Assembly (NCBI GenBank): GCA_902536065.1
Contig: CACAVZ010000005.1
Location: 1-64,000, forward strand
Origin: an uncultured Synechococcaceae cyanobacterium
Lineage (GTDB): Bacteria > Cyanobacteriota > Cyanobacteriia > PCC-6307 > Cyanobiaceae
Length of the DNA stretch: 64,000 bases
Direction: 5' to 3'
Each line of letters starts with the position of its first letter. The stretch's first letter is position 1. Position numbers and translations under genes: made by a program. Positions 1-64,000 of the stretch are shown here, one piece after another. Below the pieces are notes generated by a model. The model made no database searches and was not told the DNA's origin. It saw only the letters and a list, made by a program, of their open reading frames with translations.

Positions 1-324
1 GGACAAGATAAGAAATGTTTAACAGCCCTTGTAGTTCCTAATGTCGAATTGGTTAAAAGCAAGTTTTTGGAAGAAGACCTTTCAAAATTAAACCTGAATA
101 AGAAAATTGGTACATTTTTCAAATCACAAATTAATTATTTGCTTAAAAGTCGATTAGGAGCAAGATCAGAAGAACAAATATTAGATTGTTATTTTGTTGA
201 TGCCTTTACTCTAGAAAATGGGTTGTTAACACAAACTCTTAAACAAAAAAGAAAAGAAATAGAAAAAAAGTATTCATTACAAATAGAAAATATGTATGAA
301 AACAAATTTAATAAGAAAATTTAA
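1..324 (+). CDS. Long-chain acyl-CoA synthetase, C-terminal fragment (cut by window edge)
   Basis: The reading frame is open from the first base and ends at a TAA. About 107 residues are visible, beginning GQDKKCLTALVVPN. This matches the C-terminal swinging domain of AMP-forming long-chain fatty acid CoA ligases, which activate fatty acids to acyl-CoA through acyl-AMP. The Lys-rich tail and the KQKRKEIEKKY segment near the end are typical of the last helix of this family. The AMP-binding core lies outside the window, so the catalytic motifs cannot be checked. The family call is an inference from this tail only. Confidence 0.7.
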   Translation, partial: GQDKKCLTALVVPNVELVKSKFLEEDLSKLNLNKKIGTFFKSQINYLLKSRLGARSEEQILDCYFVDAFTLENGLLTQTLKQKRKEIEKKYSLQIENMYENKFNKKI

Positions 325-362
325 TTTGTTCTATCTATATTGAAAAGGTAATTTAATTTTTT

Positions 363-806
363 ATGGAAACAAAAAACTCAATATCTATAAAGCGCTCAAT
401 AGCTATTAAAGCTGTAGTTACACCAACTTGGAAGGAAGATGCTGAAAAAGAATTAAGTAAAGCAATTTCAAACATTGATCAGCAATTATCGCAACTGGAG
501 CAAGAGGGTCAGCAAATAGTAAATAATATTAGATCCCAATCGGTTAATCCCCTAGATCCAAGGGTTCAAGAACAGGTTAGCCAGGTGCAACAACAAGTCG
601 CAGCAAAACGAAATGAAATTGAAGAACAAAAAAGAAATCTTCTTCAACAACAGAGTCAAGTTCGCGAATTAAAAATGGACGAAATTGTTGATCAAGGGCA
701 AGTGGATAGTTTCTGTGATGTCACTGTGGGAGACAATCTTATTGAAAAAATGCAAGTATCGATTACGGTTAAGGATGGAGTTATTCAATCTATAGATGTT
801 AATTAA
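363..806 (+). CDS. YlqD-like coiled-coil protein
   Basis: A 147-residue soluble protein with no signal peptide or membrane segment. Residues about 22-105 are rich in Gln, Glu and Lys with heptad-like spacing and should form a long coiled coil. They are flanked by a short beta-type N-terminus (ISIKRSIAIKAVV) and a C-terminal segment ending KDGVIQSIDVN. This arrangement matches the YlqD family of unknown function found in cyanobacteria and Firmicutes. It follows the acyl-CoA synthetase by 38 nt and could be co-transcribed with it. No biochemical role can be read from the sequence. Confidence 0.7.
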   Translation: METKNSISIKRSIAIKAVVTPTWKEDAEKELSKAISNIDQQLSQLEQEGQQIVNNIRSQSVNPLDPRVQEQVSQVQQQVAAKRNEIEEQKRNLLQQQSQVRELKMDEIVDQGQVDSFCDVTVGDNLIEKMQVSITVKDGVIQSIDVN

Positions 807-929
807 AGAGAAGATTTAGTATTTTTTATAAATATAAGTAAATCTTAATTTCGAAAAGTTTTAAATTCTAATCGATTTAAATTATTACTTTCTTAAGTTT
901 TAAGAGTTCCCACTGTGAACATGATTTCG

Positions 930-935
930 TATAAT
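930..935 (+). promoter_or_regulatory. Candidate -10 element for the E2 gene
   Basis: A perfect TATAAT hexamer lies 90 nt upstream of the pdhC start codon, within the 218-nt gap after the YlqD gene. No convincing -35 hexamer stands 16-18 nt upstream. A small inverted repeat (GTTC/GAAC) lies just before it, near 906-920. The call is based on the hexamer and its position only. Confidence 0.35.
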
Positions 936-1024
936 TAAAACAAGAGTTTAAAGGGTTCTTAACCATAAAAACTTTAGGAAGTTTGGTAGAAATCCCTTGA
1001 AACTTATGCAATAACAATTTTCTT

Positions 1025-2392
1025 ATGTCTCACGAAATATTCATGCCTGCCTTGAGTTCTACTATGACGGAGGGCAAGATTGTGGAATGGTTGAAAAATC
1101 CAGGAGATAAAGTTGAAAGAGGTGAATCCGTCTTGGTTGTTGAATCTGACAAGGCAGATATGGATGTTGAATCTTTTCAAGATGGATATCTTGCGGCTGT
1201 TTTAATGCCTGCTGGCAGCACTGCACCAGTAGGAGAGACTATCGGTCTTATTGTAGAAAATGAGGATGAGATAGCTTCTGTTCAAGATCAAAATAAAGGA
1301 AATCAACCCGAAGTTTCTAGTTCGGATCAACTTGAATTGGTAAGTAATAAAACTGAAGAAAAACCTGAAGTTCAAAGTGAAATTGTTGAAAAACAAGAAA
1401 AAGAAGTTGTATTAATGAGTGAAAAGGCAGCCCCATCTTTCAGTAGCGATCAAATAAATGCTGCTACGAGTAATGTTTCTTCGAGGGTGATTGCATCTCC
1501 AAGAGCTAAAAAACTTGCCTCTCAAATGGGTGTTGATTTAGCAAAGGTTCATGGATCCGGACCTCACGGAAGGATTCAAGCCGATGATATTTTAAAAGCT
1601 AATGGCCAACCAGTCTCTATACCATGGATAGGTGAAGGTGGTTCTCCTGCAAGTGTACCTGGTGCAAATTTGGGAGTTGAAAGTAAACCAGAAACTTCAG
1701 GAAATAGTTTTGGTAATCCCGGCGAAACAGTTCAATTTAATACTCTTCAAAAAGCGGTAAATAAAAATATGGAATCTAGTTTAGATGTGCCATGTTTTAG
1801 GGTGGGTTATTCCATTAACACAGATAAATTAGATAATTTCTACAAAAAAGTAAAACAGAACGGAGTTACTATGACTGCTTTACTAGTAAAGGCAGTTGCA
1901 AAGACACTAAAGAAACATCCTCAAGTTAACTCAAGTTTTTCAGAAAATGGAATTTCTTATCCAGAAAATATAAATATTGCTGTTGCTGTTGCGATGGAAG
2001 ATGGTGGACTAATAACTCCAGTTTTAAAAGAACCATGCAATACTGATTTATTTGAATTGTCTAGGGAATGGAAAGATCTCGTAAAAAGATCAAGATCAAA
2101 ACAATTAGAACCTGATGAATACTCAACAGGAACCTTCACTTTATCTAACCTTGGGATGTTTGGAGTTGATAGATTTGACGCAATTCTTCCTCCAGGCACC
2201 GGTGCTATTTTAGCCATAGCATCATCGAAACCAACCGTTGTTGCTAATAGTGAGGGTTCAATATCTGTTAAAAAAATTATGCAAGTAAATCTAACAGCTG
2301 ATCATAGAGTGATCTATGGAGCTGATGGAGCTTCATTCTTAAAAGACTTGGCTTCCCTAATTGAGGATGAGCCAGAGACTCTTGTCTCCTAA
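1025..2392 (+). CDS. pdhC: Pyruvate dehydrogenase E2, dihydrolipoamide acetyltransferase
   Basis: A 455-residue E2 subunit that transfers acetyl groups from lipoamide to CoA. Residues 1-77 are a lipoyl domain with the modified lysine at K43 in ESDKADM. A low-complexity Glu/Ser linker follows. A peripheral-subunit-binding domain (about 158-190, ASPRAKKLA...GRI) binds the partner subunits. The C-terminal acetyltransferase domain carries FTLSNLGMFG and the catalytic DHR motif (H427). Cyanobacterial genomes commonly scatter the pdh genes, as here, where no E1 or E3 gene is adjacent. queA starts 6 nt downstream, which suggests one transcript. Confidence 0.93.
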   Translation: MSHEIFMPALSSTMTEGKIVEWLKNPGDKVERGESVLVVESDKADMDVESFQDGYLAAVLMPAGSTAPVGETIGLIVENEDEIASVQDQNKGNQPEVSSSDQLELVSNKTEEKPEVQSEIVEKQEKEVVLMSEKAAPSFSSDQINAATSNVSSRVIASPRAKKLASQMGVDLAKVHGSGPHGRIQADDILKANGQPVSIPWIGEGGSPASVPGANLGVESKPETSGNSFGNPGETVQFNTLQKAVNKNMESSLDVPCFRVGYSINTDKLDNFYKKVKQNGVTMTALLVKAVAKTLKKHPQVNSSFSENGISYPENINIAVAVAMEDGGLITPVLKEPCNTDLFELSREWKDLVKRSRSKQLEPDEYSTGTFTLSNLGMFGVDRFDAILPPGTGAILAIASSKPTVVANSEGSISVKKIMQVNLTADHRVIYGADGASFLKDLASLIEDEPETLVS

Positions 2393-2398
2393 ATTTAA

Positions 2399-3523
2399 TT
2401 GATTTCTCAAATTAATAATGAAGAAAGAGATTATAAGCTTGAAGCTTATGATTATTTACTTGATCCTTCATTAATTGCTAGTAAACCTTCTGCAATTAGG
2501 CATGAATCAAGATTGATGATAGTTAGAAATAGTTTTTTAGAAGAAGACTGTTTAACTAATAAATTTACCAAGAATCTTTTAGATGAATTTAGAGAAGGGG
2601 ATCTTGTAATTGTAAATAATACTAAAGTTATGAAAGCTAGGTTAAAGGTTGAATTAGAAAATAAGACATTAGTAGAATTATTAGTTTTAGAAAGATCCCA
2701 TGAATGTGTTTGGTTATGTTTGGCAAAGCCAGCAAAAAAGTTAAAAATAAATAGAAAATTAAAATTAAAATCTCCATTAGCACAAGATATTAATTTGATT
2801 GTTGATGGAGTTGATGAAGAAACTGGAGGGAGATTTATTAAATTTCCGGAAAATATAACTTGTCTCAATTCAATGAATGAAATTCTTGATAAATACGGGG
2901 AAATCCCTCTTCCTCCTTATATAAAAAATTCCGAAGAAGAATCTTTTCATGAGAAAAGTTATCAAACTGAGTATGCAACAAATCCGGGGGCAGTTGCTGC
3001 ACCAACAGCTGGTTTACACTTAAGCAAAAGTCTTATTTCCAATCTAAAAAAAAAAGGCGTAATAATCTTACCGATAACTTTGCACGTGGGTTATGGAACA
3101 TTCAAACCAATTGATCAAGAAGATTTAAGTAACTTAAAACTTCACAAAGAATGGGTAAGTGTTAATAAGGAAGTAGTGGAGGAAATAAAAAGAATAAAGA
3201 AAACAGATAGAAAAATAATTGCTATTGGTACAACTAGCGTAAGAGCTCTTGAAAGTTGTTATTCTCACGAAATTAATGACTTTATTCCCATAGCTAAATA
3301 CGTAGATTTAGTAATTAAGCCAGGTTATAAATTTAAGGTAGTTGATGGATTATTAACTAACTTTCATCTCCCTAAAAGTTCATTATTACTTTTAGTAAGT
3401 GCAATGATTGGTAGAGAAAGATTATTAGATCTATATAAAAAAGCCATAAAAGAAAAATTTAGATTCTTCTCTTATGGCGATGCGATGTATATTTCACCAG
3501 ATTCACTACTGGAGAAAAAATAG
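2399..3523 (+). CDS. queA: S-adenosylmethionine:tRNA ribosyltransferase-isomerase
   Basis: QueA (374 aa) transfers the ribosyl moiety of SAM to preQ1 in tRNA, forming epoxyqueuosine at the wobble base. The sequence has the family hallmarks: LVIVNNTKVMKARL near the N-terminus, the NPGAVAAPTAGLH block (about 200-212), HVGYGTFKPI and the FHLPKSSLLLLVSAMIG motif near the C-terminus. The start is a TTG 6 nt after the E2 stop. It is chosen because the reading gives the usual family length and the N-terminal residues look conserved. It converges on cysK with a 2-nt gap. Confidence 0.93.
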   Translation: MISQINNEERDYKLEAYDYLLDPSLIASKPSAIRHESRLMIVRNSFLEEDCLTNKFTKNLLDEFREGDLVIVNNTKVMKARLKVELENKTLVELLVLERSHECVWLCLAKPAKKLKINRKLKLKSPLAQDINLIVDGVDEETGGRFIKFPENITCLNSMNEILDKYGEIPLPPYIKNSEEESFHEKSYQTEYATNPGAVAAPTAGLHLSKSLISNLKKKGVIILPITLHVGYGTFKPIDQEDLSNLKLHKEWVSVNKEVVEEIKRIKKTDRKIIAIGTTSVRALESCYSHEINDFIPIAKYVDLVIKPGYKFKVVDGLLTNFHLPKSSLLLLVSAMIGRERLLDLYKKAIKEKFRFFSYGDAMYISPDSLLEKK

Positions 3524-3525
3524 AT

Positions 3526-4512
3526 TTAGGCTTTGACTGGTTCTTGAATGATTCCGCTTGGAACTTCAGTAAACATAATTGATGATAAATACCTCTCTGC
3601 TAAATCAGGTAGAACAACTACAATTGTCTTTCCAGCATATTCATCTTGTTCAGCTAATCTAACCGCAGCTGCAGCAGCGGCTCCACAAGATATTCCTACT
3701 AATAGACCTTCCTCTTTGGCTAATCTAAGAGCCATCTCTATTGATTCGTCATTTGTTACTTGTTCAACCTTGTCAACAATTGATAAGTCAAGGTTCTTAG
3801 GAATAAATCCTGCTCCAATTCCTTGGATTTTATGTGGTCCGGATTTAACCTCTTCTCCATTCATTGTCTGTGTAATAACAGGACTGTGTGATGGTTCAAC
3901 AGCTACAGAAGTGATATTCTTGCCCTTCTCTTGCTTAATGTATCTTGAAACTCCTGTAATTGTGCCGCCAGTTCCAACCCCTGCAACTAGGACATCAATT
4001 TCGCCATCACAATCATCCCAGATTTCTGGTCCAGTAGTTTTGAAATGAATTTCAGGGTTCGCTGGGTTATCAAATTGACCTGGCATGAAATATTGAGAAG
4101 GATTACTTTCTGCAATTTCTTTAGCCTTAGCTATTGCTCCAGGCATACCTTTAGATGCCTCTGTTAAAACAATTTCAGCACCCAACACTGCCATAACCCT
4201 TCTTCTTTCAATTGACATGGATTCTGGCATTGTAAGGATCAGTTTATAACCTCTTGCTGAAGCAGTAAAAGCTAAAGCAATTCCTGTATTTCCAGAAGTT
4301 GGCTCAACAATAGTTTTGTCTTTTGTAAGTTTCCCACTTTTCTCTGCATCCCAAATCATATTTGCGCCAATCCTACATTTGACACTATAAGCGGGGTTTC
4401 TACCTTCAATTTTTGCAAGTACTGTAGCTTTCGCGTTTTTAGTAACTGATTTTAATTTTACTAATGGAGTGTTTCCAATAGCAAAACTGTTGTCCTCATA
4501 AATTTTTGCCAT
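3526..4512 (-). CDS. cysK: Cysteine synthase (O-acetylserine sulfhydrylase)
   Basis: A 328-residue fold-type II PLP enzyme that makes cysteine from O-acetylserine and sulfide. The PLP lysine is K45 in [11 protein letters not shown]. The PTSGNTG substrate loop and the GTGGTITG phosphate-binding loop (around 176-185) are intact. The C-terminus ends in a family-typical stretch. It lies downstream of two cystathionine-type enzymes on the same strand, which gives a sulfur amino-acid cluster, although an 84-nt gap leaves room for its own promoter. Confidence 0.95.
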
Positions 4513-4596
4513 TTATATATTGAGAAAATATATATTAATACTAACTATTATTCAGAAAAAGAGTATATAAGTTTCTATACGGTAAATACTAGGAAT

Positions 4597-6066
4597 TTAT
4601 AAATTATTTAGTGCTTCAGAAAAGCTTTTCCATAATTGATCTTGGTCTTCTAATCCAACTGATACTCTAATAAGGTGCGAGGGTATACCAAAACTTTCAG
4701 CCCAATCCAACTCGTCATAATGAGCTAGTAAAACATAAGGACAAACTAGAGTAAATTTTGTACCTAAACTAGGTCCTTTAGATACTTGTAGAGAATCATA
4801 AAATTTCTTGGCTTTTTTCAATCCTCCATTTAATTCAAATGATAATAAGCAGCCGTATCCTCCATCAGAAGTAAGTAAAGAATTAAAATTTGGACAATTT
4901 TCAGGATGGAAAATATTTTTAATCTCACTATGAGTCTCTAATCTTTTTTTTAATTCTAAACATGCTTTATTTTGTTCAAAAACTCTTTGATTTACATCTC
5001 TACTAACTTTCTCTAGATAAACTATATCTCCATCGGAAAGTATTGGAATATTAATCTCGTTTAATGCATTTCTAAACTGATCAATCCATTTGCTTTTTGG
5101 ATTTAGTATTAATGATCCGGCAAGAATATCACCACTACCTGAAAAAATTTTTGTAAGTGAAGTAAAAACTATATCTGCATGTTCTATGGAATTTATATTT
5201 AAATTCGAACCAATTGTATCGTCAACAATTAACGGAATATTTAGCTTTTTTGCAATTTTTGAAATTTTTTTAATGTTTACACATTTGAGCATTGGATTAC
5301 TTGGAAGTTCAATAATTAATGCTGATGGATTTATTCTTTTGATTTCTAATTCAATATCCGCGCAATTTTCTTCTGTAATTAACTTTGCTCCGTGAAAGAT
5401 TTTCATTGGTAATTTAAGTACATCTACATATGGAAAACCAACTTGGAGTGTTGGTTTAGCTGGAAATAATTTATATATGATTTCTAATGATGTATGCAAT
5501 GCAGACATTCCAGATGAAGTTAAGTGAATATCATTAGAGTCAATTTTTGTAGATTTAGAAATTCTATTTTTTATTCTTTGAGAACATTCATTTACGTAAG
5601 ATTTTGGAGGGCAATCTTCTAGACCTAGTTCTATAGCGGCAGCTCTTGAAGATAGACCAAGACCAGTATGTTGCCAAAAATATTTTGCATAAATACTTCC
5701 TTCTTTTTCAGTTATTAAGAAAGCTAAATTATTTCTTTTTTCTATTAACGAGAATTGTTCAGAAGTATTTCTATCAATGTATTTTTTAGCTTTAAAAGCT
5801 ATTCTTTCATTCGGATATGGCCAGATACTTTTATTGTTGCAGTAATTTTGTTTTTTTACTTTTTCGCATAATCTTCTCACTATGGGGTTTAGCCCGAATC
5901 GTGGGTAAATGGACTTCAATAAATTCATACATTCTTGATCTTTTTCCTCGTAATTTATTACATCATTCCAAGTTGGTAATGCTACAGAAACAGCATGAAC
6001 ACTATCAGGAATTGCATATCCCAACTCTAAATTTTTCCATATAGGTTTTTTAAGTAAATCTCTCAA
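4597..6066 (-). CDS. Divergent cystathionine gamma-synthase-like PLP enzyme
   Basis: A 489-residue Cys/Met-metabolism PLP enzyme. The PLP-binding lysine is K306 (SLTKIFSG), the SSGMSA loop is at 184-189, and the VDDTIGS segment holds the aspartate that contacts the pyridine nitrogen. About 110-130 residues precede the normal fold, and the usual YTRSGNP motif is replaced by HTGLGLSSR. Both features recall the fungal-type (Str2-like) cystathionine gamma-synthase branch. It lies 3 nt downstream of a canonical paralogue, so the two probably act in sequential trans-sulfuration steps (homoserine ester to cystathionine to homocysteine). Which enzyme does which step is not determined here. Confidence 0.75.
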   Translation of the reverse strand: MRDLLKKPIWKNLELGYAIPDSVHAVSVALPTWNDVINYEEKDQECMNLLKSIYPRFGLNPIVRRLCEKVKKQNYCNNKSIWPYPNERIAFKAKKYIDRNTSEQFSLIEKRNNLAFLITEKEGSIYAKYFWQHTGLGLSSRAAAIELGLEDCPPKSYVNECSQRIKNRISKSTKIDSNDIHLTSSGMSALHTSLEIIYKLFPAKPTLQVGFPYVDVLKLPMKIFHGAKLITEENCADIELEIKRINPSALIIELPSNPMLKCVNIKKISKIAKKLNIPLIVDDTIGSNLNINSIEHADIVFTSLTKIFSGSGDILAGSLILNPKSKWIDQFRNALNEINIPILSDGDIVYLEKVSRDVNQRVFEQNKACLELKKRLETHSEIKNIFHPENCPNFNSLLTSDGGYGCLLSFELNGGLKKAKKFYDSLQVSKGPSLGTKFTLVCPYVLLAHYDELDWAESFGIPSHLIRVSVGLEDQDQLWKSFSEALNNL

Positions 6067-6069
6067 TTT

Positions 6070-7233
6070 TCAGAATTTATTTAAAGCAAATAAAATGTCC
6101 GAGATTAAATCGTTTGTATCTTCACATCCAATTGATAATCTGACAAGAGCATCATCTATCCCTAGTAAATTTTTTGTTTTGTCATCAACAGAAGCATGAG
6201 TCATCGTTGCAGGGTGACAAATTAAACTTTCAACTCCTCCAAGGCTTTCTGCTAAAGAGAAATATTTGAGAGATTTGCAAAATTTAAAAGTATCCTCTTT
6301 ATTTAAATTTAATTTTAGGGTGATCATTGAACCTCCAGATTTCATTTGCGATTTTGCTAAATTAAATTGAGGATGTTCTTGATTAAAAGGGTAAATTACT
6401 TTACTAATAATTTTATGATTACCTAATTCTTCAGAAATAAATTCTGCACTTTTAGTTTGTTGTTCAATTCTTAAAGGAAGAGTTTTTACTCCTCTCGTAA
6501 TGAGCCAACTATCAAAAGGAGATGGTTGAAGCCCGAGAGCTTTTTGAGAGAAAAGCAACTTACTATTCCATTCCTCATTATTTGTAAGTACTGCTCCGCC
6601 AAGTGCGTCACTATGTCCATTAATGAATTTTGTGGTGCTTACAAGCGATAGTGTTGCACCAAGGTCCAATGGTTTTTGAATAAGTGCAGTAGAGAAGGTA
6701 TTGTCTACAACTACTGGTATTTCGAGTTTATTCGCTTCATAACAAATCGCCTTAATATCGAGTACCTTCAAAAGTGGATTAGTAGGACTTTCTAGCCATA
6801 TCAAGGTTGGCTCGAAGTTTGAAATCTTTTTGACATTATTTTCGTTTGTAAAATCTGTGTATAAAACTTCTAGTCCAAATTTCTTGAAAACTTTTTCGAA
6901 CATCCTCACTGTACAACCATAGAGATTTGACTCGCAGAGTATCTTGTCACCTGATTTCAGTGTTGATGAAATTGCAGTTACCGCGCTAATTCCAGATCCA
7001 AAAACTGTACAGTATTTAGAATCTTCTATTGATTTAAGGATGTTTTCTAGAATTCTAAAGTTGGGATTACCTGATCTGGTGTAATCGAAATTATCTTTAT
7101 TTCCATGTTTGAAAGTAGATGTAGAAAAAATAGGAGGCATAACGCATCCAGTTTCTTCAGCAAATGTTTCCCCATGGTGAATAGATAAGGTCTTAAAACC
7201 TGGCTTTTTTATATTATTTTCCTTATTTCCCAT
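6070..7233 (-). CDS. Cystathionine gamma-synthase or beta-lyase
   Basis: A 387-residue canonical Cys/Met-metabolism PLP enzyme. The YTRSGNPN motif is at 51-58, the PLP phosphate-binding GSGISAV loop follows at 79-85, ESPTNPLL is at 148-155, and the PLP lysine is K202 (STTKFINGHSD). These motifs are shared by cystathionine gamma-synthase, cystathionine beta-lyase and gamma-lyase, so the reaction cannot be fixed from sequence alone. Its neighbours (a second, divergent paralogue and cysK) suggest methionine or cysteine biosynthesis. It lies downstream of rpsD, separated from it by a stem-loop. Confidence 0.85.
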   Translation of the reverse strand: MGNKENNIKKPGFKTLSIHHGETFAEETGCVMPPIFSTSTFKHGNKDNFDYTRSGNPNFRILENILKSIEDSKYCTVFGSGISAVTAISSTLKSGDKILCESNLYGCTVRMFEKVFKKFGLEVLYTDFTNENNVKKISNFEPTLIWLESPTNPLLKVLDIKAICYEANKLEIPVVVDNTFSTALIQKPLDLGATLSLVSTTKFINGHSDALGGAVLTNNEEWNSKLLFSQKALGLQPSPFDSWLITRGVKTLPLRIEQQTKSAEFISEELGNHKIISKVIYPFNQEHPQFNLAKSQMKSGGSMITLKLNLNKEDTFKFCKSLKYFSLAESLGGVESLICHPATMTHASVDDKTKNLLGIDDALVRLSIGCEDTNDLISDILFALNKF

Positions 7234-7256
7234 TATTTTTTTAAAAAAAGAATTAA

Positions 7257-7291
7257 ATTAAATCTCTCATTTTATAAAAGAGAGATTTAAT
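7257..7291 (-). terminator. Putative terminator downstream of rpsD
   Basis: A perfect 12-bp inverted repeat (7257-7268 with 7280-7291, 11-nt loop) lies between the rpsD stop and the next gene on the minus strand. On that strand it is followed by a run of T residues (complement of the A-run near 7243-7249). The stem is AT-rich apart from the CTCTC core, so termination may be partial. Confidence 0.5.
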
Positions 7292-7310
7292 AATCCAAAG
7301 AAAAGTAGTA

Positions 7311-7919
7311 TTAAACTTTTCTTGAATAATATTCAACAACTAGTAGTTCGTTTATTTCAAGAGCCACCCACTCTCTATCGCATTTCCCATTTATTTTTCC
7401 CGTTAATTTAGGCTTGTCTAAATCAAGATGAGGTGGGACATTTGCTAAGCCAGGGAATTCTATATTACCTTCTACAAGTTTTTTGCTTGCTTTGTTTTCT
7501 TTAATTCCGATTACATCGCCTGATTTGCATTGATAACCAGCAATATCAAGAACCTTTCCATTAACGGTTACATGGCCATGATTTACTAATTGTCTTGAGC
7601 CTGGAATGGTACCTCCAAAACCCAATCTAAAACAAACATTATCAAGTCTGTTTTCTAAAAGTCTTAGTAAGTTAGTACCTGTAGATCCTTCTTGAGCTCT
7701 AGCTTTTTTCACATAACGTACTAGTTGTTTTTCAGAAACTCCATAATTAAACCTAAGTTTCTGCTTTTCTTCTAGACGAATTGCATATTCTGATCGCTTG
7801 CGACGGGCTTGGCCGTGCTGACCTGGAGGATTAGACTTCTTTGAAGCTTTCCTGGTGAGACCTGGTAGTTCTCCCAAGCGACGCGTAACCCTTAATCTGG
7901 GGCCGCGGTATCTTGACAT
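7311..7919 (-). CDS. rpsD: 30S ribosomal protein S4
   Basis: RpsD (202 aa, standard cyanobacterial length) is a primary 16S rRNA-binding protein of the small subunit body. The N-terminus [21 protein letters not shown] and the basic [13 protein letters not shown] segment are characteristic. The S4 RNA-binding domain follows ([18 protein letters not shown] ... [13 protein letters not shown]). It stands alone here and not in the alpha operon, as is usual in cyanobacteria. It is divergent from yidD. Confidence 0.97.
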
Positions 7920-8014
7920 AATTTTAAATTAAATAGAAAATTGCAATAAATTGGATAATTGATTAAATTCAATTAAACTAATTACTACTGGAAATTTTAT
8001 TTTACATCATTAAA

Positions 8015-8251
8015 GTGTTCAAAACTATTAATAAATCAATTACTTCTATACTTCTTTTTATGATTTCGTTTTATCAAAAGTGGTTTTCTCCTTTTTTTGG
8101 ACCAAGATGCAGATTTATTCCAAGTTGCAGCTCTTATGGATATGAGGCAATTACTAGACATGGTCCTTGGAAGGGAGGGTGGTTAACTTTAAAAAGATTA
8201 AGCAGATGTCATCCTTTAACTCCCTGTGGATGTGACCCTGTGCCTGACTAA
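8015..8251 (+). CDS. yidD: Membrane protein insertion efficiency factor YidD
   Basis: A 78-residue member of the YidD family, which assists YidC-dependent membrane protein insertion. The N-terminal amphipathic/hydrophobic helix ([18 protein letters not shown]) and the conserved [23 protein letters not shown] and [13 protein letters not shown] blocks are all present. The start is GTG. No ATG lies in a sensible position, and this start gives the family length. The next gene begins 4 nt after its stop, which indicates translational coupling. Confidence 0.92.
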
Positions 8252-8255
8252 ATGA

Positions 8256-8558
8256 ATGAAAATATTTATTTTTGTTAGGCAGGGATGTTGCCTTTGTGAT
8301 TCATTAAAAAACAAACTGGCAAAAATAAATCTTAATGAGTTATTCCCTAATCTAGAGGAGCTTAAAGAAATTGATATTGATAGGGTCGATTTATATAAAG
8401 ATAAATATAAAAAATATGATTATGAAGTACCTATTATTGCTGTTGAAAGAATTAGGTCCGAGGAGATCATAGAATTGCCTCGCATTTCTCCAAGATTAAA
8501 AGATGATCAATTAAAGAATTGGTTTCAAAAAAATATTAGTACCATTCTGGAGAAATAA
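8256..8558 (+). CDS. Glutaredoxin-like thioredoxin-fold protein (DUF836 type)
   Basis: A 100-residue thioredoxin-fold protein. A beta strand (MKIFIFVRQ) leads into a redox CxxC at C11-C14 (GCCLCDSLK), followed by the EVPIIAVE segment, which corresponds to the cis-proline region of the fold. This matches the short glutaredoxin-like family. The partner substrate is unknown. It is packed between yidD and murE (4 and 9 nt gaps), so it is probably expressed with them. Confidence 0.8.
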   Translation: MKIFIFVRQGCCLCDSLKNKLAKINLNELFPNLEELKEIDIDRVDLYKDKYKKYDYEVPIIAVERIRSEEIIELPRISPRLKDDQLKNWFQKNISTILEK

Positions 8559-8567
8559 ATTTTTTAT

Positions 8568-10103
8568 ATGAGATCTATAAAATTACATAAACTTTTAGAT
8601 TTGGTAGGAATTATTCCTTCATCAAATCTTATCGATCAAGATATTAATAATATTTCTTTTAACTCTAAAGAAGTACAAAAAGGAACTTTATTTTTAGGAA
8701 TGCCTGGTTTAAATGTTGATGGAGGAAAATTTTGTATTGAGGCAATTGAAAATGGCGCAGAGGCTGCCATTATTGGGACTGCTGCAAAACAGAAAATTGG
8801 ATCTATTGATCGAAAAAGGATTTTGGTTATAGAAGATAATTTAGATTATATTTTTGGTCAAATAGTCGCTGAGTTTTGGAATAGGCCTTCAAGAAAACTT
8901 AGACTTATTGGTGTTACTGGTACAAATGGAAAAACGACAATTACTTTCTTATTGGAATATCTTTTAAAAAAATTAGGGAAAAAGACTGCATTATTTGGGA
9001 CCTTGTTTAATAGATGGCCTGGCTTCTCAGAAGTTGCTTCTCATACAACTGATTTCGCCGATAAACTTCAAAAGAAATTAAATGCTGCTGTTGAGGCGGA
9101 ATCTGAATTCGCGATATTAGAAGTAAGTTCTCATTCTATTGCTCAAAAGAGGATATCAGGATGCGAATTTGAGGCGGCTATTTTTACTAATTTAACTCAA
9201 GATCATCTTGATTATCACTCAGATATGGAATCTTATTTTCAAACAAAAAAAAAATTGTTTTTACCACCTTATTTAATAGAAAAGGATGGAATTTCTGTAT
9301 TAAATCACGATGACCCTTGGATATCTAAATTATCATCTGATCTTGAAAAAAGATCTTCATTAGTGTCTACAAAGATTACTGAAAGTGAATTAAAAAATCA
9401 TGATTTTTTTTTCGTAACAGATAAAAAATTTACTGAAAATGGCTCAACCTGCATTTTTCATACGCCCAAGGAAAAAATTCAACTTTTTGTTCCACTCGTT
9501 GGAGAATTTAATTTAATGAATGCGATTCAAGCAATAACAATTTTGTATAAACTTAATTTTTCTTTAAAAGATCTATCAAAGTTAATACGATCTTTCCCTG
9601 GCGCTCCTGGGCGAATGGAGAAAATAGAAATTGATAATGATGACGTTTCAAGATCACTTCCAACAGTAATTGTTGATTATGCCCACACTCCTGATGGATT
9701 AAAAAAAGTTTTGCAATCAATTAAAAAACTTTGTAAGGGAAAACTCATTACTGTTTTTGGCTGTGGAGGAGATCGAGATCTTGGTAAAAGGCCTTTAATG
9801 GGATCAATAGCTGAAGAGTTTTCTGATCAACTTTTTATAACTTCAGATAATCCAAGATCAGAAGAACCCCAAAAGATAGTAAATGATATTTTGATGGGTA
9901 TAAAAAAAAGAGAAAAAATAACAATTGAGATTGATAGATTTAAAGCAATAAATGAATCTATTAAATTTGCCAATAAAGAAGATATTGTTTTAATTGCAGG
10001 AAAAGGACATGAAGACTACCAAATTCTCAATGATAAAGTTATTAATTTTGATGATAGAAAAATAGCTTATAAATTATTAAAAGAAAAAAGAAAATCTCAA
10101 TAA
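8568..10103 (+). CDS. murE: UDP-N-acetylmuramoyl-tripeptide synthetase, DAP-adding type
   Basis: MurE (511 aa) is the cytosolic ligase that adds the third residue to UDP-MurNAc-L-Ala-D-Glu in peptidoglycan synthesis. The ATP-binding loop GVTGTNGKTT is at 115-124. LEVSSHSI and TNLTQDHLDYH belong to the central Mur ligase domain, and VDYAHTPDGL and FGCGGDRD to the C-terminal domain. The DNPRSEEP motif corresponds to the DNPR signature of meso-diaminopimelate-specific enzymes and fits Gram-negative-type peptidoglycan. It forms a tight unit with yidD and the glutaredoxin-like gene. Confidence 0.95.
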   Translation: MRSIKLHKLLDLVGIIPSSNLIDQDINNISFNSKEVQKGTLFLGMPGLNVDGGKFCIEAIENGAEAAIIGTAAKQKIGSIDRKRILVIEDNLDYIFGQIVAEFWNRPSRKLRLIGVTGTNGKTTITFLLEYLLKKLGKKTALFGTLFNRWPGFSEVASHTTDFADKLQKKLNAAVEAESEFAILEVSSHSIAQKRISGCEFEAAIFTNLTQDHLDYHSDMESYFQTKKKLFLPPYLIEKDGISVLNHDDPWISKLSSDLEKRSSLVSTKITESELKNHDFFFVTDKKFTENGSTCIFHTPKEKIQLFVPLVGEFNLMNAIQAITILYKLNFSLKDLSKLIRSFPGAPGRMEKIEIDNDDVSRSLPTVIVDYAHTPDGLKKVLQSIKKLCKGKLITVFGCGGDRDLGKRPLMGSIAEEFSDQLFITSDNPRSEEPQKIVNDILMGIKKREKITIEIDRFKAINESIKFANKEDIVLIAGKGHEDYQILNDKVINFDDRKIAYKLLKEKRKSQ

Positions 10104-10184
10104 AATTTCCTAATCAAATAAGAAAGATCTTTACGCAAATCACAGGAAAAGTTTCTTAGAATTGATTGAGTTATTTTTAATAAA

Positions 10185-10890
10185 ATGAAGGGCTTAGCCT
10201 TAGTTGTTGGCGCAGGTGGAATTGGAACACAAATAGCTAAAGATCTGAGTGAAAGTGAAAAAGATTTAGAAGTTGTTTTGTGCGGAAGAAAAAGTGAATT
10301 TAATTCTTTTTGGGAATTAGATATAGAGGATCCTCAATCCCTTTTGCAGTTGCAAAATAAAATATCAAATCAGCCTTCAAAATTAAGGCTAGTTGTTAAT
10401 GCTACAGGTAGACTTCATAGTGATTCTCTTCAACCAGAAAAAAGATTACAACATCTTGATAAAAAAAAATATGATGGAAAGTTTTTCAATAAACGCCTTT
10501 TCTCCTATTTTATTAGCTAAAGCGATTGAAGAATTTATACCAAAAGATTTGGATTTTAATTTTGCAAGTATAAGTGCAAGAGTTGGTAGCATTGGAGATA
10601 ATCAAACTGGAGGTTGGTATTCATATAGAGCTGCAAAATCTGCGCAAAATCAGTTTTTTAAATCTTTAAGTATTGAATGGGCTAGACGTTTCCCAAAGGC
10701 TACTATCACATTGCTTCATCCAGGAACAGTAGATACTGATTTATCTAGACCTTTTCATAAATTTGTGCCAGAACATAAATTATTTAGTAAAGAAAAATCC
10801 TCCCAATTTTTGATCAATATTATTAAAAATCAATCCCCGGAATGTACTGGAAAATTTATTGCTTGGGATAGCTCAGAAATACCCTGGTAA
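10185..10890 (+). pseudogene. Short-chain dehydrogenase/reductase with a frameshift at a 9-A run
   Basis: Two frames together encode one SDR. Positions 10185 to about 10460 give the N-terminal half with the Rossmann motif VVGAGGIGTQIA and NATG. After the A-run at 10461-10469 the +1 frame continues MMESFSINAFSPILLAKAI to the end at 10890, including ISARVGS (catalytic Ser) and the YSYRAAK catalytic Tyr/Lys pair. With eight A residues instead of nine the gene would read through as about 234 aa. As written, the first frame stops at 10520. Both halves look fully conserved, so this may be a recent mutation, a sequencing error, or an ORF rescued by slippage. It overlaps the next gene's 3' end by 18 nt. 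Confidence 0.75.
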
Positions 10891-12054
10891 TTTTTTAATT
10901 TCTTCAGAAAGTAAATTAATCTCAGCTTCTGTAGTCATTTGATGTACGCATGCTCTAAACCATTTTGGATCTTCTAAAACTCTAATCCAAATTTTCTTTT
11001 CTCCAAGTTTATTTACAAATTTATCCTTATCTTTAATATTTTCGATATTAAAACTAACTATCCCATTTAAGTACTTTTTTTCTAAAACTAATTCAATACC
11101 CTTTAATTGATTTAATTCATCCCAAAGTTTCTTACTTAATCTTTTGATATTTTCGCTTTTTTCTTTTTCATGGCAGTCTTTATCCAAAAGATTTATAGAA
11201 TTACGAAGCCCTGCAAGTAAAGGAATGCAAGATGTAGCTACTTCAAACTTCCTTGCATCATCATGAAAAAGATTATCTGAAGGCTCATAAATGCCTTGTT
11301 CTTTTTTTAATGATTTCCAACCAATTATTGTTGGATCTGTTTCATGAATAAATCTATCTGAGACATAAATGGCTCCAAGTCCTTCTGGTCCACATGCCCA
11401 TTTATGAGAAGTTATTGAATATAAATCAGAATAAAAAACTTCTTTTTCAATATTTATGTGCCCAAAGGTTTGAGCACCATCAACAAGTAAATAAGAATCT
11501 GCTCGATTATTTTTTAATTCGATAGAAATTTGTTTTAAAGGAATTTTATATCCAAAGTTCCATAAGATATGAGAAATAATTAGTATCTTAGTCTTACTAT
11601 TTAGATTTTTCAAAATCTCTAAAATTATATTTTCGTCGTTTAGATTTTTAAATTTTTGGATCGGCAAAATTTTGAATATTAATTTATTTCTTCTGCAAAA
11701 TTCTCGACTTGCAGCCACTACTCCAGGATGTTCACAGTCACTTATTAACAGCTCTTCTCCCTCTTCCACTTTTATTCCCCAAAAGGGCAAAATCATACCG
11801 GAAGAGATATTCTCGGTTAAAGCTACATTCTTTGAATTTACACCTAATTTTTGTGCAATGAGCCTTTTTGTGGTCAATATTTCTTTGTAAATAAAAGGCC
11901 ACATATTATTAGTAAATGGTCCTAAATCTTGGATAATTTCCCACGTTTTAACTATGGCTTCTAAAGAAGATTTTGGTAATGGTCCTTGACCTCCATAGTT
12001 GAAATAATACTTATTTTTTAATGCTGGTATTTGATCTCTTAGATTATTTCTCAT
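10873..12054 (-). CDS. Class V aminotransferase (isopenicillin-N epimerase/desulfurase-like)
   Basis: A 393-residue fold-type I PLP enzyme of aminotransferase class V. The PLP lysine is K218 (SITSHKWACGPEG) and the aspartate-bearing VDGAQTFGHI is at 191-200. SDCEHPGVV (105-113) and the N-terminal YYFNYGGQGPLP are family features. The RxGxHC-type active-site cysteine loop of SufS is not recognisable, so a cysteine desulfurase role is not supported. The substrate is unknown. It stands alone, 36 nt downstream of the arsenite methyltransferase gene on the same strand, so the two may share a transcript. Confidence 0.75.
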   Translation of the reverse strand: MRNNLRDQIPALKNKYYFNYGGQGPLPKSSLEAIVKTWEIIQDLGPFTNNMWPFIYKEILTTKRLIAQKLGVNSKNVALTENISSGMILPFWGIKVEEGEELLISDCEHPGVVAASREFCRRNKLIFKILPIQKFKNLNDENIILEILKNLNSKTKILIISHILWNFGYKIPLKQISIELKNNRADSYLLVDGAQTFGHINIEKEVFYSDLYSITSHKWACGPEGLGAIYVSDRFIHETDPTIIGWKSLKKEQGIYEPSDNLFHDDARKFEVATSCIPLLAGLRNSINLLDKDCHEKEKSENIKRLSKKLWDELNQLKGIELVLEKKYLNGIVSFNIENIKDKDKFVNKLGEKKIWIRVLEDPKWFRACVHQMTTEAEINLLSEEIKKLPGYF

Positions 12055-12090
12055 GGAAATTTAAGTTATATTTTTAAACTCTTGAATTTT

Positions 12091-12885
12091 TTAAATATTG
12101 CCAACTAAAGTTACTGTTCTAAATTCTATATCCTCAATTACTTTCCAAGGTTCAGCACTCCTTTCTGCAAATTCTAAATTTTTAAATCCTAGTTCTTTAA
12201 AGTCACTTATAAAGTCTGGTTCATACCATGCTCCACTAATACATCCTGTCCATAGATCATGATCATTTTGCAATCTTAAAGGAACTTTTTTGTTAGAGAC
12301 AATATCGCTAATTGCAATTCTTCCATTATCGTTTAAAACTCTTTTTATATTTCTTAGAAGGTTATTTCTAGATTCTGGACTTACCAAGTTTAAAACGCAA
12401 TTACTTAAAATAATATCAACTGATTTGTCGGCGATTAATGGACTTAAATCTTTATCTAATTCATCAAGTTTTTCAATTGAACCTTTTAGAAATTCTGTAT
12501 TGTTGAAACCTATATTTTTTGTAACTTCTTTAGAGGCTGATCTAGATAAAGAAAGCATATCAGGATTCTGATCAACTCCAATAACTTTCCCTTCTTTTCC
12601 AACAATTTGGGCGCAAATAAAAGCATTTTTGCCGCTACCACTTCCAAGATCTAAGACTATATCATTTTTTTGAACATATTTAGTTGGATCCCCACATCCA
12701 TAGTCTCTTTCTATAACCTCTTGAGGAATTGCTTCAAGTAAAACGGGATTAAACCCAACTGGTGTACAAAGACAACTTTCTTTTTCTAGTGCGGCTGAAC
12801 CATATCTTTCTTGAATCGCATCTTTATGATCGAATTGATTAGATGCTTTATTAGATGTGGTTGTATTACAGCAACTTTCAGACAT
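12091..12885 (-). CDS. arsM: Arsenite S-adenosylmethionine methyltransferase
   Basis: A 264-residue SAM methyltransferase. The VLDLGSGSGKNAF motif I is at 77-89 and GVDQNP at 103-108. The three cysteines of the ArsM active site are in the expected contexts: C64 in DYGCGDP, C163 in SNCVLNL and C214 in WTGCISGA. Extra cysteines lie at C5-C6 and C38/C40. ArsM methylates trivalent arsenic, a detoxification route in phosphate-poor surface seawater. The protein is shorter than many ArsM proteins because little follows the catalytic domain. No arsR, arsB or arsC homologue is adjacent. Confidence 0.85.
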   Translation of the reverse strand: MSESCCNTTTSNKASNQFDHKDAIQERYGSAALEKESCLCTPVGFNPVLLEAIPQEVIERDYGCGDPTKYVQKNDIVLDLGSGSGKNAFICAQIVGKEGKVIGVDQNPDMLSLSRSASKEVTKNIGFNNTEFLKGSIEKLDELDKDLSPLIADKSVDIILSNCVLNLVSPESRNNLLRNIKRVLNDNGRIAISDIVSNKKVPLRLQNDHDLWTGCISGAWYEPDFISDFKELGFKNLEFAERSAEPWKVIEDIEFRTVTLVGNI

Positions 12886-12917
12886 ATTTTTTAAAGGACT
12901 CTCGACAAATATAGCCC

Positions 12918-12951
12918 AAAAAAAAAGCCCCTGAAAAGGGGCTTTTTTTTT
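12918..12951. terminator. Bidirectional Rho-independent terminator
   Basis: A GC-rich 5-bp stem GCCCC/GGGGC (12927-12931 and 12938-12942) with a TGAAAA loop is flanked by nine A residues on one side and nine T residues on the other. The A/T arms extend the pairing. It lies 12 nt past the stop of the DUF4278 gene and just upstream of arsM, so it separates those two minus-strand genes. It is the clearest intrinsic terminator in the window. Confidence 0.85.
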
Positions 12952-12962
12952 GTTTAATTAAA

Positions 12963-13136
12963 TTATTTAGTGTAATTAACACCTCTATAATTTAATTCTG
13001 CTTTTTCATTACTTGAAGAAGCGTCATCCATTCTATTGGTGTATACGTTTCTTCTGTAGGTAAGTTCAACAAGTTGCTTTTTAGCAGCTTCTTTGTTTTG
13101 AACGTAGTTTTTACCTCTGTAAGTTAAAGTAGTCAT
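12963..13136 (-). CDS. DUF4278 small protein
   Basis: A 57-residue soluble protein with three LxYRGxxY-like elements (LTYRGKNY near the N-terminus, LTYRRNVY in the middle, LNYRGVNY at the C-terminus). This is the DUF4278 signature found in cyanobacteria and their phages. The start is placed at the ATG at 13136, where the domain begins. The same frame runs further upstream to another ATG at 13172, which would add 12 residues (MERGMAVLSHRN) encoded within the structured leader. Function is unknown. A strong terminator follows. Confidence 0.75.
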   Translation of the reverse strand: MTTLTYRGKNYVQNKEAAKKQLVELTYRRNVYTNRMDDASSSNEKAELNYRGVNYTK

Positions 13137-13241
13137 GTTTCGATGTGACAACACGGCCATCCCCCGTTCCATGGTATGACTCGAACTGCGCCCTCAAATG
13201 AGGGTGAACGAAAAAGTAGCGAATGCTACCAAATAATTATA
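13137..13241 (-). promoter_or_regulatory. Structured leader and -10 element of the DUF4278 gene
   Basis: On the minus strand a TATAAT (13241 to 13236) is followed by two tandem hairpins: GTAGC/GCTAC with a 4-nt loop (13229-13216) followed by a short T-run, and CCCTCA/TGAGGG with a 2-nt loop (13204-13191). A GC-rich stretch containing GTTCGAGTC and ACGGGGGATGGCC then leads into the coding start. The hairpins and the higher GC stand out from the AT-rich surroundings. The region could be a regulatory leader or contain a short translated extension. Confidence 0.5.
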
Positions 13242-13391
13242 AGCGTATTTTTAGCTGCATGTCTAGCTTTTACAAATAGAAACGAAGATTTAATGTTTTT
13301 TTAATTATTATCTTAGGTAAATTTTTTTATAAATAGTCTCTAAAAAGGTTTATGTTTATATTTGGTTTAATCTTCATGTAACTATTTATTT

Positions 13392-13649
13392 ATGACAGGT
13401 TTTTTATATTTCTTGGGAAATACTTTAAGGTGGCCAGTGTTAAAGCCAAAAGAATTTTTTTCACTTCATGCTTATTTTTCAATTATTTATTTGATAACTT
13501 TTACTTTGAGTAAATATGATGTAAGCCAATCCAATTTAGTTTTTACTTTAGGAATCCTTGCACCTCTTTTAATCGCTATTGGTCAAGGACTTCCAATTGA
13601 TTGTCTTGATATGGAATCATCTTTGTTGAAGGAATTAAAAACTAAATAA
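13392..13649 (+). CDS. Small membrane protein of unknown function
   Basis: An 85-residue protein with two predicted membrane helices (about 27-39, AYFSIIYLITFTL, and 49-66, LVFTLGILAPLLIAIGQG). The N-terminus is FLYFLGNTLRWPVLKPKEFF and the acidic/basic tail ends SLLKELKTK. I do not recognise a named family. It looks like one of the short conserved picocyanobacterial membrane proteins. It starts with ATG, is flanked by the DUF4278 leader upstream, and converges on the NifU-like gene 22 nt downstream. Confidence 0.6.
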   Translation: MTGFLYFLGNTLRWPVLKPKEFFSLHAYFSIIYLITFTLSKYDVSQSNLVFTLGILAPLLIAIGQGLPIDCLDMESSLLKELKTK

Positions 13650-13671
13650 TATATAATTCAGTTAAAAATTT

Positions 13672-13917
13672 TTATAAAACCTGGACAACTTCGCTTATTT
13701 CAGGAATCATTTCTTTTAACTTTCTTTCAATACCCATTTTGAGAGTCATAGTGCTACTTGGGCAACTACCACATGCTCCTTGAAGTCTTACTTTGACAAT
13801 TGGACCATCTATTTCTGCAATCTCAACATTACCTCCATCAGAAATTAAAAAAGGTCTTAGCTCGTCAAGGACTTTTTCTACATTTTCTTTTGTCAGAGAG
13901 AGTGTTTCTGTACTCAT
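13672..13917 (-). CDS. NifU C-terminal domain (NFU) iron-sulfur scaffold protein
   Basis: An 81-residue stand-alone NFU domain that assembles or carries Fe-S clusters for transfer to apo-proteins, including photosystem I in cyanobacteria. The conserved [17 protein letters not shown] segment is at 17-32 and the cluster-binding CGSC motif is at C49-C52 in [10 protein letters not shown]. The length is normal for the cyanobacterial short Nfu. It is divergent from mqo with a 70-nt gap that should contain both promoters. Confidence 0.92.
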
Positions 13918-13987
13918 AATTTTGGATTAACTTTATAATAAGCCTAGAAAGAAATCTGATTAATTGCAAAAAAGATAATTTTCTGTT

Positions 13988-15484
13988 GTGACTTCATCTA
14001 AAAATCCCACTAATGACAATAGCTACTTTGATGCAGTCTTAGTAGGAGCAGGGATAATGAGTAGTACTATAGCCCTCCTAATTTCAGAAGTTTTACCAGA
14101 TATAAAATTTCTTATTATAGAAAAATTAAATGCTCCAGGAAGTGAAAGTACTGGTGCTTTTAATAATGCAGGTACAGGACATGCGGCTAATTGCGAATTA
14201 AACTATACCCCTTTAGATGAAAAAGGAAATCTAAAAATAGATAAAGCGCTCTCAATAAATCGTTCTTTTGAAACATCCATGTCTTTATGGGCCTCATTGT
14301 ATGAAGCAGGGAAGATTGATATTAACAAGTTTCTAAAATTTATTCCTCATATTAGCTTTGTTTCTGGTCAGGATAATATTTCTTTTTTAAAAAAAAGATT
14401 TCAGAAAATGTCCGAAAATCCTGAATTTATCGATATGGAATTTTCTACATCTTTTGATGAAATTTCATCATGGGCTCCTCTAATAACAAAAGATAGAAAT
14501 CCATCTACTCAAATTGCTGCTACCAGAATAGGTAGGGGAACTGATATCAATTTTGAGGCTTTAACTAAAGAGTATTTGTCATTAGTTTCTTTAAACAAAA
14601 ATGTTGAAATAAGATACAAAACAGAATTAGTAGATTTAAAGAAAATTGATAAAAAACAATGGGAACTAGAAATCAGTTCTGAAGGTAGAAAAACTTCAAT
14701 TAGAACTGGCTACGTTTTTCTTGGTGCTGGTGGAAAAACAATTAATTATTTACAAAAATCAAAAATTCCAGAAGCAAAAAGTTATGGTGGATTTCCTGTT
14801 AGTGGGAAATGGCTTATTTGCGAGAAAAAAGATCTAACAGAAAAACATAACTCAAAAGTTTATGGTAAGGCTGATGTTGGATCCCCACCAATGTCTGTGC
14901 CTCATTTAGACACAAGATGGATTGATAATAAAAAACTTCTTTTATATGGACCTTTTGCTGGATTTACAACGAAATTTCTAAAACAAAGTTCATACTTTGA
15001 CTTATTTAGTTCAATTAAAAAGAATAATATTTTTTCTATGTTAGACGTTGGTTTCAAGAATAACGATTTAATTAATTACCTAATATCACAATCATTAAAG
15101 AACCATAACTCAAGAGTTGAGAATTTAAAGAATATGATGCCATCAGCTAATCCTTCTGATTGGTATTTAAAGAATGCTGGTCAAAGAGTCCAAATAATTA
15201 AAAAAACTGAAGGTGGTGGTTCTTTGAGATTTGGAACTGAGATTGTAAATTCATCTGATGGATCATTATCTGCTTTGTTGGGAGCCTCTCCGGGAGCAAG
15301 TACTGCGGTTTCAATTATGGTTGAGGTTCTAGAAAAATCTGTTTTATTTTTAAACGATAAGCATAATCTTCAGAAAAAGATAAATGACTTAATTTATCCA
15401 GAACTATCAGTCTCTGAAAATTACAGTACCTTCATAAAAGAAATTAAAAAAAGAAATAATTCCATTTTTGGTTTCCATCCATAA
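13988..15484 (+). CDS. mqo: Malate:quinone oxidoreductase
   Basis: A 498-residue FAD-dependent, membrane-associated enzyme that oxidises malate to oxaloacetate and passes electrons to quinone. The N-terminal FAD-binding motif [16 protein letters not shown] is at about 14-29. The [14 protein letters not shown] block, the central VFLGAGG and the C-terminal [15 protein letters not shown] motif are characteristic. The start is a GTG that gives the usual length. lepA follows 55 nt downstream on the same strand. Confidence 0.93.
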
Positions 15485-15539
15485 TTCTAATTAGCTAATA
15501 TTAATCAAGATGTAATAAGAGGAGAATTTTTCTTTCTAT

Positions 15540-17348
15540 ATGACTGATATATCTGTTTCAAAAATTAGAAATTTCTGCATAATCGCTCATATTGACCATG
15601 GTAAATCTACCCTTGCAGATAGGTTACTTCAAGATACTGGTACTGTGCAGCAAAGGGATATGCAAGAACAATTTTTGGACAGTATGGATCTTGAAAGAGA
15701 GAGAGGAATTACTATCAAGTTACAGGCCGCTAGGATGAAATATAAAGCTGACGATTCCCAAGAATATGTTTTGAACTTAATAGATACTCCAGGGCATGTT
15801 GATTTCTCTTATGAGGTTAGTAGATCTCTTCAAGCTTGTGAAGGCGCCTTACTTGTTGTTGATGCAAGTCAAGGAGTAGAAGCTCAAACCTTAGCTAATG
15901 TTTATCTTGCCTTAGAAAATAATCTTGAAATAATTCCTGTTTTAAATAAAGTTGATTTACCAGGGGCTGATGCTGAAAAAATAAAACAAGAAATAGAGGA
16001 AATTATTGGACTTGATACATCTAATGCAATAAATTGTTCAGCAAAAACTGGAGTTGGTATTAAAGATATTTTGGAAGCAATCGTAAGAAGAGTTCCTCCT
16101 CCTCAAGATGAAATTAAACTACCTACAAAGGCACTGATCTTTGATTCTTATTATGATCCGTACAGGGGAGTTATTGTTTATTTCAGGGTGATATCTGGGT
16201 CTCTAAATAAAAGAGAAAAAATATTATTAATGGCAAGTAAGAAAAATTATGAACTAGATGAGATAGGAATAATGGCGCCTGATCAGCAGCAAGTTGATGA
16301 ATTACATGCAGGAGAAGTTGGTTATTTAGCTGCTTCTATAAAATCAGTTGCTGATGCGAGAGTGGGAGATACGATTACTCTTTTAAATTCACCTGCCAAT
16401 GACCCTTTACCTGGATATAAGACAGCAAATCCTATGGTTTTTTGTGGCTTATTCCCGACTGATGCTGATCAATTTCCAGATTTAAGAGTATCACTAGAAA
16501 AATTACAATTATCTGATGCGGCTTTAAAATATGAGCCCGAAACCAGTAGCGCAATGGGATTCGGATTTAGGTGCGGATTCCTAGGACTTCTTCATATGGA
16601 GATTGTTCAAGAAAGATTAGAAAGAGAATATGACTTGGATCTAATCGTAACGGCACCATCAGTTATTTATAAAGTTAATTTAAATCAGCAGGAACATATC
16701 TTTATTGATAATCCTTCTACAATTCCTGATCCACAACTTAGAGAATCAATAGAAGAGCCTTATGTGAAAATGGAAATTTATGCTCCCAATGAATTTAATG
16801 GAACATTAATGGGTTTATGTCAGGAAAGAAGGGGAGTATTTATAGATATGAAATACATAACAACAGATCGAGTTACCTTGATTTATGAAATTCCATTAGC
16901 AGAAGTTGTTACAGATTTCTTTGATCAAATGAAAAGTAGAACCCAAGGGTATGCATCAATGGAATATCATTTGATTGGCTATAGAAAAAATGACCTTGTT
17001 AGATTAGATGTTCTAATAAATTCAGAAAGAGCAGATCCATTAACTTCTATTGTTCATAAAGATAAGGCTTATGGAATTGGCAGAAGTTTAGTTGAAAAAT
17101 TAAAAGAACTTATTCCAAAACAACAATTTAAAATACCTATTCAAGCATCAATCGGCAGCAGGATTATTGCAAGTGAAAGCATAAGTGCTTTGCGAAAAGA
17201 TGTTTTATCTAAATGTTATGGCGGGGATATTTCTAGGAAAAAGAAACTTTTAAAGAAACAAGCCAAAGGTAAAAAGAGGATGAAGGCAATGGGCAAAGTT
17301 GAAGTCCCTCAAGAAGCTTTTATGGCAGTCTTGAAATTAAACCAGTAA
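15540..17348 (+). CDS. lepA: Elongation factor 4 (LepA)
   Basis: LepA (602 aa) is a ribosome-associated translational GTPase linked to back-translocation and ribosome biogenesis. The G1 loop AHIDHGKST is at 16-24, G3 DTPGH at 82-86 and the G4 NKVD shortly after 130. Domains II and III follow. The LepA-specific C-terminal domain is present, with [17 protein letters not shown] near the end. Length is normal. It follows mqo in the same direction. Confidence 0.97.
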
Positions 17349-17426
17349 TTTATTTTATTTAAAATTTATAGCTATTTATTTTTAAAAGAATTGGGTATAT
17401 TTCATTTATATCTTTAAAAAAAGATT

Positions 17427-18272
17427 TTGGATATTAACTCATTTAATCGTGTCGGCACAAATATTAGAAAAGCTGGATTTTTAATTGTGCTTTTTTATCT
17501 TCTTGTTGTTTTAATAATGAAATTTTTAGAGGCCAATAATTTTTTTGGCTATTCATTTTCAACGTTAAGCAATGATATCTTTGCCCCTCCTTCTCTTAAT
17601 CATTTTTGTGGCACAGATAGATTAGGAAGAGATGTTTGCTTAAGAACTTTGCAAGGATCATCATTAGCGATAGAAGTTGTATTCTTAGCTATTCTTTTTT
17701 CATTAAGTTTGGGTTTGCCATTGGGATTATTAAGTGGATATTTTGGTGGTTTTTTTGATAAATGCTTATCGCTAATAATGGATACTATTTTTTCAATACC
17801 TGTAATTTTGCTTTCAGTTGTTGTGGCTTTTGTATTGGGTAAGGGTATCCTCAACGCGGCTTTAGCATTGTGTATTGTTTACTCTCCTCAATATTTTAGA
17901 TTAATCAGAAATCAGACAATATTGGTTAAATCCGAATCTTATGTGGAGGCAGCTCAAATTGCAGGAGCTGATGTTAAAAAAATTATTTTTAAATATATTC
18001 TTCCAAATGTAATAACACCATTGCCTATTCTGCTTACCCTAAATGCTGCAGATGCTGTTTTGGTATTAGGAAGTTTAGGATTTTTAGGCCTTGGCGTTCC
18101 TGCAGATGTCCCAGAGTGGGGAAGTGATTTAAATCTGGCTCTTGCCGCTTTACCTACAGGTATCTGGTGGACGGCTTTGTTCCCAGGTTTGGCAATGTTT
18201 TTTTTAGTTTTAGGTCTTTCTTTTATAGGAGAGGACCTTGAAGAAATTTTTGATAGTCAAAATTCTGAATAA
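17427..18272 (+). CDS. Peptide/nickel-type ABC transporter permease (DppC-like)
   Basis: A 281-residue inner-membrane permease with about six membrane helices. The EAA loop (EAAQIAGADVKKIIFKYILPNVITPL, near residues 170-195) docks the ATPase. The FGTDRLGRD-type motif of DppC/OppC proteins appears as FCGTDRLGRDV near 68-78. The start is TTG, since no in-frame ATG precedes the first membrane helix. No partner permease, ATPase or binding protein is adjacent, so the complex must be encoded elsewhere. Substrate is unknown (peptide is the family default). Confidence 0.82.
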   Translation: MDINSFNRVGTNIRKAGFLIVLFYLLVVLIMKFLEANNFFGYSFSTLSNDIFAPPSLNHFCGTDRLGRDVCLRTLQGSSLAIEVVFLAILFSLSLGLPLGLLSGYFGGFFDKCLSLIMDTIFSIPVILLSVVVAFVLGKGILNAALALCIVYSPQYFRLIRNQTILVKSESYVEAAQIAGADVKKIIFKYILPNVITPLPILLTLNAADAVLVLGSLGFLGLGVPADVPEWGSDLNLALAALPTGIWWTALFPGLAMFFLVLGLSFIGEDLEEIFDSQNSE

Positions 18273-18274
18273 AT

Positions 18275-18946
18275 TTAGTTATCTGTAACAGGATCAAGTT
18301 CTCCTTGATCATTCAACTTTGGATATTCTTTAGCTGATTTTTTATACACCGCAGCTAATTCTGGGTAACACCATTCAAAAAGTGTTTTTTGATATTCATC
18401 CATATTTAACCCTTCTCCATTAGCGGGCAATATACCTTGATTTTTTCTTTGGCGAACAGCTTCAAATAATAATACAGAAGCAGCAACTGAAACATTCAGT
18501 GATTGAACCATACCTCTCATAGGTATAAAAATTGATTGATCAACCATTGATATAAGTTCATTACTTAGTCCCCATTTTTCTGCTCCTAAAACAAAACATG
18601 TTTTTTGAGAATAATCAAAATTTCTATAATCTACTGATTCACTATTAAGAGTTGTTCCATATAATTTAAAACCCTTATTCTTTAAATCAGATATTGCCGT
18701 AATAGTGTTTTCATGATTATTCAGTTTTACCCATTTTTGACTTCCTTGAGCAGTACTATTAAAAGTCTTAACGGCATTCGTTTTGCTAATAAAATTTGCT
18801 TCGAAAACTCCTGCTGCATCACATGTCCTTAATATCGCAGATAAATTATGTGGTTTATTGACATCCTCAACTAAAACAGTCAAGTTTTTCATTCTGCAAT
18901 CTAAAACACTTTTGATTCGTTCAAATCTTCTTGGCAAAATTGACAT
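18275..18946 (-). CDS. trmH: tRNA (guanosine-2'-O)-methyltransferase, TrmH family
   Basis: A 223-residue SPOUT methyltransferase. All three SpoU motifs are present: motif 1 HNLSAILRTCDAAGV (about 33-47), motif 2 CFVLGAEKWGLSNEL (about 117-131) and motif 3 IPMRGMVQSLNVSVAASVLLFEAVRQR (about 141-167). The short extra C-terminal tail resembles TrmH, which methylates G18 of tRNA. It is convergent with the ABC permease (2-nt gap). Confidence 0.9.
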   Translation of the reverse strand: MSILPRRFERIKSVLDCRMKNLTVLVEDVNKPHNLSAILRTCDAAGVFEANFISKTNAVKTFNSTAQGSQKWVKLNNHENTITAISDLKNKGFKLYGTTLNSESVDYRNFDYSQKTCFVLGAEKWGLSNELISMVDQSIFIPMRGMVQSLNVSVAASVLLFEAVRQRKNQGILPANGEGLNMDEYQKTLFEWCYPELAAVYKKSAKEYPKLNDQGELDPVTDN

Positions 18947-19041
18947 TTATAATTTTTCACACTTTTAAATTATATTCAAAAAATATTAATTACCTATTAA
19001 ATCTCTTGGTTTATGATATTTTGGTAGTTTAGATTAACTCA

Positions 19042-19245
19042 ATGGCATACATAGAATGGGACTATACAGTAATAACAAGTATGGTAGAAAAACAAGGGTG
19101 GGATTTACCTGATCGTGAATCGGAAGAATGGAATAAATTTAACGATGAATTAGGAGAAAAAATGAGAGGTGTTGGACTTATTTTCGAAAAATATTGTAAA
19201 TTTACTCCCGACATAGGAGAAGGAGTTCATCTTCTAGATGACTGA
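19042..19245 (+). CDS. Small conserved hypothetical protein
   Basis: A 67-residue acidic, soluble protein rich in Trp and Glu (MAYIEWDYTVITSMVEKQGWDLP ... EKYCKFTPDIGEGVHLLDD). No signal peptide or membrane segment. I do not recognise a characterised family. It is divergent from trmH and followed by a stem-loop. The codon use and composition look like those of the neighbouring genes. Confidence 0.6.
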   Translation: MAYIEWDYTVITSMVEKQGWDLPDRESEEWNKFNDELGEKMRGVGLIFEKYCKFTPDIGEGVHLLDD

Positions 19246-19262
19246 TCATAAAAAGTTTTAAA

Positions 19263-19288
19263 CCATTGATGTATCCCTTAATCAATGG
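19263..19288 (+). terminator. Possible stem-loop terminator
   Basis: An 8-bp perfect inverted repeat CCATTGAT/ATCAATGG with a 10-nt loop begins 18 nt after the stop of the 67-aa gene. The downstream T-run is weak, so this could be an attenuating or processing hairpin instead of a true terminator. Confidence 0.35.
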
Positions 19289-19308
19289 CTTATTAATTAA
19301 TAAGATAA

Positions 19309-19314
19309 TATAAT
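19309..19314 (+). promoter_or_regulatory. Candidate -10 element for the DCC/photolyase cluster
   Basis: A TATAAT hexamer lies 109 nt upstream of the first gene of the DCC-TIGR03643-DUF2256-photolyase cluster and 20 nt after the upstream stem-loop. No clear -35 element is visible. The position suggests that it drives the cluster. Confidence 0.3.
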
Positions 19315-19422
19315 TTCACAAAATTAGAACTGGCAATTATTAAGGCTTTATAAAGGTTGTACTCTAAAAAGAAATTTTTATTCCACAAAAACGTTATTTA
19401 ATTTCTATATTTGAATAAAAAT

Positions 19423-19815
19423 ATGAAAAATAAATTAACCTTTTTATTCGATGGTGGATGTCCACTTTGTTTGAGAGAAACAAATTTTCTAAAAAAAAGA
19501 GATACCTTAAATCAAATTACATTTATAGATATTAATAATAAGGATTATGATCAAAGTCTTTTTAATGACATCTCATATTCAGAAGCTATGTCAAACCTGC
19601 ATGGGATTATTGAAAATGGTGAAATTATTAGGGGACTAGATGTACTTGCATATTCTTATGAATTGGTTGGTTTAGCTTGGGTTTATTATCCCTTGAAGAT
19701 TAAGCTCTTATCTCCATTGTTGAGATTGGTTTACAGATATTGGGCAAAATATAGACTTCAAATTACAGGTAGATCCGATATTGAAAAACTTTGTACCTCA
19801 GAATGTGAACAATAA
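19423..19815 (+). CDS. DCC-family thiol-disulfide oxidoreductase (DUF393)
   Basis: A 130-residue protein of the DCC family. The FDGGCPLCLRE motif near the N-terminus carries the family CxxC and is followed by thioredoxin-like sequence (FIDINNKDYD...). The SNLHGIIENGEIIRGLDVLAYSYELVGLAWVYYPLKI segment is also typical. ATG at 19423 is preferred over the TTG four codons upstream. A redox role is inferred from the fold; no substrate is known. It is the first gene of a four-gene run ending in a photolyase-like protein (2-nt gap to the next gene). Confidence 0.82.
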   Translation: MKNKLTFLFDGGCPLCLRETNFLKKRDTLNQITFIDINNKDYDQSLFNDISYSEAMSNLHGIIENGEIIRGLDVLAYSYELVGLAWVYYPLKIKLLSPLLRLVYRYWAKYRLQITGRSDIEKLCTSECEQ

Positions 19816-19817
19816 AT

Positions 19818-20054
19818 ATGGAAAATATCGATATAGACAGAATAATAGAAATGTGTTGGGAAGATAGAACACCCTTTGAAGCTATCGAGTATCAATTTGG
19901 TTTAAAAGAGGAAGATGCAATAAAAATTATGCGTCAAAATCTTAAATCCAAATCTTTCAAAGTCTGGAGAAAGAGAGTTTCGGGAAGAAATACAAAACAT
20001 ATGGCCCTTAAAGATTCAACTAGATTTAAATCTACTCATAAAAGAAAATTATAA
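19818..20054 (+). CDS. TIGR03643 family protein
   Basis: A 78-residue basic protein with the conserved IDRIIEMCWEDRTPFEAIEYQFGL ... VIKIMR-type N-terminus and KSFKVWRKRVSGRNTKH C-terminus of the TIGR03643 family. The N-terminal part resembles a short helix-turn-helix and the tail is strongly basic, so nucleic-acid binding is possible but unproven. Members of this family are often encoded beside cryptochrome/photolyase-related genes, and this one lies 131 nt before such a gene. Confidence 0.8.
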   Translation: MENIDIDRIIEMCWEDRTPFEAIEYQFGLKEEDAIKIMRQNLKSKSFKVWRKRVSGRNTKHMALKDSTRFKSTHKRKL

Positions 20055-20057
20055 ATT

Positions 20058-20189
20058 TTGAAAAATCTTTCTACTAAAACTTGTCCTGTTTGTAATAGGC
20101 CGTTTGAGTGGCGTAAAAAATGGAAAAACTGTTGGGATGATGTTATCTACTGTTCAAAAAGATGCAGTAACAGGAAGTCGCAAAGATGA
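20058..20189 (+). CDS. DUF2256 Cys-rich mini-protein
   Basis: A 43-residue ORF starting at TTG 3 nt after the previous stop. It contains [18 protein letters not shown] and YCSKRCS, which is the DUF2256 pattern of two CxxC/CxxxC pairs likely to bind a metal (zinc). Its stop TGA overlaps the ATG of the photolyase-like gene (ATGA), which indicates translational coupling. It is too short for a default ORF cutoff. DUF2256 proteins often neighbour photolyase-related genes. Function is unknown. Confidence 0.8.
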
Positions 20190-21676
20190 AACAAGTATCA
20201 ATTATTTTCCCGAATCAACTTTTTAGAGAAAGCCCAATCTTAAAAATCAAATGTGAAGTTTTGATTTTGGAAGACTCATTATTTTTTGGAAATGATAAAT
20301 TTCATAAATTAATTAACCATAAAAATAAGTTAGTTTTTCATAGAGCATCTATGCTCGCTTATAAAAATTATTTAGAAATATCTGGCTTTAAAGTTTTATA
20401 TATCGAAAACAAGAATAATGTTTCTACACTTGATTACTTATCGGAATTTATTAAAAATAAATATCAGAAAATAAATCTCATTGATCCTAATGATTATTTA
20501 ATAATGAAGAGGATTAATAATTTTGTTGAAAGTAATAATTTAGCTTTAAATATTTTGCCTTCTCCTATGTTTATGAGCAGTAAAGATTTAAAAGATTTAT
20601 TTGCATCAAATGCAAAAAAACCTCTTATGGGGAGATTTTATGAGAATCAAAGAAAGAGCCAAAAGATATTAGTTAATCCTGATGATTCACCTGAAGGTGG
20701 TAAATGGAGTTTCGATGAAATGAACAGAAAAAAAATACCTAAAAAAATAAATATACCCGATAAACCTAAATTACAAAAAAATAAATTTGTAGTTAATGCA
20801 GAAAGATCATTAGCCAATTTTGATATTGAGTTTATTGGAGAAAGTAATAACTTCTTATATCCAACTAATTTTGAAGAGGCAGATGAATGGTTAAATGATT
20901 TTTTTAAACATAAATTTTTCTTATTTGGAGATTATGAGGATGCTATTTCTAAAGAAAATTCTTTTTTATGGCACAGTTTACTTTCTCCTCTTTTAAATAG
21001 CGGCTTATTAACCCCAGATGTAGTAGTAAATAAAGCATTACTTTTTGCAAAAAATAATAATGTTCCTATTAACTCTTTAGAGGGTTTTATTCGTCAAATT
21101 ATTGGATGGAGAGAATTTATTTGCCTCGTCTATAAAAAGTACGGAACAAAGATGCGAAATAGTAATTTTTGGAATTTTGAAGATAAGCCAATTCCAAAAT
21201 CTTTTTATCAAGGAAATACAGGAATTGAACCAGTAGACGTTGTAATAAAAAATATTATTAAATTTGGTTATTGTCATCATATTGAGCGGCTAATGATTGT
21301 TGGTAACTTTATGCTTCTATGTAGAATTCACCCCAACCAAGTTTATAAATGGTTTATGGAAATGTTTATTGATTCCTATGATTGGGTTATGGTCCCAAAT
21401 GTTTACGGAATGAGTCAGTTTAGTGATGGTGGTATCTTTTCAACAAAGCCATATATATCAAGCTCTAATTATGTAAAAAAAATGTCTAATTTTAAAAGTG
21501 GCCCATGGTGTGAAATATGGGATGGCTTATTTTGGAAATTTATTAAAGATAATGAAAGCTTTTTTAGAAAGCAATATCGTCTGGCAATGTTAACGAGAAA
21601 TCTCGATAAAATGTCAGAGGAAAAATTAAATAATCACTTAAAAACGGCCGATAAATTTTTAAGAGATATTCAATAA
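20186..21676 (+). CDS. Photolyase/cryptochrome-related protein (FeS-BCP/DPRP family)
   Basis: A 496-residue flavoprotein of the bacterial cryptochrome/(6-4) photolyase-related group. The N-terminal Rossmann domain ([13 protein letters not shown]) is followed by the all-helical FAD domain. Conserved blocks include [48 protein letters not shown] and [11 protein letters not shown]. Characterised members bind FAD and a 4Fe-4S cluster held by four cysteines. Here the segment after KKMSNF lacks the expected CxxC pair and keeps only C442 (GPWCEIW). Light-dependent DNA repair is the likely role; photoreception is the alternative. Confidence 0.85.
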
Positions 21677-21763
21677 ATTAAGAGTAATAGCCTACAGCTG
21701 TCTTTCAAAAATTAAAAGAATATTATGTCATGAAGAAATATTAAGTACGGATGTTAGGTTAAA

Positions 21764-21958
21764 ATTTTAGATTTATCTAATGGAAATTGGAACACTTTTT
21801 TTGAAATTAATTCGACGGGAATTATCACTTTTTATGAATTAGATTGGATAACTACCCATCAATCTAATTTCCCTAGGTTGGAGGAATACATAGCAATTAA
21901 ATTAGGCAGTTTGCTTGATGCAGGATTTATCAATATTGGTTGCCGTTTGAAATCCTGA
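21764..21958 (+). pseudogene. Small conserved-looking ORF without a normal start
   Basis: The frame from about 21764 to the TGA at 21958 encodes about 64 residues (ILDLSNGNWNTFFEINSTG ... GSLLDAGFINIGCRLKS) with protein-like composition. An in-frame TAG at 21755 closes it upstream, and no ATG, GTG or TTG lies in frame before the conserved part. An ATG at 21751 would enter this frame if a single G near 21757 were absent. It is therefore either frameshifted near its start or uses a rare ATT start. The family is not recognised. Confidence 0.45.
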
Positions 21959-21977
21959 AGAAGTTTTTATTTTAATA

Positions 21978-22118
21978 ATGAAGTATCAAAAAGAGAAAAA
22001 TATTTTTTTGGGGAAAGAATCTATTTTTAAATATCTTTCTTTTTTAGGTTTTAATCTTTCACTTATTTCTATCTTAGGTTTTATTTGGTTAAATTCTGCA
22101 ATTGAAAAAGTAGTTTAA
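21978..22118 (+). CDS. 46-aa single-pass membrane miniprotein
   Basis: ATG to TAA encodes 46 residues: a basic N-terminus (MKYQKEKNIFLGKES), one hydrophobic helix (about 18-39, YLSFLGFNLSLISILGFIWL) and a short tail. Such small single-pass proteins are common in picocyanobacteria, but I recognise no named family, and chance cannot be excluded for an ORF this short. It fills most of the 493-nt stretch between the photolyase-like gene and rsmB, together with the preceding broken ORF. Confidence 0.4.
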   Translation: MKYQKEKNIFLGKESIFKYLSFLGFNLSLISILGFIWLNSAIEKVV

Positions 22119-22169
22119 ATTTTTGAATTTTTTGTATATTAAAGTTATCTTTAAAAAATTATTTATATT

Positions 22170-23486
22170 TTGAGCATAGGATATTTACAAAGAAAGGCAG
22201 CTTGGGAAATCTTATTAAAAGTTAGTTCTGGTGATTTTTCTGATCATGCTCTTGAAAAGGTTTTAAAAAATTATCAATTTAATCCTCTTGATATAGCTTT
22301 TATTACGGAATTATCTTTTGGATGCATAAGGTATAGAAAATTTCTTGATCTTTGGACGGATCATACATCAAAAATTACTCATAAAAAGCAGCCTCCAAAG
22401 TTAAGATGGCTTCTACATATAGGTTTGTATCAACTATTGAAAATGGATAAAATCCCATTTCCTGCCGCTATTTCTACCACTGTAGAAGTAGCTAAAAAAA
22501 CAGATTTATATGGTTTAGCGGGCACTGTAAATGCGATATTGAGAAATGCATCAAGAAAATTAGAACAAAAAATCTTTCCGGAATTATCTTTAGATAGAAA
22601 AGAAAGAATTTCATATCTTGAATCATTTCCATTATGGCTTGTGAAGGATCTTTATAAGTGGTTCGGCAATAGCGAGGGTGAAAATATCATCAAGGCATTT
22701 AATAAAAAACCATCAATTGATTTGAGAATTAACCACTTAAAAACTAATTTAGAAGACTTTTTGAAAGTACTTCATGAAAATAAAATTAATGCTGAAATTA
22801 TTAAAGATTTACATAATGGAATTACTTTAAAATCTAATCCAAGATCTATAAAAAATTTACCAGGATATAGTGATGGACTTTGGACAATTCAAGATAGATC
22901 TTCTCAGTGGATAGCACCTCTCTTAAATCCAAAAGAAGGTGAAAAGATTTTAGATGCTTGCGCAGCTCCAGGAAGTAAGTCTACCCACCTAGCAGAATTA
23001 ACAAATGACAGTGCTGAAATCATTGCCGTAGATAGATCAGCAAAAAGATTGAAAATACTGCAATCAAATTTAGAAAGGTTAAATTTGAAATCAGTTAATA
23101 CCCTTAAAGCTGATGCTACGAGTTTGATTGAATTAAATCCTAAGTTTATATCTTATTTTGATAAAATTTTATTAGATGCTCCATGTTCAGGCATTGGAAC
23201 TCTTTCAAGGAATCCAGATTCTAGATGGTCTTTAAGTAAAGAAAAAATAAAATCTTTAACTTTATTACAGGAAAAACTTTTGGAGAGTATTTTCCCTCTT
23301 TTGAAAAAAGATGGTACTTTAATTTATTCAACTTGTACTATTTGTCCCGATGAAAATAATCTATTGATTGAACGATTTATTGAAAAAAACAAAACTTTAA
23401 AATTGGTTAGCCAAAGGCAAATTTTACCTAGTTTGGATTATCCTGGTGATGGATTTTACTCTGCAATAATTTCTTATAAATATTAA
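22170..23486 (+). CDS. rsmB: 16S rRNA (cytosine-C5)-methyltransferase RsmB
   Basis: A 438-residue SAM-dependent rRNA methyltransferase (Sun/Fmu family, C967). The N-terminal NusB-like domain (residues about 1-140) is followed by the Rossmann methyltransferase domain with motif I LDACAAPGSKSTHLAEL, the DAPCSGIGTLSRNPDSRW motif and the catalytic cysteine in YSTCTICPDEN. The start is TTG, which gives the NusB-domain start ERKAAWEILL-like (QRKAAWEILLKV). It converges on the penicillin-binding protein gene with a 9-nt gap. Confidence 0.93.
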   Translation: MSIGYLQRKAAWEILLKVSSGDFSDHALEKVLKNYQFNPLDIAFITELSFGCIRYRKFLDLWTDHTSKITHKKQPPKLRWLLHIGLYQLLKMDKIPFPAAISTTVEVAKKTDLYGLAGTVNAILRNASRKLEQKIFPELSLDRKERISYLESFPLWLVKDLYKWFGNSEGENIIKAFNKKPSIDLRINHLKTNLEDFLKVLHENKINAEIIKDLHNGITLKSNPRSIKNLPGYSDGLWTIQDRSSQWIAPLLNPKEGEKILDACAAPGSKSTHLAELTNDSAEIIAVDRSAKRLKILQSNLERLNLKSVNTLKADATSLIELNPKFISYFDKILLDAPCSGIGTLSRNPDSRWSLSKEKIKSLTLLQEKLLESIFPLLKKDGTLIYSTCTICPDENNLLIERFIEKNKTLKLVSQRQILPSLDYPGDGFYSAIISYKY

Positions 23487-23495
23487 AAATATAAT

Positions 23496-25274
23496 TTATT
23501 TTTTAATTGGAATTTTATAAATTTCAGATATGAACTTCTTCCATAAATAAGCTGCATTCCCACTAGATAATTCAGATTCCTTGTTATCGTCGTAACCTAT
23601 CCAGATCCCTGTTGTAAGGTTATCAATGGAACCAATAAACCAGAGATCTTTATTTCCATCAGATGTTCCTGTTTTCCCATAAATTTTCTTTCCTTTTATA
23701 GAGGCTGCTTTTGAAGTGCCTTCTTTTACAGATTTTTCAAGAAGTTTATTTATTTTTTTGTTTATTTTTAAATCTAATATTTTCTTGGAAATAGATTTAT
23801 TTTCCCAAATAGGTTGTTTTTTAAATGATTCTATTTTTTCTATGATTTCAGGGCTTTGAATCTTCCCATTATTGTTTATTGCAGAATATGCATTTGTGAT
23901 GTTTAAAAGATTATCTCCGTAGGCGCCTATAGCTAATGATGGGAATTCCTCAAGCTCTTGCTCGTAACCTAGTCCAAATGAATTCGCTAAATTAATAATA
24001 TTTTTCAAGCCGATTCTTTTTGTTATTGATATTGGAACGATATTTGATGAACTTTTAAATGATTCAATTAAAGATATTGAACCTCTATAGTCTTCTGAAA
24101 AATTTTTTGGGCAATAACTTTCCCAGCATATTGGTAAGTCTTCAAATTTATCGCTTAATTTTATTCCTTCTATTAATGCAGCAGCATAAGGGATTATTTT
24201 AAAAGTAGAACCTAAAGGTCTTACAGATGAAATCACTCTGTTGTATTCATTAATTGATGGATTTTTGCTTGTTATCATTGTCCTGATTAGTCCTGTGTTT
24301 GATTCGATAGATAAAAGACCAAGTTCAAGTTCTTTAGGCCCCGCGTATCTTGATATTTTTTGACCTTTTTCTTGCCAATCTTTGTTAATAGAAGATTTAA
24401 TTCTTAAAAACTTATAATCATTTTTACTTCCAATTTTTTTATCTGTTTCCTGAAGAATAAAGTTTATTAGTAATTTATCATCTAAAAAATTATCAGCTGT
24501 TTGATAATTTAACTTTATTTTTTCTTTAATAGCCTTATTCTTATTTGCAAGAGAAATATATCCATCAACATACATTGATTCAAGAACTTTATTTCTATTT
24601 TTAATAGCTAGTTCTAAATTTTGATAAGGTGAATAAATTGATGGAGCTGGAGCTAATCCTGCAATTAATGCGATCTCTGATAATGTCAATTCTTCTATGA
24701 ATTTTCCAAAATAAACTTGGGCAGCCTCGTCTACCCCGTATGCTCCCGATCCTAGATAAATATTATTTAAATATAATTTTAAAATTTGATTTTTGTTATA
24801 TCTAAATTCAAGTATGAGTGATATAAATATTTCTTTGATTTTTCTTTGAAAACTTAAATCATTATTTAGAAAAAGTAATCTAGCAACTTGTTGTGTAATC
24901 GTACTTCCTCCCTCTTTAACATAACCACTTCTAATATTTTGAATAAGGGCACGTGAAATACTTTTTAAATCTATTCCATTATGTTTATAAAATCTTTTAT
25001 CCTCAGAAGATATAAAAGAATTTTTAAGAAAAAATGGAATTTTATGATAACTATTATCTACTTCAAATTTGCGGCTTAATTTGCTTAGTATCTTATTATC
25101 AGAAGATGATATTACGTAAGAATATTTGGTTTCCCGAGACTTTTTATTTTTAGAAACTTCAAATTTTAAGGTACTAAATATTAGATTAAAAAAATAAAAA
25201 GATATTCCAGAAAAAATTAATATTGGAATTATTAAAACAAAAGATTTGAATTTAATCTTTTGCACCTTAAGCAA
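23496..25274 (-). CDS. Class A penicillin-binding protein (bifunctional transglycosylase/transpeptidase)
   Basis: A 592-residue peptidoglycan synthase anchored by one N-terminal membrane helix (about 10-33). The glycosyltransferase 51 domain shows SSEDKRFYKHNGID and GGSTITQQVARLLFL. The transpeptidase domain shows the SxxK serine in GSTFKIIPYA, the SSN motif (KSSSNIVPIS) and the KTGTS box (GKTGTSDGNKDLW). It polymerises and cross-links the wall in the periplasm. Its 5' end overlaps the end of chlG by 8 nt, so the two are probably co-transcribed. Confidence 0.93.
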   Translation of the reverse strand: MLKVQKIKFKSFVLIIPILIFSGISFYFFNLIFSTLKFEVSKNKKSRETKYSYVISSSDNKILSKLSRKFEVDNSYHKIPFFLKNSFISSEDKRFYKHNGIDLKSISRALIQNIRSGYVKEGGSTITQQVARLLFLNNDLSFQRKIKEIFISLILEFRYNKNQILKLYLNNIYLGSGAYGVDEAAQVYFGKFIEELTLSEIALIAGLAPAPSIYSPYQNLELAIKNRNKVLESMYVDGYISLANKNKAIKEKIKLNYQTADNFLDDKLLINFILQETDKKIGSKNDYKFLRIKSSINKDWQEKGQKISRYAGPKELELGLLSIESNTGLIRTMITSKNPSINEYNRVISSVRPLGSTFKIIPYAAALIEGIKLSDKFEDLPICWESYCPKNFSEDYRGSISLIESFKSSSNIVPISITKRIGLKNIINLANSFGLGYEQELEEFPSLAIGAYGDNLLNITNAYSAINNNGKIQSPEIIEKIESFKKQPIWENKSISKKILDLKINKKINKLLEKSVKEGTSKAASIKGKKIYGKTGTSDGNKDLWFIGSIDNLTTGIWIGYDDNKESELSSGNAAYLWKKFISEIYKIPIKK

Positions 25275-26214
25275 CTAAAAAACTATGTCCTATTGCTAAA
25301 GCTGTAACTAACATTCCAGTTATAAGGAACGGTTGGGCACTTGCTTGATATTTCACATCAAACTTTAGAGGATCTCTTAGTAACCACATATCTTGAAATG
25401 TAATTTGTGGAATTACCAATAAAACCAAAATTACAGAGGCTAAATGTTGACCAATAAAGACTAATACTACAACCATTGCTAATTGAAAAATATCAATCAG
25501 TCCTGCACTTATCCTACTTGCATTTTTAATTCCAAATACTACTGGTAGAGAATTCAAGCCTAGCTTTGAGTCTCCTTCAACACTTTTGAAATCATTAATA
25601 ACAGCAATTCCAAGTCCTGAGAGGCTATAAGCAAGTGTTAGTATCGCCGTCACGATTGTTAATTTCCCAAACAATGCTTGTCCTGCCCACCAAGGTAAAG
25701 CTATATAAGATGCTCCTAATGCATAATTTCCAAGCCAACCATTCTGTTTTAATTTGAGTGGTGGAGCAGAATATATATAACTAACAAAGGAACCTCCTAA
25801 TGCCAAAAGTAAGACGGAAGGGAAGCTGTGCTTAGCATATAAATCTAATAAAAATGCAACTATTAAACCCGCTATAAGTAATACCCAGATTTGTATTTTT
25901 ACATCTTTAATTGAAATTTTCCCAGAAGGAATTGGTCTATTTGGTTCATTAATTGCATCAATTTCTTTATCAAAAAAATCATTTATGGTTTGAGTATAAC
26001 CAGCCAGAAGCGGTCCACTCATCAACATACATGCTAATGAAGCTAGAACATTACTAAATGTCCATTCAAAATTCCCACTTGCAGCTGCTCCACAAATAAC
26101 TCCCCATATCAAAGGGATCCACGTTATGGGTTTCATTAACTGTATACGAAGTTTCCATATACTTGATGTTTCAGAGGCACCCTTTATTCCTAAAAGTTGT
26201 TTTGGATCATTCAC
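25267..26214 (-). CDS. chlG: Chlorophyll synthase
   Basis: A 315-residue UbiA-family prenyltransferase that esterifies chlorophyllide with phytyl or geranylgeranyl diphosphate, the last step of chlorophyll synthesis. It has about nine membrane helices, the first Asp-rich motif NDFFDKEID at 78-86 followed by NEPNRPIPSG, and the second in INDFKSVEGDSKLGLNSLPV. These are diagnostic for ChlG within the family. Its start lies 8 nt from the DUF2862 gene and its end overlaps the penicillin-binding protein gene, so it sits in a three-gene run. Confidence 0.96.
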   Translation of the reverse strand: MNDPKQLLGIKGASETSSIWKLRIQLMKPITWIPLIWGVICGAAASGNFEWTFSNVLASLACMLMSGPLLAGYTQTINDFFDKEIDAINEPNRPIPSGKISIKDVKIQIWVLLIAGLIVAFLLDLYAKHSFPSVLLLALGGSFVSYIYSAPPLKLKQNGWLGNYALGASYIALPWWAGQALFGKLTIVTAILTLAYSLSGLGIAVINDFKSVEGDSKLGLNSLPVVFGIKNASRISAGLIDIFQLAMVVVLVFIGQHLASVILVLLVIPQITFQDMWLLRDPLKFDVKYQASAQPFLITGMLVTALAIGHSFLVA

Positions 26215-26222
26215 TTTACGCT

Positions 26223-26447
26223 TTACCCTCTCTCAATTTCTTCTGGGAAAAACCAGTTTTGCTCTCCATTCTGAAATTTTGCAGTGATTCCGATACTTCT
26301 GCCGTCCGTCATTTTATAGCCTGTTATTATGGCTTTAGGATTAGAAGATATTTGATCAATTAATTTTTCTGGTAGTCTATCTTTTACTTTGTTAATGTTT
26401 ATTTTAATTTTACTACCAATTTTGGGTAATAATTTTGTTTCAGCCAT
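26223..26447 (-). CDS. DUF2862 protein
   Basis: A 74-residue soluble, basic protein of the cyanobacterial DUF2862 family. It has the expected beta-rich pattern IGSKIKININKVKDRLPEKL ... ITGYKMTDGRSIGITAKFQNGEQNWFFPEEIE. Function is unknown. It lies immediately upstream of chlG (8-nt gap) on the same strand and is divergent from hisF. That position hints at a photosynthesis-linked role, but this is association only. Confidence 0.8.
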   Translation of the reverse strand: MAETKLLPKIGSKIKININKVKDRLPEKLIDQISSNPKAIITGYKMTDGRSIGITAKFQNGEQNWFFPEEIERG

Positions 26448-26506
26448 AAGAGGTAAAATGAAAGCTATTATGCAAGATTAACAGCATTTGGACAATTTTA
26501 ATTAAA

Positions 26507-27277
26507 ATGGTTGCTCTTCGTTTAATTCCTTGTTTAGATGTCGCAAATGGACGGGTGGTCAAAGGTGTCAATTTTGTAAACTTAAGAGACACAGGTGATC
26601 CTGTTGAGTTGGCTTGTAGGTATTCTGATGAAGGTGCTGATGAATTAGTTTTTTTAGATATTAGAGCGAGTTTAGAAAATAGGAATACATTAATTGACCT
26701 TGTTTCTAGAACAGCAAAATCCGTAAAAATCCCTTTTACTGTTGGTGGAGGGATAGATTCTGTTTCTTCTATAAATGATCTTTTAAGAGCAGGAGCGGAT
26801 AAAGTGAGTTTGAATTCCTCAGCCGTTAAAAATCCCATTTTAATTTCTAAAAGTTCAAGAGAGTTTGGTGCTCAATGCATCGTGATAGCAATTGATGCTA
26901 GAAAAAAAGTTAATAAGGTGGATGAATGGGAGGTGTATGTAAAAGGAGGACGAGAAAATACTGGGATAGATGTATTAAGTTGGGCAAAAAAAGTTGAGGA
27001 ATTAGGCGCGGGAGAAATATTATTAACTTCAATGGATGGTGATGGAACACAGAATGGATATGATTTGGATTTGACAAAATCTGTTGCAAATATTGTTAAC
27101 ATCCCAGTAATTGCATCTGGAGGAGCAGGCTCTCTGGAAGATATCTATGTTGTTTTCAAAGAAGGCAAAGCATCAGCAGCACTTCTAGCATCCTTGCTTC
27201 ATGACAAGAAATTAACTTTACGAGAGGTAAAAAAATTCCTCCTAGACAAAAATCTTCCAATTAGACCATATGAATAA
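26507..27277 (+). CDS. hisF: Imidazole glycerol phosphate synthase, cyclase subunit
   Basis: HisF (256 aa) forms imidazole glycerol phosphate and AICAR from PRFAR with ammonia from HisH. It is a TIM barrel with the catalytic aspartates in [18 protein letters not shown] (D11) and VIAIDARKK (about D131). The phosphate-binding [15 protein letters not shown] and ASGGAGS motifs are intact. It is the only his gene here, as expected for scattered his genes in cyanobacteria. menG/ubiE follows after 42 nt. Confidence 0.97.
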
Positions 27278-27319
27278 AATTAAAATTTATCCAAAAAAGA
27301 AAGTATTTTTTAAGTTAAA

Positions 27320-28021
27320 ATGAAATTCACCAAAACTAAAGAAGTTAAAAATATATTTAATAAAATTTCTTATAAATATGACTTTTTAAATAATCTATTA
27401 AGTTTTGGTCTGCACAAATTATGGAAAAAAAAATTAGTTAATTTATTAGAACCTTTAAATGGTGAAGATTGGGCTGATTTATGCTGTGGAACTGGAGATT
27501 TAGCATTCTTAATTTCAAAGAGAGTAAGTCCAAGGGGATCTATTACTGGGATTGACAGTGCCAAGGATATTTTAAATATTGCCAAGAAAAAATCAGAAAT
27601 AAAAAAAAATAAATTTATTAAGTGGGAAATTAAAGATATTTTAGAAATTAATGATTATTCAAATAATTTTGATGGGATTTGCATGTCCTATGGATTAAGA
27701 AACTTGAATAACGTGGAAGAAGGAATAAAAAAAGTTTTTTTTCTCCTGAAGGATAAAGGAAGGGCAGGCTTTCTTGATTTTAATCACTCAAAAAAAAATT
27801 CTTTTTCTAATATTTTTCAAAAAATATACTTGAGGCTAATTGTGGTAACTATTTCGAGGCTTTTTAATTTAAGTCCAGAATACGCATATATTGAAAAAAG
27901 TATTAAGAGTTTTCCAAGGAAAAATGAGCTTTTGAAAATTGCTAAGGATGTTGGATTTAAAGAAGCTAAATATAGAACTCTTTTCTGGGGGCAAATGGGG
28001 ATATTAATTTTAGCTAAATAA
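27320..28021 (+). CDS. menG: 2-phytyl-1,4-naphthoquinone methyltransferase (MenG/UbiE family)
   Basis: A 233-residue SAM methyltransferase of the UbiE/MenG family. Motif I is DLCCGTGDLAFLI (about 53-65), followed by GIDSAKDIL and the SYGLRNLNNVEEGI motif typical of quinone methyltransferases. The C-terminal PEYAYIEKSIKSFP block is also typical. In cyanobacteria this enzyme performs the last methylation in phylloquinone synthesis for photosystem I. Whether this copy also serves plastoquinone is not shown by the sequence. Confidence 0.9.
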   Translation: MKFTKTKEVKNIFNKISYKYDFLNNLLSFGLHKLWKKKLVNLLEPLNGEDWADLCCGTGDLAFLISKRVSPRGSITGIDSAKDILNIAKKKSEIKKNKFIKWEIKDILEINDYSNNFDGICMSYGLRNLNNVEEGIKKVFFLLKDKGRAGFLDFNHSKKNSFSNIFQKIYLRLIVVTISRLFNLSPEYAYIEKSIKSFPRKNELLKIAKDVGFKEAKYRTLFWGQMGILILAK

Positions 28022-28042
28022 ATATTTACTTATTTATTTTTT
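28016..28042. terminator. Possible shared terminator between menG and the DciA-like gene
   Basis: A 9-bp AT-only inverted repeat (AAATAAATA at 28016-28024 with its complement at 28031-28039, 6-nt loop) spans the stop codons of two convergent genes and runs into a T-stretch. The weak AT stem makes this a tentative call. Confidence 0.35.
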
Positions 28043-28512
28043 CTCCAACAAAAAGAACATTTTCCCCATCTTTTGATTTCTCCCTCAGGAGTTGGGGAAT
28101 TACAAAGAGTACAAATGCACATATTATTTTGATGGATTCTGCTTGGATGCTTTGCCCAAACTATCTTTGCATTAGTAGCTTTAATATTTTTATTTTTAAT
28201 TTCATAATTTTGTATTATTTTTATTTCATTCAAAGTTATTCCAATTTTTTCGATTCTCTCTTTTAATTTATGCTTGTTGTAAATTAAAGCTTGGCGCCAC
28301 TGAGGATGATTTACTGCAATAGTGAGTATTTTTTTTTCAATATTTAGTGGTTTGCATTGTTTTAAAAGTTCTAAACCTACTAATTCTTTCCAGTTTTCAT
28401 TGATTTTAGAAAGTTTATCTAGGTCACCACATGATTTTTTGAAATTATCAAGACAATTTTTTAATGTATGATGATTCCTTTTATTCAATATTGGCAAATA
28501 TTTTTTGTCCAA
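28030..28512 (-). CDS. DciA-like (DUF721) protein with C-terminal zinc ribbon
   Basis: A 160-residue protein. Residues about 10-105 match the DUF721/DciA pattern (WKELVGLELLKQCKPLNIEKKILTIAVNHPQWRQALIYNKHKLKERI). DciA is the proposed loader of replicative helicase DnaB in bacteria that lack DnaC. The last 30 residues carry CTLC (C134, C137) and CSFC (C152, C155), a probable zinc ribbon not found in basic DciA proteins. The start is ATG. It converges on menG. A replication role is inferred from the family. Confidence 0.75.
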   Translation of the reverse strand: MDKKYLPILNKRNHHTLKNCLDNFKKSCGDLDKLSKINENWKELVGLELLKQCKPLNIEKKILTIAVNHPQWRQALIYNKHKLKERIEKIGITLNEIKIIQNYEIKNKNIKATNAKIVWAKHPSRIHQNNMCICTLCNSPTPEGEIKRWGKCSFCWRKNK

Positions 28513-28587
28513 TTTGTAAAATTTACTTATTAAGACTAAAGTTAATATAATCTTTTAAGAGATGCTTGTTGTTTTAATAAAGAATTT

Positions 28588-29337
28588 GTGAAAGTTATTG
28601 GATCTGCAGCTAAGACAGTTTTTTATTTAAAAAAAATTCAGGGTCCATATCCAATTTGGAGACTTCAGTACAAAATAAAATGTAAAAGTACCGAAAATGA
28701 GCTCACAAAGTGGCTTGGATATTCTGAAATAAAGCGAAACCAACCAGTGGCGATAATAGCAGGAGAACAGTGCTCAGGTGTTGGCCAAAACTCAAAAACT
28801 TGGGTTTCCCCAAAAGGTGGGATTTGGTTAAGTGCAGCTTATCCAATATTTTCAAAAGAATTTACAAGTCAAATATTTAATTTGTCTATTGGGATCAAGA
28901 TATGTGAAATGTTTAGACAAGAGAATATAAATGTTTGTTTGAAATGGCCAAATGATATTTTTTTTGGTTCAAAAAAGTTGATTGGATTTTTACCAAGGGT
29001 AATAACTAGAGGCAAGGAAATTATCTATGTAAGGATAGGTCTTGGCATGAATGTTTTAAATTACACTCCATCAGAAGGTATTTCATTATCAAAAGTACTT
29101 CAAACCAAGAATATTAATCAACATTACTGGACAGCTAAAGTTCTCAAAGCTTTTCATGATTCAATTGAATGTAATAACAAAAGAGAATATGTGATCAAAT
29201 CGGCAAATAAGTTCCTCACTAAAAAATTTTTACCTAGTGGTTTTTGTCCTCAAACATGGAGAATTAAAGATATTGATTTTAATGGGCAATTAAGAATTGA
29301 GAATGAAACTCAAATGAAGGTGATTAGAAGGTTCTGA
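28588..29337 (+). CDS. birA: Biotin--[acetyl-CoA-carboxylase] ligase with an altered biotin loop
   Basis: A 249-residue ligase that attaches biotin to the acetyl-CoA carboxylase carrier protein. KWPNDIFFGSKKLIGFLP (about 119-136) and GLGMNVLN are diagnostic. The loop that is GRGRRG in Escherichia coli BirA reads GVGQNS here (in EQCSGVGQNSKTW), so the usual arginines are absent. No DNA-binding domain is present, which makes this a monofunctional class I enzyme. The start is GTG, 75 nt from the divergent DciA-like gene. Confidence 0.85.
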   Translation: MKVIGSAAKTVFYLKKIQGPYPIWRLQYKIKCKSTENELTKWLGYSEIKRNQPVAIIAGEQCSGVGQNSKTWVSPKGGIWLSAAYPIFSKEFTSQIFNLSIGIKICEMFRQENINVCLKWPNDIFFGSKKLIGFLPRVITRGKEIIYVRIGLGMNVLNYTPSEGISLSKVLQTKNINQHYWTAKVLKAFHDSIECNNKREYVIKSANKFLTKKFLPSGFCPQTWRIKDIDFNGQLRIENETQMKVIRRF

Positions 29338-29339
29338 AT

Positions 29340-30026
29340 TTAATTAATTTTTAATTCAACTATTCTTCCATCCTTAAATTTAGCTATTTTTTTTGCACGA
29401 TTTGCAACTTCATCTTCGTGTGTGACTAAAACTATAGTTATTCCAGATTCATGTAGTTTGTCAAAAAGATCTAGTACATCTTCAGTGGTTTTTGAATCTA
29501 GTGCTCCAGTAGGTTCGTCTGCTAACAATATTGCAGGATTATTGATAATAGCCCTCGCAATAGCCACTCGTTGTTGTTGACCTCCGGATAATTGGTTTGG
29601 GCGATTATTCATTCTTTCTGAAAGGCCAACTTTTTTTAAGGCATTTTTACCTCGCTCTAATCTTTGCTCAGGCTCAACCCCAGCATAAATCATTGGCAAA
29701 ATTACGTTTTCAAGTGCAGTTGCGTCTGAAAGAAGATGAAATTGTTGAAAAACGAAGCCTAATTTTTGATTACGTATTTCCGCTAGCTCATCATCAGATA
29801 AATTCTCAACAGGGATACCATTTAATTTATAAACACCTTCAGATGGTCTATCCAGACATCCAATAATGTTCATAGCTGTACTTTTACCAGAGCCACTAGC
29901 TCCCATTACAGCTAAATAATCACCTTTATAAATTTCTAGGTTTATGGAATCTAACGCCTTAACAGTTAGATCATCCTTGCCATATGATTTTGATATGCTT
30001 TCTAAACTTGCGACTTTCTTAGACAT
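29340..30026 (-). CDS. LolD/MacB-type ABC transporter ATP-binding protein
   Basis: A 228-residue ATPase with Walker A GASGSGKST (about 42-50), the Q-loop, signature LSGGQQQRVAIARA and Walker B AILLADEPTGALDS. The D- and H-loops (VTHEDEVA) follow. The sequence belongs to the LolD/FtsE/MacB/DevA group, which works with MacB-like permeases on lipoproteins or export. No permease gene is adjacent, so its partner is encoded elsewhere. It lies 16 nt downstream of ndhB on the same strand. Confidence 0.85.
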   Translation of the reverse strand: MSKKVASLESISKSYGKDDLTVKALDSINLEIYKGDYLAVMGASGSGKSTAMNIIGCLDRPSEGVYKLNGIPVENLSDDELAEIRNQKLGFVFQQFHLLSDATALENVILPMIYAGVEPEQRLERGKNALKKVGLSERMNNRPNQLSGGQQQRVAIARAIINNPAILLADEPTGALDSKTTEDVLDLFDKLHESGITIVLVTHEDEVANRAKKIAKFKDGRIVELKIN

Positions 30027-30042
30027 TTATTAGAAAATTCTT

Positions 30043-31563
30043 CTAGGAAATATTGTTTGCTGTAGCAATAATATCTTGTAAGAAAGGGGTTTCTGAAACT
30101 GCAGTGTTAGCTAATTTAAAAAGAGGATTAGATAGGATCCCTCCGAGAGCAGTTACCGCTATGCAAGTATAAAGTGCAACTCTTAAGGGAGGTAACCCTA
30201 CAATACCCCAATTAATTTCAGGATATGATTTAACTATTTCAGAGGCTTCCTGTGGTTCTTTAACTACCATCATTTTTATCACTGAAATGTAGTAATAAAT
30301 AGATATTACTGAAGTTACCAATCCAACGATCACTAATAAATATTGATGATTTGCCCAACCTGCAAAGAACAAATATATTTTTCCAAAAAATCCTAACATT
30401 GGAGGTAAGCCTCCAAGTGATAGAAGACAAAGGCTCAAGCCTAATGTAATGAGCGGATCTTTTTGGTAAAGTCCTGAGTAATCAAGAATTCTGTCAGAAC
30501 CTGTTCTTAGTGAGAAAAGTATTACACATGAAAATGCACCTAAATTCATAAACAAATAAGCAGCTAAATATAAGACAGCAGCTGATAAACCATCTTGTGT
30601 ACCAGATACTATTCCAATCATTACAAATCCGGCTTGTCCAATAGAACTGTAAGCTAGCATCCTTTTCATTGAGGTTTGAGCTAGAGCTACAACATTACCC
30701 AGAGCCATGCTCAAGATGGCCAAAATAGTAAATAAAAGTTTCCACTCTTCATCGAAAGCAGAAAAAGTAGTACTTAATATTCTTATTGCAAATGCAAATC
30801 CTGCTGTTTTTGAACCAACAGATAAAAAAGCTACTACAGGAGTAGGTGATCCCTCATATACATCAGGTGTCCATTGATGAAAGGGAACTGCGGCTATTTT
30901 AAATGCAACAGTTGATAAGACAAATACAAGAGCTAAAGAAGTAATGAATGATGGCTTGTTGATAATCTCTAAACCAATTGTTGCTAAGTTTGTTGAACCA
31001 CTTAATCCATAAAGAAAAGAGGAACCATACAAATAGACCGCAGCAGCAGCTGACCCAACAAGCAAGTATTTTAAAGCTGCTTCTGAACTTCTTGGATCTC
31101 TTTTGAGATAACCAGAAAGCAAATAGCTAGCTACCGATAAAGTCTCAAGAGATATAAATACACTTATAAGGTCAGTAGATCCACACAAAAGCATTGCCCC
31201 AAGAGTTGCCGAAAGAACTATTGCAGCAAACTCCCCAATAGGGCTTCCACTTTGTTCTGTATAACGCCAGCTTATTAGTAAAGAAACTAAAGTTGATAAA
31301 GCTATTATTGCTCTAAATGCAATTGCCAAATTATCTGAATTAAAGGAACCAAGAAATGCACCATTTACTGGATTACTCCATTGCAAGGCTAAACTTAAGA
31401 GAGAGCTGCCAATTGATAAATAGCAAATTATTGGTGCCCACTTTGAGGCAGTTTTTTCTCCTGCTAAATCTACAAGAAGAGTTCCAACAATACCTATTAA
31501 GATAAAAGCCTCTGGAATAATGGCTTGGGCATTTAGATTAATTGTAAAGATTTCGTTGGGCAC
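30043..31563 (-). CDS. ndhB: NAD(P)H-quinone oxidoreductase subunit 2
   Basis: A 506-residue core membrane subunit of NDH-1, the thylakoid complex for cyclic electron flow, respiration and CO2 uptake. It has about 14 hydrophobic helices and the proton-translocating antiporter-like domain. Recognisable blocks include [63 protein letters not shown] and [15 protein letters not shown]. Length matches cyanobacterial NdhB. It is divergent from topA. Confidence 0.97.
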
Positions 31564-31627
31564 TTTATTAAATAGAATTAAATTAGATGATTGAATGTAA
31601 TGGTCAAGGAGTTAATCTTAACTTGAT

Positions 31628-31633
31628 TATAAT
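31628..31633 (+). promoter_or_regulatory. Candidate -10 element for topA
   Basis: TATAAT lies 106 nt upstream of the topA TTG start in the 175-nt gap between divergent ndhB and topA. The corresponding -35 region does not match TTGACA. The rest of this gap shows no ORF or strong hairpin. Confidence 0.3.
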
Positions 31634-31738
31634 TTGTGGGTATGATTTTTGATATTTTCAAGAGATATTACTTGAAAAAGCTCTAAATAATCATAATATG
31701 CCCTAACTGAACAAAAACACCAATTTTTGAAATAAACC

Positions 31739-34345
31739 TTGGATCACACACTAGTTATTGTTGAAAGTCCCACCAAAGCAAAAACTATAAGAAAGTTTTT
31801 GCCTTCTAATTATGAAGTTCTTGCTTCAATGGGACATGTAAGAGATCTTCCAAAAGGAGCTGCTGAAATCCCTGCTGCAGTTAAAAAGGAAAAATGGTCA
31901 AGGATAGGAGTAAATACAACGGAAGATTTTGAACCACTTTATATAGTTCCTAAAGATAAGAAAAAGGTTGTAAAAGAGCTTAAAGATGCTTTGAAAGGTG
32001 CCACTCAACTTTTACTAGCAACTGATGAAGATAGAGAGGGAGAAAGTATTAGCTGGCATCTTATGCAAATACTGAAGCCTAAAATACCAACTAAGAGAAT
32101 GGTTTTTCATGAAATTACAAAAAAGGCAATTAATAAAGCTTTAGATCAAACAAGAGAAATTGATATGGAACTTGTTCAGGCTCAAGAAACCAGAAGAATC
32201 TTGGATAGGCTTTTTGGATATGAATTATCTCCTTTACTTTGGAAGAAGGTAGCCCCCCGACTATCTGCTGGCCGTGTTCAATCAGTTTCTGTAAGACTTC
32301 TTGTTAGGAGAGAAAGAGAAAGAAGATCCTTTAAAAAAGCTAGTTACTGGGGGATTAAAGCTTCTCTAGTAAAAGATAATATTACTTTCGAAACTAAATT
32401 ATTCAGTTTAAATGGTCAAAGAATTTCTAACGGTTCCGATTTCGACGAACAAACCGGTAAATTAAAAGAAGGGAACAAATCTTTAATAATTGGAGAAGAA
32501 CAAGTAAATGATTTATTGAAGACTTTTTCCTCAGAGGATTGGTTAGTCGCAAAAATCGAAAAAAAGCCATCCACTCGTAAGCCAGTTCCTCCATTTACAA
32601 CAAGCACATTACAACAAGAAGCAAATAGGAAGCTGCGTTTGTCTGCAAGAGAAACCATGAGATGTGCGCAAGGGTTATATGAGAGAGGTTTTATAACATA
32701 TATGAGAACTGATTCAGTTCATCTCTCCGAACAAGCCACGAGAGCTGCTAGAGACTGTGTCAGTTCTATGTATGGAAAAGAATATTTATCTAACTCACCA
32801 AGACAATTTAATTCAACTGCAAGAAATGCTCAAGAAGCACACGAAGCTATTAGGCCGGCAGGTGAGGTATTTAAAACACCAAAGGAAACTAATCTAACTG
32901 GTAGAGATTTATCACTTTATGATTTAATTTGGAAAAGAACTGTAGCTAGTCAAATGGCGGAAGCTAGGCTAACAATGATTAATGCTGAAATTAGCGTGGG
33001 GGATGGATTATTTAAATCGAGCGGGAAAAGCATTGACTTCGCAGGATTCTTCAGAGCTTATGTCGAGGGAAGTGATGACCCAAGTTCGTCCCTTGAACAA
33101 CAAGAAATTATTCTCCCAAACTTAACAACTGGAACATGTCTTGAAGTTACTGATAAGGAATCTACCTTTCATGAAACTAAACCTCCTGCAAGATATACAG
33201 AGGCTGCATTAGTTAAAGTTCTTGAAAAAGAAGGGATTGGAAGACCTTCTACCTATGCAAGCATTATTGGGACCATAGTTGATAGAGGTTATGCGAATAT
33301 ATCTTCCAATACTTTGGCTCCAACGTTTACAGCTTTTGCTGTTACTGCTCTATTAGAAGAACATTTTCCTGATCTTGTTGATACTACTTTTACTGCAAAA
33401 ATGGAATCTTCATTGGATGAAATATCTTCAGGAAATCTTGAGTGGCTACCATATCTCGAAACTTTCTATAAAGGTAAAAATGGTTTGGAGGTAAAGGTTC
33501 AGAAAACAGAGGGTGATATTGATGGTAAAGCTTATAGACAAGTTGATTTCGAAGACCTTCCTTGCGTAGTCAGAATAGGCTCTAACGGACCTTGGCTAGA
33601 GGGTACAAAAATTGATGAATCTGGTAATGAAATTCAAGCGAAAGGTAATCTTCCAATGGATATTACTCCTGGAGATTTAGACATAAAGCAAGTTGATCAA
33701 ATTTTAAAAGGCCCATCGGATCTTGGAACTGATCCAAAAACTGGCGAAAAAGTCTTTTTAAGATTTGGCCCTTATGGACCTTACGTACAATTGGGAAATA
33801 ATGATCAAGATAAAGCTAAACCAAGAAGAGCTTCATTACCCAAAGAGTTAAAAACTGATGATCTAACTCTAGATGAGGCTCTTGTACTTTTAAGTTTGCC
33901 TAGATTGTTAGGAGTTCATCCTGAAGGAGGAGTTGTCGAGGCTGATAGAGGAAGATTTGGCCCGTATATCAAATGGATTAAAAATGAAAATGAATCTGAA
34001 AACAGATCCTTAAAGAAAGAGGATGATGTTTATAAAGTTGATATAGAACGAGCACTAGAAATTCTTGCGATGCCAAAAATGGGTAGAGGTGGTCAAGAGG
34101 TACTTAAAGACTTTGGAAAACCGAAAGAATTTAAAGAAAAAATTCAAATATTAAATGGAAGATATGGGAACTATTTAAAATGTGGTAAAACCAATGTTTC
34201 GATTGCCAAAGATACTGACATAGAAAAATTCACTATAGATGACGCAGTATCTCTTTTAGAAGAAAAACTAAAAGATAAAAAAGGTTCAATTTTAAAAAAA
34301 ACAAAGATTAGTAATAAAAAAACTACCAGGAAAAAGAAAAGTTAG
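31739..34345 (+). CDS. topA: DNA topoisomerase I
   Basis: An 868-residue type IA topoisomerase that relaxes negative supercoils. The Toprim domain starts LVIVESPTKAKTIRKFL (about 4-20) and includes ATDEDREGE. The active-site tyrosine is Y321 in GFITYMRTDS. QEAHEAIRP and GIGRPSTYA complete the core. The C-terminal part has TopA-repeat domains and a Lys-rich tail (KKTTRKKKS). The start is TTG; the Toprim motif begins at residue 5, so no upstream start is needed. A lipoprotein gene follows after 7 nt. Confidence 0.96.
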   Translation: MDHTLVIVESPTKAKTIRKFLPSNYEVLASMGHVRDLPKGAAEIPAAVKKEKWSRIGVNTTEDFEPLYIVPKDKKKVVKELKDALKGATQLLLATDEDREGESISWHLMQILKPKIPTKRMVFHEITKKAINKALDQTREIDMELVQAQETRRILDRLFGYELSPLLWKKVAPRLSAGRVQSVSVRLLVRRERERRSFKKASYWGIKASLVKDNITFETKLFSLNGQRISNGSDFDEQTGKLKEGNKSLIIGEEQVNDLLKTFSSEDWLVAKIEKKPSTRKPVPPFTTSTLQQEANRKLRLSARETMRCAQGLYERGFITYMRTDSVHLSEQATRAARDCVSSMYGKEYLSNSPRQFNSTARNAQEAHEAIRPAGEVFKTPKETNLTGRDLSLYDLIWKRTVASQMAEARLTMINAEISVGDGLFKSSGKSIDFAGFFRAYVEGSDDPSSSLEQQEIILPNLTTGTCLEVTDKESTFHETKPPARYTEAALVKVLEKEGIGRPSTYASIIGTIVDRGYANISSNTLAPTFTAFAVTALLEEHFPDLVDTTFTAKMESSLDEISSGNLEWLPYLETFYKGKNGLEVKVQKTEGDIDGKAYRQVDFEDLPCVVRIGSNGPWLEGTKIDESGNEIQAKGNLPMDITPGDLDIKQVDQILKGPSDLGTDPKTGEKVFLRFGPYGPYVQLGNNDQDKAKPRRASLPKELKTDDLTLDEALVLLSLPRLLGVHPEGGVVEADRGRFGPYIKWIKNENESENRSLKKEDDVYKVDIERALEILAMPKMGRGGQEVLKDFGKPKEFKEKIQILNGRYGNYLKCGKTNVSIAKDTDIEKFTIDDAVSLLEEKLKDKKGSILKKTKISNKKTTRKKKS

Positions 34346-34352
34346 AAAAAAT

Positions 34353-34856
34353 ATGATTTTAAAAAAAAAAGAATTTTTTTTATTAATTTTTTTAATTTTC
34401 TTGCAATCATGTTCTGGAGGGAGGATTGGAAATTTTCTTGAGAGTAGTTTTAATGATTTAGAAAAAACAAGCATAAGTGAAGATTTACAAAATAACTTAT
34501 TAAATAAAAACGATATAAATTTAGAAAAAGAAAACAAAAATTTTGATGATAAAAAAAATAAAAAAATTAAAAAGTTAGAAAAGTCAAAAAATGTTCCAGA
34601 AAATAAAAACGATATAAATTTAGAAAAAGAAAACAAAAAATTTGATGATAAAAAAAATAAAAAAATTAAGAATCTTTCAAAAAAAAGAAAAATTGAGCTT
34701 CAATCTTACAAAATAATATTCATTTTAAAAGATGTAGATCCAAAAGATCCCACGGAAGAGTTGAGTTCCATATTGAATAATTCTGAGGTAAATTTTGAAA
34801 TAGAAAAGATTGAACGTATCTTAGATTCAAAAAATAAAAGTATGAATAAAAATTAA
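34353..34856 (+). CDS. Repeat-bearing putative lipoprotein
   Basis: A 167-residue protein with an N-terminal hydrophobic signal (EFFLLIFLIFLQ) and a lipobox LQSC with the acylated cysteine at C20. The middle is an extremely Lys/Asn-rich repeat of 33 residues (NDINLEKENK...FDDKKNKKIK...), 1.7 copies long. A non-repetitive C-terminal part follows (IIFILKDVDPKDPTEELSSILN ... FEIEKIERIL). I do not recognise the family. It sits 7 nt after topA and 21 nt before the DUF2232 gene. Confidence 0.65.
   Translation: MILKKKEFFLLIFLIFLQSCSGGRIGNFLESSFNDLEKTSISEDLQNNLLNKNDINLEKENKNFDDKKNKKIKKLEKSKNVPENKNDINLEKENKKFDDKKNKKIKNLSKKRKIELQSYKIIFILKDVDPKDPTEELSSILNNSEVNFEIEKIERILDSKNKSMNKN
34503..34675 (+). repeat. 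99-bp in-frame tandem repeat (1.7 copies)
   Basis: Copy one spans 34503-34601. Copy two starts at 34602 and is recognisable to about 34675 with almost no differences. The period is 99 nt, i.e. 33 codons, so gains and losses of units keep the frame of the lipoprotein gene. Each copy includes the stretch AAAAACGATATAAATTTAG. Confidence 0.85.
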
Positions 34857-34877
34857 TTAAAAATATTCAAAAAAAAA

Positions 34878-35516
34878 ATGAAAATAACAACAAAAACTGA
34901 AGCATTAAATATTGTCGAGACCTCTTATTTGGCATCTCTTTCGTCTTTACTATGGGTTGCATTATATTATCTGCCAATTGGGGGAGCTTTATTAAGGTTG
35001 ATTTTACCCCTCCCAATGATCTTGTTGCACTTGAGAAGAGGAACTAAAATTGCATTGGAAGGACTTTTAATACAATTTCTACTTTTATTCATAATTATGG
35101 GTCCTGTTAGAGGAACTTTATTTTTATTTCCTTATGGGATTTTGGCTTTTTGGTTAGGTTGGTGTTGGTTTAAAGAAAAGAGTTGGAAACTTAGTTTAAC
35201 TGGGGGAGTTGTTATTGGAACCCTTGGCTTCTTAATAAGAGTAATAGCATTATCTACGTTGGTTGGAGATAATCTTTGGGTGTTAATTACTAGAGCGAGT
35301 TATGGTCTAATAGAAAAGTTAATTGGATTATTTAATTTACCTTTATATCCCTCAATTTTGAGTATACAATTAGGTGCAATTTTATTAATAATTTTTCAAG
35401 AAATAGTTTATGTTTTAACTGTACATGTAGTTGCCTATTCTCTGTTTCCTAGATTTAAATTAACTATCCCAGATCCTCCAAGATTGTTAAATAGCTTAGT
35501 TGATATTAATAATTAA
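34878..35516 (+). CDS. DUF2232 membrane protein
   Basis: A 212-residue integral membrane protein with about six hydrophobic segments and the features of the DUF2232 family (LPIGGALLRLILPLPMILLHLRRG near the N-terminus, LFLFPYGILAFWLGWCWF, and a C-terminal VPDPPRLL-like TIPDPPRLL). The family is uncharacterised but widespread in cyanobacteria and Firmicutes and may be a small-molecule transporter-like protein. It is followed by UPF0284 after 10 nt, so these are likely an operon. Confidence 0.8.
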   Translation: MKITTKTEALNIVETSYLASLSSLLWVALYYLPIGGALLRLILPLPMILLHLRRGTKIALEGLLIQFLLLFIIMGPVRGTLFLFPYGILAFWLGWCWFKEKSWKLSLTGGVVIGTLGFLIRVIALSTLVGDNLWVLITRASYGLIEKLIGLFNLPLYPSILSIQLGAILLIIFQEIVYVLTVHVVAYSLFPRFKLTIPDPPRLLNSLVDINN

Positions 35517-35526
35517 AAAAGTAAGA

Positions 35527-36684
35527 ATGTACAGTACAGAATTAGGGATAAATTTTTTTGGTAATGGATCCAATAAAAAAAGACAACTCAATAAGATAGA
35601 AATACTGAAAAAGAATATTAAAAATTTAAAAATATTTCTTATAATTGCTGGTACTAATACATCTCAAATTCCAGGAATTTCCGCAGCAGGTATTAATCCA
35701 AAATCAAGGAGAACAACTGCGCTCGCAGATGCTGAATTTTTGCTTGAGGGTGCTTCAAAAGATCATAAATATAAATTGCCTCTTCTCAATGCAGGAGTAA
35801 CTCCGGCCCTAATCAGTCATGTTTGTTCAAAGCTTATAAATACTTATCCAGTTATTGTTCCTCTAGGAATAGGAGCAAAGCCTTATTTTAATCATTTGGT
35901 TGTAGAAGATAGAAATTTGGGCCCATCAAATTGTCTTACTACTGGTAAATCTATGACTAAAGAGAGAGTTATAAATCTCTATGAAAAAGGTCTTGCGATA
36001 GGAAAATCCTTAAAACAACCAGTTTTAATTTCTGAATCTGTACCTGGGGGCACCACAACTGCTCAGGCAGTAATGGAAGCTTTTGGTTTGAAGGTATCTA
36101 ATTTAGTAGGGAGTAGTTTATTTAAAGCTCCAAGAGAACTAAGAAGACACGTAATTAAAAGAGGACTTTTAAATGCGAATTTCAAGGCTGATTCCGACTC
36201 TTTTGATGTTGTCGCGGCAGTAGGTGATCCTTTCCAAGCTTTTTCAATGGGTCTATTAATTGGTGCCAGGTTAGCAAAACAACCTGTAATATTGTCTGGA
36301 GGAAGTCAGATGTTAGCAGTCATTTTGCTTGTATTAGAATTTTTAGGTGAAAAAAATAAAGATGAATTTATTGAAGATGTTTTTATTGCGACCACTGGGT
36401 GGCTTGTGAAAGATAATTCTCTAAATGATTTAGTAAATCTAATTAATGAAAAATATGATGTCAAATTATTAGGTTTAGCCAGTCCTTTAAATTTCAAATC
36501 TTCAAAATACAAAGAATTGAAGGATTATGAATTAGGTCATGTAAAAGAAGGTGTAGGTGCTGGTGGAATATCATTGCTTGCTTTCTTAGATGGATTTAAA
36601 AATGAAGAAATAGTTTCATTGTGTCAACAAAATCTGGAAATGATGAAGGGCCTAGGTCAAATTTCTTTAGAGAAGGATTGCTGA
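35527..36684 (+). CDS. UPF0284 protein, CobT-like phosphoribosyltransferase family
   Basis: A 385-residue protein of the UPF0284 family, related to nicotinate-nucleotide:dimethylbenzimidazole phosphoribosyltransferase (CobT). Conserved blocks are IIAGTNTSQIPGISAAG, ESVPGGTTTAQAVMEA, SVGDPF-like AVGDPFQAFSMG and the glycine-rich GAGGISLLAFLDG near the C-terminus. ATG at 35527 is chosen; an upstream in-frame start at 35500 would overlap DUF2232. CobT-type enzymes attach the lower base during cobamide assembly. The next gene starts directly after its stop. Confidence 0.82.
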   Translation: MYSTELGINFFGNGSNKKRQLNKIEILKKNIKNLKIFLIIAGTNTSQIPGISAAGINPKSRRTTALADAEFLLEGASKDHKYKLPLLNAGVTPALISHVCSKLINTYPVIVPLGIGAKPYFNHLVVEDRNLGPSNCLTTGKSMTKERVINLYEKGLAIGKSLKQPVLISESVPGGTTTAQAVMEAFGLKVSNLVGSSLFKAPRELRRHVIKRGLLNANFKADSDSFDVVAAVGDPFQAFSMGLLIGARLAKQPVILSGGSQMLAVILLVLEFLGEKNKDEFIEDVFIATTGWLVKDNSLNDLVNLINEKYDVKLLGLASPLNFKSSKYKELKDYELGHVKEGVGAGGISLLAFLDGFKNEEIVSLCQQNLEMMKGLGQISLEKDC

Positions 36685-37683
36685 ATGTTTTCAAAATTTG
36701 CAACCAGAAGAGAATTTTTAAATTGTGGTAAGCTTTCGCTTTTGTTTTTCTTAAACTCTTGCAGTAATCAACCTAATAAAGTAAAAATTGCATTACAAAA
36801 TTCTTTTTATCCAGAATCTTTTAAAGATACGATTCCAAAAGATTGGAAGCAGGAAAAAATTAATTTTGAAAATATTCAGCTACAAAAAAATAGAAACACA
36901 ATTTTCAATTCTGACTTTACTTTAATAAATGATGGATGGATTTCTAGTATAGATTTTTCAGAATTTGAAAAAATAAATGGATATGCACTGTTTGAAAATT
37001 TGGATAAGAGATCGATAGATTTTTTGGGAAGCTTTGATCAAAATCTGAGGAGTAAATTATTTCCTATTGGCGTAGTACCCTATACAATCATCATTAAAAA
37101 TAATAAAGAATTAATAACTTCAGCAAGAAGATCTTGGGATTTTCTTCTTTCTGAAAAATTAACTGGGAAAATTATTTTTCCTCAAAGTCCCAGAATAATA
37201 TTGTCAATTGCTCAAAAAATTAATTCATCTAATTCTTTAAAAAAACTCAAAAGCCAAGCTATGTTATTTGATGATAAAAATATGCTAAATTGGTTGATTA
37301 ATTCTGATGCTATTGTCGCAATAGTTCCTTATAGTCTTTGTTCAAAATATTTAAAAATAGATCCAAGGCTTTCTTTAGTTTTCCCTAGCCAAGGCGTACC
37401 TTTGATGTGGCATTTTCTACTTAGTCGATCAAATCTAAATAGTGAAATATTAATAAAATGGATTAAATCTTTAGAAAATAAATCAATAGTAGATAAATTA
37501 GTAAGCCAGGGTTGGTATCTTCCATTCAATAGTGATTACTTGCAAAGTAAATATAAAACTGAAATGCTCCCTATCTCAGGACCATCTGAGGAATGTTGGG
37601 AAAATAGTTGGTCTTTCCCTGTCTTAACAAACGAACAAAAAATTTATCTTAAAAATATCTGGAATAAGTCCTTATCCCCATAA
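36685..37683 (+). CDS. Tat-type lipoprotein, periplasmic binding protein-like
   Basis: A 332-residue protein with a twin-arginine signal (TRREFLN, R8-R9), a hydrophobic core and a lipobox LNSC with C26, so export by Tat and lipidation are predicted. The mature part resembles type 2 periplasmic binding proteins of the putrescine/iron class (VVPYTIIIKNN, SWDFLLSEKLTGKIIFPQSPR, IVPYSLC, PLMWHFLL). No ABC permease or ATPase is adjacent. Its ATG follows the UPF0284 stop directly. The ligand is unknown. It overlaps the convergent aldo/keto reductase gene by 12 nt. Confidence 0.7.
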   Translation: MFSKFATRREFLNCGKLSLLFFLNSCSNQPNKVKIALQNSFYPESFKDTIPKDWKQEKINFENIQLQKNRNTIFNSDFTLINDGWISSIDFSEFEKINGYALFENLDKRSIDFLGSFDQNLRSKLFPIGVVPYTIIIKNNKELITSARRSWDFLLSEKLTGKIIFPQSPRIILSIAQKINSSNSLKKLKSQAMLFDDKNMLNWLINSDAIVAIVPYSLCSKYLKIDPRLSLVFPSQGVPLMWHFLLSRSNLNSEILIKWIKSLENKSIVDKLVSQGWYLPFNSDYLQSKYKTEMLPISGPSEECWENSWSFPVLTNEQKIYLKNIWNKSLSP

Positions 37684-38814
37684 TCTTTTTGTAGGATTTT
37701 CAATTAATAAGTTATGAGTTTCCTTTAATAAATTTGGTATATCTAATTTACTAGGACATTTAGGAACACATTTATTACATTCATGACAAAATGAGGAATT
37801 TTTTTCTTCCCACCAATGGCCAGCTTTTCCTATTAAATTATATCTTTCTTTTGCAAATTCTAATTGTCCATAACCAACAGATATATTTCTTAAACGAAGT
37901 ATTTCTGGAATAGGCACTTCATTAGGACATGGAAGACAAGATCTACATTGTTCACATTTGGTTGAGTTTAATCTTTCATTAGAAACTTCCTCAATTTTAT
38001 TAAGGGCGCTTTTTTCAAGTTTTGTAAGCTTCTCGAATGAGTTTCTAAGTTTACGCGCAAATTCAAAATCTTTTTTGTTTGTCGCCCCCAAGGATAAAGT
38101 TGTAATGCCTTTTGCGAGAAGAAATCGATACGCTAATTCTAATGGATGAAAAGGCTTAGAGGCTTCTATCAAAATATCACTTGGAGAATACAATCTACCG
38201 CCTTTATCTGCAGGTGATATTGCTAAAACTCCCATACCTTTTTTTATGGCTTCCTCTGCTAAAGCAACCTTAGATTGATCTAAATAATGTAAATGAAGAC
38301 TACAAAAAGTAAAAACTTCACAGTTAATTGCATCTTTAATTAGTGAATAACTTCCGTGAGAACTAAAACCGACTTGATCAACTAGTTCCTTCTCAAGTAT
38401 CCAAGAAATGAATTTCTTACCCTCTCCAGAAAGAACCCAATCTAGATGTTGTTTTAAGTTGAGTCCGTGAATTGCAAGATTATTAATTTTCTCGCGATTT
38501 AAATTTTTAAGAGACTTTTTAAAATTATTTTTTAAAAAGTTAAAATCACCCTTTGGTAAAACTTTGGAAGTAATCACCCAATTTTTTTCTTTTATATTCT
38601 CTTCTATTGCTAATTTTTTTATTGAATTTCCAATAAGTGATTCAGCATCACCATAAGAGGGTGCTGTTTCTATGTGGTTAATTCCTACATAATATGCATT
38701 TTTTATTATGCTATACATTTTTTCGAGACTTTCGGTTGCTCGCATTGTCCCCAAAGTGAATAAGCTCACTTTCGCCCCTCTACCAAATGATCTTTTTTGT
38801 GAATTAATAATCAT
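37672..38814 (-). CDS. Aldo/keto reductase fused to a ferredoxin-like domain
   Basis: A 380-residue protein. Residues about 1-285 form an aldo/keto reductase TIM barrel with IETAPSYGDAE (catalytic Asp/Tyr region), ITSKV and NLAIHGL. The C-terminal third has two 4Fe-4S-type cysteine clusters, CEQCRSCLPCP and CHECNKCVPKCP. Related bacterial proteins are called ferredoxin-type oxidoreductases of the aldo/keto reductase family. The two clusters suggest ferredoxin-linked electron transfer and not simple NADPH use. The substrate is unknown. Confidence 0.85.
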   Translation of the reverse strand: MIINSQKRSFGRGAKVSLFTLGTMRATESLEKMYSIIKNAYYVGINHIETAPSYGDAESLIGNSIKKLAIEENIKEKNWVITSKVLPKGDFNFLKNNFKKSLKNLNREKINNLAIHGLNLKQHLDWVLSGEGKKFISWILEKELVDQVGFSSHGSYSLIKDAINCEVFTFCSLHLHYLDQSKVALAEEAIKKGMGVLAISPADKGGRLYSPSDILIEASKPFHPLELAYRFLLAKGITTLSLGATNKKDFEFARKLRNSFEKLTKLEKSALNKIEEVSNERLNSTKCEQCRSCLPCPNEVPIPEILRLRNISVGYGQLEFAKERYNLIGKAGHWWEEKNSSFCHECNKCVPKCPSKLDIPNLLKETHNLLIENPTKRLWG

Positions 38815-38924
38815 TTAAATATGATCAATTTCTTTTTATTTACTCTTTAATTTATTTATAGTTGAAAATGATTTAAAGTAAATTAAAGTAAATACAAAAT
38901 TTTGTAAAATATTTTTTTTAAACT

Positions 38925-39578
38925 ATGTTTACAGGAATAATTCAATCAGTTGGAAAACTAAGACAAGAAAAAAATATTTTAGAAATTGAAATTTTAGATA
39001 ATTTATTTGATATGGCAATTGGTGACAGCATAGCTGTTGATGGAATTTGTTTGACAGTTAAAGAGATTTTTCAAAATAAATTTACTGTTGATGTTAGTGA
39101 GGAGACATTAAATAAAACAACTTTAGGAGTAAAGTCAAACCTCAATCAGATTGTTAATTTGGAGCCCGCTCTTAGGGTGTCTGACCGTCTGGGAGGGCAT
39201 ATAGTCAGCGGACATGTTGATGGCCTTGGAATAGTTGAGAATGTAGAAAAATTAGAGAAATCTTGGCTCTTATCAATAAAGTGGAAAAATAATAATTTTT
39301 CAAAATATGTAGTTAATAAAGGTAGTATTTGTGTAAATGGTATAAGTCTTACGATTGCAAAATATGAGCAGGAAGGAGCAATATTTACTATTGCGATAAT
39401 TCCTCATACTTGGCATAAAACAAATCTGAATAAATTAAATATCGGTGACAGCGTAAACCTTGAGGCAGATGCACTAATTAAATATGTAGAGAAATTACTT
39501 TTATTTAATAAAAATAGTAATCAAGATTTATCTTCAAATAATATTTCTTCCGAGTGGCTTAAAGAAAACGGTTGGTAA
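38925..39578 (+). CDS. ribE: Riboflavin synthase, alpha chain
   Basis: A 217-residue enzyme that dismutates two 6,7-dimethyl-8-ribityllumazine molecules to riboflavin. It consists of two lumazine-binding repeats (N-terminal MFTGIIQSVG ... DGICLTV, and HIVSGHVDGLG ... NGISLTI), the expected tandem beta-barrel. The C-terminal helix follows (LEADALIKYVEKLL). Length is normal. It is divergent from the aldo/keto reductase gene and converges on the cyAbrB gene with a 10-nt gap. Confidence 0.96.
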   Translation: MFTGIIQSVGKLRQEKNILEIEILDNLFDMAIGDSIAVDGICLTVKEIFQNKFTVDVSEETLNKTTLGVKSNLNQIVNLEPALRVSDRLGGHIVSGHVDGLGIVENVEKLEKSWLLSIKWKNNNFSKYVVNKGSICVNGISLTIAKYEQEGAIFTIAIIPHTWHKTNLNKLNIGDSVNLEADALIKYVEKLLLFNKNSNQDLSSNNISSEWLKENGW

Positions 39579-39588
39579 AATATATTTT

Positions 39589-39942
39589 TTAATTTAATGG
39601 AATCAGATAAATTGTTTTTGATTCTTTTTTAAGATCGATTTTAAATTCCTGACCAGGTTCTAGACCTAATTTTTTGGTGTAGGCATGACCAATTAATAGA
39701 TTCCCATTGCCATGAACTTTAGTTTTGAATTCTGTCTGTCTGCCCCTTGAAGCTCTATTACCATTTTTACCCTGACGACCATTTCGTATTTTGTAACCCT
39801 TAGCTTCAATAAGCGCCCTATAAAAACTTTTTCTTAAGATTCTTCCACTTGGACCTACGTACCCACAACCTTTGGCTATCTCATCTTCAGATTTTTTACT
39901 TAATAATTTTGCTTTTTCAAGAAGTTCTTTTCCTTCTAGCAT
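39589..39942 (-). CDS. cyAbrB-type transcriptional regulator
   Basis: A 117-residue cyanobacterial AbrB-like protein. The N-terminal part (LLEKAKLLSKKSEDEIAKGCGYVGPSGRI) and central basic segment (GYKIRNGRQGKNGNRASRGRQTEFKTKVHGNGNLLIGHAYTKKLGLEPGQEF) match cyAbrB. The swapped-hairpin domain lies at the C-terminus, unlike in Bacillus AbrB. cyAbrB proteins are DNA-binding regulators of carbon and nitrogen responses in cyanobacteria. Targets cannot be inferred from sequence. It stands alone, upstream of nothing on its strand. Confidence 0.88.
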   Translation of the reverse strand: MLEGKELLEKAKLLSKKSEDEIAKGCGYVGPSGRILRKSFYRALIEAKGYKIRNGRQGKNGNRASRGRQTEFKTKVHGNGNLLIGHAYTKKLGLEPGQEFKIDLKKESKTIYLIPLN

Positions 39943-40038
39943 TATCTGACAAATTTCTAATTATATATTCTTACTAAAAAGGAGAACTGTGGCAATATAA
40001 ATTAATAAAAAATATATTTAATTTTTGAAATATATTTT

Positions 40039-40641
40039 TTATAAAAGATACAAAATAATAAATAAAATAACCCATATTCCATCTACAAAATGCCAGTACA
40101 ATTCAACAGCTTCCAAAGGGAACATATTTTGACTATTTAATCTTCCGCCCTTGATTCTCGATTGCCAAGCAATAATTAAAATCATTAAAGTGCCTAAAGT
40201 GACATGTAATCCATGAAAACCAGTAAGAGCATAAAAAGTACTTGCAAATAAATTATCGGTTAATCCAAAAGGTAAATGAAAATATTCAAATAATTGACAT
40301 ATTAAAAATATAATTCCAAGAAAAGCAGTAAAAAATAACCATTTTTGGGATTCGGATTTTTTATCTTTTAAAAGTGCTTTGCCTGCTTTATGGAAAGTTG
40401 CACTACTAACAAGTAACAAAATTGTATTTAGTGTAGGTATTGGGAGTTCTAATTCATAAATAGCACCATCAGGTAATGGATTTACTGCTTTGTATGTTAA
40501 ATAAGCAGCAAAGAATCCAGCAAAAGTCATTCCATCCGCAATTAGGAAAGTTATAAGACCAAACATTCTGAAGTCTTCATGTGTTTCGTTGACTTCAGAA
40601 TTATTATTTTGAATTTCTTTTGAGCTATCAAGAGTTGTCAT
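40039..40641 (-). CDS. ctaE: Cytochrome c oxidase subunit III
   Basis: A 200-residue membrane subunit with five predicted helices, the shortened form usual in cyanobacteria. EDFRMFGLITFLIADGMTFAGFFAAYLTYK near the N-terminus, AGKALLKDKKSESQKWLFFTAFLG and FYALTGFHGLHVTLGTLMILI are diagnostic. VELYWHFVDGIWVILFIILYLL ends the protein. It lies 6 nt downstream of ctaD as the last gene of the ctaC-D-E operon. Confidence 0.96.
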   Translation of the reverse strand: MTTLDSSKEIQNNNSEVNETHEDFRMFGLITFLIADGMTFAGFFAAYLTYKAVNPLPDGAIYELELPIPTLNTILLLVSSATFHKAGKALLKDKKSESQKWLFFTAFLGIIFLICQLFEYFHLPFGLTDNLFASTFYALTGFHGLHVTLGTLMILIIAWQSRIKGGRLNSQNMFPLEAVELYWHFVDGIWVILFIILYLL

Positions 40642-40647
40642 ATGTTT

Positions 40648-42273
40648 TTATTTTAGTTCAGAAATTTCTTTACCATAACCATAGGGTTCTTCAACTAATG
40701 GAGCTTCTCCTTCCCAATTTTCAACTGGAGGTGGAGAAGATGTTAACCACTCAGGTGTAAGAGCATTCCAAGGGTTATCTCCAGCATCTTTTCCATTTCT
40801 CACACTAATGAATACATTAATTAAAAAAGGAATTGTACTAATAGCCATCAAAAGAGCCCCAAGGCTACTAATTTGATTAACGAACTGGAATTGAGGATCA
40901 TATTCTGCAACTCTTCTTGGCATTCCATTTAAACCAAGCCAATGTTGAGGGGCAAAGCACAAGTTAAATCCAATAAAGGTAATGATAAAATGTAAAATTC
41001 CTAATTTTTCATTGAGCATTTTTCCAGTTACTTTTGGGAACCAATGATAAATTGAAGAGAAAATAATAAAAACAGTCCCTCCATAAACTATGTAATGAAA
41101 ATGGGCGACAACGAAATAGGTATCATGTACGTGAATATCGAAAGGTACCTGTGCTAAAGCGACTCCCGTAATACCTCCAAAAACGAAATTTATAATAAAT
41201 CCACAAGAGAATAACATTGCACTATTTATGGAAATTTTACCTCCCCATAATGTTGCAACCCAATTAAAAAATTTTATACCTGTTGGAACAGCAATAAATG
41301 CTGTGGCAATTGTAAAGAACAATCTCATCCAAGGGGGCGTTCCACTTGTAAACATGTGATGCGCCCAAACAACTAAACCTAAAACTACTATCCCCATTAT
41401 TGAAAAAACCATTGTTGTATATCCGAAAAGTGGTTTTCTAGCATGTACAGGAAGTATTTCACTAACTAAACCAAAGGCTGGAAGGACCATAATGTATACA
41501 GCTGGATGAGAATAAAACCAAAATAAATGCTGATAAACTACGACATTGCCTCCTAAAACAGGATTGAAAAACCCCGTATTAGCAATGATATCGAAGCTAA
41601 GAAGAATTAAAGTGCCTGCTAAAACAGGAGTTGATAAAACAACTAATAGACTTGTTCCAAGCATTGCCCAACAATACATTGGCAATTGCATTAGTTTTAA
41701 TCCTGGCCTTCTTAATTTGATAATGGTGGCTATAAAGTTTATTCCCCCAAATATAGAACTGCCTCCAAGTAATAGAACGCTCAGAATCCAAATAACTTGT
41801 CCAGATTGAGGAGTAGTTATGCTTAAAGGTGGATAAGCCGTCCATCCAGCCTGAGCAGCACCCTCAACAAAATAGCTTGCTACCAACATCAAACCTGAAG
41901 GAGGAATTAACCAAAAAGCTACGGCATTTAATCTTGGGAATGCCATATCTCTCGCGCCTACATAAAATGGAATTAAATAATTTCCAAAAGCACCGTTTAC
42001 TACTGGCACTATCCAAAGGAATATCATTATTGTTCCGTGTAAAGTTAAAACTTGGTTATAAACATCTCTTGGCATGAAATCAGACATTGGACTGGCTAGT
42101 TCAATTCTTATAGCGCTCGCTAAGCTTCCTCCTATTAAATAGAAGAGAAAACCACAAACCAAGTATTGTATCCCAATTACTTTATGATCAAGGCTAAAGC
42201 TAAAGTATCTAAGCAAGCCTTTAGGTTGAAGGCTTTCATTATTAGTTTTTTGTGGATCAATTGATATTGTCAT
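40648..42273 (-). CDS. ctaD: Cytochrome c oxidase subunit I (A2-type)
   Basis: A 541-residue catalytic subunit with 12 helices that binds heme a, heme a3 and CuB. The low-spin heme histidine region LHGTIMIFLWIVP, the CuB ligand motif YSHPAVYIMVLP, WAHHMF and HFHYIVYGG are present. The usual GHPEVY glutamate is replaced and the motif reads YSHPAVY, the signature of A2-type heme-copper oxidases. It overlaps the end of ctaC by 4 nt. Confidence 0.97.
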   Translation of the reverse strand: MTISIDPQKTNNESLQPKGLLRYFSFSLDHKVIGIQYLVCGFLFYLIGGSLASAIRIELASPMSDFMPRDVYNQVLTLHGTIMIFLWIVPVVNGAFGNYLIPFYVGARDMAFPRLNAVAFWLIPPSGLMLVASYFVEGAAQAGWTAYPPLSITTPQSGQVIWILSVLLLGGSSIFGGINFIATIIKLRRPGLKLMQLPMYCWAMLGTSLLVVLSTPVLAGTLILLSFDIIANTGFFNPVLGGNVVVYQHLFWFYSHPAVYIMVLPAFGLVSEILPVHARKPLFGYTTMVFSIMGIVVLGLVVWAHHMFTSGTPPWMRLFFTIATAFIAVPTGIKFFNWVATLWGGKISINSAMLFSCGFIINFVFGGITGVALAQVPFDIHVHDTYFVVAHFHYIVYGGTVFIIFSSIYHWFPKVTGKMLNEKLGILHFIITFIGFNLCFAPQHWLGLNGMPRRVAEYDPQFQFVNQISSLGALLMAISTIPFLINVFISVRNGKDAGDNPWNALTPEWLTSSPPPVENWEGEAPLVEEPYGYGKEISELK

Positions 42274-43073
42274 AAATTTACCTCTGGTTTTTTATTTTTG
42301 TTAAACCATTCGTTGTAATCAGATTCTTCTTCAACAATTATGGAAGCTCTCATCCCTCCATGATATGGGCCACATAATTCTGCGCAAATTATCGGATATT
42401 TTCCTACTTTTGTAGGAGTGAAATTTAGAATAGTAGGTTGCCCAGGAATAATATCCTGTTTAATTCTGAACTCTGGCACCCAAAAAGCATGAATGACATC
42501 TTTGGATTCCATTTTCATTGATACTTTTTGATCAACAGGAACGTGTAGTTCTCCTGATATGAAATTGCCATTGGGATAATTGAATAGAAATGCAAATTGC
42601 ATAGCTGAAACTTCAATTGATAAATTATTTATAGCTATTTCATTATCAGAAGTTTGACTTATTCCAGCCCATATTTTTTCAGAATTAGAACTCATCATTT
42701 CGTGGTTATGATTTAGTTCTTTCATCCCTCCCATTCGATCGTAGATGTTGTAGCTATATAAACCTATTATTAAAACAATTATTGAAGGAATAATTGTCCA
42801 TACAATTTCTAAGCCTAAATTTCCCTCTAAAGCTATACCATCACCTATCTGATCATTTCTTTTCCTAAAACTAAATAAGCTATAAATAACAGCTATTGTC
42901 ATTCCTATAAAAATAATTAATCCAATGATGAAAAGAATTTTAAAAAGTTCATCGTAAATTGGTGCATTAATACTTGCTTCAGTTGGGAGCAAATTTACAT
43001 TAAAACCAATCCAAAAAGATATAGCAAAAACAAGTGAAATAATTAGTATTAAATAAATGTTTTTATTTAACAA
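42270..43073 (-). CDS. ctaC: Cytochrome c oxidase subunit II
   Basis: A 267-residue subunit with two N-terminal membrane helices and a periplasmic cupredoxin domain that carries the binuclear CuA centre. The ligands are in CAELCGPYHGGM: C230, C234, H238 and M241, with the upstream HAFWVPEFRIKQD histidine. It accepts electrons from cytochrome c or plastocyanin. It is the first gene of ctaC-D-E and is divergent from ctaA, with a 215-nt gap that must hold both promoters. No consensus -10 stood out in that gap. Confidence 0.97.
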   Translation of the reverse strand: MLNKNIYLILIISLVFAISFWIGFNVNLLPTEASINAPIYDELFKILFIIGLIIFIGMTIAVIYSLFSFRKRNDQIGDGIALEGNLGLEIVWTIIPSIIVLIIGLYSYNIYDRMGGMKELNHNHEMMSSNSEKIWAGISQTSDNEIAINNLSIEVSAMQFAFLFNYPNGNFISGELHVPVDQKVSMKMESKDVIHAFWVPEFRIKQDIIPGQPTILNFTPTKVGKYPIICAELCGPYHGGMRASIIVEEESDYNEWFNKNKKPEVNL

Positions 43074-43288
43074 TTGATCTCTAAAAATTTGTATTTATAT
43101 TCTCAAGATATTCAATTTTTTTAATCCTGCATCCTTTGTTAAAAGAAAAACATTTAAATTTACAACTTCTTAAGATTTACGAAATAAAAGACGTATTATT
43201 AATAACTTTTTAGAGTTAATTGTCAGGGAAAAAAGATTAAATTAGTAAATTATTTTTTAAATTAAACATATTAATTTTTAATTAATGT

Positions 43289-44263
43289 TTGGTTTTTGAA
43301 TCTAATTTATTATGCAAAATAATAGGTTTTATCCATTTGATTAATAACCAATTATATAAATCAAAATATCTGACAATTTTTAAAAGGTTGGGAAGTCATA
43401 GTGTATTTGCACTTATCGCACTAATCGTAATTGGAGGTGCTACGAGAGTCATGGAGGCAGGACTTGCCTGTCCAGATTGGCCATTATGTTATGGATCTTT
43501 TTTGCCTTTTAAACATATGAACCTAAGAGTATTTCTAGAGTGGTTTCATCGTCTAGATGCTTTTCTGGTTGGAACATTAATTCTTTTTAAATTTGCGCTT
43601 TCAATTATTTGGAAAAATAAAATTCCAAATTGGTTACCTAAAACTTATTCATTATTACTTTTTCTCGTTATTGTCCAAGGATCCTTTGGAGCTTTAACAG
43701 TAATAAACCTGCTTGATTCCTATGCTGTTACTGGCCATCTTTTAATAGCTTTTCTACTTCTCATTACAACAATTTCAATAAATCAAAATTTAGAAAATGA
43801 CGACATTGAAGAGCCTTTAATTTGGTGGAGATTATTATTTTTTGTTCCTCTTTTACTTACTCTGATTCAATCTTTTATTGGCGTAAGACTTTCATCAACC
43901 TGGTCAGCGCATATTTGCTTATCTTTTAATAAACAATGTCTAATTCTAAATACACATAAATTATTTGCTTTTCCAATTGCTTTCTCAATTTTATTGATTA
44001 TTGCTATTGCATTTTATAAGAGAAGTTTTCTTGATGAAAATTGGAAATATCTCACAACACTTATTTTTCTCTTGTTTTCCCAAATTACTTTGGGTGTTTT
44101 AAGTCTTAAAACAAATTTAAATGAACCTATTTTTATTATCGGTCATCAACTTAACGCCTCTTTATTTATTGCGATATTAACAACATTAATTTTTAGAAAT
44201 CCTTTTACCAAAAAAGGTCCAAACCACTCCCTTAATCCCCAAACGGTCGGTATCAACTCATGA
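43289..44263 (+). CDS. ctaA: Heme A synthase
   Basis: A 324-residue membrane enzyme (COX15/CtaA family) that oxidises heme O to heme A for the aa3 oxidase. It has about eight helices. [27 protein letters not shown] (about 47-73) and the histidine in EWFHRLDA are diagnostic. [20 protein letters not shown] and [11 protein letters not shown] carry further heme-liganding histidines. The start is TTG, since no ATG precedes the first helix. It overlaps ctaB by 4 nt (ATGA). Confidence 0.95.
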
Positions 44264-45261
44264 ACAGTAGTAACTTAGAAAACTTGAACTATAAATCTTC
44301 AATTAGGGATGAAGTTGTACCTTCAAGAAAAAGATTAACTTTACCGCCTTGGCTTGAAGTAGCGAAACCTAGATTAATCCCACTTTTACTGGCTACAACT
44401 TTGGGAGGAATGGCTTTAACAGAAGAATGGCCTTTGTCTTCCCCGAAACTTATCTGCACTTTAGGAGGAGGAGCTTTGGCAGCAGCAGCAGCAGGAGCTC
44501 TTAATTGCTTGTGGGAAATGGAATTAGATAAGCGGATGACAAGAACTAGCAAAAGAGCCTTGCCAGCAGGAAAGTTGTCATCTCAGACTGTATTTTTAGC
44601 CGCTGTATCATGTACTTTGGCAGCTTCGATGCTTTTAGTAAGTGGTGTAAATTATTTGGCTGCGGGTTTAACTCTTCTTGGTTTATTTAGCTACGTAATT
44701 TTATATACAGTTATTTTGAAACCTCGTACAACAAAAAATATTGTTTTCGGAGGAGTCGCTGGTGCGATACCACCCTTAGTTGGAGCATCTGCTGCTACAG
44801 GTCATGTAGGTCTTAGTGGTTGGTGGTTGTTTAGTTTAGTAATGTTATGGACCCCAGCTCATTTTTGGGCACTCGCAATTTTGTTGAAGGATGATTACGC
44901 ATCTGTTGGAATTCCTATGCTCCCTTCTGTTAAAGGATCTGTTTTTACTGCTAAAGCGATTTCTCGTTACGGATGGGCAACAGTTTTAATGAGTATTATG
45001 GGAGTCTTTGCTTTACCTGAAGGAGGCCTCTTATACGGAATTATGTTATTGCCATTTAATGGAAGACTTTTGCAATTAATTAATGAATTGAAGAAATCTC
45101 CTGATGATCTTTCAAAAGCAAAGTCTCTTTTTAGGTGGTCAATTCTTTATATGTTTGGCATTTGTCTTTTGTTATTAATTTCTAGAACCCAACTATCAGT
45201 AGAATTTGAGCAGCAATCTATGCAAATATTTTTATCTATAGTATCCCTCCTTAGTAATTAA
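44260..45261 (+). CDS. ctaB: Protoheme IX farnesyltransferase (heme O synthase)
   Basis: A 333-residue UbiA-family enzyme that attaches a farnesyl group to heme b. The prenyl diphosphate-binding motif is [23 protein letters not shown] (about 81-103). Typical helices include [21 protein letters not shown] and [18 protein letters not shown], both conserved in CtaB. It is translationally coupled to ctaA and so supplies heme O to it. The ABC exporter genes begin about 40 nt downstream, in the same direction. Confidence 0.96.
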
Positions 45262-45300
45262 ATTAGATGTAAAATGTTTTTTAAATAAATTGTAAGTTTG

Positions 45301-46317
45301 ATGAATTTTATAAAAGTTAAAGGGGTCTCAAAATCTTATTCAGATATCAATGCATTAAAAAATTTATCGATGGAAATTGAAGCTGGTACATTATTTGGAA
45401 TACTAGGTCCAAATGGTGCTGGTAAATCTACTCTAATAAAAATACTCGCTACTTTAATAGAGCCTGATAGCGGAGAAGTTTTTATAAATAATATTAATCT
45501 GATTAAAAATTCAAGGAAAATTAGAGAATTAATTGGTTATGTTGCCCAAGACATTGCACTTGATAAAATATTAACTGGACGAGAGCTTTTGGATTTTCAA
45601 TCAGATTTATATCACATTAATAAAAACAAAAAATTTGAAAGGATAAAGAAATTAATAGATCAATTAGAAATGAATAATTGGATTGATCGTAAGTGCGGAA
45701 CTTATTCAGGGGGAATGAAAAGAAGAATAGATCTTGCAGCTGGACTTTTACATTTGCCTCAAGTATTAATTTTGGATGAACCTACTGTTGGTTTAGATAT
45801 TGAAAGTAGAAATATTATATGGCAACTTTTGAAAGATTTGAGAAATAATGGAATGACCATTATTTTAAGCAGTCACTATCTTGATGAAATAGATAAATTA
45901 GCAGACAGATTGGTGATAATTGATGATGGAAGAGTTATAGCTCAAGGCACTCCTTCAGAGCTCAAAAATAAATTAGGAGGAGATAGAGTAACATTGAAAG
46001 TAAGAGAATTTAGTAATCAGGAAGAAGCAAAAAACATATGTCAAATTTTATCTTCAATAGATGGAATTAGTCAGATTATCATAAATGAAGCTCAAGGTTT
46101 CTCGATAAATTTTGTAGCAGATAAGAAAAAAGATTTACTTACGAAGATAAAAGTGGAATTGGCCTTCTCAAAGGTTGCAATTTTTTCTCTTACCCAAAGT
46201 CAGCCAAGCTTGGATGATGTATATCTACAGGCAACCGGGAAAACATTAATGGATGCTGAAATTTCTATGGCAGGTAAAAGAGATCTAAAAAAAGAATCAA
46301 AGCAATCCATGAGATAA
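45301..46317 (+). CDS. ABC-2 type transporter ATP-binding protein
   Basis: A 338-residue ATPase with Walker A GPNGAGKST (about 40-48), signature YSGGMKRRIDLAAGLLH, Walker B VLILDEPTVGLD and H-loop ILSSHYLDE. The C-terminal 110 residues form the DUF4162-like extension common to DrrA/NodI-type exporters. ATG at 45301 is preferred over the TTG directly before it. The paired permease begins 48 nt downstream. The substrate is unknown; drug, lipid or polysaccharide exporters are the family range. Confidence 0.88.
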   Translation: MNFIKVKGVSKSYSDINALKNLSMEIEAGTLFGILGPNGAGKSTLIKILATLIEPDSGEVFINNINLIKNSRKIRELIGYVAQDIALDKILTGRELLDFQSDLYHINKNKKFERIKKLIDQLEMNNWIDRKCGTYSGGMKRRIDLAAGLLHLPQVLILDEPTVGLDIESRNIIWQLLKDLRNNGMTIILSSHYLDEIDKLADRLVIIDDGRVIAQGTPSELKNKLGGDRVTLKVREFSNQEEAKNICQILSSIDGISQIIINEAQGFSINFVADKKKDLLTKIKVELAFSKVAIFSLTQSQPSLDDVYLQATGKTLMDAEISMAGKRDLKKESKQSMR

Positions 46318-46365
46318 AAAAATTTTTGGTTAACTAACTATAATGAGTACTAATTACTGCTAATT

Positions 46366-47190
46366 ATGGAATTACAACAGTATAATTTATTTTTTTTATA
46401 TCAAGAAACATTTGCCTTAACAAAGAGATTATTTATTCAATTAAAAAGAAGACCATCAACTCTTTTAGCAGGAATATTACAACCCATAATTTGGCTTTTT
46501 TTATTTGGAGCATTATTCTCTAAAGCTCCTGAAGGTTTTTTGCCAGGAGTTGATTCTTATGGGAATTTTTTAGGAGCAGGACTTATTGTTTTTACTGCTT
46601 TTAGTGGAGCCCTAAACTCTGGTCTTCCTCTAATGTTTGATAGAGAGTTTGGATTTCTTAATAGATTACTTGTGGCTCCTTTAACCAGTAGATTATCCAT
46701 AGTTTTATCATCTTTTTTTTACATAACAATCTTGAGCTTTGTTCAAAGTATTGTAATAATGATAGTTTCATACATTTTGGGTTATGGATGGCCCAACTTA
46801 TATGGTTTAGGAATTGTGTTTACAACACTAATTTTATTAGTTCTTTTTGTGACATCAATAAGTTTATGTTTAGCGTTTGTTTTGCCAGGACATATTGAAT
46901 TAATCGCTCTTATATTCGTAATAAATTTACCTCTTCTCTTTGCGAGTACTGCTTTAGCTCCAATTTCTTTTATGCCAAATTGGCTTGGATGGTTAGCTTC
47001 ATTAAATCCATTAACTTTTGCTATTGAGCCAATTAGGACTGCCTATACACAAACTATGGATTTAGAATTAGTGGCTTTACATGCCCCATATGGTGATTTA
47101 ACTTGTAAGAGTTGTATCTCAATTTTATTTTCTTTAACAGTTTTATCCTTGATTATTATAAGGCCTCTGTTAAATAGAAAGTTAAATTAG
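46366..47190 (+). CDS. ABC-2 type transporter permease
   Basis: A 274-residue integral membrane protein with about six helices of the ABC2_membrane type. The N-terminal cytosolic segment ends in KRRPSTLLAGILQPIIWLFLFGALF, and FDREFGFLNRLLVAPLTSRLSIVLSS and LGWLASLNPLTFAIEPIRTAY are conserved in DrrB/NodJ-like permeases. It directly follows its ATPase, so the two should form the exporter. The next gene starts 7 nt downstream. Confidence 0.88.
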   Translation: MELQQYNLFFLYQETFALTKRLFIQLKRRPSTLLAGILQPIIWLFLFGALFSKAPEGFLPGVDSYGNFLGAGLIVFTAFSGALNSGLPLMFDREFGFLNRLLVAPLTSRLSIVLSSFFYITILSFVQSIVIMIVSYILGYGWPNLYGLGIVFTTLILLVLFVTSISLCLAFVLPGHIELIALIFVINLPLLFASTALAPISFMPNWLGWLASLNPLTFAIEPIRTAYTQTMDLELVALHAPYGDLTCKSCISILFSLTVLSLIIIRPLLNRKLN

Positions 47191-47197
47191 AAATTTT

Positions 47198-47674
47198 ATG
47201 CTTTTAAAAAATCATTTAATAGAAGTTTTTAAACAAGCCTCTCTAGAAGATAATTCTTTGCTTAAAGAAAATATTGTTATTAAGTGGGTCCATAGATTTG
47301 GCTTTGATTCTTTAAATGATTTATTAAGCCATAGTCCAGTACTAGAGGAAAATCAGTATAAAGAAGTAAATCAAGAACAAATCTCTTTAATTGATGAAGT
47401 AGATAAAGAAGTAAATCAAGAACAAATCTCTTTAATTGATGAAGTAGATAAAGAAGTAAATCAAGAACAAATCAAATTTGAATTAAAAAATTTAGGAAAT
47501 ATAGAAGAAACTAAGTGGGAATCCAATGGAGTGGAAATTTCTTGCGGTAATGGAGTATTTAGCAATAATCAAAATTCTAATAATAATGAAAAACTCATCG
47601 ATAACCAAAAATTACCACTGCCTAATATTAAAAATTTAAGAAAGTGGATTAACAACGATAAAAAAGCTAGTTAG
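47198..47674 (+). CDS. Small acidic protein with 15-residue tandem repeats
   Basis: A 158-residue soluble protein of unknown function. Residues 1-50 look globular (LIEVFKQASLEDNSLLKENIVIKWVHRFGFDSLNDLL). Residues about 56-92 are 2.5 copies of a 15-residue repeat (EVNQEQISLIDEVDK). An Asn/Ser-rich linker and a basic tail (NIKNLRKWINNDKKAS) follow. It starts 7 nt after the exporter permease, so it may be expressed with it, and converges on groL with a 3-nt gap. Confidence 0.65.
   Translation: MLLKNHLIEVFKQASLEDNSLLKENIVIKWVHRFGFDSLNDLLSHSPVLEENQYKEVNQEQISLIDEVDKEVNQEQISLIDEVDKEVNQEQIKFELKNLGNIEETKWESNGVEISCGNGVFSNNQNSNNNEKLIDNQKLPLPNIKNLRKWINNDKKAS
47363..47472 (+). repeat. 45-bp in-frame tandem repeat (2.5 copies)
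   Basis: Copies one and two (47363-47407 and 47408-47452) look identical at the nucleotide level; copy three is partial and runs to about 47472. The period is 15 codons, so unit changes preserve the frame. Identical copies imply a recent expansion or continued homogenisation. Confidence 0.9.
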
Positions 47675-47679
47675 CTTTT
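47662..47679. terminator. Possible bidirectional stem-loop at convergent gene ends
   Basis: An 8-bp perfect inverted repeat AAAAGCTA/TAGCTTTT with a 2-nt centre lies across the stops of the repeat protein and groL. The A/T flanks would give a short T-run on both strands. The tiny loop lowers confidence. Confidence 0.35.
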
Positions 47680-49423
47680 ACATCATACCTGGCATTCCCA
47701 TGCCACCCATTCCTGGCATGCCCATGCCACCCATACCTGGCATTCCCATGCCACCCATACCTGGCATTCCCATGCCACCCATTCCTGGCATTCCCATGCC
47801 ACCCATTCCTCCCATTGGATCTGCACCTGGTCCTCCAGGGGCTGCGGCTTCAGGCTCTGGAATGTCGGCCATCGCAACTTCTGTTGTGAGGAGCATAGCT
47901 GCAATAGATACTGAATCTTGAAGAGCTAATCTTATTACTTTGGTTGGATCTAATATCCCTGAATCTTTTAAATCCTCATATTTGCCTGAATTAGCATTAA
48001 AGCCTTTGTTAAGTCTTTTAATTTCAGCGACAACAACATCTCCATTAAAACCAGCATTTTTTGCTATTTGTTTGGTGGGTTCCAAGAGGGCTTCTTTGAC
48101 TATATTTATCCCTGTTCTTAAATCATCTGAAGATGTTTCACTTAAATTTAAAAGGTCATTTGATATTTCAATTAACGTTTGTCCTCCTCCAGAAACAACA
48201 CCCTCTTCAATAGCAGCTTTCGTAGCATTAAGGGAATCTTCGATTCTTAATTTTTTATACTTCATCTCTGTTTCTGTAGCAGCTCCTACTTTGATAAGAG
48301 CTACTCCTCCAGCTAGTTTGGCTATCCTTTCATTGATTTTATCTTGATCATACTCAGATTCAGTTATATTAACTTCTCTCTTTAATTTCTCTACTCTCTC
48401 TTTAACTAAATCTTTAGTGTCTTCGAAGGCAACAATTGTAGTTTTGTCCTTTGTGATTGTTATTTTTTTTGCTTTACCTAAATCATTAATCGATACTTTA
48501 TCAAGTGTCATCGATTTATCTTCGCTAATTAACTTAGCCCCTGTAAGAATTGCAATATCTTCGAGGGCAGCTTTTCTTCTCTCACCAAATAAAGGAGCCC
48601 TTACGGAAGCAACATTTAAAACCCCACTATTCTTATTTAAAACCAGAGTAGTTAAAGCCTCTCCTTCGATATCTTCAGCAAGAATTAGAAAAGGTGAGCC
48701 TGACTTCTGAATTTCTTCAAGTATTGGAACTAGATCAACTAAAGTAGAGACTTTTTGATCAGTTATTAATATTTTAGGATTTTCAAGTTCACAAACTTGT
48801 CTTTCTTGGTCTGTTACAAAATATGGAGAACTATAACCTCTATCAAAAGACATACCTTCAGTTATATCTAATTCTGTTTCTAATGATTGCGATTCTTCGA
48901 CAGTTATTACACCATCTGAAGTAACAATATCCATTGCTTTCGAAATTATAGATCCAATTTCTTCATCACCTCCAGCACTGACTGTTGCAACTTTTTGGAT
49001 GTCAGAACCACTTAATGAAATACTTTTGGAACTTAATTTTTCTAAGACAAAAGATAGGCCTGCCTCCATACCTTTTTTTAACTCCATAGGGTTTGCGCCA
49101 GAAGCAATATTTTTCAATCCCTCCTGAATCATCTTCTGAGTCAAAATAGTCGCTGTTGTTGTACCATCACCAGCACTCTCTTTTGTCTTGGATGCCACTT
49201 GTTCTATTAATTTTGCACCTAAATTAGAAATAGGGTTTTCAATCTCAATCTCTTTAGCAACAGTGGATCCATCTCTTACTATATCTGGCGAACCAAATTT
49301 TCTTTCTATTACTACGTTTTTTGCCTTCGGACCAATAGTAACCTTTACTGCATTAGCTACGAAATTTACACCTTTTTCTAGCGCTTCTCTTGATTCATTA
49401 GAAAAACTTAACTGTTTTGCCAT
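47678..49423 (-). CDS. groL: 60 kDa chaperonin GroEL (stand-alone copy)
   Basis: A 581-residue chaperonin that folds proteins in an ATP-driven double ring. The ATP-binding DGTTTAT block (about 87-93), [10 protein letters not shown] and [12 protein letters not shown] are intact. After about residue 525 it has a Pro/Ala stretch and then a long C-terminal tail of GMPGMGGM octapeptide repeats ending MM. No groES gene is adjacent, so this is the solitary groEL of the two usually present in cyanobacteria. No CIRCE inverted repeat is visible upstream. Confidence 0.95.
47688..47811 (-). repeat. 24-bp tandem repeats encoding the GroEL tail
   Basis: About five copies of a 24-nt unit encode the GMPGMGGM octapeptide at the C-terminus of groL. 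The copies differ only at a few third positions, e.g. ATT versus ATA or ATG. Similar GGM tails are normal in GroEL, but this one is long and regular. Confidence 0.85.
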
Positions 49424-49554
49424 GTTTACTGGATCTTTTATCTTATTCTAATCTCCCATAGAATCATTTTTAAGGGATATTTAATTAAGTGGGGAAAGCC
49501 GAATTTCTTTTAATGAGACATACAAATTAAGTCAAATAAGAGTATCTTTAAGAT

Positions 49555-49734
49555 ATGAATGAAACAAATAATCTCATTTTTACTCTTACCGCAATCCTCG
49601 CGATTGCTATGACACTAATATATTTTCCTCTTAGGTTTTTCTTAACTTTAACGGCTAGAAGTCGAAGACTAAAGCTCTTACAAAAAATTAGAAGATTAAG
49701 AGATGAATTGGGCCAACCTTACGAAAGTACATAA
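49555..49734 (+). CDS. 59-aa single-pass membrane protein
   Basis: ATG to TAA encodes 59 residues: a short N-terminus (MNETN), a hydrophobic helix (about 6-32, NLIFTLTAILAIAMTLIYFPLRFFL) and a strongly basic tail (TARSRRLKLLQKIRRLRDELGQPYEST). The pattern is a membrane anchor with a positively charged cytosolic tail. The stop directly abuts the convergent fabG stop at 49735. I recognise no named family; the well-formed ORF and tight packing support a real gene. Confidence 0.6.
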   Translation: MNETNNLIFTLTAILAIAMTLIYFPLRFFLTLTARSRRLKLLQKIRRLRDELGQPYEST

Positions 49735-50484
49735 TTAAATACTCATACCACCATCAATACTAATTGTTTGCCCTGTAATGTAACTTCCAGCATTACTTGC
49801 AACTAAAAATGATACTAAATTTGCAATTTGAGAACAATTTCCTAATTTCCCCAAAGGAATAACTTTAAGAATATCTTCAGTATTAAGTTTTTCAGTCATC
49901 TCTGTTTCGATAAAGCCTGGAGCTATTGCGTTTACGTTTATACCTCTTGAAGCAAATTCTTTAGCGCAAGTTTTGGTGAATCCAATAACTCCAGCTTTGG
50001 CTGCAGAATAATTTGCTTGACCGGGATTACCAATTAATCCAACAACAGATGAAATATTTACTATACTTCCACTTCTTTTTTTCATCATAAATTTTGAAGC
50101 ATATTTTGTACAAAGAAAAACTCCTTTTAAGTTTGTATTTAGTACGTCATCCCATTGTTCCGATTTCATTCTCATCAATAGTCCATCTCTAGTAATACCA
50201 GCATTATTAATGAGGATATCAATGGTGCCATTAATTTTGATAATTTCTTCAAAAGCTGAACTTACAGAATCTTCTTTTGAAACATCAAACTTTAATTTAT
50301 GAGCTTTACCTCTCAAATTTTTTATTGAATTCACAACTTCTTCAGCTTTTTCATCAGAAGAAGAGTAATTAATAAAAACTTCTGCTCCTAAGCGGCTTAG
50401 TTCTAAAGCAATTTCTTTACCAATTCCTCTGCTAGCTCCAGTGATTAAAGCAACTTTGCCTGATAATGAATCTGTATTGGACAT
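49735..50484 (-). CDS. fabG: 3-oxoacyl-[acyl-carrier-protein] reductase
   Basis: A 249-residue short-chain dehydrogenase that reduces 3-oxoacyl-ACP in fatty acid synthesis. The NADPH-binding TGASRGIG is at about 15-22, NNAG at about 92-95, the catalytic serine lies in NISSVVG and the YxxxK in YSAAKAG. The FIETEM-type motif and C-terminal GQTISIDGGMSI are typical of FabG. It is divergent from ispD. Confidence 0.95.
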   Translation of the reverse strand: MSNTDSLSGKVALITGASRGIGKEIALELSRLGAEVFINYSSSDEKAEEVVNSIKNLRGKAHKLKFDVSKEDSVSSAFEEIIKINGTIDILINNAGITRDGLLMRMKSEQWDDVLNTNLKGVFLCTKYASKFMMKKRSGSIVNISSVVGLIGNPGQANYSAAKAGVIGFTKTCAKEFASRGINVNAIAPGFIETEMTEKLNTEDILKVIPLGKLGNCSQIANLVSFLVASNAGSYITGQTISIDGGMSI

Positions 50485-50576
50485 TATGAAATTTTATAAT
50501 TTTCAATCGTAGTACTATTTGTGTAAAGATATTGCTTTTATTTATAATTATCTAGAAAATATTAAGACCTTCTATT

Positions 50577-51248
50577 GTGCACTTTTTAATACCAGCTGCA
50601 GGGAGCGGTAGCAGAATGAAAGCTGGAAAAAATAAATTACTTATTGATTTAGAGGGAGAGTCTTTGATTTATTGGACACTTAAATCTGTATTTTCTGCAA
50701 GCTCAGTAAATTGGGTCGGAATAATTGGACAACCGAAAGATAAAAATTTATTATTAAATTCAGCAAAGGATTTTGCCCATAAAGTTCATTGGATAAATGG
50801 TGGTGAAACCAGACAACAGTCAGTTTTTAATGGTTTAAAAGCGTTACCAAAAGATGCTGAAAAAGTTTTAATACATGATGGTGCTAGATGTCTAATTAAT
50901 CCTGAATTAATTGACCAATGTGCTAGGCAACTAGATGAAAATGAAGCTGTTATTTTGGCTACTAAGGTAACTGACACAATAAAGATTGTTGATAATGAAG
51001 GTTTTATTAAAGAAACACCAGATAGAAATTATTTATGGGCAGCGCAAACTCCTCAGGGCTTTTTAGTAGATAGCTTAAAAAAAGCTCATAAGATGGCAAT
51101 TGATAAAAACTGGAAAGTCACGGATGATGCCTCACTATTCGAAATGCTTAATTTGAAAGTGAAGATTATTGAAGGAACTTATTCAAATATAAAAATTACA
51201 TCCCCTATAGATTTGAAAATAGCAAAACTTTTTGTGAAGAACCCCTAG
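50577..51248 (+). CDS. ispD: 2-C-methyl-D-erythritol 4-phosphate cytidylyltransferase
   Basis: A 223-residue enzyme of the MEP isoprenoid pathway that transfers CMP to methylerythritol phosphate. The nucleotide-binding PAAGSGSRMKAGKNK is at 6-20, VLIHDGARCL at about 98-107 and AAQTPQGF at about 158-165; TDDASLFE follows. The start is GTG, which places the conserved PAAGSG motif at the expected distance. It converges directly on the LD-carboxypeptidase gene with no gap. Confidence 0.94.
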   Translation: MHFLIPAAGSGSRMKAGKNKLLIDLEGESLIYWTLKSVFSASSVNWVGIIGQPKDKNLLLNSAKDFAHKVHWINGGETRQQSVFNGLKALPKDAEKVLIHDGARCLINPELIDQCARQLDENEAVILATKVTDTIKIVDNEGFIKETPDRNYLWAAQTPQGFLVDSLKKAHKMAIDKNWKVTDDASLFEMLNLKVKIIEGTYSNIKITSPIDLKIAKLFVKNP

Positions 51249-52118
51249 TTAAAAAGGTGTATCGATACTAAGAATGCCATTGTCACCATTTAAGGTGGCT
51301 TCGTATCCTAAAGGAATGCAAGCATTTCCCGATATGTGGCCTATTGGGAGGTCAAAAAGAATAGGAAAATCAAATTCTTGGAGTCTTTCAATAATGCAGT
51401 TTTTTAGTAAATCTTTCCATTCAAGGTCGCAGGAATCATTAGAAAAACTTCCGAATCCAATACCAGCAATTTCAGTAAGTGTTTTTGTCATTCTGAGGTA
51501 AGTCAACATACGATCAATTTTATAAATATCTTCATTAATATCTTCAAAAATTATTATTTTTCCTTTGCAGTCAGGAAAGTGATTTGTACCAATTAAAAAA
51601 GTAGCAATAGTTAAGTTAGAAACGATAATTTCCCCTTTAGCTTTTCCAGCTCTTAAAGGAATTCCTCTTATATCCTCAACATATCCCTCAAAAAGTAAAT
51701 TTCTTAATCTCTTTAGACTCCATTCTGGCTCTTTGAAAAGGGTAGTAACCATTGGGCCATGAATAGAACCTATAAATCCTTGAGAATATTTAGATAGTAA
51801 TAAAGAACATGTATCTGAGAATCCAAGCATTAAACCATGCTGCCAAGGAGGTTCTTTTTCTAAAAGTCTTGCTGAACCCCAGCCTCCTTTTGCGAAAATG
51901 ATTAGCTTACTATTTTGTGCTTTTCCCAGTTCTTCAAATCTAGTTAAATCATCACCTGCAAAATAACCAAATTTTTTTGATAGAGAATTATTTTTATTAA
52001 TTTCCAAGCCCCAGTTTCTTAAGATTTCTATGCCTTTTTGAAAATTTTCGTCTTCATCAATGAAGGAGCCTGGAGCTAAAATGTCTATTTGATCCCCTTT
52101 TTTTAATCTAAAAACCAT
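51249..52118 (-). CDS. LD-carboxypeptidase (peptidase family S66)
   Basis: A 289-residue S66 family serine peptidase. GDQIDILAPGSF is at the N-terminus and the nucleophile serine lies in LGFSDTCSLLL (about 99-109). C-terminal LPIGHISGNACIPLGYEATL includes the catalytic His. In bacteria these enzymes cut the tetrapeptide of peptidoglycan for recycling, or cleave microcin-like peptides (MccF). With murE, a penicillin-binding protein and lgt in the window, envelope recycling is the simpler reading. It is followed by ubiA upstream on the same strand. Confidence 0.88.
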   Translation of the reverse strand: MVFRLKKGDQIDILAPGSFIDEDENFQKGIEILRNWGLEINKNNSLSKKFGYFAGDDLTRFEELGKAQNSKLIIFAKGGWGSARLLEKEPPWQHGLMLGFSDTCSLLLSKYSQGFIGSIHGPMVTTLFKEPEWSLKRLRNLLFEGYVEDIRGIPLRAGKAKGEIIVSNLTIATFLIGTNHFPDCKGKIIIFEDINEDIYKIDRMLTYLRMTKTLTEIAGIGFGSFSNDSCDLEWKDLLKNCIIERLQEFDFPILFDLPIGHISGNACIPLGYEATLNGDNGILSIDTPF

Positions 52119-52127
52119 TTTTAGAAT

Positions 52128-53036
52128 TCATGAGGCAATAATAATTCCTAATAAAAGGACTCCTCCATAAATTGATTGATTTTTGAAGTGATTCCCAATA
52201 TTTTTTATTGATTGCTTTTCCTCAGGAAATACTTTTAGTATATCTCTCTGCATTAAGATTGACGTTGTAAGCCAAATTGGCCAAAAAATAAAATCCATTT
52301 GATTAATAAATCCACATAATGCTAAAAAACAAGAAGTTAAAAAATAACAAATTTGAATAGTTATTCTTGTTTTGTTCTGGAGGTTAACAGCGGAACTATT
52401 TATTCCAATTTTGATATCATATTTTTTATCTGCTAAAGCATAAATCGTGTCAAAGCCAAAAGTCCAAAAAATAGTAGCTAGCCAGCAAAATAATAAAACA
52501 ATACTATTTAAATTGCCTTCATTTGCGGCCCAGGGAATTAAGACAGCAAAACCCCAGCATATAGATAAGATTAATTGAGGATATTTAAACCATCTTTTGG
52601 CAGAAGGATAAATTAAAATAATAGGTAAGGCTAAAAAAGCAAGTGAAATGGAAAGGATTCTGCCATGCTGAGGTAGTGACAAAGTTAAAAAGAAGCTACA
52701 AAAAATTAAAAAGAAAAGAATTGAATAAGCCGTTTTAAGACTGATTTTATTTGCAGCTAGAGGTCTATTTTTTGTCCTAAAAACTCTTTGATCAATTTTT
52801 TTGTCCCAAATATCATTTACTACGCAGCCTAATCCACTTACTAGAAGTCCTCCCAGTATTATTCTTAGCAACATTAATAGTGTTGGATTAGCATCTGGGG
52901 TTAAATATAAACTCCATCCAGCAGGAATAAGTAAGATCATTCTTCCAGTCGGCTTATTCCACCTTAATAATTCAAAAAAAGTAACTAATTTAATTTGTAG
53001 ATTTTTATTTTGCATATAAACTATTGTATATTTCAT
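52128..53036 (-). CDS. ubiA: 4-hydroxybenzoate polyprenyltransferase
   Basis: A 302-residue membrane prenyltransferase of the UbiA family. The prenyl diphosphate-binding motif is NDIWDKKIDQRVFRTKNRPLA at 74-94 and the second Asp-rich motif lies in DTIYALADKKYDIKIGINSSAV. In cyanobacteria it makes the first prenylated intermediate of plastoquinone. A second ATG at 53015 could be the start, because the first seven residues (MKYTIVY) are not clearly conserved. It lies 9 nt upstream of the LD-carboxypeptidase gene and is divergent from ppx. Confidence 0.93.
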   Translation of the reverse strand: MKYTIVYMQNKNLQIKLVTFFELLRWNKPTGRMILLIPAGWSLYLTPDANPTLLMLLRIILGGLLVSGLGCVVNDIWDKKIDQRVFRTKNRPLAANKISLKTAYSILFFLIFCSFFLTLSLPQHGRILSISLAFLALPIILIYPSAKRWFKYPQLILSICWGFAVLIPWAANEGNLNSIVLLFCWLATIFWTFGFDTIYALADKKYDIKIGINSSAVNLQNKTRITIQICYFLTSCFLALCGFINQMDFIFWPIWLTTSILMQRDILKVFPEEKQSIKNIGNHFKNQSIYGGVLLLGIIIAS

Positions 53037-53140
53037 AACTTTAAATAATCTTACTAGGATTAAATGATTTCTATTATTTAATAATCAATATTGGGTATAT
53101 TAATTAATGGATTAAAGATATCTGCATCTTATAAAAAGAA

Positions 53141-54736
53141 ATGATACTGAAACAAGATTTAAGATATGTTCAAGAAAAGCAAATTTTAGTAGCTTCTATA
53201 GATATTGGAACTAACTCTACGCATCTCTTGATAGCAGAAATTAATTTAGAATTAAAATCATTTTCAATAAAATTCACTGATAAATCAACCACTCGCCTTG
53301 GAGAAAGAGATGAGGAGGGTAATCTTACTGATGAATCAATCCAAAGAGCATTAGTTACTCTTAAGAGATTTAAGGAATATTGTAAAAGCAATGGAGTAAA
53401 ACAAATAGTAACAGCAGCAACAAGTGCAGTTAGGGAAGCTCCAAACGGTCAAGATTTTATTAGAAGAGTTCTTGATGAAACTGATATTCAAATAGAAATG
53501 ATAAGTGGTTCAGAGGAAGCCAGATTAATTTACCTTGGTGTTCTTTCAGGTATGGCTTTTGAAGATCAGTCTTTTGTAATCATAGATATTGGAGGAGGAT
53601 CTACAGAATTAATACTTGCTGATAAAAAAGATGCTATTGCTCTTACCAGTTCGAGAATTGGTGCGGTAAAACTAAAAAATGATTTTTTAAATAGAGAGTC
53701 TATTAATTCAGAAAGATCGAGTTTCCTAAAAACTTTTATTGAAGGATCTTTAGAACCAGCTGTCCGAAAAATAAAGAGTAGATCTAAGGGAGATAAGTCT
53801 TTATCTATGATTGCAACCAGCGGCACCTCAACCTCATTAGGAAATTTGATTTCAGATGATTTGGGAGAATCCAAACAAAAGTTGCATGGTTATAAATTTA
53901 AAAAAGAAAATTTACAAAATGTATTGGAGAAACTTATTAAATTGCCAGTTTCGGAAATTAAGAAAATCCCTTCGTTAAGTGAGAGAAGAGCAGAAATAAT
54001 TGTTCCAGGAGCATTGATATTAAATACTGCAATGGAGATGTTGAACTTTAATGAATTAACAATCAGTGAGAGGGCGCTTCGAGAGGGTTTGGTTGTAGAT
54101 TGGATGCTTCGTAAAGGGATAATTAAAAATGAGTTAAATATTCAAAGCAATATTAGAAAAACAACAATAGTTCATCAGGCTAGAAAGTTTGGAGTAGATA
54201 ATAAAAGAGCTGCAAAGGTTATTGATATTGCCTTTCAAATTTATGATCAGACTAAAAATATCTTTCACAGCGATAATGACCCTAAAGCCAAAGAACTTCT
54301 TTGGGCAGCTTGTAATCTTTATAATTGTGGGAAATACGTGAATGTTGGTTCATATCATAAACACTCTTGGTACTTAATAAAAAATTGTGAGTTGTTGGGA
54401 TATTCTGAAGCAGAAACAAATATTATTGCTTCAATTGCTAGATACCATAGAAAGACTCTACCTAAGAAAAGACATGATTCTTGGCAAAATTTAATCTCCA
54501 AAGAACATAAAACATTAGTGCTTGAAATGTCATTAATCCTGAGACTATCAGCATCTCTTGATCAAAGCCCCGACAAGGTGATCTCCTCAGTTCAAATAAA
54601 ATTGCAGGAAAATATTCTTACATTTGAACTTTTACCTTTAAATAAAAACCATAATCTTCTTCTTGAGAAATGGAACTTAGGATTATGCCGTAATGTAATA
54701 AAAGAACTAAAGAATTTGGAATTAAAAGTTATTTAG
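53141..54736 (+). CDS. ppx: Exopolyphosphatase (Ppx/GppA family)
   Basis: A 531-residue ASKHA-fold phosphatase that releases phosphate from polyphosphate or converts pppGpp. The N-terminal VASIDIGTNSTHLLIAEI and RLGE motifs are present, IDIGGGSTEL lies near 148-157, and SGTSTSLG and SERALREG follow. The C-terminal HD-like domain (HQARKFG, SYHKHSWYL, YHRK) is present. Length matches the long cyanobacterial Ppx. Its end overlaps the convergent RodZ-like gene by 8 nt. Confidence 0.93.
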   Translation: MILKQDLRYVQEKQILVASIDIGTNSTHLLIAEINLELKSFSIKFTDKSTTRLGERDEEGNLTDESIQRALVTLKRFKEYCKSNGVKQIVTAATSAVREAPNGQDFIRRVLDETDIQIEMISGSEEARLIYLGVLSGMAFEDQSFVIIDIGGGSTELILADKKDAIALTSSRIGAVKLKNDFLNRESINSERSSFLKTFIEGSLEPAVRKIKSRSKGDKSLSMIATSGTSTSLGNLISDDLGESKQKLHGYKFKKENLQNVLEKLIKLPVSEIKKIPSLSERRAEIIVPGALILNTAMEMLNFNELTISERALREGLVVDWMLRKGIIKNELNIQSNIRKTTIVHQARKFGVDNKRAAKVIDIAFQIYDQTKNIFHSDNDPKAKELLWAACNLYNCGKYVNVGSYHKHSWYLIKNCELLGYSEAETNIIASIARYHRKTLPKKRHDSWQNLISKEHKTLVLEMSLILRLSASLDQSPDKVISSVQIKLQENILTFELLPLNKNHNLLLEKWNLGLCRNVIKELKNLELKVI

Positions 54737-55223
54737 TTTTATTAATAAGTTCTTGTTTTGGAGCTTGATTCTGAGAAGGGTTTGAAAATAAATTGAAAAT
54801 TAAGGACGAGGCGATTAGCCCTAGAAGACCTGAAACTAAAATAAATATCCAAAACCCTACTGGACTTAGATCCTTAGATTGTTTCGTTTTATTAGTTTTT
54901 TTAGCAACTTCTTCAACTATTTCTTCTATTTTTATTTCTTGCCTTTCTGTCTTGAATTCATTCATCATAAATTCTGTATCAAGTTTCAGCTTCTGTGAAA
55001 TTCTACGAACCATCGCTTTGATAAATACTCTTTCAGGTAGTTCTTCTTCATTACCTTCTTCAATAGCTTTAAGTTGATGCGACCCAATTTTTAAATCAGA
55101 AGCTAATTCTTCAACAGATTGCTCTCTACTTAACCTTGCCTCTTTAATAAAATTTCCAATTCTCTTTAAAGAGGATTGTTCTGTTTGGGTATTGTCTGCT
55201 GGGTTAGGTTTTATTTCTTTCAA
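54729..55223 (-). CDS. Short RodZ-like HTH membrane protein
   Basis: A 164-residue protein. The N-terminal HTH_25 domain (IGNFIKEARLSREQSVEELASDLKIGSHQLKAIEEGNEEELPERVFIKAMVRRISQKL) matches RodZ, and a single membrane helix lies near 126-148 (GFWIFILVSGLLGLIASSLIFNL). The large periplasmic beta domain of RodZ is absent. RodZ links MreB to rod shape. Prochlorococcus cells are cocci, so this may be a reduced or repurposed form. It is the last gene of a run including cobM, lgt, petA and petC. Confidence 0.75.
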   Translation of the reverse strand: MKEIKPNPADNTQTEQSSLKRIGNFIKEARLSREQSVEELASDLKIGSHQLKAIEEGNEEELPERVFIKAMVRRISQKLKLDTEFMMNEFKTERQEIKIEEIVEEVAKKTNKTKQSKDLSPVGFWIFILVSGLLGLIASSLIFNLFSNPSQNQAPKQELINKTK

Positions 55224-55266
55224 AACAAATAAATTTTTACTAATTATAGTAATTAATATTTTTCTA

Positions 55267-56034
55267 TCAACTTAAAGATGATTTATTCCTAAAAAGATGT
55301 CTATAAGATGGATTATAAAGATTAGATCTTTTTTGAGAATTACAAATTGCTGGGCTAATTATATAAATAGTTGTTCTAATAAGTTTTTTCTCAATAGAAA
55401 ATTTTTCCATATCTTTTAATTCTATTAATGATGTCCAACCATCATCCCAAGATACTCTAAATCCAACAATCACCTTAGTCTCTGGAGGGTAAAACTCTAG
55501 TAGAGTTTCTTGAGACCTTTTCACATGCCTAGCACTTAGATAAAGACATATAGATGAATTGTGTTTCGCAAGATCTTTCAGAGATTCTTTTTCGGGCATC
55601 CCTGTTCGCCCTCCTGTTCTAGTTAAAATTATTGTTTGCGTTATATCAGGGATGGTTAACTCGGCTTCATGATATGCTGCAGCAACTTGAAAAGCACTTA
55701 CGCCAGGTACGACTTCGATTTCTATTTTTTCATTTTTTAAAATTTCGATTTGTTCTCTAATTGCTCCAAAAAGGCAAGGGTCTCCATCATGCAACCTTAT
55801 AACTGTCTTCCCTGCCTGAAGTTTTTCTATCATAATTGAGGTGATTTGCTCTAAGTTAAGGGAACTCGTTTTTATTTTTTCAGAATCATCTTTCGAAAAA
55901 TTTAAAATCTTTTCAGGAATTAGAGAGTCAGTCCAAATAATGACATCTGCAATTTTTATCTTTTTTAATGCTTTTAAAGTTAATAATTCTGGATCCCCTG
56001 GACCAACACCAACAAAAGATATTTTTTTATCCAT
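55267..56034 (-). CDS. cobM: Precorrin-4 C11-methyltransferase
   Basis: A 255-residue SAM-dependent corrin methyltransferase of the cobalamin pathway. The N-terminal [16 protein letters not shown] (about 6-21), [31 protein letters not shown] and the [13 protein letters not shown] motif, which is specific for CobM, are intact. ATG at 56034 is preferred over the upstream GTG at 56052. It overlaps the end of lgt by 8 nt, so they are translationally coupled. It indicates that the organism makes corrin rings de novo. Confidence 0.93.
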
Positions 56035-56920
56035 TATTTCTTTTTTTTTCACTGTATGTTCTCAATCTTAAAAAAAATATTCCAATTAATCCAGAAGAAA
56101 ATAGAAAAATACTTATAAATTGAGCCATTCTTATACCGCCATCACAAAAAGGTGGAAGTCCACCAATGCATAGTGGGTCAGTTCTTAAACCTTCAATCCA
56201 GAATCTTCCAAAGCTATAACTTATTAAATAAAGACAGCTAATAAAGCCAGGCCTGAAAAAATCTGTTTTACTTTGGTTATTAAAAATAATAATGAGGAGG
56301 ATGAAAATTAAAATATTCCACAATGACTCATAGAGAAATGTAGGATGAAAAAATTCATAATTAAGAAATTCTAAAGGCCTATTCTGGATAGGTATAAATA
56401 ATTTCCAAGGCAAATTTGTAGGAACTCCAAAGGCTTCATTATTGAAAAAATTTCCCCACCTTCCTATTGATTGTCCAAGAATAATCGAGGGTATTAATAT
56501 ATCTACAAAAGTCTTTAAATTAATTTTTTTAGACTTACAGAAATAGATAATTGATATTAATCCTCCAATTAGACCTCCATGGATTGCGATGCCTCCTTCC
56601 CAAACTGCAAGAAAAGAAGGTATTTGAATGATGTTATTGAATATTTCAAAAGAAGTAAAAAAGTTCTCTCCGCTATATTGCCTCCACTCAAAAATTACGT
56701 AATAAGCTCTAGCTCCAATTATTGAAGAGATTATTAATGATGGAAGTATTTCACTAATGTACTCTGGGTTAATATTTCTTGCCTTTGCTAGTTTTTTAGA
56801 GACAAATAGGCCTATTAAGACTGAAACCGAAATAAGCAGTCCGTACCATCTAATAGTTATAAATCCTAAATTTAAAAAAGTTTCTCCTGGCGATTGTATA
56901 AAGGCTTCAAGTATAAGCAT
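56027..56920 (-). CDS. lgt: Prolipoprotein diacylglyceryl transferase
   Basis: A 297-residue integral membrane enzyme that transfers diacylglyceryl from phosphatidylglycerol to the lipobox cysteine of prolipoproteins. It has about seven helices. The Lgt signature [13 protein letters not shown] (about 154-166) is intact, as are IRWYGLL near the N-terminus and the C-terminal region [14 protein letters not shown]. Substrates likely include the lipoproteins at 34353 and 36685 in this window. It lies 10 nt downstream of petA. Confidence 0.96.
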
Positions 56921-56930
56921 TTAAAGAAAG

Positions 56931-57884
56931 TTAGATACCCTCTGCTGCTTGAACTTTTTCTACTTGTTTTTTCTTTAATACTAACAGTATTTGAGTTAGG
57001 CCTACACCAATGAAGAATGCAATCAATCCAATTACTCTATAAGGGCTCTGAAGTACAACCTCAGCATCTAATTGCCCAAAACCGCCAACGTTGGGATCAT
57101 TAGTGAGAGGGTCACCTGCATTAATTTTATCTTGTGCTTTTACGATAAGTTGAGGACCAACAGGCACTGCTTCAGTAGTTATTTCACCATTCTCGTTTTC
57201 TATATTGACCTTATAGCTACCATCTTCAATTGTATCTATTGAATTTATAGTGCCTGAAGTAGAAGAAGTGAAAACTACATTATTGCTTTTGTCTCCAGTT
57301 GGGTATACCTGACCTCTACCTCTGTTGCCTCCAATATGTAACGAGTATTTTCCATAGTGATATTCTTTATTAGTGGATGGATCAGGGGAAAGTACAGGAA
57401 AAACTATTTCTTTATTAGTATCGCCAGGTAAAGGTCCGACAATGATTATATTATCTTTCTCTTCACTGTAATTAGTGAAGTAAACCCCTTCAGTCTCCTC
57501 TTTGATTTCTTCACTCCATCTTTCTTGTGGAGCAAGTTTAAAGCCATCAGGAAGCATTACAACAGCACCAACTTGTAATGGAACTTCAGAACCATCAGCA
57601 CCTATCTCTTTTAAGTCATTTTTGTAAGGTATTTTGACTACAGCTTTGAAAACACTGTCTGCTCCAACAGATTGTGGAACCTCTGCAATTGTAGGCATCT
57701 GAGCTAGATGACAATTTGCACAGACTATCTTACCTGTTGCTTCTCTTGGGGATTCATAGTTTTGCTGAGCCCAAAATGGATAAGCAAAAGTGATCTTTGG
57801 ATAAAATACAATGCTCGAAATGAAAAGCAGAGTACAGATAAATAAACTTGTTTTTTTCATGATTTGATTTTTAAGACCTTTCAT
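56931..57884 (-). CDS. petA: Cytochrome f
   Basis: A 317-residue c-type cytochrome of the b6f complex. ATG at 57884 follows the petC stop by 4 nt and gives the known length. A Sec signal peptide ends before Y35 (AYPFWAQ), which becomes the N-terminal heme ligand. The heme c site is C55-A-N-C58-H59. The lumenal domain is followed by one C-terminal membrane anchor ([20 protein letters not shown]). It forms an operon with petC upstream. Confidence 0.98.
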
Positions 57885-57888
57885 TTTT

Positions 57889-58425
57889 TTATGCCCACCA
57901 TGGATTTTCATTAGTTCTGAAGTCAGTTTCTGACCATTGTTTGACGAGTACAGCATCATCTTCAATATCGACATGAGCTAGAGCTAAAGATAAAGGAGCA
58001 GGCCCTCTTACTACCTTCCCATTAGTATCGTACTGACTGCCATGACAAGGACATATAAATTTATTAGCACCACTATCCCATGGGACAACGCAACCTAAAT
58101 GAGTACAAATTGCATTTAAACCAAATTCTCCTATTTCTCCACCCTCATTAACTATTAAATAAGTTGGATCTCCCTTTAGACCCTGCACTAGACTTCTGTC
58201 TCCTGCTTGATGGGTAGCTAACCAGCCTGTCTTAGTTATTGGATTCCCTAATTCATCTTTAGCAGAAGTTCCACCTCCACCACCGCCTGCTCTTAAAGGC
58301 ATGAAATAATTTGCTACAGGGTAAAGGGCTCCTAACGCTACACCAGTTGCAGTACCAAATGTAAGAAGATTCATAAATTGCCTTCGACCCATTGAAGGGA
58401 CATCATTGGAACTTAATTGAGTCAT
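57889..58425 (-). CDS. petC: Cytochrome b6f Rieske iron-sulfur protein
   Basis: A 178-residue subunit with a 2Fe-2S cluster ligated by C107, H109, C125 and H128, in CTHLGC and CPCHGSQY; C112 and C127 form the conserved disulfide. The uncleaved N-terminal Tat-type anchor carries MGRRQFMNL and one membrane helix, followed by a Gly-rich hinge (AGGGGGGTS). It transfers electrons from plastoquinol to cytochrome f. petA follows directly on the same strand. Confidence 0.98.
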
Positions 58426-58548
58426 TCGCTACTTGGTTCTGTTATTTATTAGTTATTATGAATCAAATTGATCAATTTCTGTTGCAAATAGATAGGACTT
58501 TTAATAATTTAAAGTAAAAGTTTAGGAAGTCTTAATTAACTGATTTAA

Positions 58549-58866
58549 ATGAACCCATTACTAGTAGATGAAGTTATACATTATTTGATTCATCGCTGGG
58601 GGAAAAAATATGATTTTAGACTCTTCAGAAGAGGAAAATTTGTTTATTTTCAAATGATGTGGGGATTTCTAGGGCAAGAATCATTCCCTTTAAGTGAAGA
58701 TGAATATAAAAAATCAATAGCTGATAAAATCGAGATTTTAAATAGATGTGGATATTCAGAAGAAGTAAGGGAATGGCTAAAGAAAGTCAATGCTAAGCCA
58801 AGATTAGGTAGAGCTATCAGCTTGCAATTAAATCTTAATGAGAAGATGAAAGAGTTTTTGACTTAA
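58549..58866 (+). CDS. DUF3067 protein
   Basis: A 105-residue soluble protein of the cyanobacterial/plastid DUF3067 family. EVIHYLIHRWGKKYDFRLFRRGKFVYFQMMWGFLGQESFPLSEDEY is the conserved core, followed by GRAISLQLNL near the C-terminus. The family has no settled function; its distribution suggests a role in photosynthetic organisms, and it is divergent from petC here. The last 32 nt overlap the 3' end of the convergent tatC gene. Confidence 0.82.
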   Translation: MNPLLVDEVIHYLIHRWGKKYDFRLFRRGKFVYFQMMWGFLGQESFPLSEDEYKKSIADKIEILNRCGYSEEVREWLKKVNAKPRLGRAISLQLNLNEKMKEFLT

Positions 58867-59593
58867 GATTTTCAGATAAGTAAGTTAGTCCAGTACCCAC
58901 AAAAAATAAAAACACAATAGATATAGATAGCAATGACATAGTCAATGGGTCCGTTGAAGGGGTAATCACCGCAGATAATATTGCTGAGGAAATTACAACT
59001 ATCTTCCAATTCGAAATCATTTTTTCTGTTGTGATTATTCCAAGAGAACCAAGAATAAATTGTAATACTGGCAATTGAAAAGCTATTGCAGTACTGGACA
59101 TTAATAAGAGTACAAAATCGAAATATCTTTCTATAGACCAAGTTGGTTCAACAATATCAGCACCAAAACTAATGAAGAAATTTATTGCTGCAGGGACTAA
59201 TATCCACCATGAAAAAATTAATCCTAAAAAAAACAGAAGACCTGAACCAAAAACTGCGGGCAAGATAAGACTTTTTTCTTGTTTTGTTAAACCAGGAGAA
59301 ATGAATAATATTATTTGATAAAAAATATAAGGCATAGAAACTATCAATCCGCTGTAACCTGCAACTTTAATAGCGACAAATAAAAACTCTCCTGGAGCAA
59401 GTTGTAGTAAATGAATATCTCCAGCTGGGATTTCTAAAAAAGATATTAATGGCTTTATGATGAGAAAACTAAAAAATATCGATATAAGTATTGAGTAAAT
59501 TGAGTTTAGTATCCTTTGACGAAGCTCCTCTAAATGATCACTAAAAGTCATTGAATCTGATAGTTTATTTTCACTTTGACCTGTTCCTCTCAT
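58835..59593 (-). CDS. tatC: Sec-independent protein translocase TatC
   Basis: A 252-residue integral membrane protein that recognises twin-arginine signals. It has six helices. The N-terminal SDHLEELRQRIL motif (about 19-30) and PGLTKQEKSLILPAVFGSGLLFFLG are typical, with SAVITPSTDPLTMSLLSI near the C-terminus. PetC and the binding protein at 36685 both have Tat-type signals and are candidate substrates. A small 86-aa gene lies 80 nt upstream on the same strand. Confidence 0.96.
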   Translation of the reverse strand: MRGTGQSENKLSDSMTFSDHLEELRQRILNSIYSILISIFFSFLIIKPLISFLEIPAGDIHLLQLAPGEFLFVAIKVAGYSGLIVSMPYIFYQIILFISPGLTKQEKSLILPAVFGSGLLFFLGLIFSWWILVPAAINFFISFGADIVEPTWSIERYFDFVLLLMSSTAIAFQLPVLQFILGSLGIITTEKMISNWKIVVISSAILSAVITPSTDPLTMSLLSISIVFLFFVGTGLTYLSENLKSKTLSSSH

Positions 59594-59673
59594 TATTATT
59601 TGATAAATATTTTGTAAGAAAAAGGTTTAGAATTACTATTGTGAAAGTCCAATTTATTTTTCGATAATCTTAA

Positions 59674-59934
59674 TTATTTGCTTAATTTAGGATTTGTTGG
59701 ATCTGGTAATAAGAAAGGAGGAGCATCATTTAAAGATGATTCACCATAAGTTTCATATTCTCTATATCCACCCATTTTCCCATTTGTTTTCATTAAAGCG
59801 CTTACAAAGGCAAGTAGTAAGAAAACAGTAGGAGCTCCAATTATTAATGCAGCACCAAATAGATATCCAACAATAAATTCTGGAAAGCTATGATTTCCTA
59901 AAAATTCATGAGTGCCTAAAAGAAAATCAAACAT
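59674..59934 (-). CDS. Small membrane protein of unknown function
   Basis: An 86-residue protein with a single predicted membrane helix (about 25-48, YLFGAALIIGAPTVFLLLAFVSAL) and a Gly/Tyr/Pro-rich soluble tail (MGGYREYETYGES ... PPFLLPDPTNPKLSK). I do not recognise a named family. The arrangement recalls small thylakoid subunits, but this is only an impression. It lies between the NFACT gene and tatC on the same strand. Confidence 0.6.
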   Translation of the reverse strand: MFDFLLGTHEFLGNHSFPEFIVGYLFGAALIIGAPTVFLLLAFVSALMKTNGKMGGYREYETYGESSLNDAPPFLLPDPTNPKLSK

Positions 59935-59962
59935 TTAGATTTAAAATTTTTTTTATTATAAA

Positions 59963-61687
59963 CTAAATTACCGTTTTAAGATTTTTTTTAATGTAATCTT
60001 CTCCTCTTGTAGGATTTCCCCATATAATTTCTCCATTTTTAAAGGAAACGCAACCCGGTCCTCCGTTTTTGATTTTTTGCAAATCTTTAATCTTTACTAA
60101 ATTAATTGGAACTTTAATGTTTCTTTTTGCCTTACTAAATAAAGCAGCTAAATCTGCAGCTATTTGAAGATCTTGTTCAGATGCTACTTGAGATGAAGAC
60201 TTCAAAACTACATGACTTCCTGGTGATTCCTGTGCATGAAACCATAAATCGCCTTTTTTTGAGAACTTAAAGCTTATTAAGTCATTTTGCCTCATATTTC
60301 GTCCTACCTGAAGCTTTAATCCTGTGGGAGTGTCAACTTGAATTGGTGAAGACTCTATCTCATATGTACTTTTCTGATCTTCTCTTTGCTTCTTGATATT
60401 GATATTAAACTCGTTACAAATTTCTTCCATAATTTCTTCTAGAAGTTTGATTCTCATAGAAAGTTTTTCATGATTTAAAGAATTTAAATTTTCTAGAAGC
60501 GTAGTGAATTCTTCTAATCTCTCTATATTTGTTTTGTAAATACTTAATCTTTCTTTTATTAAATCTCTAGATCTCTTTAGTTTTTTTGATTTTTTATATA
60601 GTTTTTGTCCCTTTATAATGTCTTGTTTTTTAATTTCATGTGAAGAAAATATAATATCAGCTTTTTCTTTATATATCTCGTAGTTTTCTGATTTTGTAAG
60701 AAGATCATATTGAATATTTAAATTCTTTTTCTCAGTATTGGTTTGTTTAAAAATTATCCCTTCAATTTTCTTTTCCAATAATTGAAGTTTTTTTTGTTTC
60801 AGATGATAATCATAATAATTCTCTAAGCTTGTACATAAATCTATATTATTTTCGCAATTAATTTCATTATCAAAAAACCAAACGCAATAAAAATCTTTGT
60901 TGAATGTAGAAAAGTTAAAGTTATTGTTTTTAAACCTGTTTATCCAAATCTTCCAATTTTTAAATATCTCATTTAAGTCTGAGTTGCTAATGAAATCAAT
61001 ATTTTTTTCCATTATTTCTGAATTAACAGTTGCGCTAACAACCTCTAATTGTTTTGTGAGGATAGGGCTTACTCCTTGATAGGTATTTATTAAACAGTAT
61101 TTCAAAGACTCAGGTACTATTGAAATTGAGTCTTTCCATGATTGAAAAGACTCATCTTCTCTTGGTTGTTTTTTGAGATTGACTGGAGGGCCAGAATAAA
61201 TTGATCCTGTTGAAATTGTTCTAAAACTAGATTGACTTGATTTAATTTGTTTACCAACGGCAATTATTTTATGTTTATTATCCAGATAAAAAATATTACT
61301 ATGTTTTCCCATTAATTCAAAAATTAAATACTTATTAATTTCATCTCCAGGTTTTTTTGCAAAACTAAATTTTATAACTCTCTCGAAATCATCTTGATCA
61401 ATCGAAATTAAAGCCATATACTTTAATCCGTATCTAATTTGTTTGGAAAGTGTGCTTTCTCTCCCAATCTTTTCTGGCTTATTTATCTTTAGTATTCTTG
61501 GAGAGTCCCCATTCCATGAAACTTCTAACCATGTTTGAGAATCAACTCCTCTGAAACATAACTGAATTGTATTAGGCTCTGGTTGTTGGGCAGTCTCAAA
61601 CTTTGTAGGTAAGATGTTCTTCGTCAAATAATGCAAAACAGATCTAATAGATGTAATATCCATTATCTGTGGAACACCTTTTTGCAT
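59963..61687 (-). CDS. NFACT family protein (RqcH/FbpA-like)
   Basis: A 574-residue NFACT protein. The N-terminal domain (DITSIRSVLHYL ... FELMGKHSNIFYL) is followed by a long coiled coil (about 310-440) and the C-terminal NFACT-R domain (GRNMRQNDLISF, GDLWFHAQESPGSHVVLKS). Relatives such as RqcH recruit tRNA to stalled 50S subunits and drive alanine-tail addition in ribosome quality control; some are adhesins. A GGA-type Shine-Dalgarno supports the ATG at 61687; a second ATG lies eight codons in. It is divergent from gmk. Confidence 0.85.
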   Translation of the reverse strand: MQKGVPQIMDITSIRSVLHYLTKNILPTKFETAQQPEPNTIQLCFRGVDSQTWLEVSWNGDSPRILKINKPEKIGRESTLSKQIRYGLKYMALISIDQDDFERVIKFSFAKKPGDEINKYLIFELMGKHSNIFYLDNKHKIIAVGKQIKSSQSSFRTISTGSIYSGPPVNLKKQPREDESFQSWKDSISIVPESLKYCLINTYQGVSPILTKQLEVVSATVNSEIMEKNIDFISNSDLNEIFKNWKIWINRFKNNNFNFSTFNKDFYCVWFFDNEINCENNIDLCTSLENYYDYHLKQKKLQLLEKKIEGIIFKQTNTEKKNLNIQYDLLTKSENYEIYKEKADIIFSSHEIKKQDIIKGQKLYKKSKKLKRSRDLIKERLSIYKTNIERLEEFTTLLENLNSLNHEKLSMRIKLLEEIMEEICNEFNINIKKQREDQKSTYEIESSPIQVDTPTGLKLQVGRNMRQNDLISFKFSKKGDLWFHAQESPGSHVVLKSSSQVASEQDLQIAADLAALFSKAKRNIKVPINLVKIKDLQKIKNGGPGCVSFKNGEIIWGNPTRGEDYIKKNLKTVI

Positions 61688-61736
61688 TATTCCTTTTTAA
61701 TTCACAAGATTTTTATTTTACTGTAAAAAATTTTAT

Positions 61737-62291
61737 ATGAAAAATCAAAAAAAACTTATCATCCTTACCGGACCCAGCGGGGTAGGTAAAGGAACAGTTG
61801 TTAAAGAAGTATTAGGTAAAGAAAAAAATTTTTGGCTTTCAATATCTGCAACTACTAGAGAACCTAGAGAGGGAGAGAAGGACGGAGAAAATTACTACTT
61901 TTTAAATAAAGAAAAGTTTAAAGAAATGATTGAACAAAACCTTTTCCTTGAATGGGCTCAATTTGCTGGAAACTACTATGGAACGCCTTTGTCTTCTGTT
62001 AATGAGAAAATAAAAAAGGGATTTACCGTACTGCTTGAAATTGAAGTAGAGGGTGCAAGGCAAATAAAAAATAAGTTTCCTAATTCACAGTCAATATTTT
62101 TACTTCCACCGGATAAAGAAGAGTTAGAGAGGAGAATAAGAAATAGAGGTACAGAAAAAGAAGAGGCTATTAAAAAAAGACTCTCAAGGGCTAATTATGA
62201 GATTTCAGTATCAAATGAATTTGATTTTGCATTAACAAATCACAATGTTTATGAAACAGCAAAAAAAATAATCAAGTTAATAAAAACTTGA
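61737..62291 (+). CDS. gmk: Guanylate kinase
   Basis: A 184-residue P-loop kinase that phosphorylates GMP to GDP. The P-loop GPSGVGKGT is at 12-20. STTREPREGEKDG-type (ATTREPREGEKDGENYYF) and FLEWAQFAGNYYGTP bind GMP. RRIRNRGTEKEEAIKKRL is the lid. The stop lies within a stem-loop. It converges on psaJ with a 14-nt gap. Confidence 0.96.
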   Translation: MKNQKKLIILTGPSGVGKGTVVKEVLGKEKNFWLSISATTREPREGEKDGENYYFLNKEKFKEMIEQNLFLEWAQFAGNYYGTPLSSVNEKIKKGFTVLLEIEVEGARQIKNKFPNSQSIFLLPPDKEELERRIRNRGTEKEEAIKKRLSRANYEISVSNEFDFALTNHNVYETAKKIIKLIKT

Positions 62292-62298
62292 TTATTTT
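62265..62298. terminator. Bidirectional stem-loop between gmk and psaJ
   Basis: A 12-bp perfect inverted repeat (62265-62276 with 62287-62298, 10-nt loop) spans the gmk stop codon and lies just past the psaJ stop on the other strand. Each side is flanked by an A or T run, so it could end transcription from both convergent operons. Confidence 0.55.
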
Positions 62299-62305
62299 CT
62301 ATTTA

Positions 62306-62440
62306 TTAACTCATTGGATGGAATAATAAATCTGGGAAAAACCTATTAAATTCAATAATTATTCCAGCTGTAAGGCTTAGCCAAATTGCTGCTACCACTG
62401 GAGCAGATCTGACAAATTTTGTGTTTAGAATTTTGAACAT
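62306..62440 (-). CDS. psaJ: Photosystem I reaction center subunit IX
   Basis: A 44-residue single-pass thylakoid protein: [20 protein letters not shown], then a hydrophobic helix ([14 protein letters not shown]) and the tail PDLLFHPMS. It stabilises PsaF and binds chlorophyll and carotenoid at the periphery of photosystem I. The ORF is below common length cutoffs but matches PsaJ throughout. It follows psaF by 29 nt, the usual psaFJ arrangement. Confidence 0.95.
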
Positions 62441-62469
62441 TTGTTTTTTATGAAAGTTTTTAAGGATGT

Positions 62470-63024
62470 TTAGCGAGGACCATTAAGTGTGATGTTGTTA
62501 TCTTTCTCTCTTAAATCTCCATTTCTACCTTGTTTATTGGCAAGAAGAGGCCATTGCGCTCCTTTTATAAGACATTTTCTGGCTAAGTCTAGGTCAATAA
62601 TGATCTCAAGATCTGCTGGATTCTTAGTCTTTTTTGATTCAATCAGATACTCTCTTCCTGACCAACCTATTATTCCAGCAATATAAATGAACAATACTCC
62701 TGGAATAAGTAAATCTCCTTCATGACCTCTATTTAAAAGTGCTCCCCATGGCTCAAGAGGGGGTCCAATAATTAAATGTGGAAGACCATCATCTCCACAT
62801 GATGCTTTTCCATATCTTTCAAATCTTGCGATGTCTTTTTGAGTAGTTGCAGTATTTGCTCTCTCAATGAATTTAGGATTTTCAGAGCATTTTGTGAGGG
62901 CTGAAGCAGTATATTCAGTGCTAGCTCTATCTGCGTTTAAGGCAGGCCCATTGGCAGCTAGAGCAATTGGAGTAATTCCGAGGAACAGAAAAACTGAGGT
63001 TATGATTGAAAAAAAGAATTTCAT
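62470..63024 (-). CDS. psaF: Photosystem I reaction center subunit III
   Basis: A 184-residue PSI subunit with a cleaved N-terminal signal ([22 protein letters not shown]). The lumenal domain has conserved cysteines in [11 protein letters not shown] and [14 protein letters not shown], followed by [18 protein letters not shown] and a membrane helix ([23 protein letters not shown]). ATG at 63024 is chosen over a TTG three codons upstream. It docks the lumenal electron donor in some organisms. It is co-directional with psaJ and divergent from tsaD. Confidence 0.96.
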
Positions 63025-63098
63025 AAGTTGCAATCTTTAATTCCTTATAGTGTGTTAAGTAAGAAATTAATATTAAAATAAAACAAGTTGAATCAAAA

Positions 63099-64000
63099 AT
63101 GCATAAAGTTTTAGCTATTGAAACAAGTTGTGATGAGACATCTGTCTCAATAGTTTCTAATATTGGCGATACTTTCAAAATTCATTCAAATATCATTGCA
63201 TCTCAAATTGAAGATCATTCAAAATGGGGAGGAGTTGTTCCTGAACTAGCAGCTAGAAAACACCTTGAGTTATTGCCTTTTGTTTTGGAAAAGGCATTAA
63301 AAGAGTCAAAAATTAAGATTGATGAAATTGATTATATTGCGTCAACTGTAGCCCCTGGATTAGTTGGATGCTTAAGAGTTGGTTCTATTACGGCAAGATC
63401 ACTTTGCGCTTTACATTCAAAGCCATTTTTGGGAATTCATCACTTGGAGGGACATTTATCATCAATTTTATTTTCAGAAAACTATCCTAAGAAACCTTTT
63501 ATTACGTTACTTGTAAGTGGCGGTCATACAGAACTTATAAAAGTAGATGAGAGAAGGAGAATGCAAAGACTTGGTAAAAGTTTTGACGATGCCGCTGGAG
63601 AAGCTTTTGATAAAGTTGGAAGACTATTGGGTCTTAGTTATCCAGGAGGACCGGCAATTGAAAAGGTTGCTAAAAAAGGAGATCCTTTGAAATTTAATCT
63701 ACCAAAATGTAGGATTTCAGATAAAAAGGGTGGATTTCTTAAATATGATTTTTCTTTTAGTGGTCTAAAAACTGCTGTATTAAGGTTGGTTGAGAAATTA
63801 AATATAGAAGGTAAGATCATCCCAGTTCCTGATATTGCTGCGAGCTTTGAGAGAGTAGTAGCAGAGGTTTTGGTAGAGAGAACTTTAGTGTGTGCAAAAG
63901 ACTATAACTTGAGAGATGTTGTTGTTGTTGGGGGTGTGGCTGCTAACAATACATTAAGAAAAATGATGATTAGTGAAGCTAGCAAAAAATCTATTAAAGT
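63099..64000 (+). CDS. tsaD: tRNA N6-adenosine threonylcarbamoyltransferase (cut by window edge)
   Basis: The ORF starts at ATG 63099 and runs off the window with about 300 codons visible of an expected 350 or so. TsaD transfers the threonylcarbamoyl group to A37 of ANN-decoding tRNAs. VLAIETSCDETSVSIV is at 4-19. The metal-binding HxxxH is H115/H119 in HLEGH, and SGGHTEL and SFDDAAGEAFDKVGRLL follow. GGVAANNTLR near the cut end is also diagnostic. The C-terminal end is outside the window. Confidence 0.96.
   Translation, partial: MHKVLAIETSCDETSVSIVSNIGDTFKIHSNIIASQIEDHSKWGGVVPELAARKHLELLPFVLEKALKESKIKIDEIDYIASTVAPGLVGCLRVGSITARSLCALHSKPFLGIHHLEGHLSSILFSENYPKKPFITLLVSGGHTELIKVDERRRMQRLGKSFDDAAGEAFDKVGRLLGLSYPGGPAIEKVAKKGDPLKFNLPKCRISDKKGGFLKYDFSFSGLKTAVLRLVEKLNIEGKIIPVPDIAASFERVVAEVLVERTLVCAKDYNLRDVVVVGGVAANNTLRKMMISEASKKSIK

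Follow-up and report, generated by a model that had tools for sequence, protein, structure and literature searches.

Photolyases are usually treated as self-sufficient enzymes, and the characterised relatives of the enzyme described here repair DNA by using light to drive an electron from reduced FAD onto the lesion. The closest described systems to the locus analysed here are Phr2/PromaPL and the prokaryotic (6-4) photolyases (PhrB, CryB, FeS-BCP; PDB 4dja, 3zxs, 8ijy), which have the same architecture of DPRP and FAD_binding_7 domains. Phr2 of marine picocyanobacteria is equated with PromaPL in the part of PMC9426592 available to us, from which we take the naming, and PromaPL is placed among the prokaryotic 6-4 photolyases in the accessible part of PMC9178010. 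The same sections of PMC9426592 report that disruption of phr2 in Synechococcus RS9916 lowers UV-B survival about 1000-fold, that RS9916 phr2 expressed in E. coli raises UV-B survival nearly tenfold in a light-dependent manner (white light), that Phr2 lacking the Fe-S cluster may act on CPDs, and that low-light Prochlorococcus are without any photolyases. Short cyanobacterial photolyase operons are also on record in the available text of PMC2955971 and PMC9649867: Prochlorococcus MED4 has a mutT-phrB operon and Synechococcus PCC 7335 a PHR operon, although these differ from the present one in containing other photolyase genes with other partners (a nudix hydrolase; a second photolyase). The Pseudomonas LitR/PplR light regulons, as outlined in the accessible sections of PMC9758184, hold photolyase-family genes (phrB, cryB) together with folE, an SDR gene and genes whose function is unknown, and include a two-gene light-responsive unit made up of an unannotated gene (PME7070) and cryB. 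Small partner genes go unmentioned in the available text of the Phr2/PromaPL literature searched, and nothing in the accessible portions of the literature searched ties DUF2256 or DUF2805/TIGR03643 to photolyases; a connection may be visible in genome-context databases. Both the photolyase and the protein families described below are already known, and it is the cross-phylum module and the strength of the link that appear to be undescribed in the literature searched, as far as its text was available.

We analysed a stretch of 64,000 nucleotides (the window) from a genome of 1.19 Mb in 36 contigs with a completeness of 70.7% (G000). It contains a row of four genes, all on the forward strand, whose family assignments all pass curated cut-offs. 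The first (19423-19815, with an alternative in-frame TTG at 19411) encodes a DCC1-like thiol-disulfide oxidoreductase that matches the PF04134 profile (E 1.3e-23, 84.8 bits) and carries its CPLC motif within DGGCPLC. The second (19818-20054) encodes a TIGR03643/DUF2805 protein of 78 residues and pI 9.9 with a possible helix-turn-helix and a basic tail, recognised in profile searches by PF10985 (E 9.7e-32) and TIGR03643 (E 7.4e-36). The third (20058-20189) starts with TTG and encodes a 43-residue DUF2256 protein, also of pI 9.9 (PF10013, E 3e-18), which has the WRKKW core and whose cysteines, in the arrangement CxxC...CxxxC, make it a candidate treble-clef zinc knuckle. The fourth (20186-21676) encodes a DPRP photolyase of the Phr2/PromaPL type with PF04244 (E 7.8e-44, 150.6 bits) and PF03441 (E 7.1e-8, 32.5 bits) both above cut-off. 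Successive genes are spaced by 2, 3 and -4 nt, the last being an ATGA stop/start overlap between DUF2256 and the photolyase at 20186-20189; the order, spacings, overlap and families given in the preliminary description proved exact to the base. The TTG of DUF2256 lies three bases past the DUF2805 stop, with both genes sharing a frame, and a DUF2805-DUF2256 fusion of 123 residues is on record (P0156). The spacing fits co-transcription and the row is likely a single operon; a promoter and terminator pattern scan of the row gave matches at or below chance.

The closest named loci are 28 from single-cell, MAG and isolate genomes of Prochlorococcus (L031-L058), in which DUF2805 is 92-99% identical to that of the window, and the window therefore probably comes from a high-light-type Prochlorococcus. 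The four-gene order is kept in all 28, one of which (L036) is filed under a Rhodobacteraceae MAG and another of which (L040) has its DCC and DPRP reading frames interrupted, and also in 4/4 further genomes of the genus (L214-L217). The ATGA overlap is preserved in all 26 loci examined, that is, the 28 minus L036 and L040. All four genes are under purifying selection (dN/dS 0.06-0.17); calculated over 27 sequences including the window (26 for DPRP), the ratio is 0.058 for DUF2805, 0.149 for DUF2256, 0.152 for DPRP and 0.173 for DCC, and such low values indicate that even the 43-residue DUF2256 frame is a real gene. The DCC gene, present in 28/28 of L031-L058, is tied to the row only in Prochlorococcus: it is missing from L063, L083 and L191, whose rows are related, and few other loci have it close to the small genes. 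Its inclusion as a member of the module, as first proposed, was accordingly not borne out, and in Prochlorococcus it may either travel along as a local passenger or serve as redox guard.

The photolyase has the PF04244 N-terminal and FAD_binding_7 C-terminal domains of the DPRP/PhrB group, and its best PDB matches belong to the prokaryotic (6-4) photolyase group, aligning over more than 430 residues with PhrB and its relatives. The four Fe-S cysteine columns are lost in all 27 high-light-type Prochlorococcus rows, the window included, and also in L063, L066, L068, L072, L077 and L100; across 58 DPRP rows, among which four genes occur twice, the cysteines are retained in 25 and absent in 33. 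The window enzyme thus falls outside the FeS-BCP subtype, which is defined by four [4Fe-4S] cysteines. In a tree of 39 DPRP rows the Fe-S-less rows lie in one 16-row clade with support of 100/100 (the absence of the cysteines covers rows other than L191, L211, L212 and L214-L217), which joins the picocyanobacteria with five Bacteroidota and corresponds to the PromaPL/Phr2 subgroup. By its sequence the window flavoprotein belongs to the known Phr2/PromaPL type and is predicted to be a (6-4)-group photolyase; it likewise lacks the Fe-S cysteines, as described for this type in the available parts of PMC9426592 and PMC9178010. The accessible text of PMC3441193 names PMM0425 as the ortholog, in Prochlorococcus, of a photolyase relative that is uncharacterised, and reports no clear diel pattern for it. 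PMM0425 is presumably the same gene as the window photolyase, so that 'light-linked', the term first applied to the row, would mean light-using.

Structure prediction and conservation offer some guide to what the two small proteins may do. The AF2 model of DUF2256 (pLDDT 85.6) has as its closest solved folds gyrase-bound YacG (probability 0.92, E 0.24) and an FCS zinc finger; none is significant by E-value, which may be expected at 43 residues. Against the YacG profile PF03884 DUF2256 scores 12 bits, below the cut-off of 25.5, so the resemblance is one of fold alone, and it differs from YacG and the FCS-type zinc fingers (TRASH clan) by its core WRKKW...W..V.YCS, which is invariant across 20 aligned sequences. 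From the model we predict a zinc knuckle. Relatives of the FCS, L24e and YacG kind bind RNA, ribosomal RNA or a protein. For DUF2805 the AF2 model (pLDDT 77.8) has four helices, and a fold search with it returned weak matches only. Among 52 DUF2805 relatives, 14 match NirdL-like_HTH weakly (best E 8e-4) and four match Sigma70_r4, while scattered matches to families without a helix-turn-helix also occur, BNIP2 in 10 of the 52 for example. DUF2805 is thus predicted to be a helix-turn-helix protein, on weak family and fold matches and less surely than DUF2256 is a zinc knuckle. Mean identity across lineages in local alignments (49 pairs, 13 loci) is 62% for DUF2805, 58% for DUF2256 and 38% for DPRP; counted by aligned columns it is 0.58, 0.49 and 0.36, and the best 60-column stretch of DPRP reaches 0.58. 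DUF2805 is therefore about as constrained as the photolyase core, which would fit a partner of at least equal conservation, such as nucleic acid or core machinery.

We surveyed 572 genomes (194 Cyanobacteriota, 178 Bacteroidota and 200 Pseudomonadota) for the three families. Among Cyanobacteriota, DPRP was found in 58 genomes, DUF2256 in 89 (including G002 and G175, each with a stop inside the match) and DUF2805 in 38, DPRP being accompanied by DUF2256 in 55 and by DUF2805 in 25. The corresponding numbers are 56, 55 (leaving out G324, partial, and G253, under the cut-off), 49, 52 and 42 for Bacteroidota, and 38, 36, 12, 31 and 11 for Pseudomonadota. Overall DPRP occurs in 152 genomes, DUF2256 in 180 and both in 138, leaving 14 of 152 DPRP genomes without DUF2256, and the odds ratios for DPRP with DUF2256 are 55, 516 and 139 in Cyanobacteriota, Bacteroidota and Pseudomonadota, respectively. 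All 42 DUF2256 genomes without DPRP have a photolyase of the PF00875 type. This type was present in 17 of the 38 tested genomes that have neither DUF2256 nor DPRP (Cyanobacteriota 1/4, Bacteroidota 13/17 with one under the cut-off, Pseudomonadota 3/17). DUF2805 occurs in 99 genomes, 78 of which have DPRP; PF00875 was found in all 16 tested of the other 21 (G253, G263, G267, G412 and G497 were left out). DPRP is likewise present in 45 of the 49 genomes that account for 49 of the 52 DUF2805 loci L059-L110. Routine presence of the small genes without any photolyase-related gene, which the preliminary description had named as the observation that would speak against its proposal, was therefore not encountered: a photolyase-family gene was missing from none of the 180 DUF2256 genomes and none of the 94 tested DUF2805 genomes. 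Because, in genomes of these three phyla, neither small protein was found without a photolyase wherever this was checked, both likely aid the repair of sunlight damage.

The p values for co-occurrence overstate independence because genomes within a phylum are related, and the recurrence of the pattern across three phyla carries more weight. The small genes occur with Fe-S and Fe-S-less DPRP alike. Control genomes show that photolyases can be present on their own: E. coli has PF00875 and lacks DUF2256, DUF2805 and DPRP, and Haloferax has DPRP and lacks both small genes. A further control, Synechococcus elongatus, contains DUF2256 as well as DPRP. Within the window's own family, G114, G141 and G165 are without DUF2256, DUF2805, DPRP and PF00875 altogether. 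Among cyanobacterial carriers of DUF2256, DUF2805 is found in 25/55 with DPRP versus 13/34 without it (p 0.52); the two are not associated there, and DUF2805 may therefore follow photolyases in general, or lineage, beyond DPRP alone.

The genes are also neighbours in many genomes of two of the phyla. Of the genomes having both DPRP and DUF2256, the two lie within 5 kb in 6/55 Cyanobacteriota, 25/52 Bacteroidota and 14/31 Pseudomonadota; for DPRP and DUF2805 the counts are 10/25, 10/42 and 0/11. By simple arithmetic about 0.1 adjacent pairs would be expected by chance for the 52 Bacteroidota, since 10 kb make up about 0.26% of a genome of 3.8 Mb. Some photolyase-family ORF lies within 5 kb of 20 of the 36 DUF2256 genes in Pseudomonadota (15 of 31 stretches read, the ORF in L159 being a fragment, plus five by coordinates). 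At loci L059-L110 such an ORF is found within 6 kb of DUF2805 in 23/52, a count that includes short FAD-binding-only proteins, and either such an ORF or DUF2256 in 25/52. DUF2805 is part of multi-photolyase clusters in Bacteroidota, where the order is DUF2256-CRY-DPRP-CRY-DUF2805 in three Polaribacter loci (L079, L105, L108) and CRY-DUF2256-CRY-DPRP-CRY-DUF2805 in L094; three cyanobacteria of one family (L218-L220) have DUF2805-DPRP, and an Acinetobacter plasmid has DPRP-DUF2256 facing TIGR03643. The small genes are not near photolyases in most sampled cyanobacteria: no photolyase-family gene was present in any of the 20 stretches around DUF2805 loci chosen away from DPRP (L002-L021), nor in 18 of 20 stretches around DUF2256. 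Among the nine plasmid loci whose surroundings were read, a photolyase-family gene occurs in the stretch at L022, L023 and L029 and at none of the remaining six (Vibrio europaeus, Pantoea, Nostoc, Pseudoalteromonas CF6-2, Agrobacterium, Spirosoma). The recurrence of TIGR03643 and DUF2256 with photolyases, stated in the preliminary description, holds as co-occurrence in three phyla and, in Bacteroidota and for DUF2256 in Pseudomonadota, often as adjacency. Its wider proposal of one functional system stands in part, supported by that co-occurrence and weakened by the behaviour of DCC, by the distance that often separates the small genes from DPRP and by the presence of DUF2805 in viral contigs, nearly all of them with no DPRP seen.

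Our tentative reading, which we regard as possible without calling it probable, is that the operon combines a predicted (6-4)-group photolyase with two small basic proteins that would aid photolyases through a likely affinity for nucleic acid or nucleoprotein. DUF2805 and DUF2256 may bind DNA and would help photolyases to get at UV lesions in the cell or to act on them. The photolyase would repair as its characterised relatives do, and the helpers would come in ahead of the electron transfer, in lesion access or hand-over, and could serve more than one photolyase type. One concrete form, which is conjecture, would be the clearing or marking of blocked RNA polymerase; the available text of PMC11536166 reports that in E. 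coli the excision repair of (6-4) lesions is inhibited when polymerase stalls at them. If DUF2256 and DUF2805 are general photolyase partners, photoreactivation would involve accessory factors inside the cell, and a testable function would be gained for two unstudied families that occur in roughly a third (DUF2256, 180) and a sixth (DUF2805, 99) of 572 genomes. The 43- and 78-residue proteins have clear conserved residues and can be deleted in laboratory cyanobacteria or marine Bacteroidota.

Such nucleic-acid-binding helpers are likelier than makers of cofactors. Were DUF2256 to deliver a metal or Fe-S cluster and DCC to keep thiols, the two together loading the photolyase cofactors, the four cysteines of DUF2256, the CxxC of DCC and the gene order would be explained; yet DUF2256 adjoins a window photolyase that lacks all four Fe-S cysteines, as do 33/58 DPRP rows, and DCC is missing from related rows. 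Synechococcus Phr2, a relative, is moreover active in E. coli (PMC9426592, in the part available), a species whose control genome contains neither small family, and this makes the cofactor maturation suggested in the preliminary description very improbable. Since photolyases occur without the helpers and Phr2 works in E. coli, a need of photolyases for helpers is not evident.

A regulatory role is somewhat unlikely and deserves more weight than cofactor loading: DUF2805 would bind promoters through its helix-turn-helix, with DUF2256 as modulator, and the photolyases would be one of several target sets in a light or photo-oxidative stress response. Besides the helix-turn-helix signals, this would accommodate the company that the genes keep, which in Bacteroidota clusters includes SDR, TspO, GTP cyclohydrolase I, glutathione peroxidase and DUF2867 genes and, on the Acinetobacter plasmid, genes for a lipocalin, a cyclopropane-fatty-acid synthase and a DUF1365 protein. 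GTP cyclohydrolase I, which opens the pathway to pterins and folate, could also supply an antenna. Carriage of DUF2805 by phages would fit regulation too, as would the known light-induced Pseudomonas sets with phrB, folE and cryB (PMC9758184, accessible sections) and the divergent orientation of DUF2805 and the photolyase gene in L067, L088 and L101. The two are, however, on one strand in the other 20 of 23 near-photolyase loci, and a column identity of 0.58, equal to the best stretch of the photolyase, would be unexpected for a promoter-specific regulator. An ecological link, in which sunlit aerobic bacteria simply keep all these genes and clustering arises from co-regulation or co-transfer, is unlikely. 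It agrees with the wide separation of the genes in many genomes, the joint losses in G114, G141 and G165, the other enzymes in the Bacteroidota clusters and the lack of association of DPRP with DUF2805 within cyanobacterial DUF2256 carriers, but would leave unexplained the complete absence of DUF2256 genomes without a photolyase-family gene (0/180), the recurrence of adjacency in differing orders and orientations, and the fusion P0156.

DUF2805 relatives also occur in 79 IMG/VR viral contigs (L257-L335), some over 170 kb, 77 of them at 47-73% identity and two as short matches at 85%. No DPRP was found in 78 of the 79, either in the stretch read or in a pattern-limited DPRP scan; the sole contig with DPRP or DUF2256 in the stretch read is that of L318 (shared with L252 and L339). 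Across viral contigs, read in pieces, the DPRP scan gave six contigs and the PF00875-type scan none, and one viral DUF2805 searched against named phage records had no match. That viruses keep DUF2805 without an adjacent photolyase gene favours a function in DNA or transcription over that of a dedicated photolyase subunit. An extended and quite unlikely form of the helper reading would make DUF2805, as helix-turn-helix protein, and DUF2256, as zinc knuckle, the halves of a photorepair-coupling factor general to bacteria that docks on UV-blocked nucleoprotein, such as stalled RNA polymerase, and hands the lesion to any photolyase that the cell possesses; large marine phages would have acquired the DUF2805 half so as to cooperate with the photolyases or polymerase of the host, or to redirect them. 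When neighbours of viral DUF2805 were compared with PHROGs, 8 of 20 proteins matched, the families including DNA ligase, RNA ligase, tail fibre, GroEL and DNA methyltransferase, and clusters represented by a flavodoxin-like oxidoreductase and a thymidylate synthase recur at 31/79 and 19/79 viral loci, respectively.

The small families of the row also occur on viral contigs from IMG/VR, which were read only in pieces. DUF2805 (TIGR03643) is present on 79 of these (L257-L335; e.g. L277:8001-8231, L306 and L283), uncultivated and often large, and a flavodoxin-like oxidoreductase and thymidylate synthase lie repeatedly close to the viral DUF2805 gene. A photolyase gene appears in the stretch read on only one of the 79, L318. 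DUF2256 is found on 36 viral contigs (L221-L256), many of which bear isolate-genome names and which are possibly prophages or flanks; among these, DPRP photolyase and DUF2805 genes accompany DUF2256 in the stretch read only in L252, which belongs to the same contig as L318.

Protein record P0156, which lists 13 member sequences, is a 123-aa fusion of DUF2805 and DUF2256, and apparently arose by loss of the stop codon separating these two in-frame genes in a Prochlorococcus-like sequence. At two loci the photolyase gene is split over several frames (L083:8419-9838 and L040:8456-9857), which may reflect real decay or assembly error; the DUF2805 and DUF2256 frames are intact in both despite the broken photolyase gene. 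A Prochlorococcus-like four-gene row also appears under a Rhodobacteraceae MAG, on a 3.4-kb contig (JABSSB010000278.1, L036) that was probably mis-binned.

Bacteroidota genomes G263, G267, G310, G326, G384, G396, G412 and G416 carry a divergent DUF2805 group scoring about 69-77 bits, and DPRP is absent from three of them (G263, G267 and G412). Outside Prochlorococcus, DCC adjoins or lies near DUF2805 or DUF2256 in a few cases (L005:4553-5302, L177:13868-15348 and L196). Just upstream of the row in the window, on the same strand, a 67-aa open frame (19042-19245) has no Pfam match above the cut-off. On the Acinetobacter plasmid NZ_CP015616.1 (L022), nudC adjoins DPRP-DUF2256-TIGR03643; a DUF2805_zf-NADH-PPase_NUDIX domain architecture is listed in PMC6856373.
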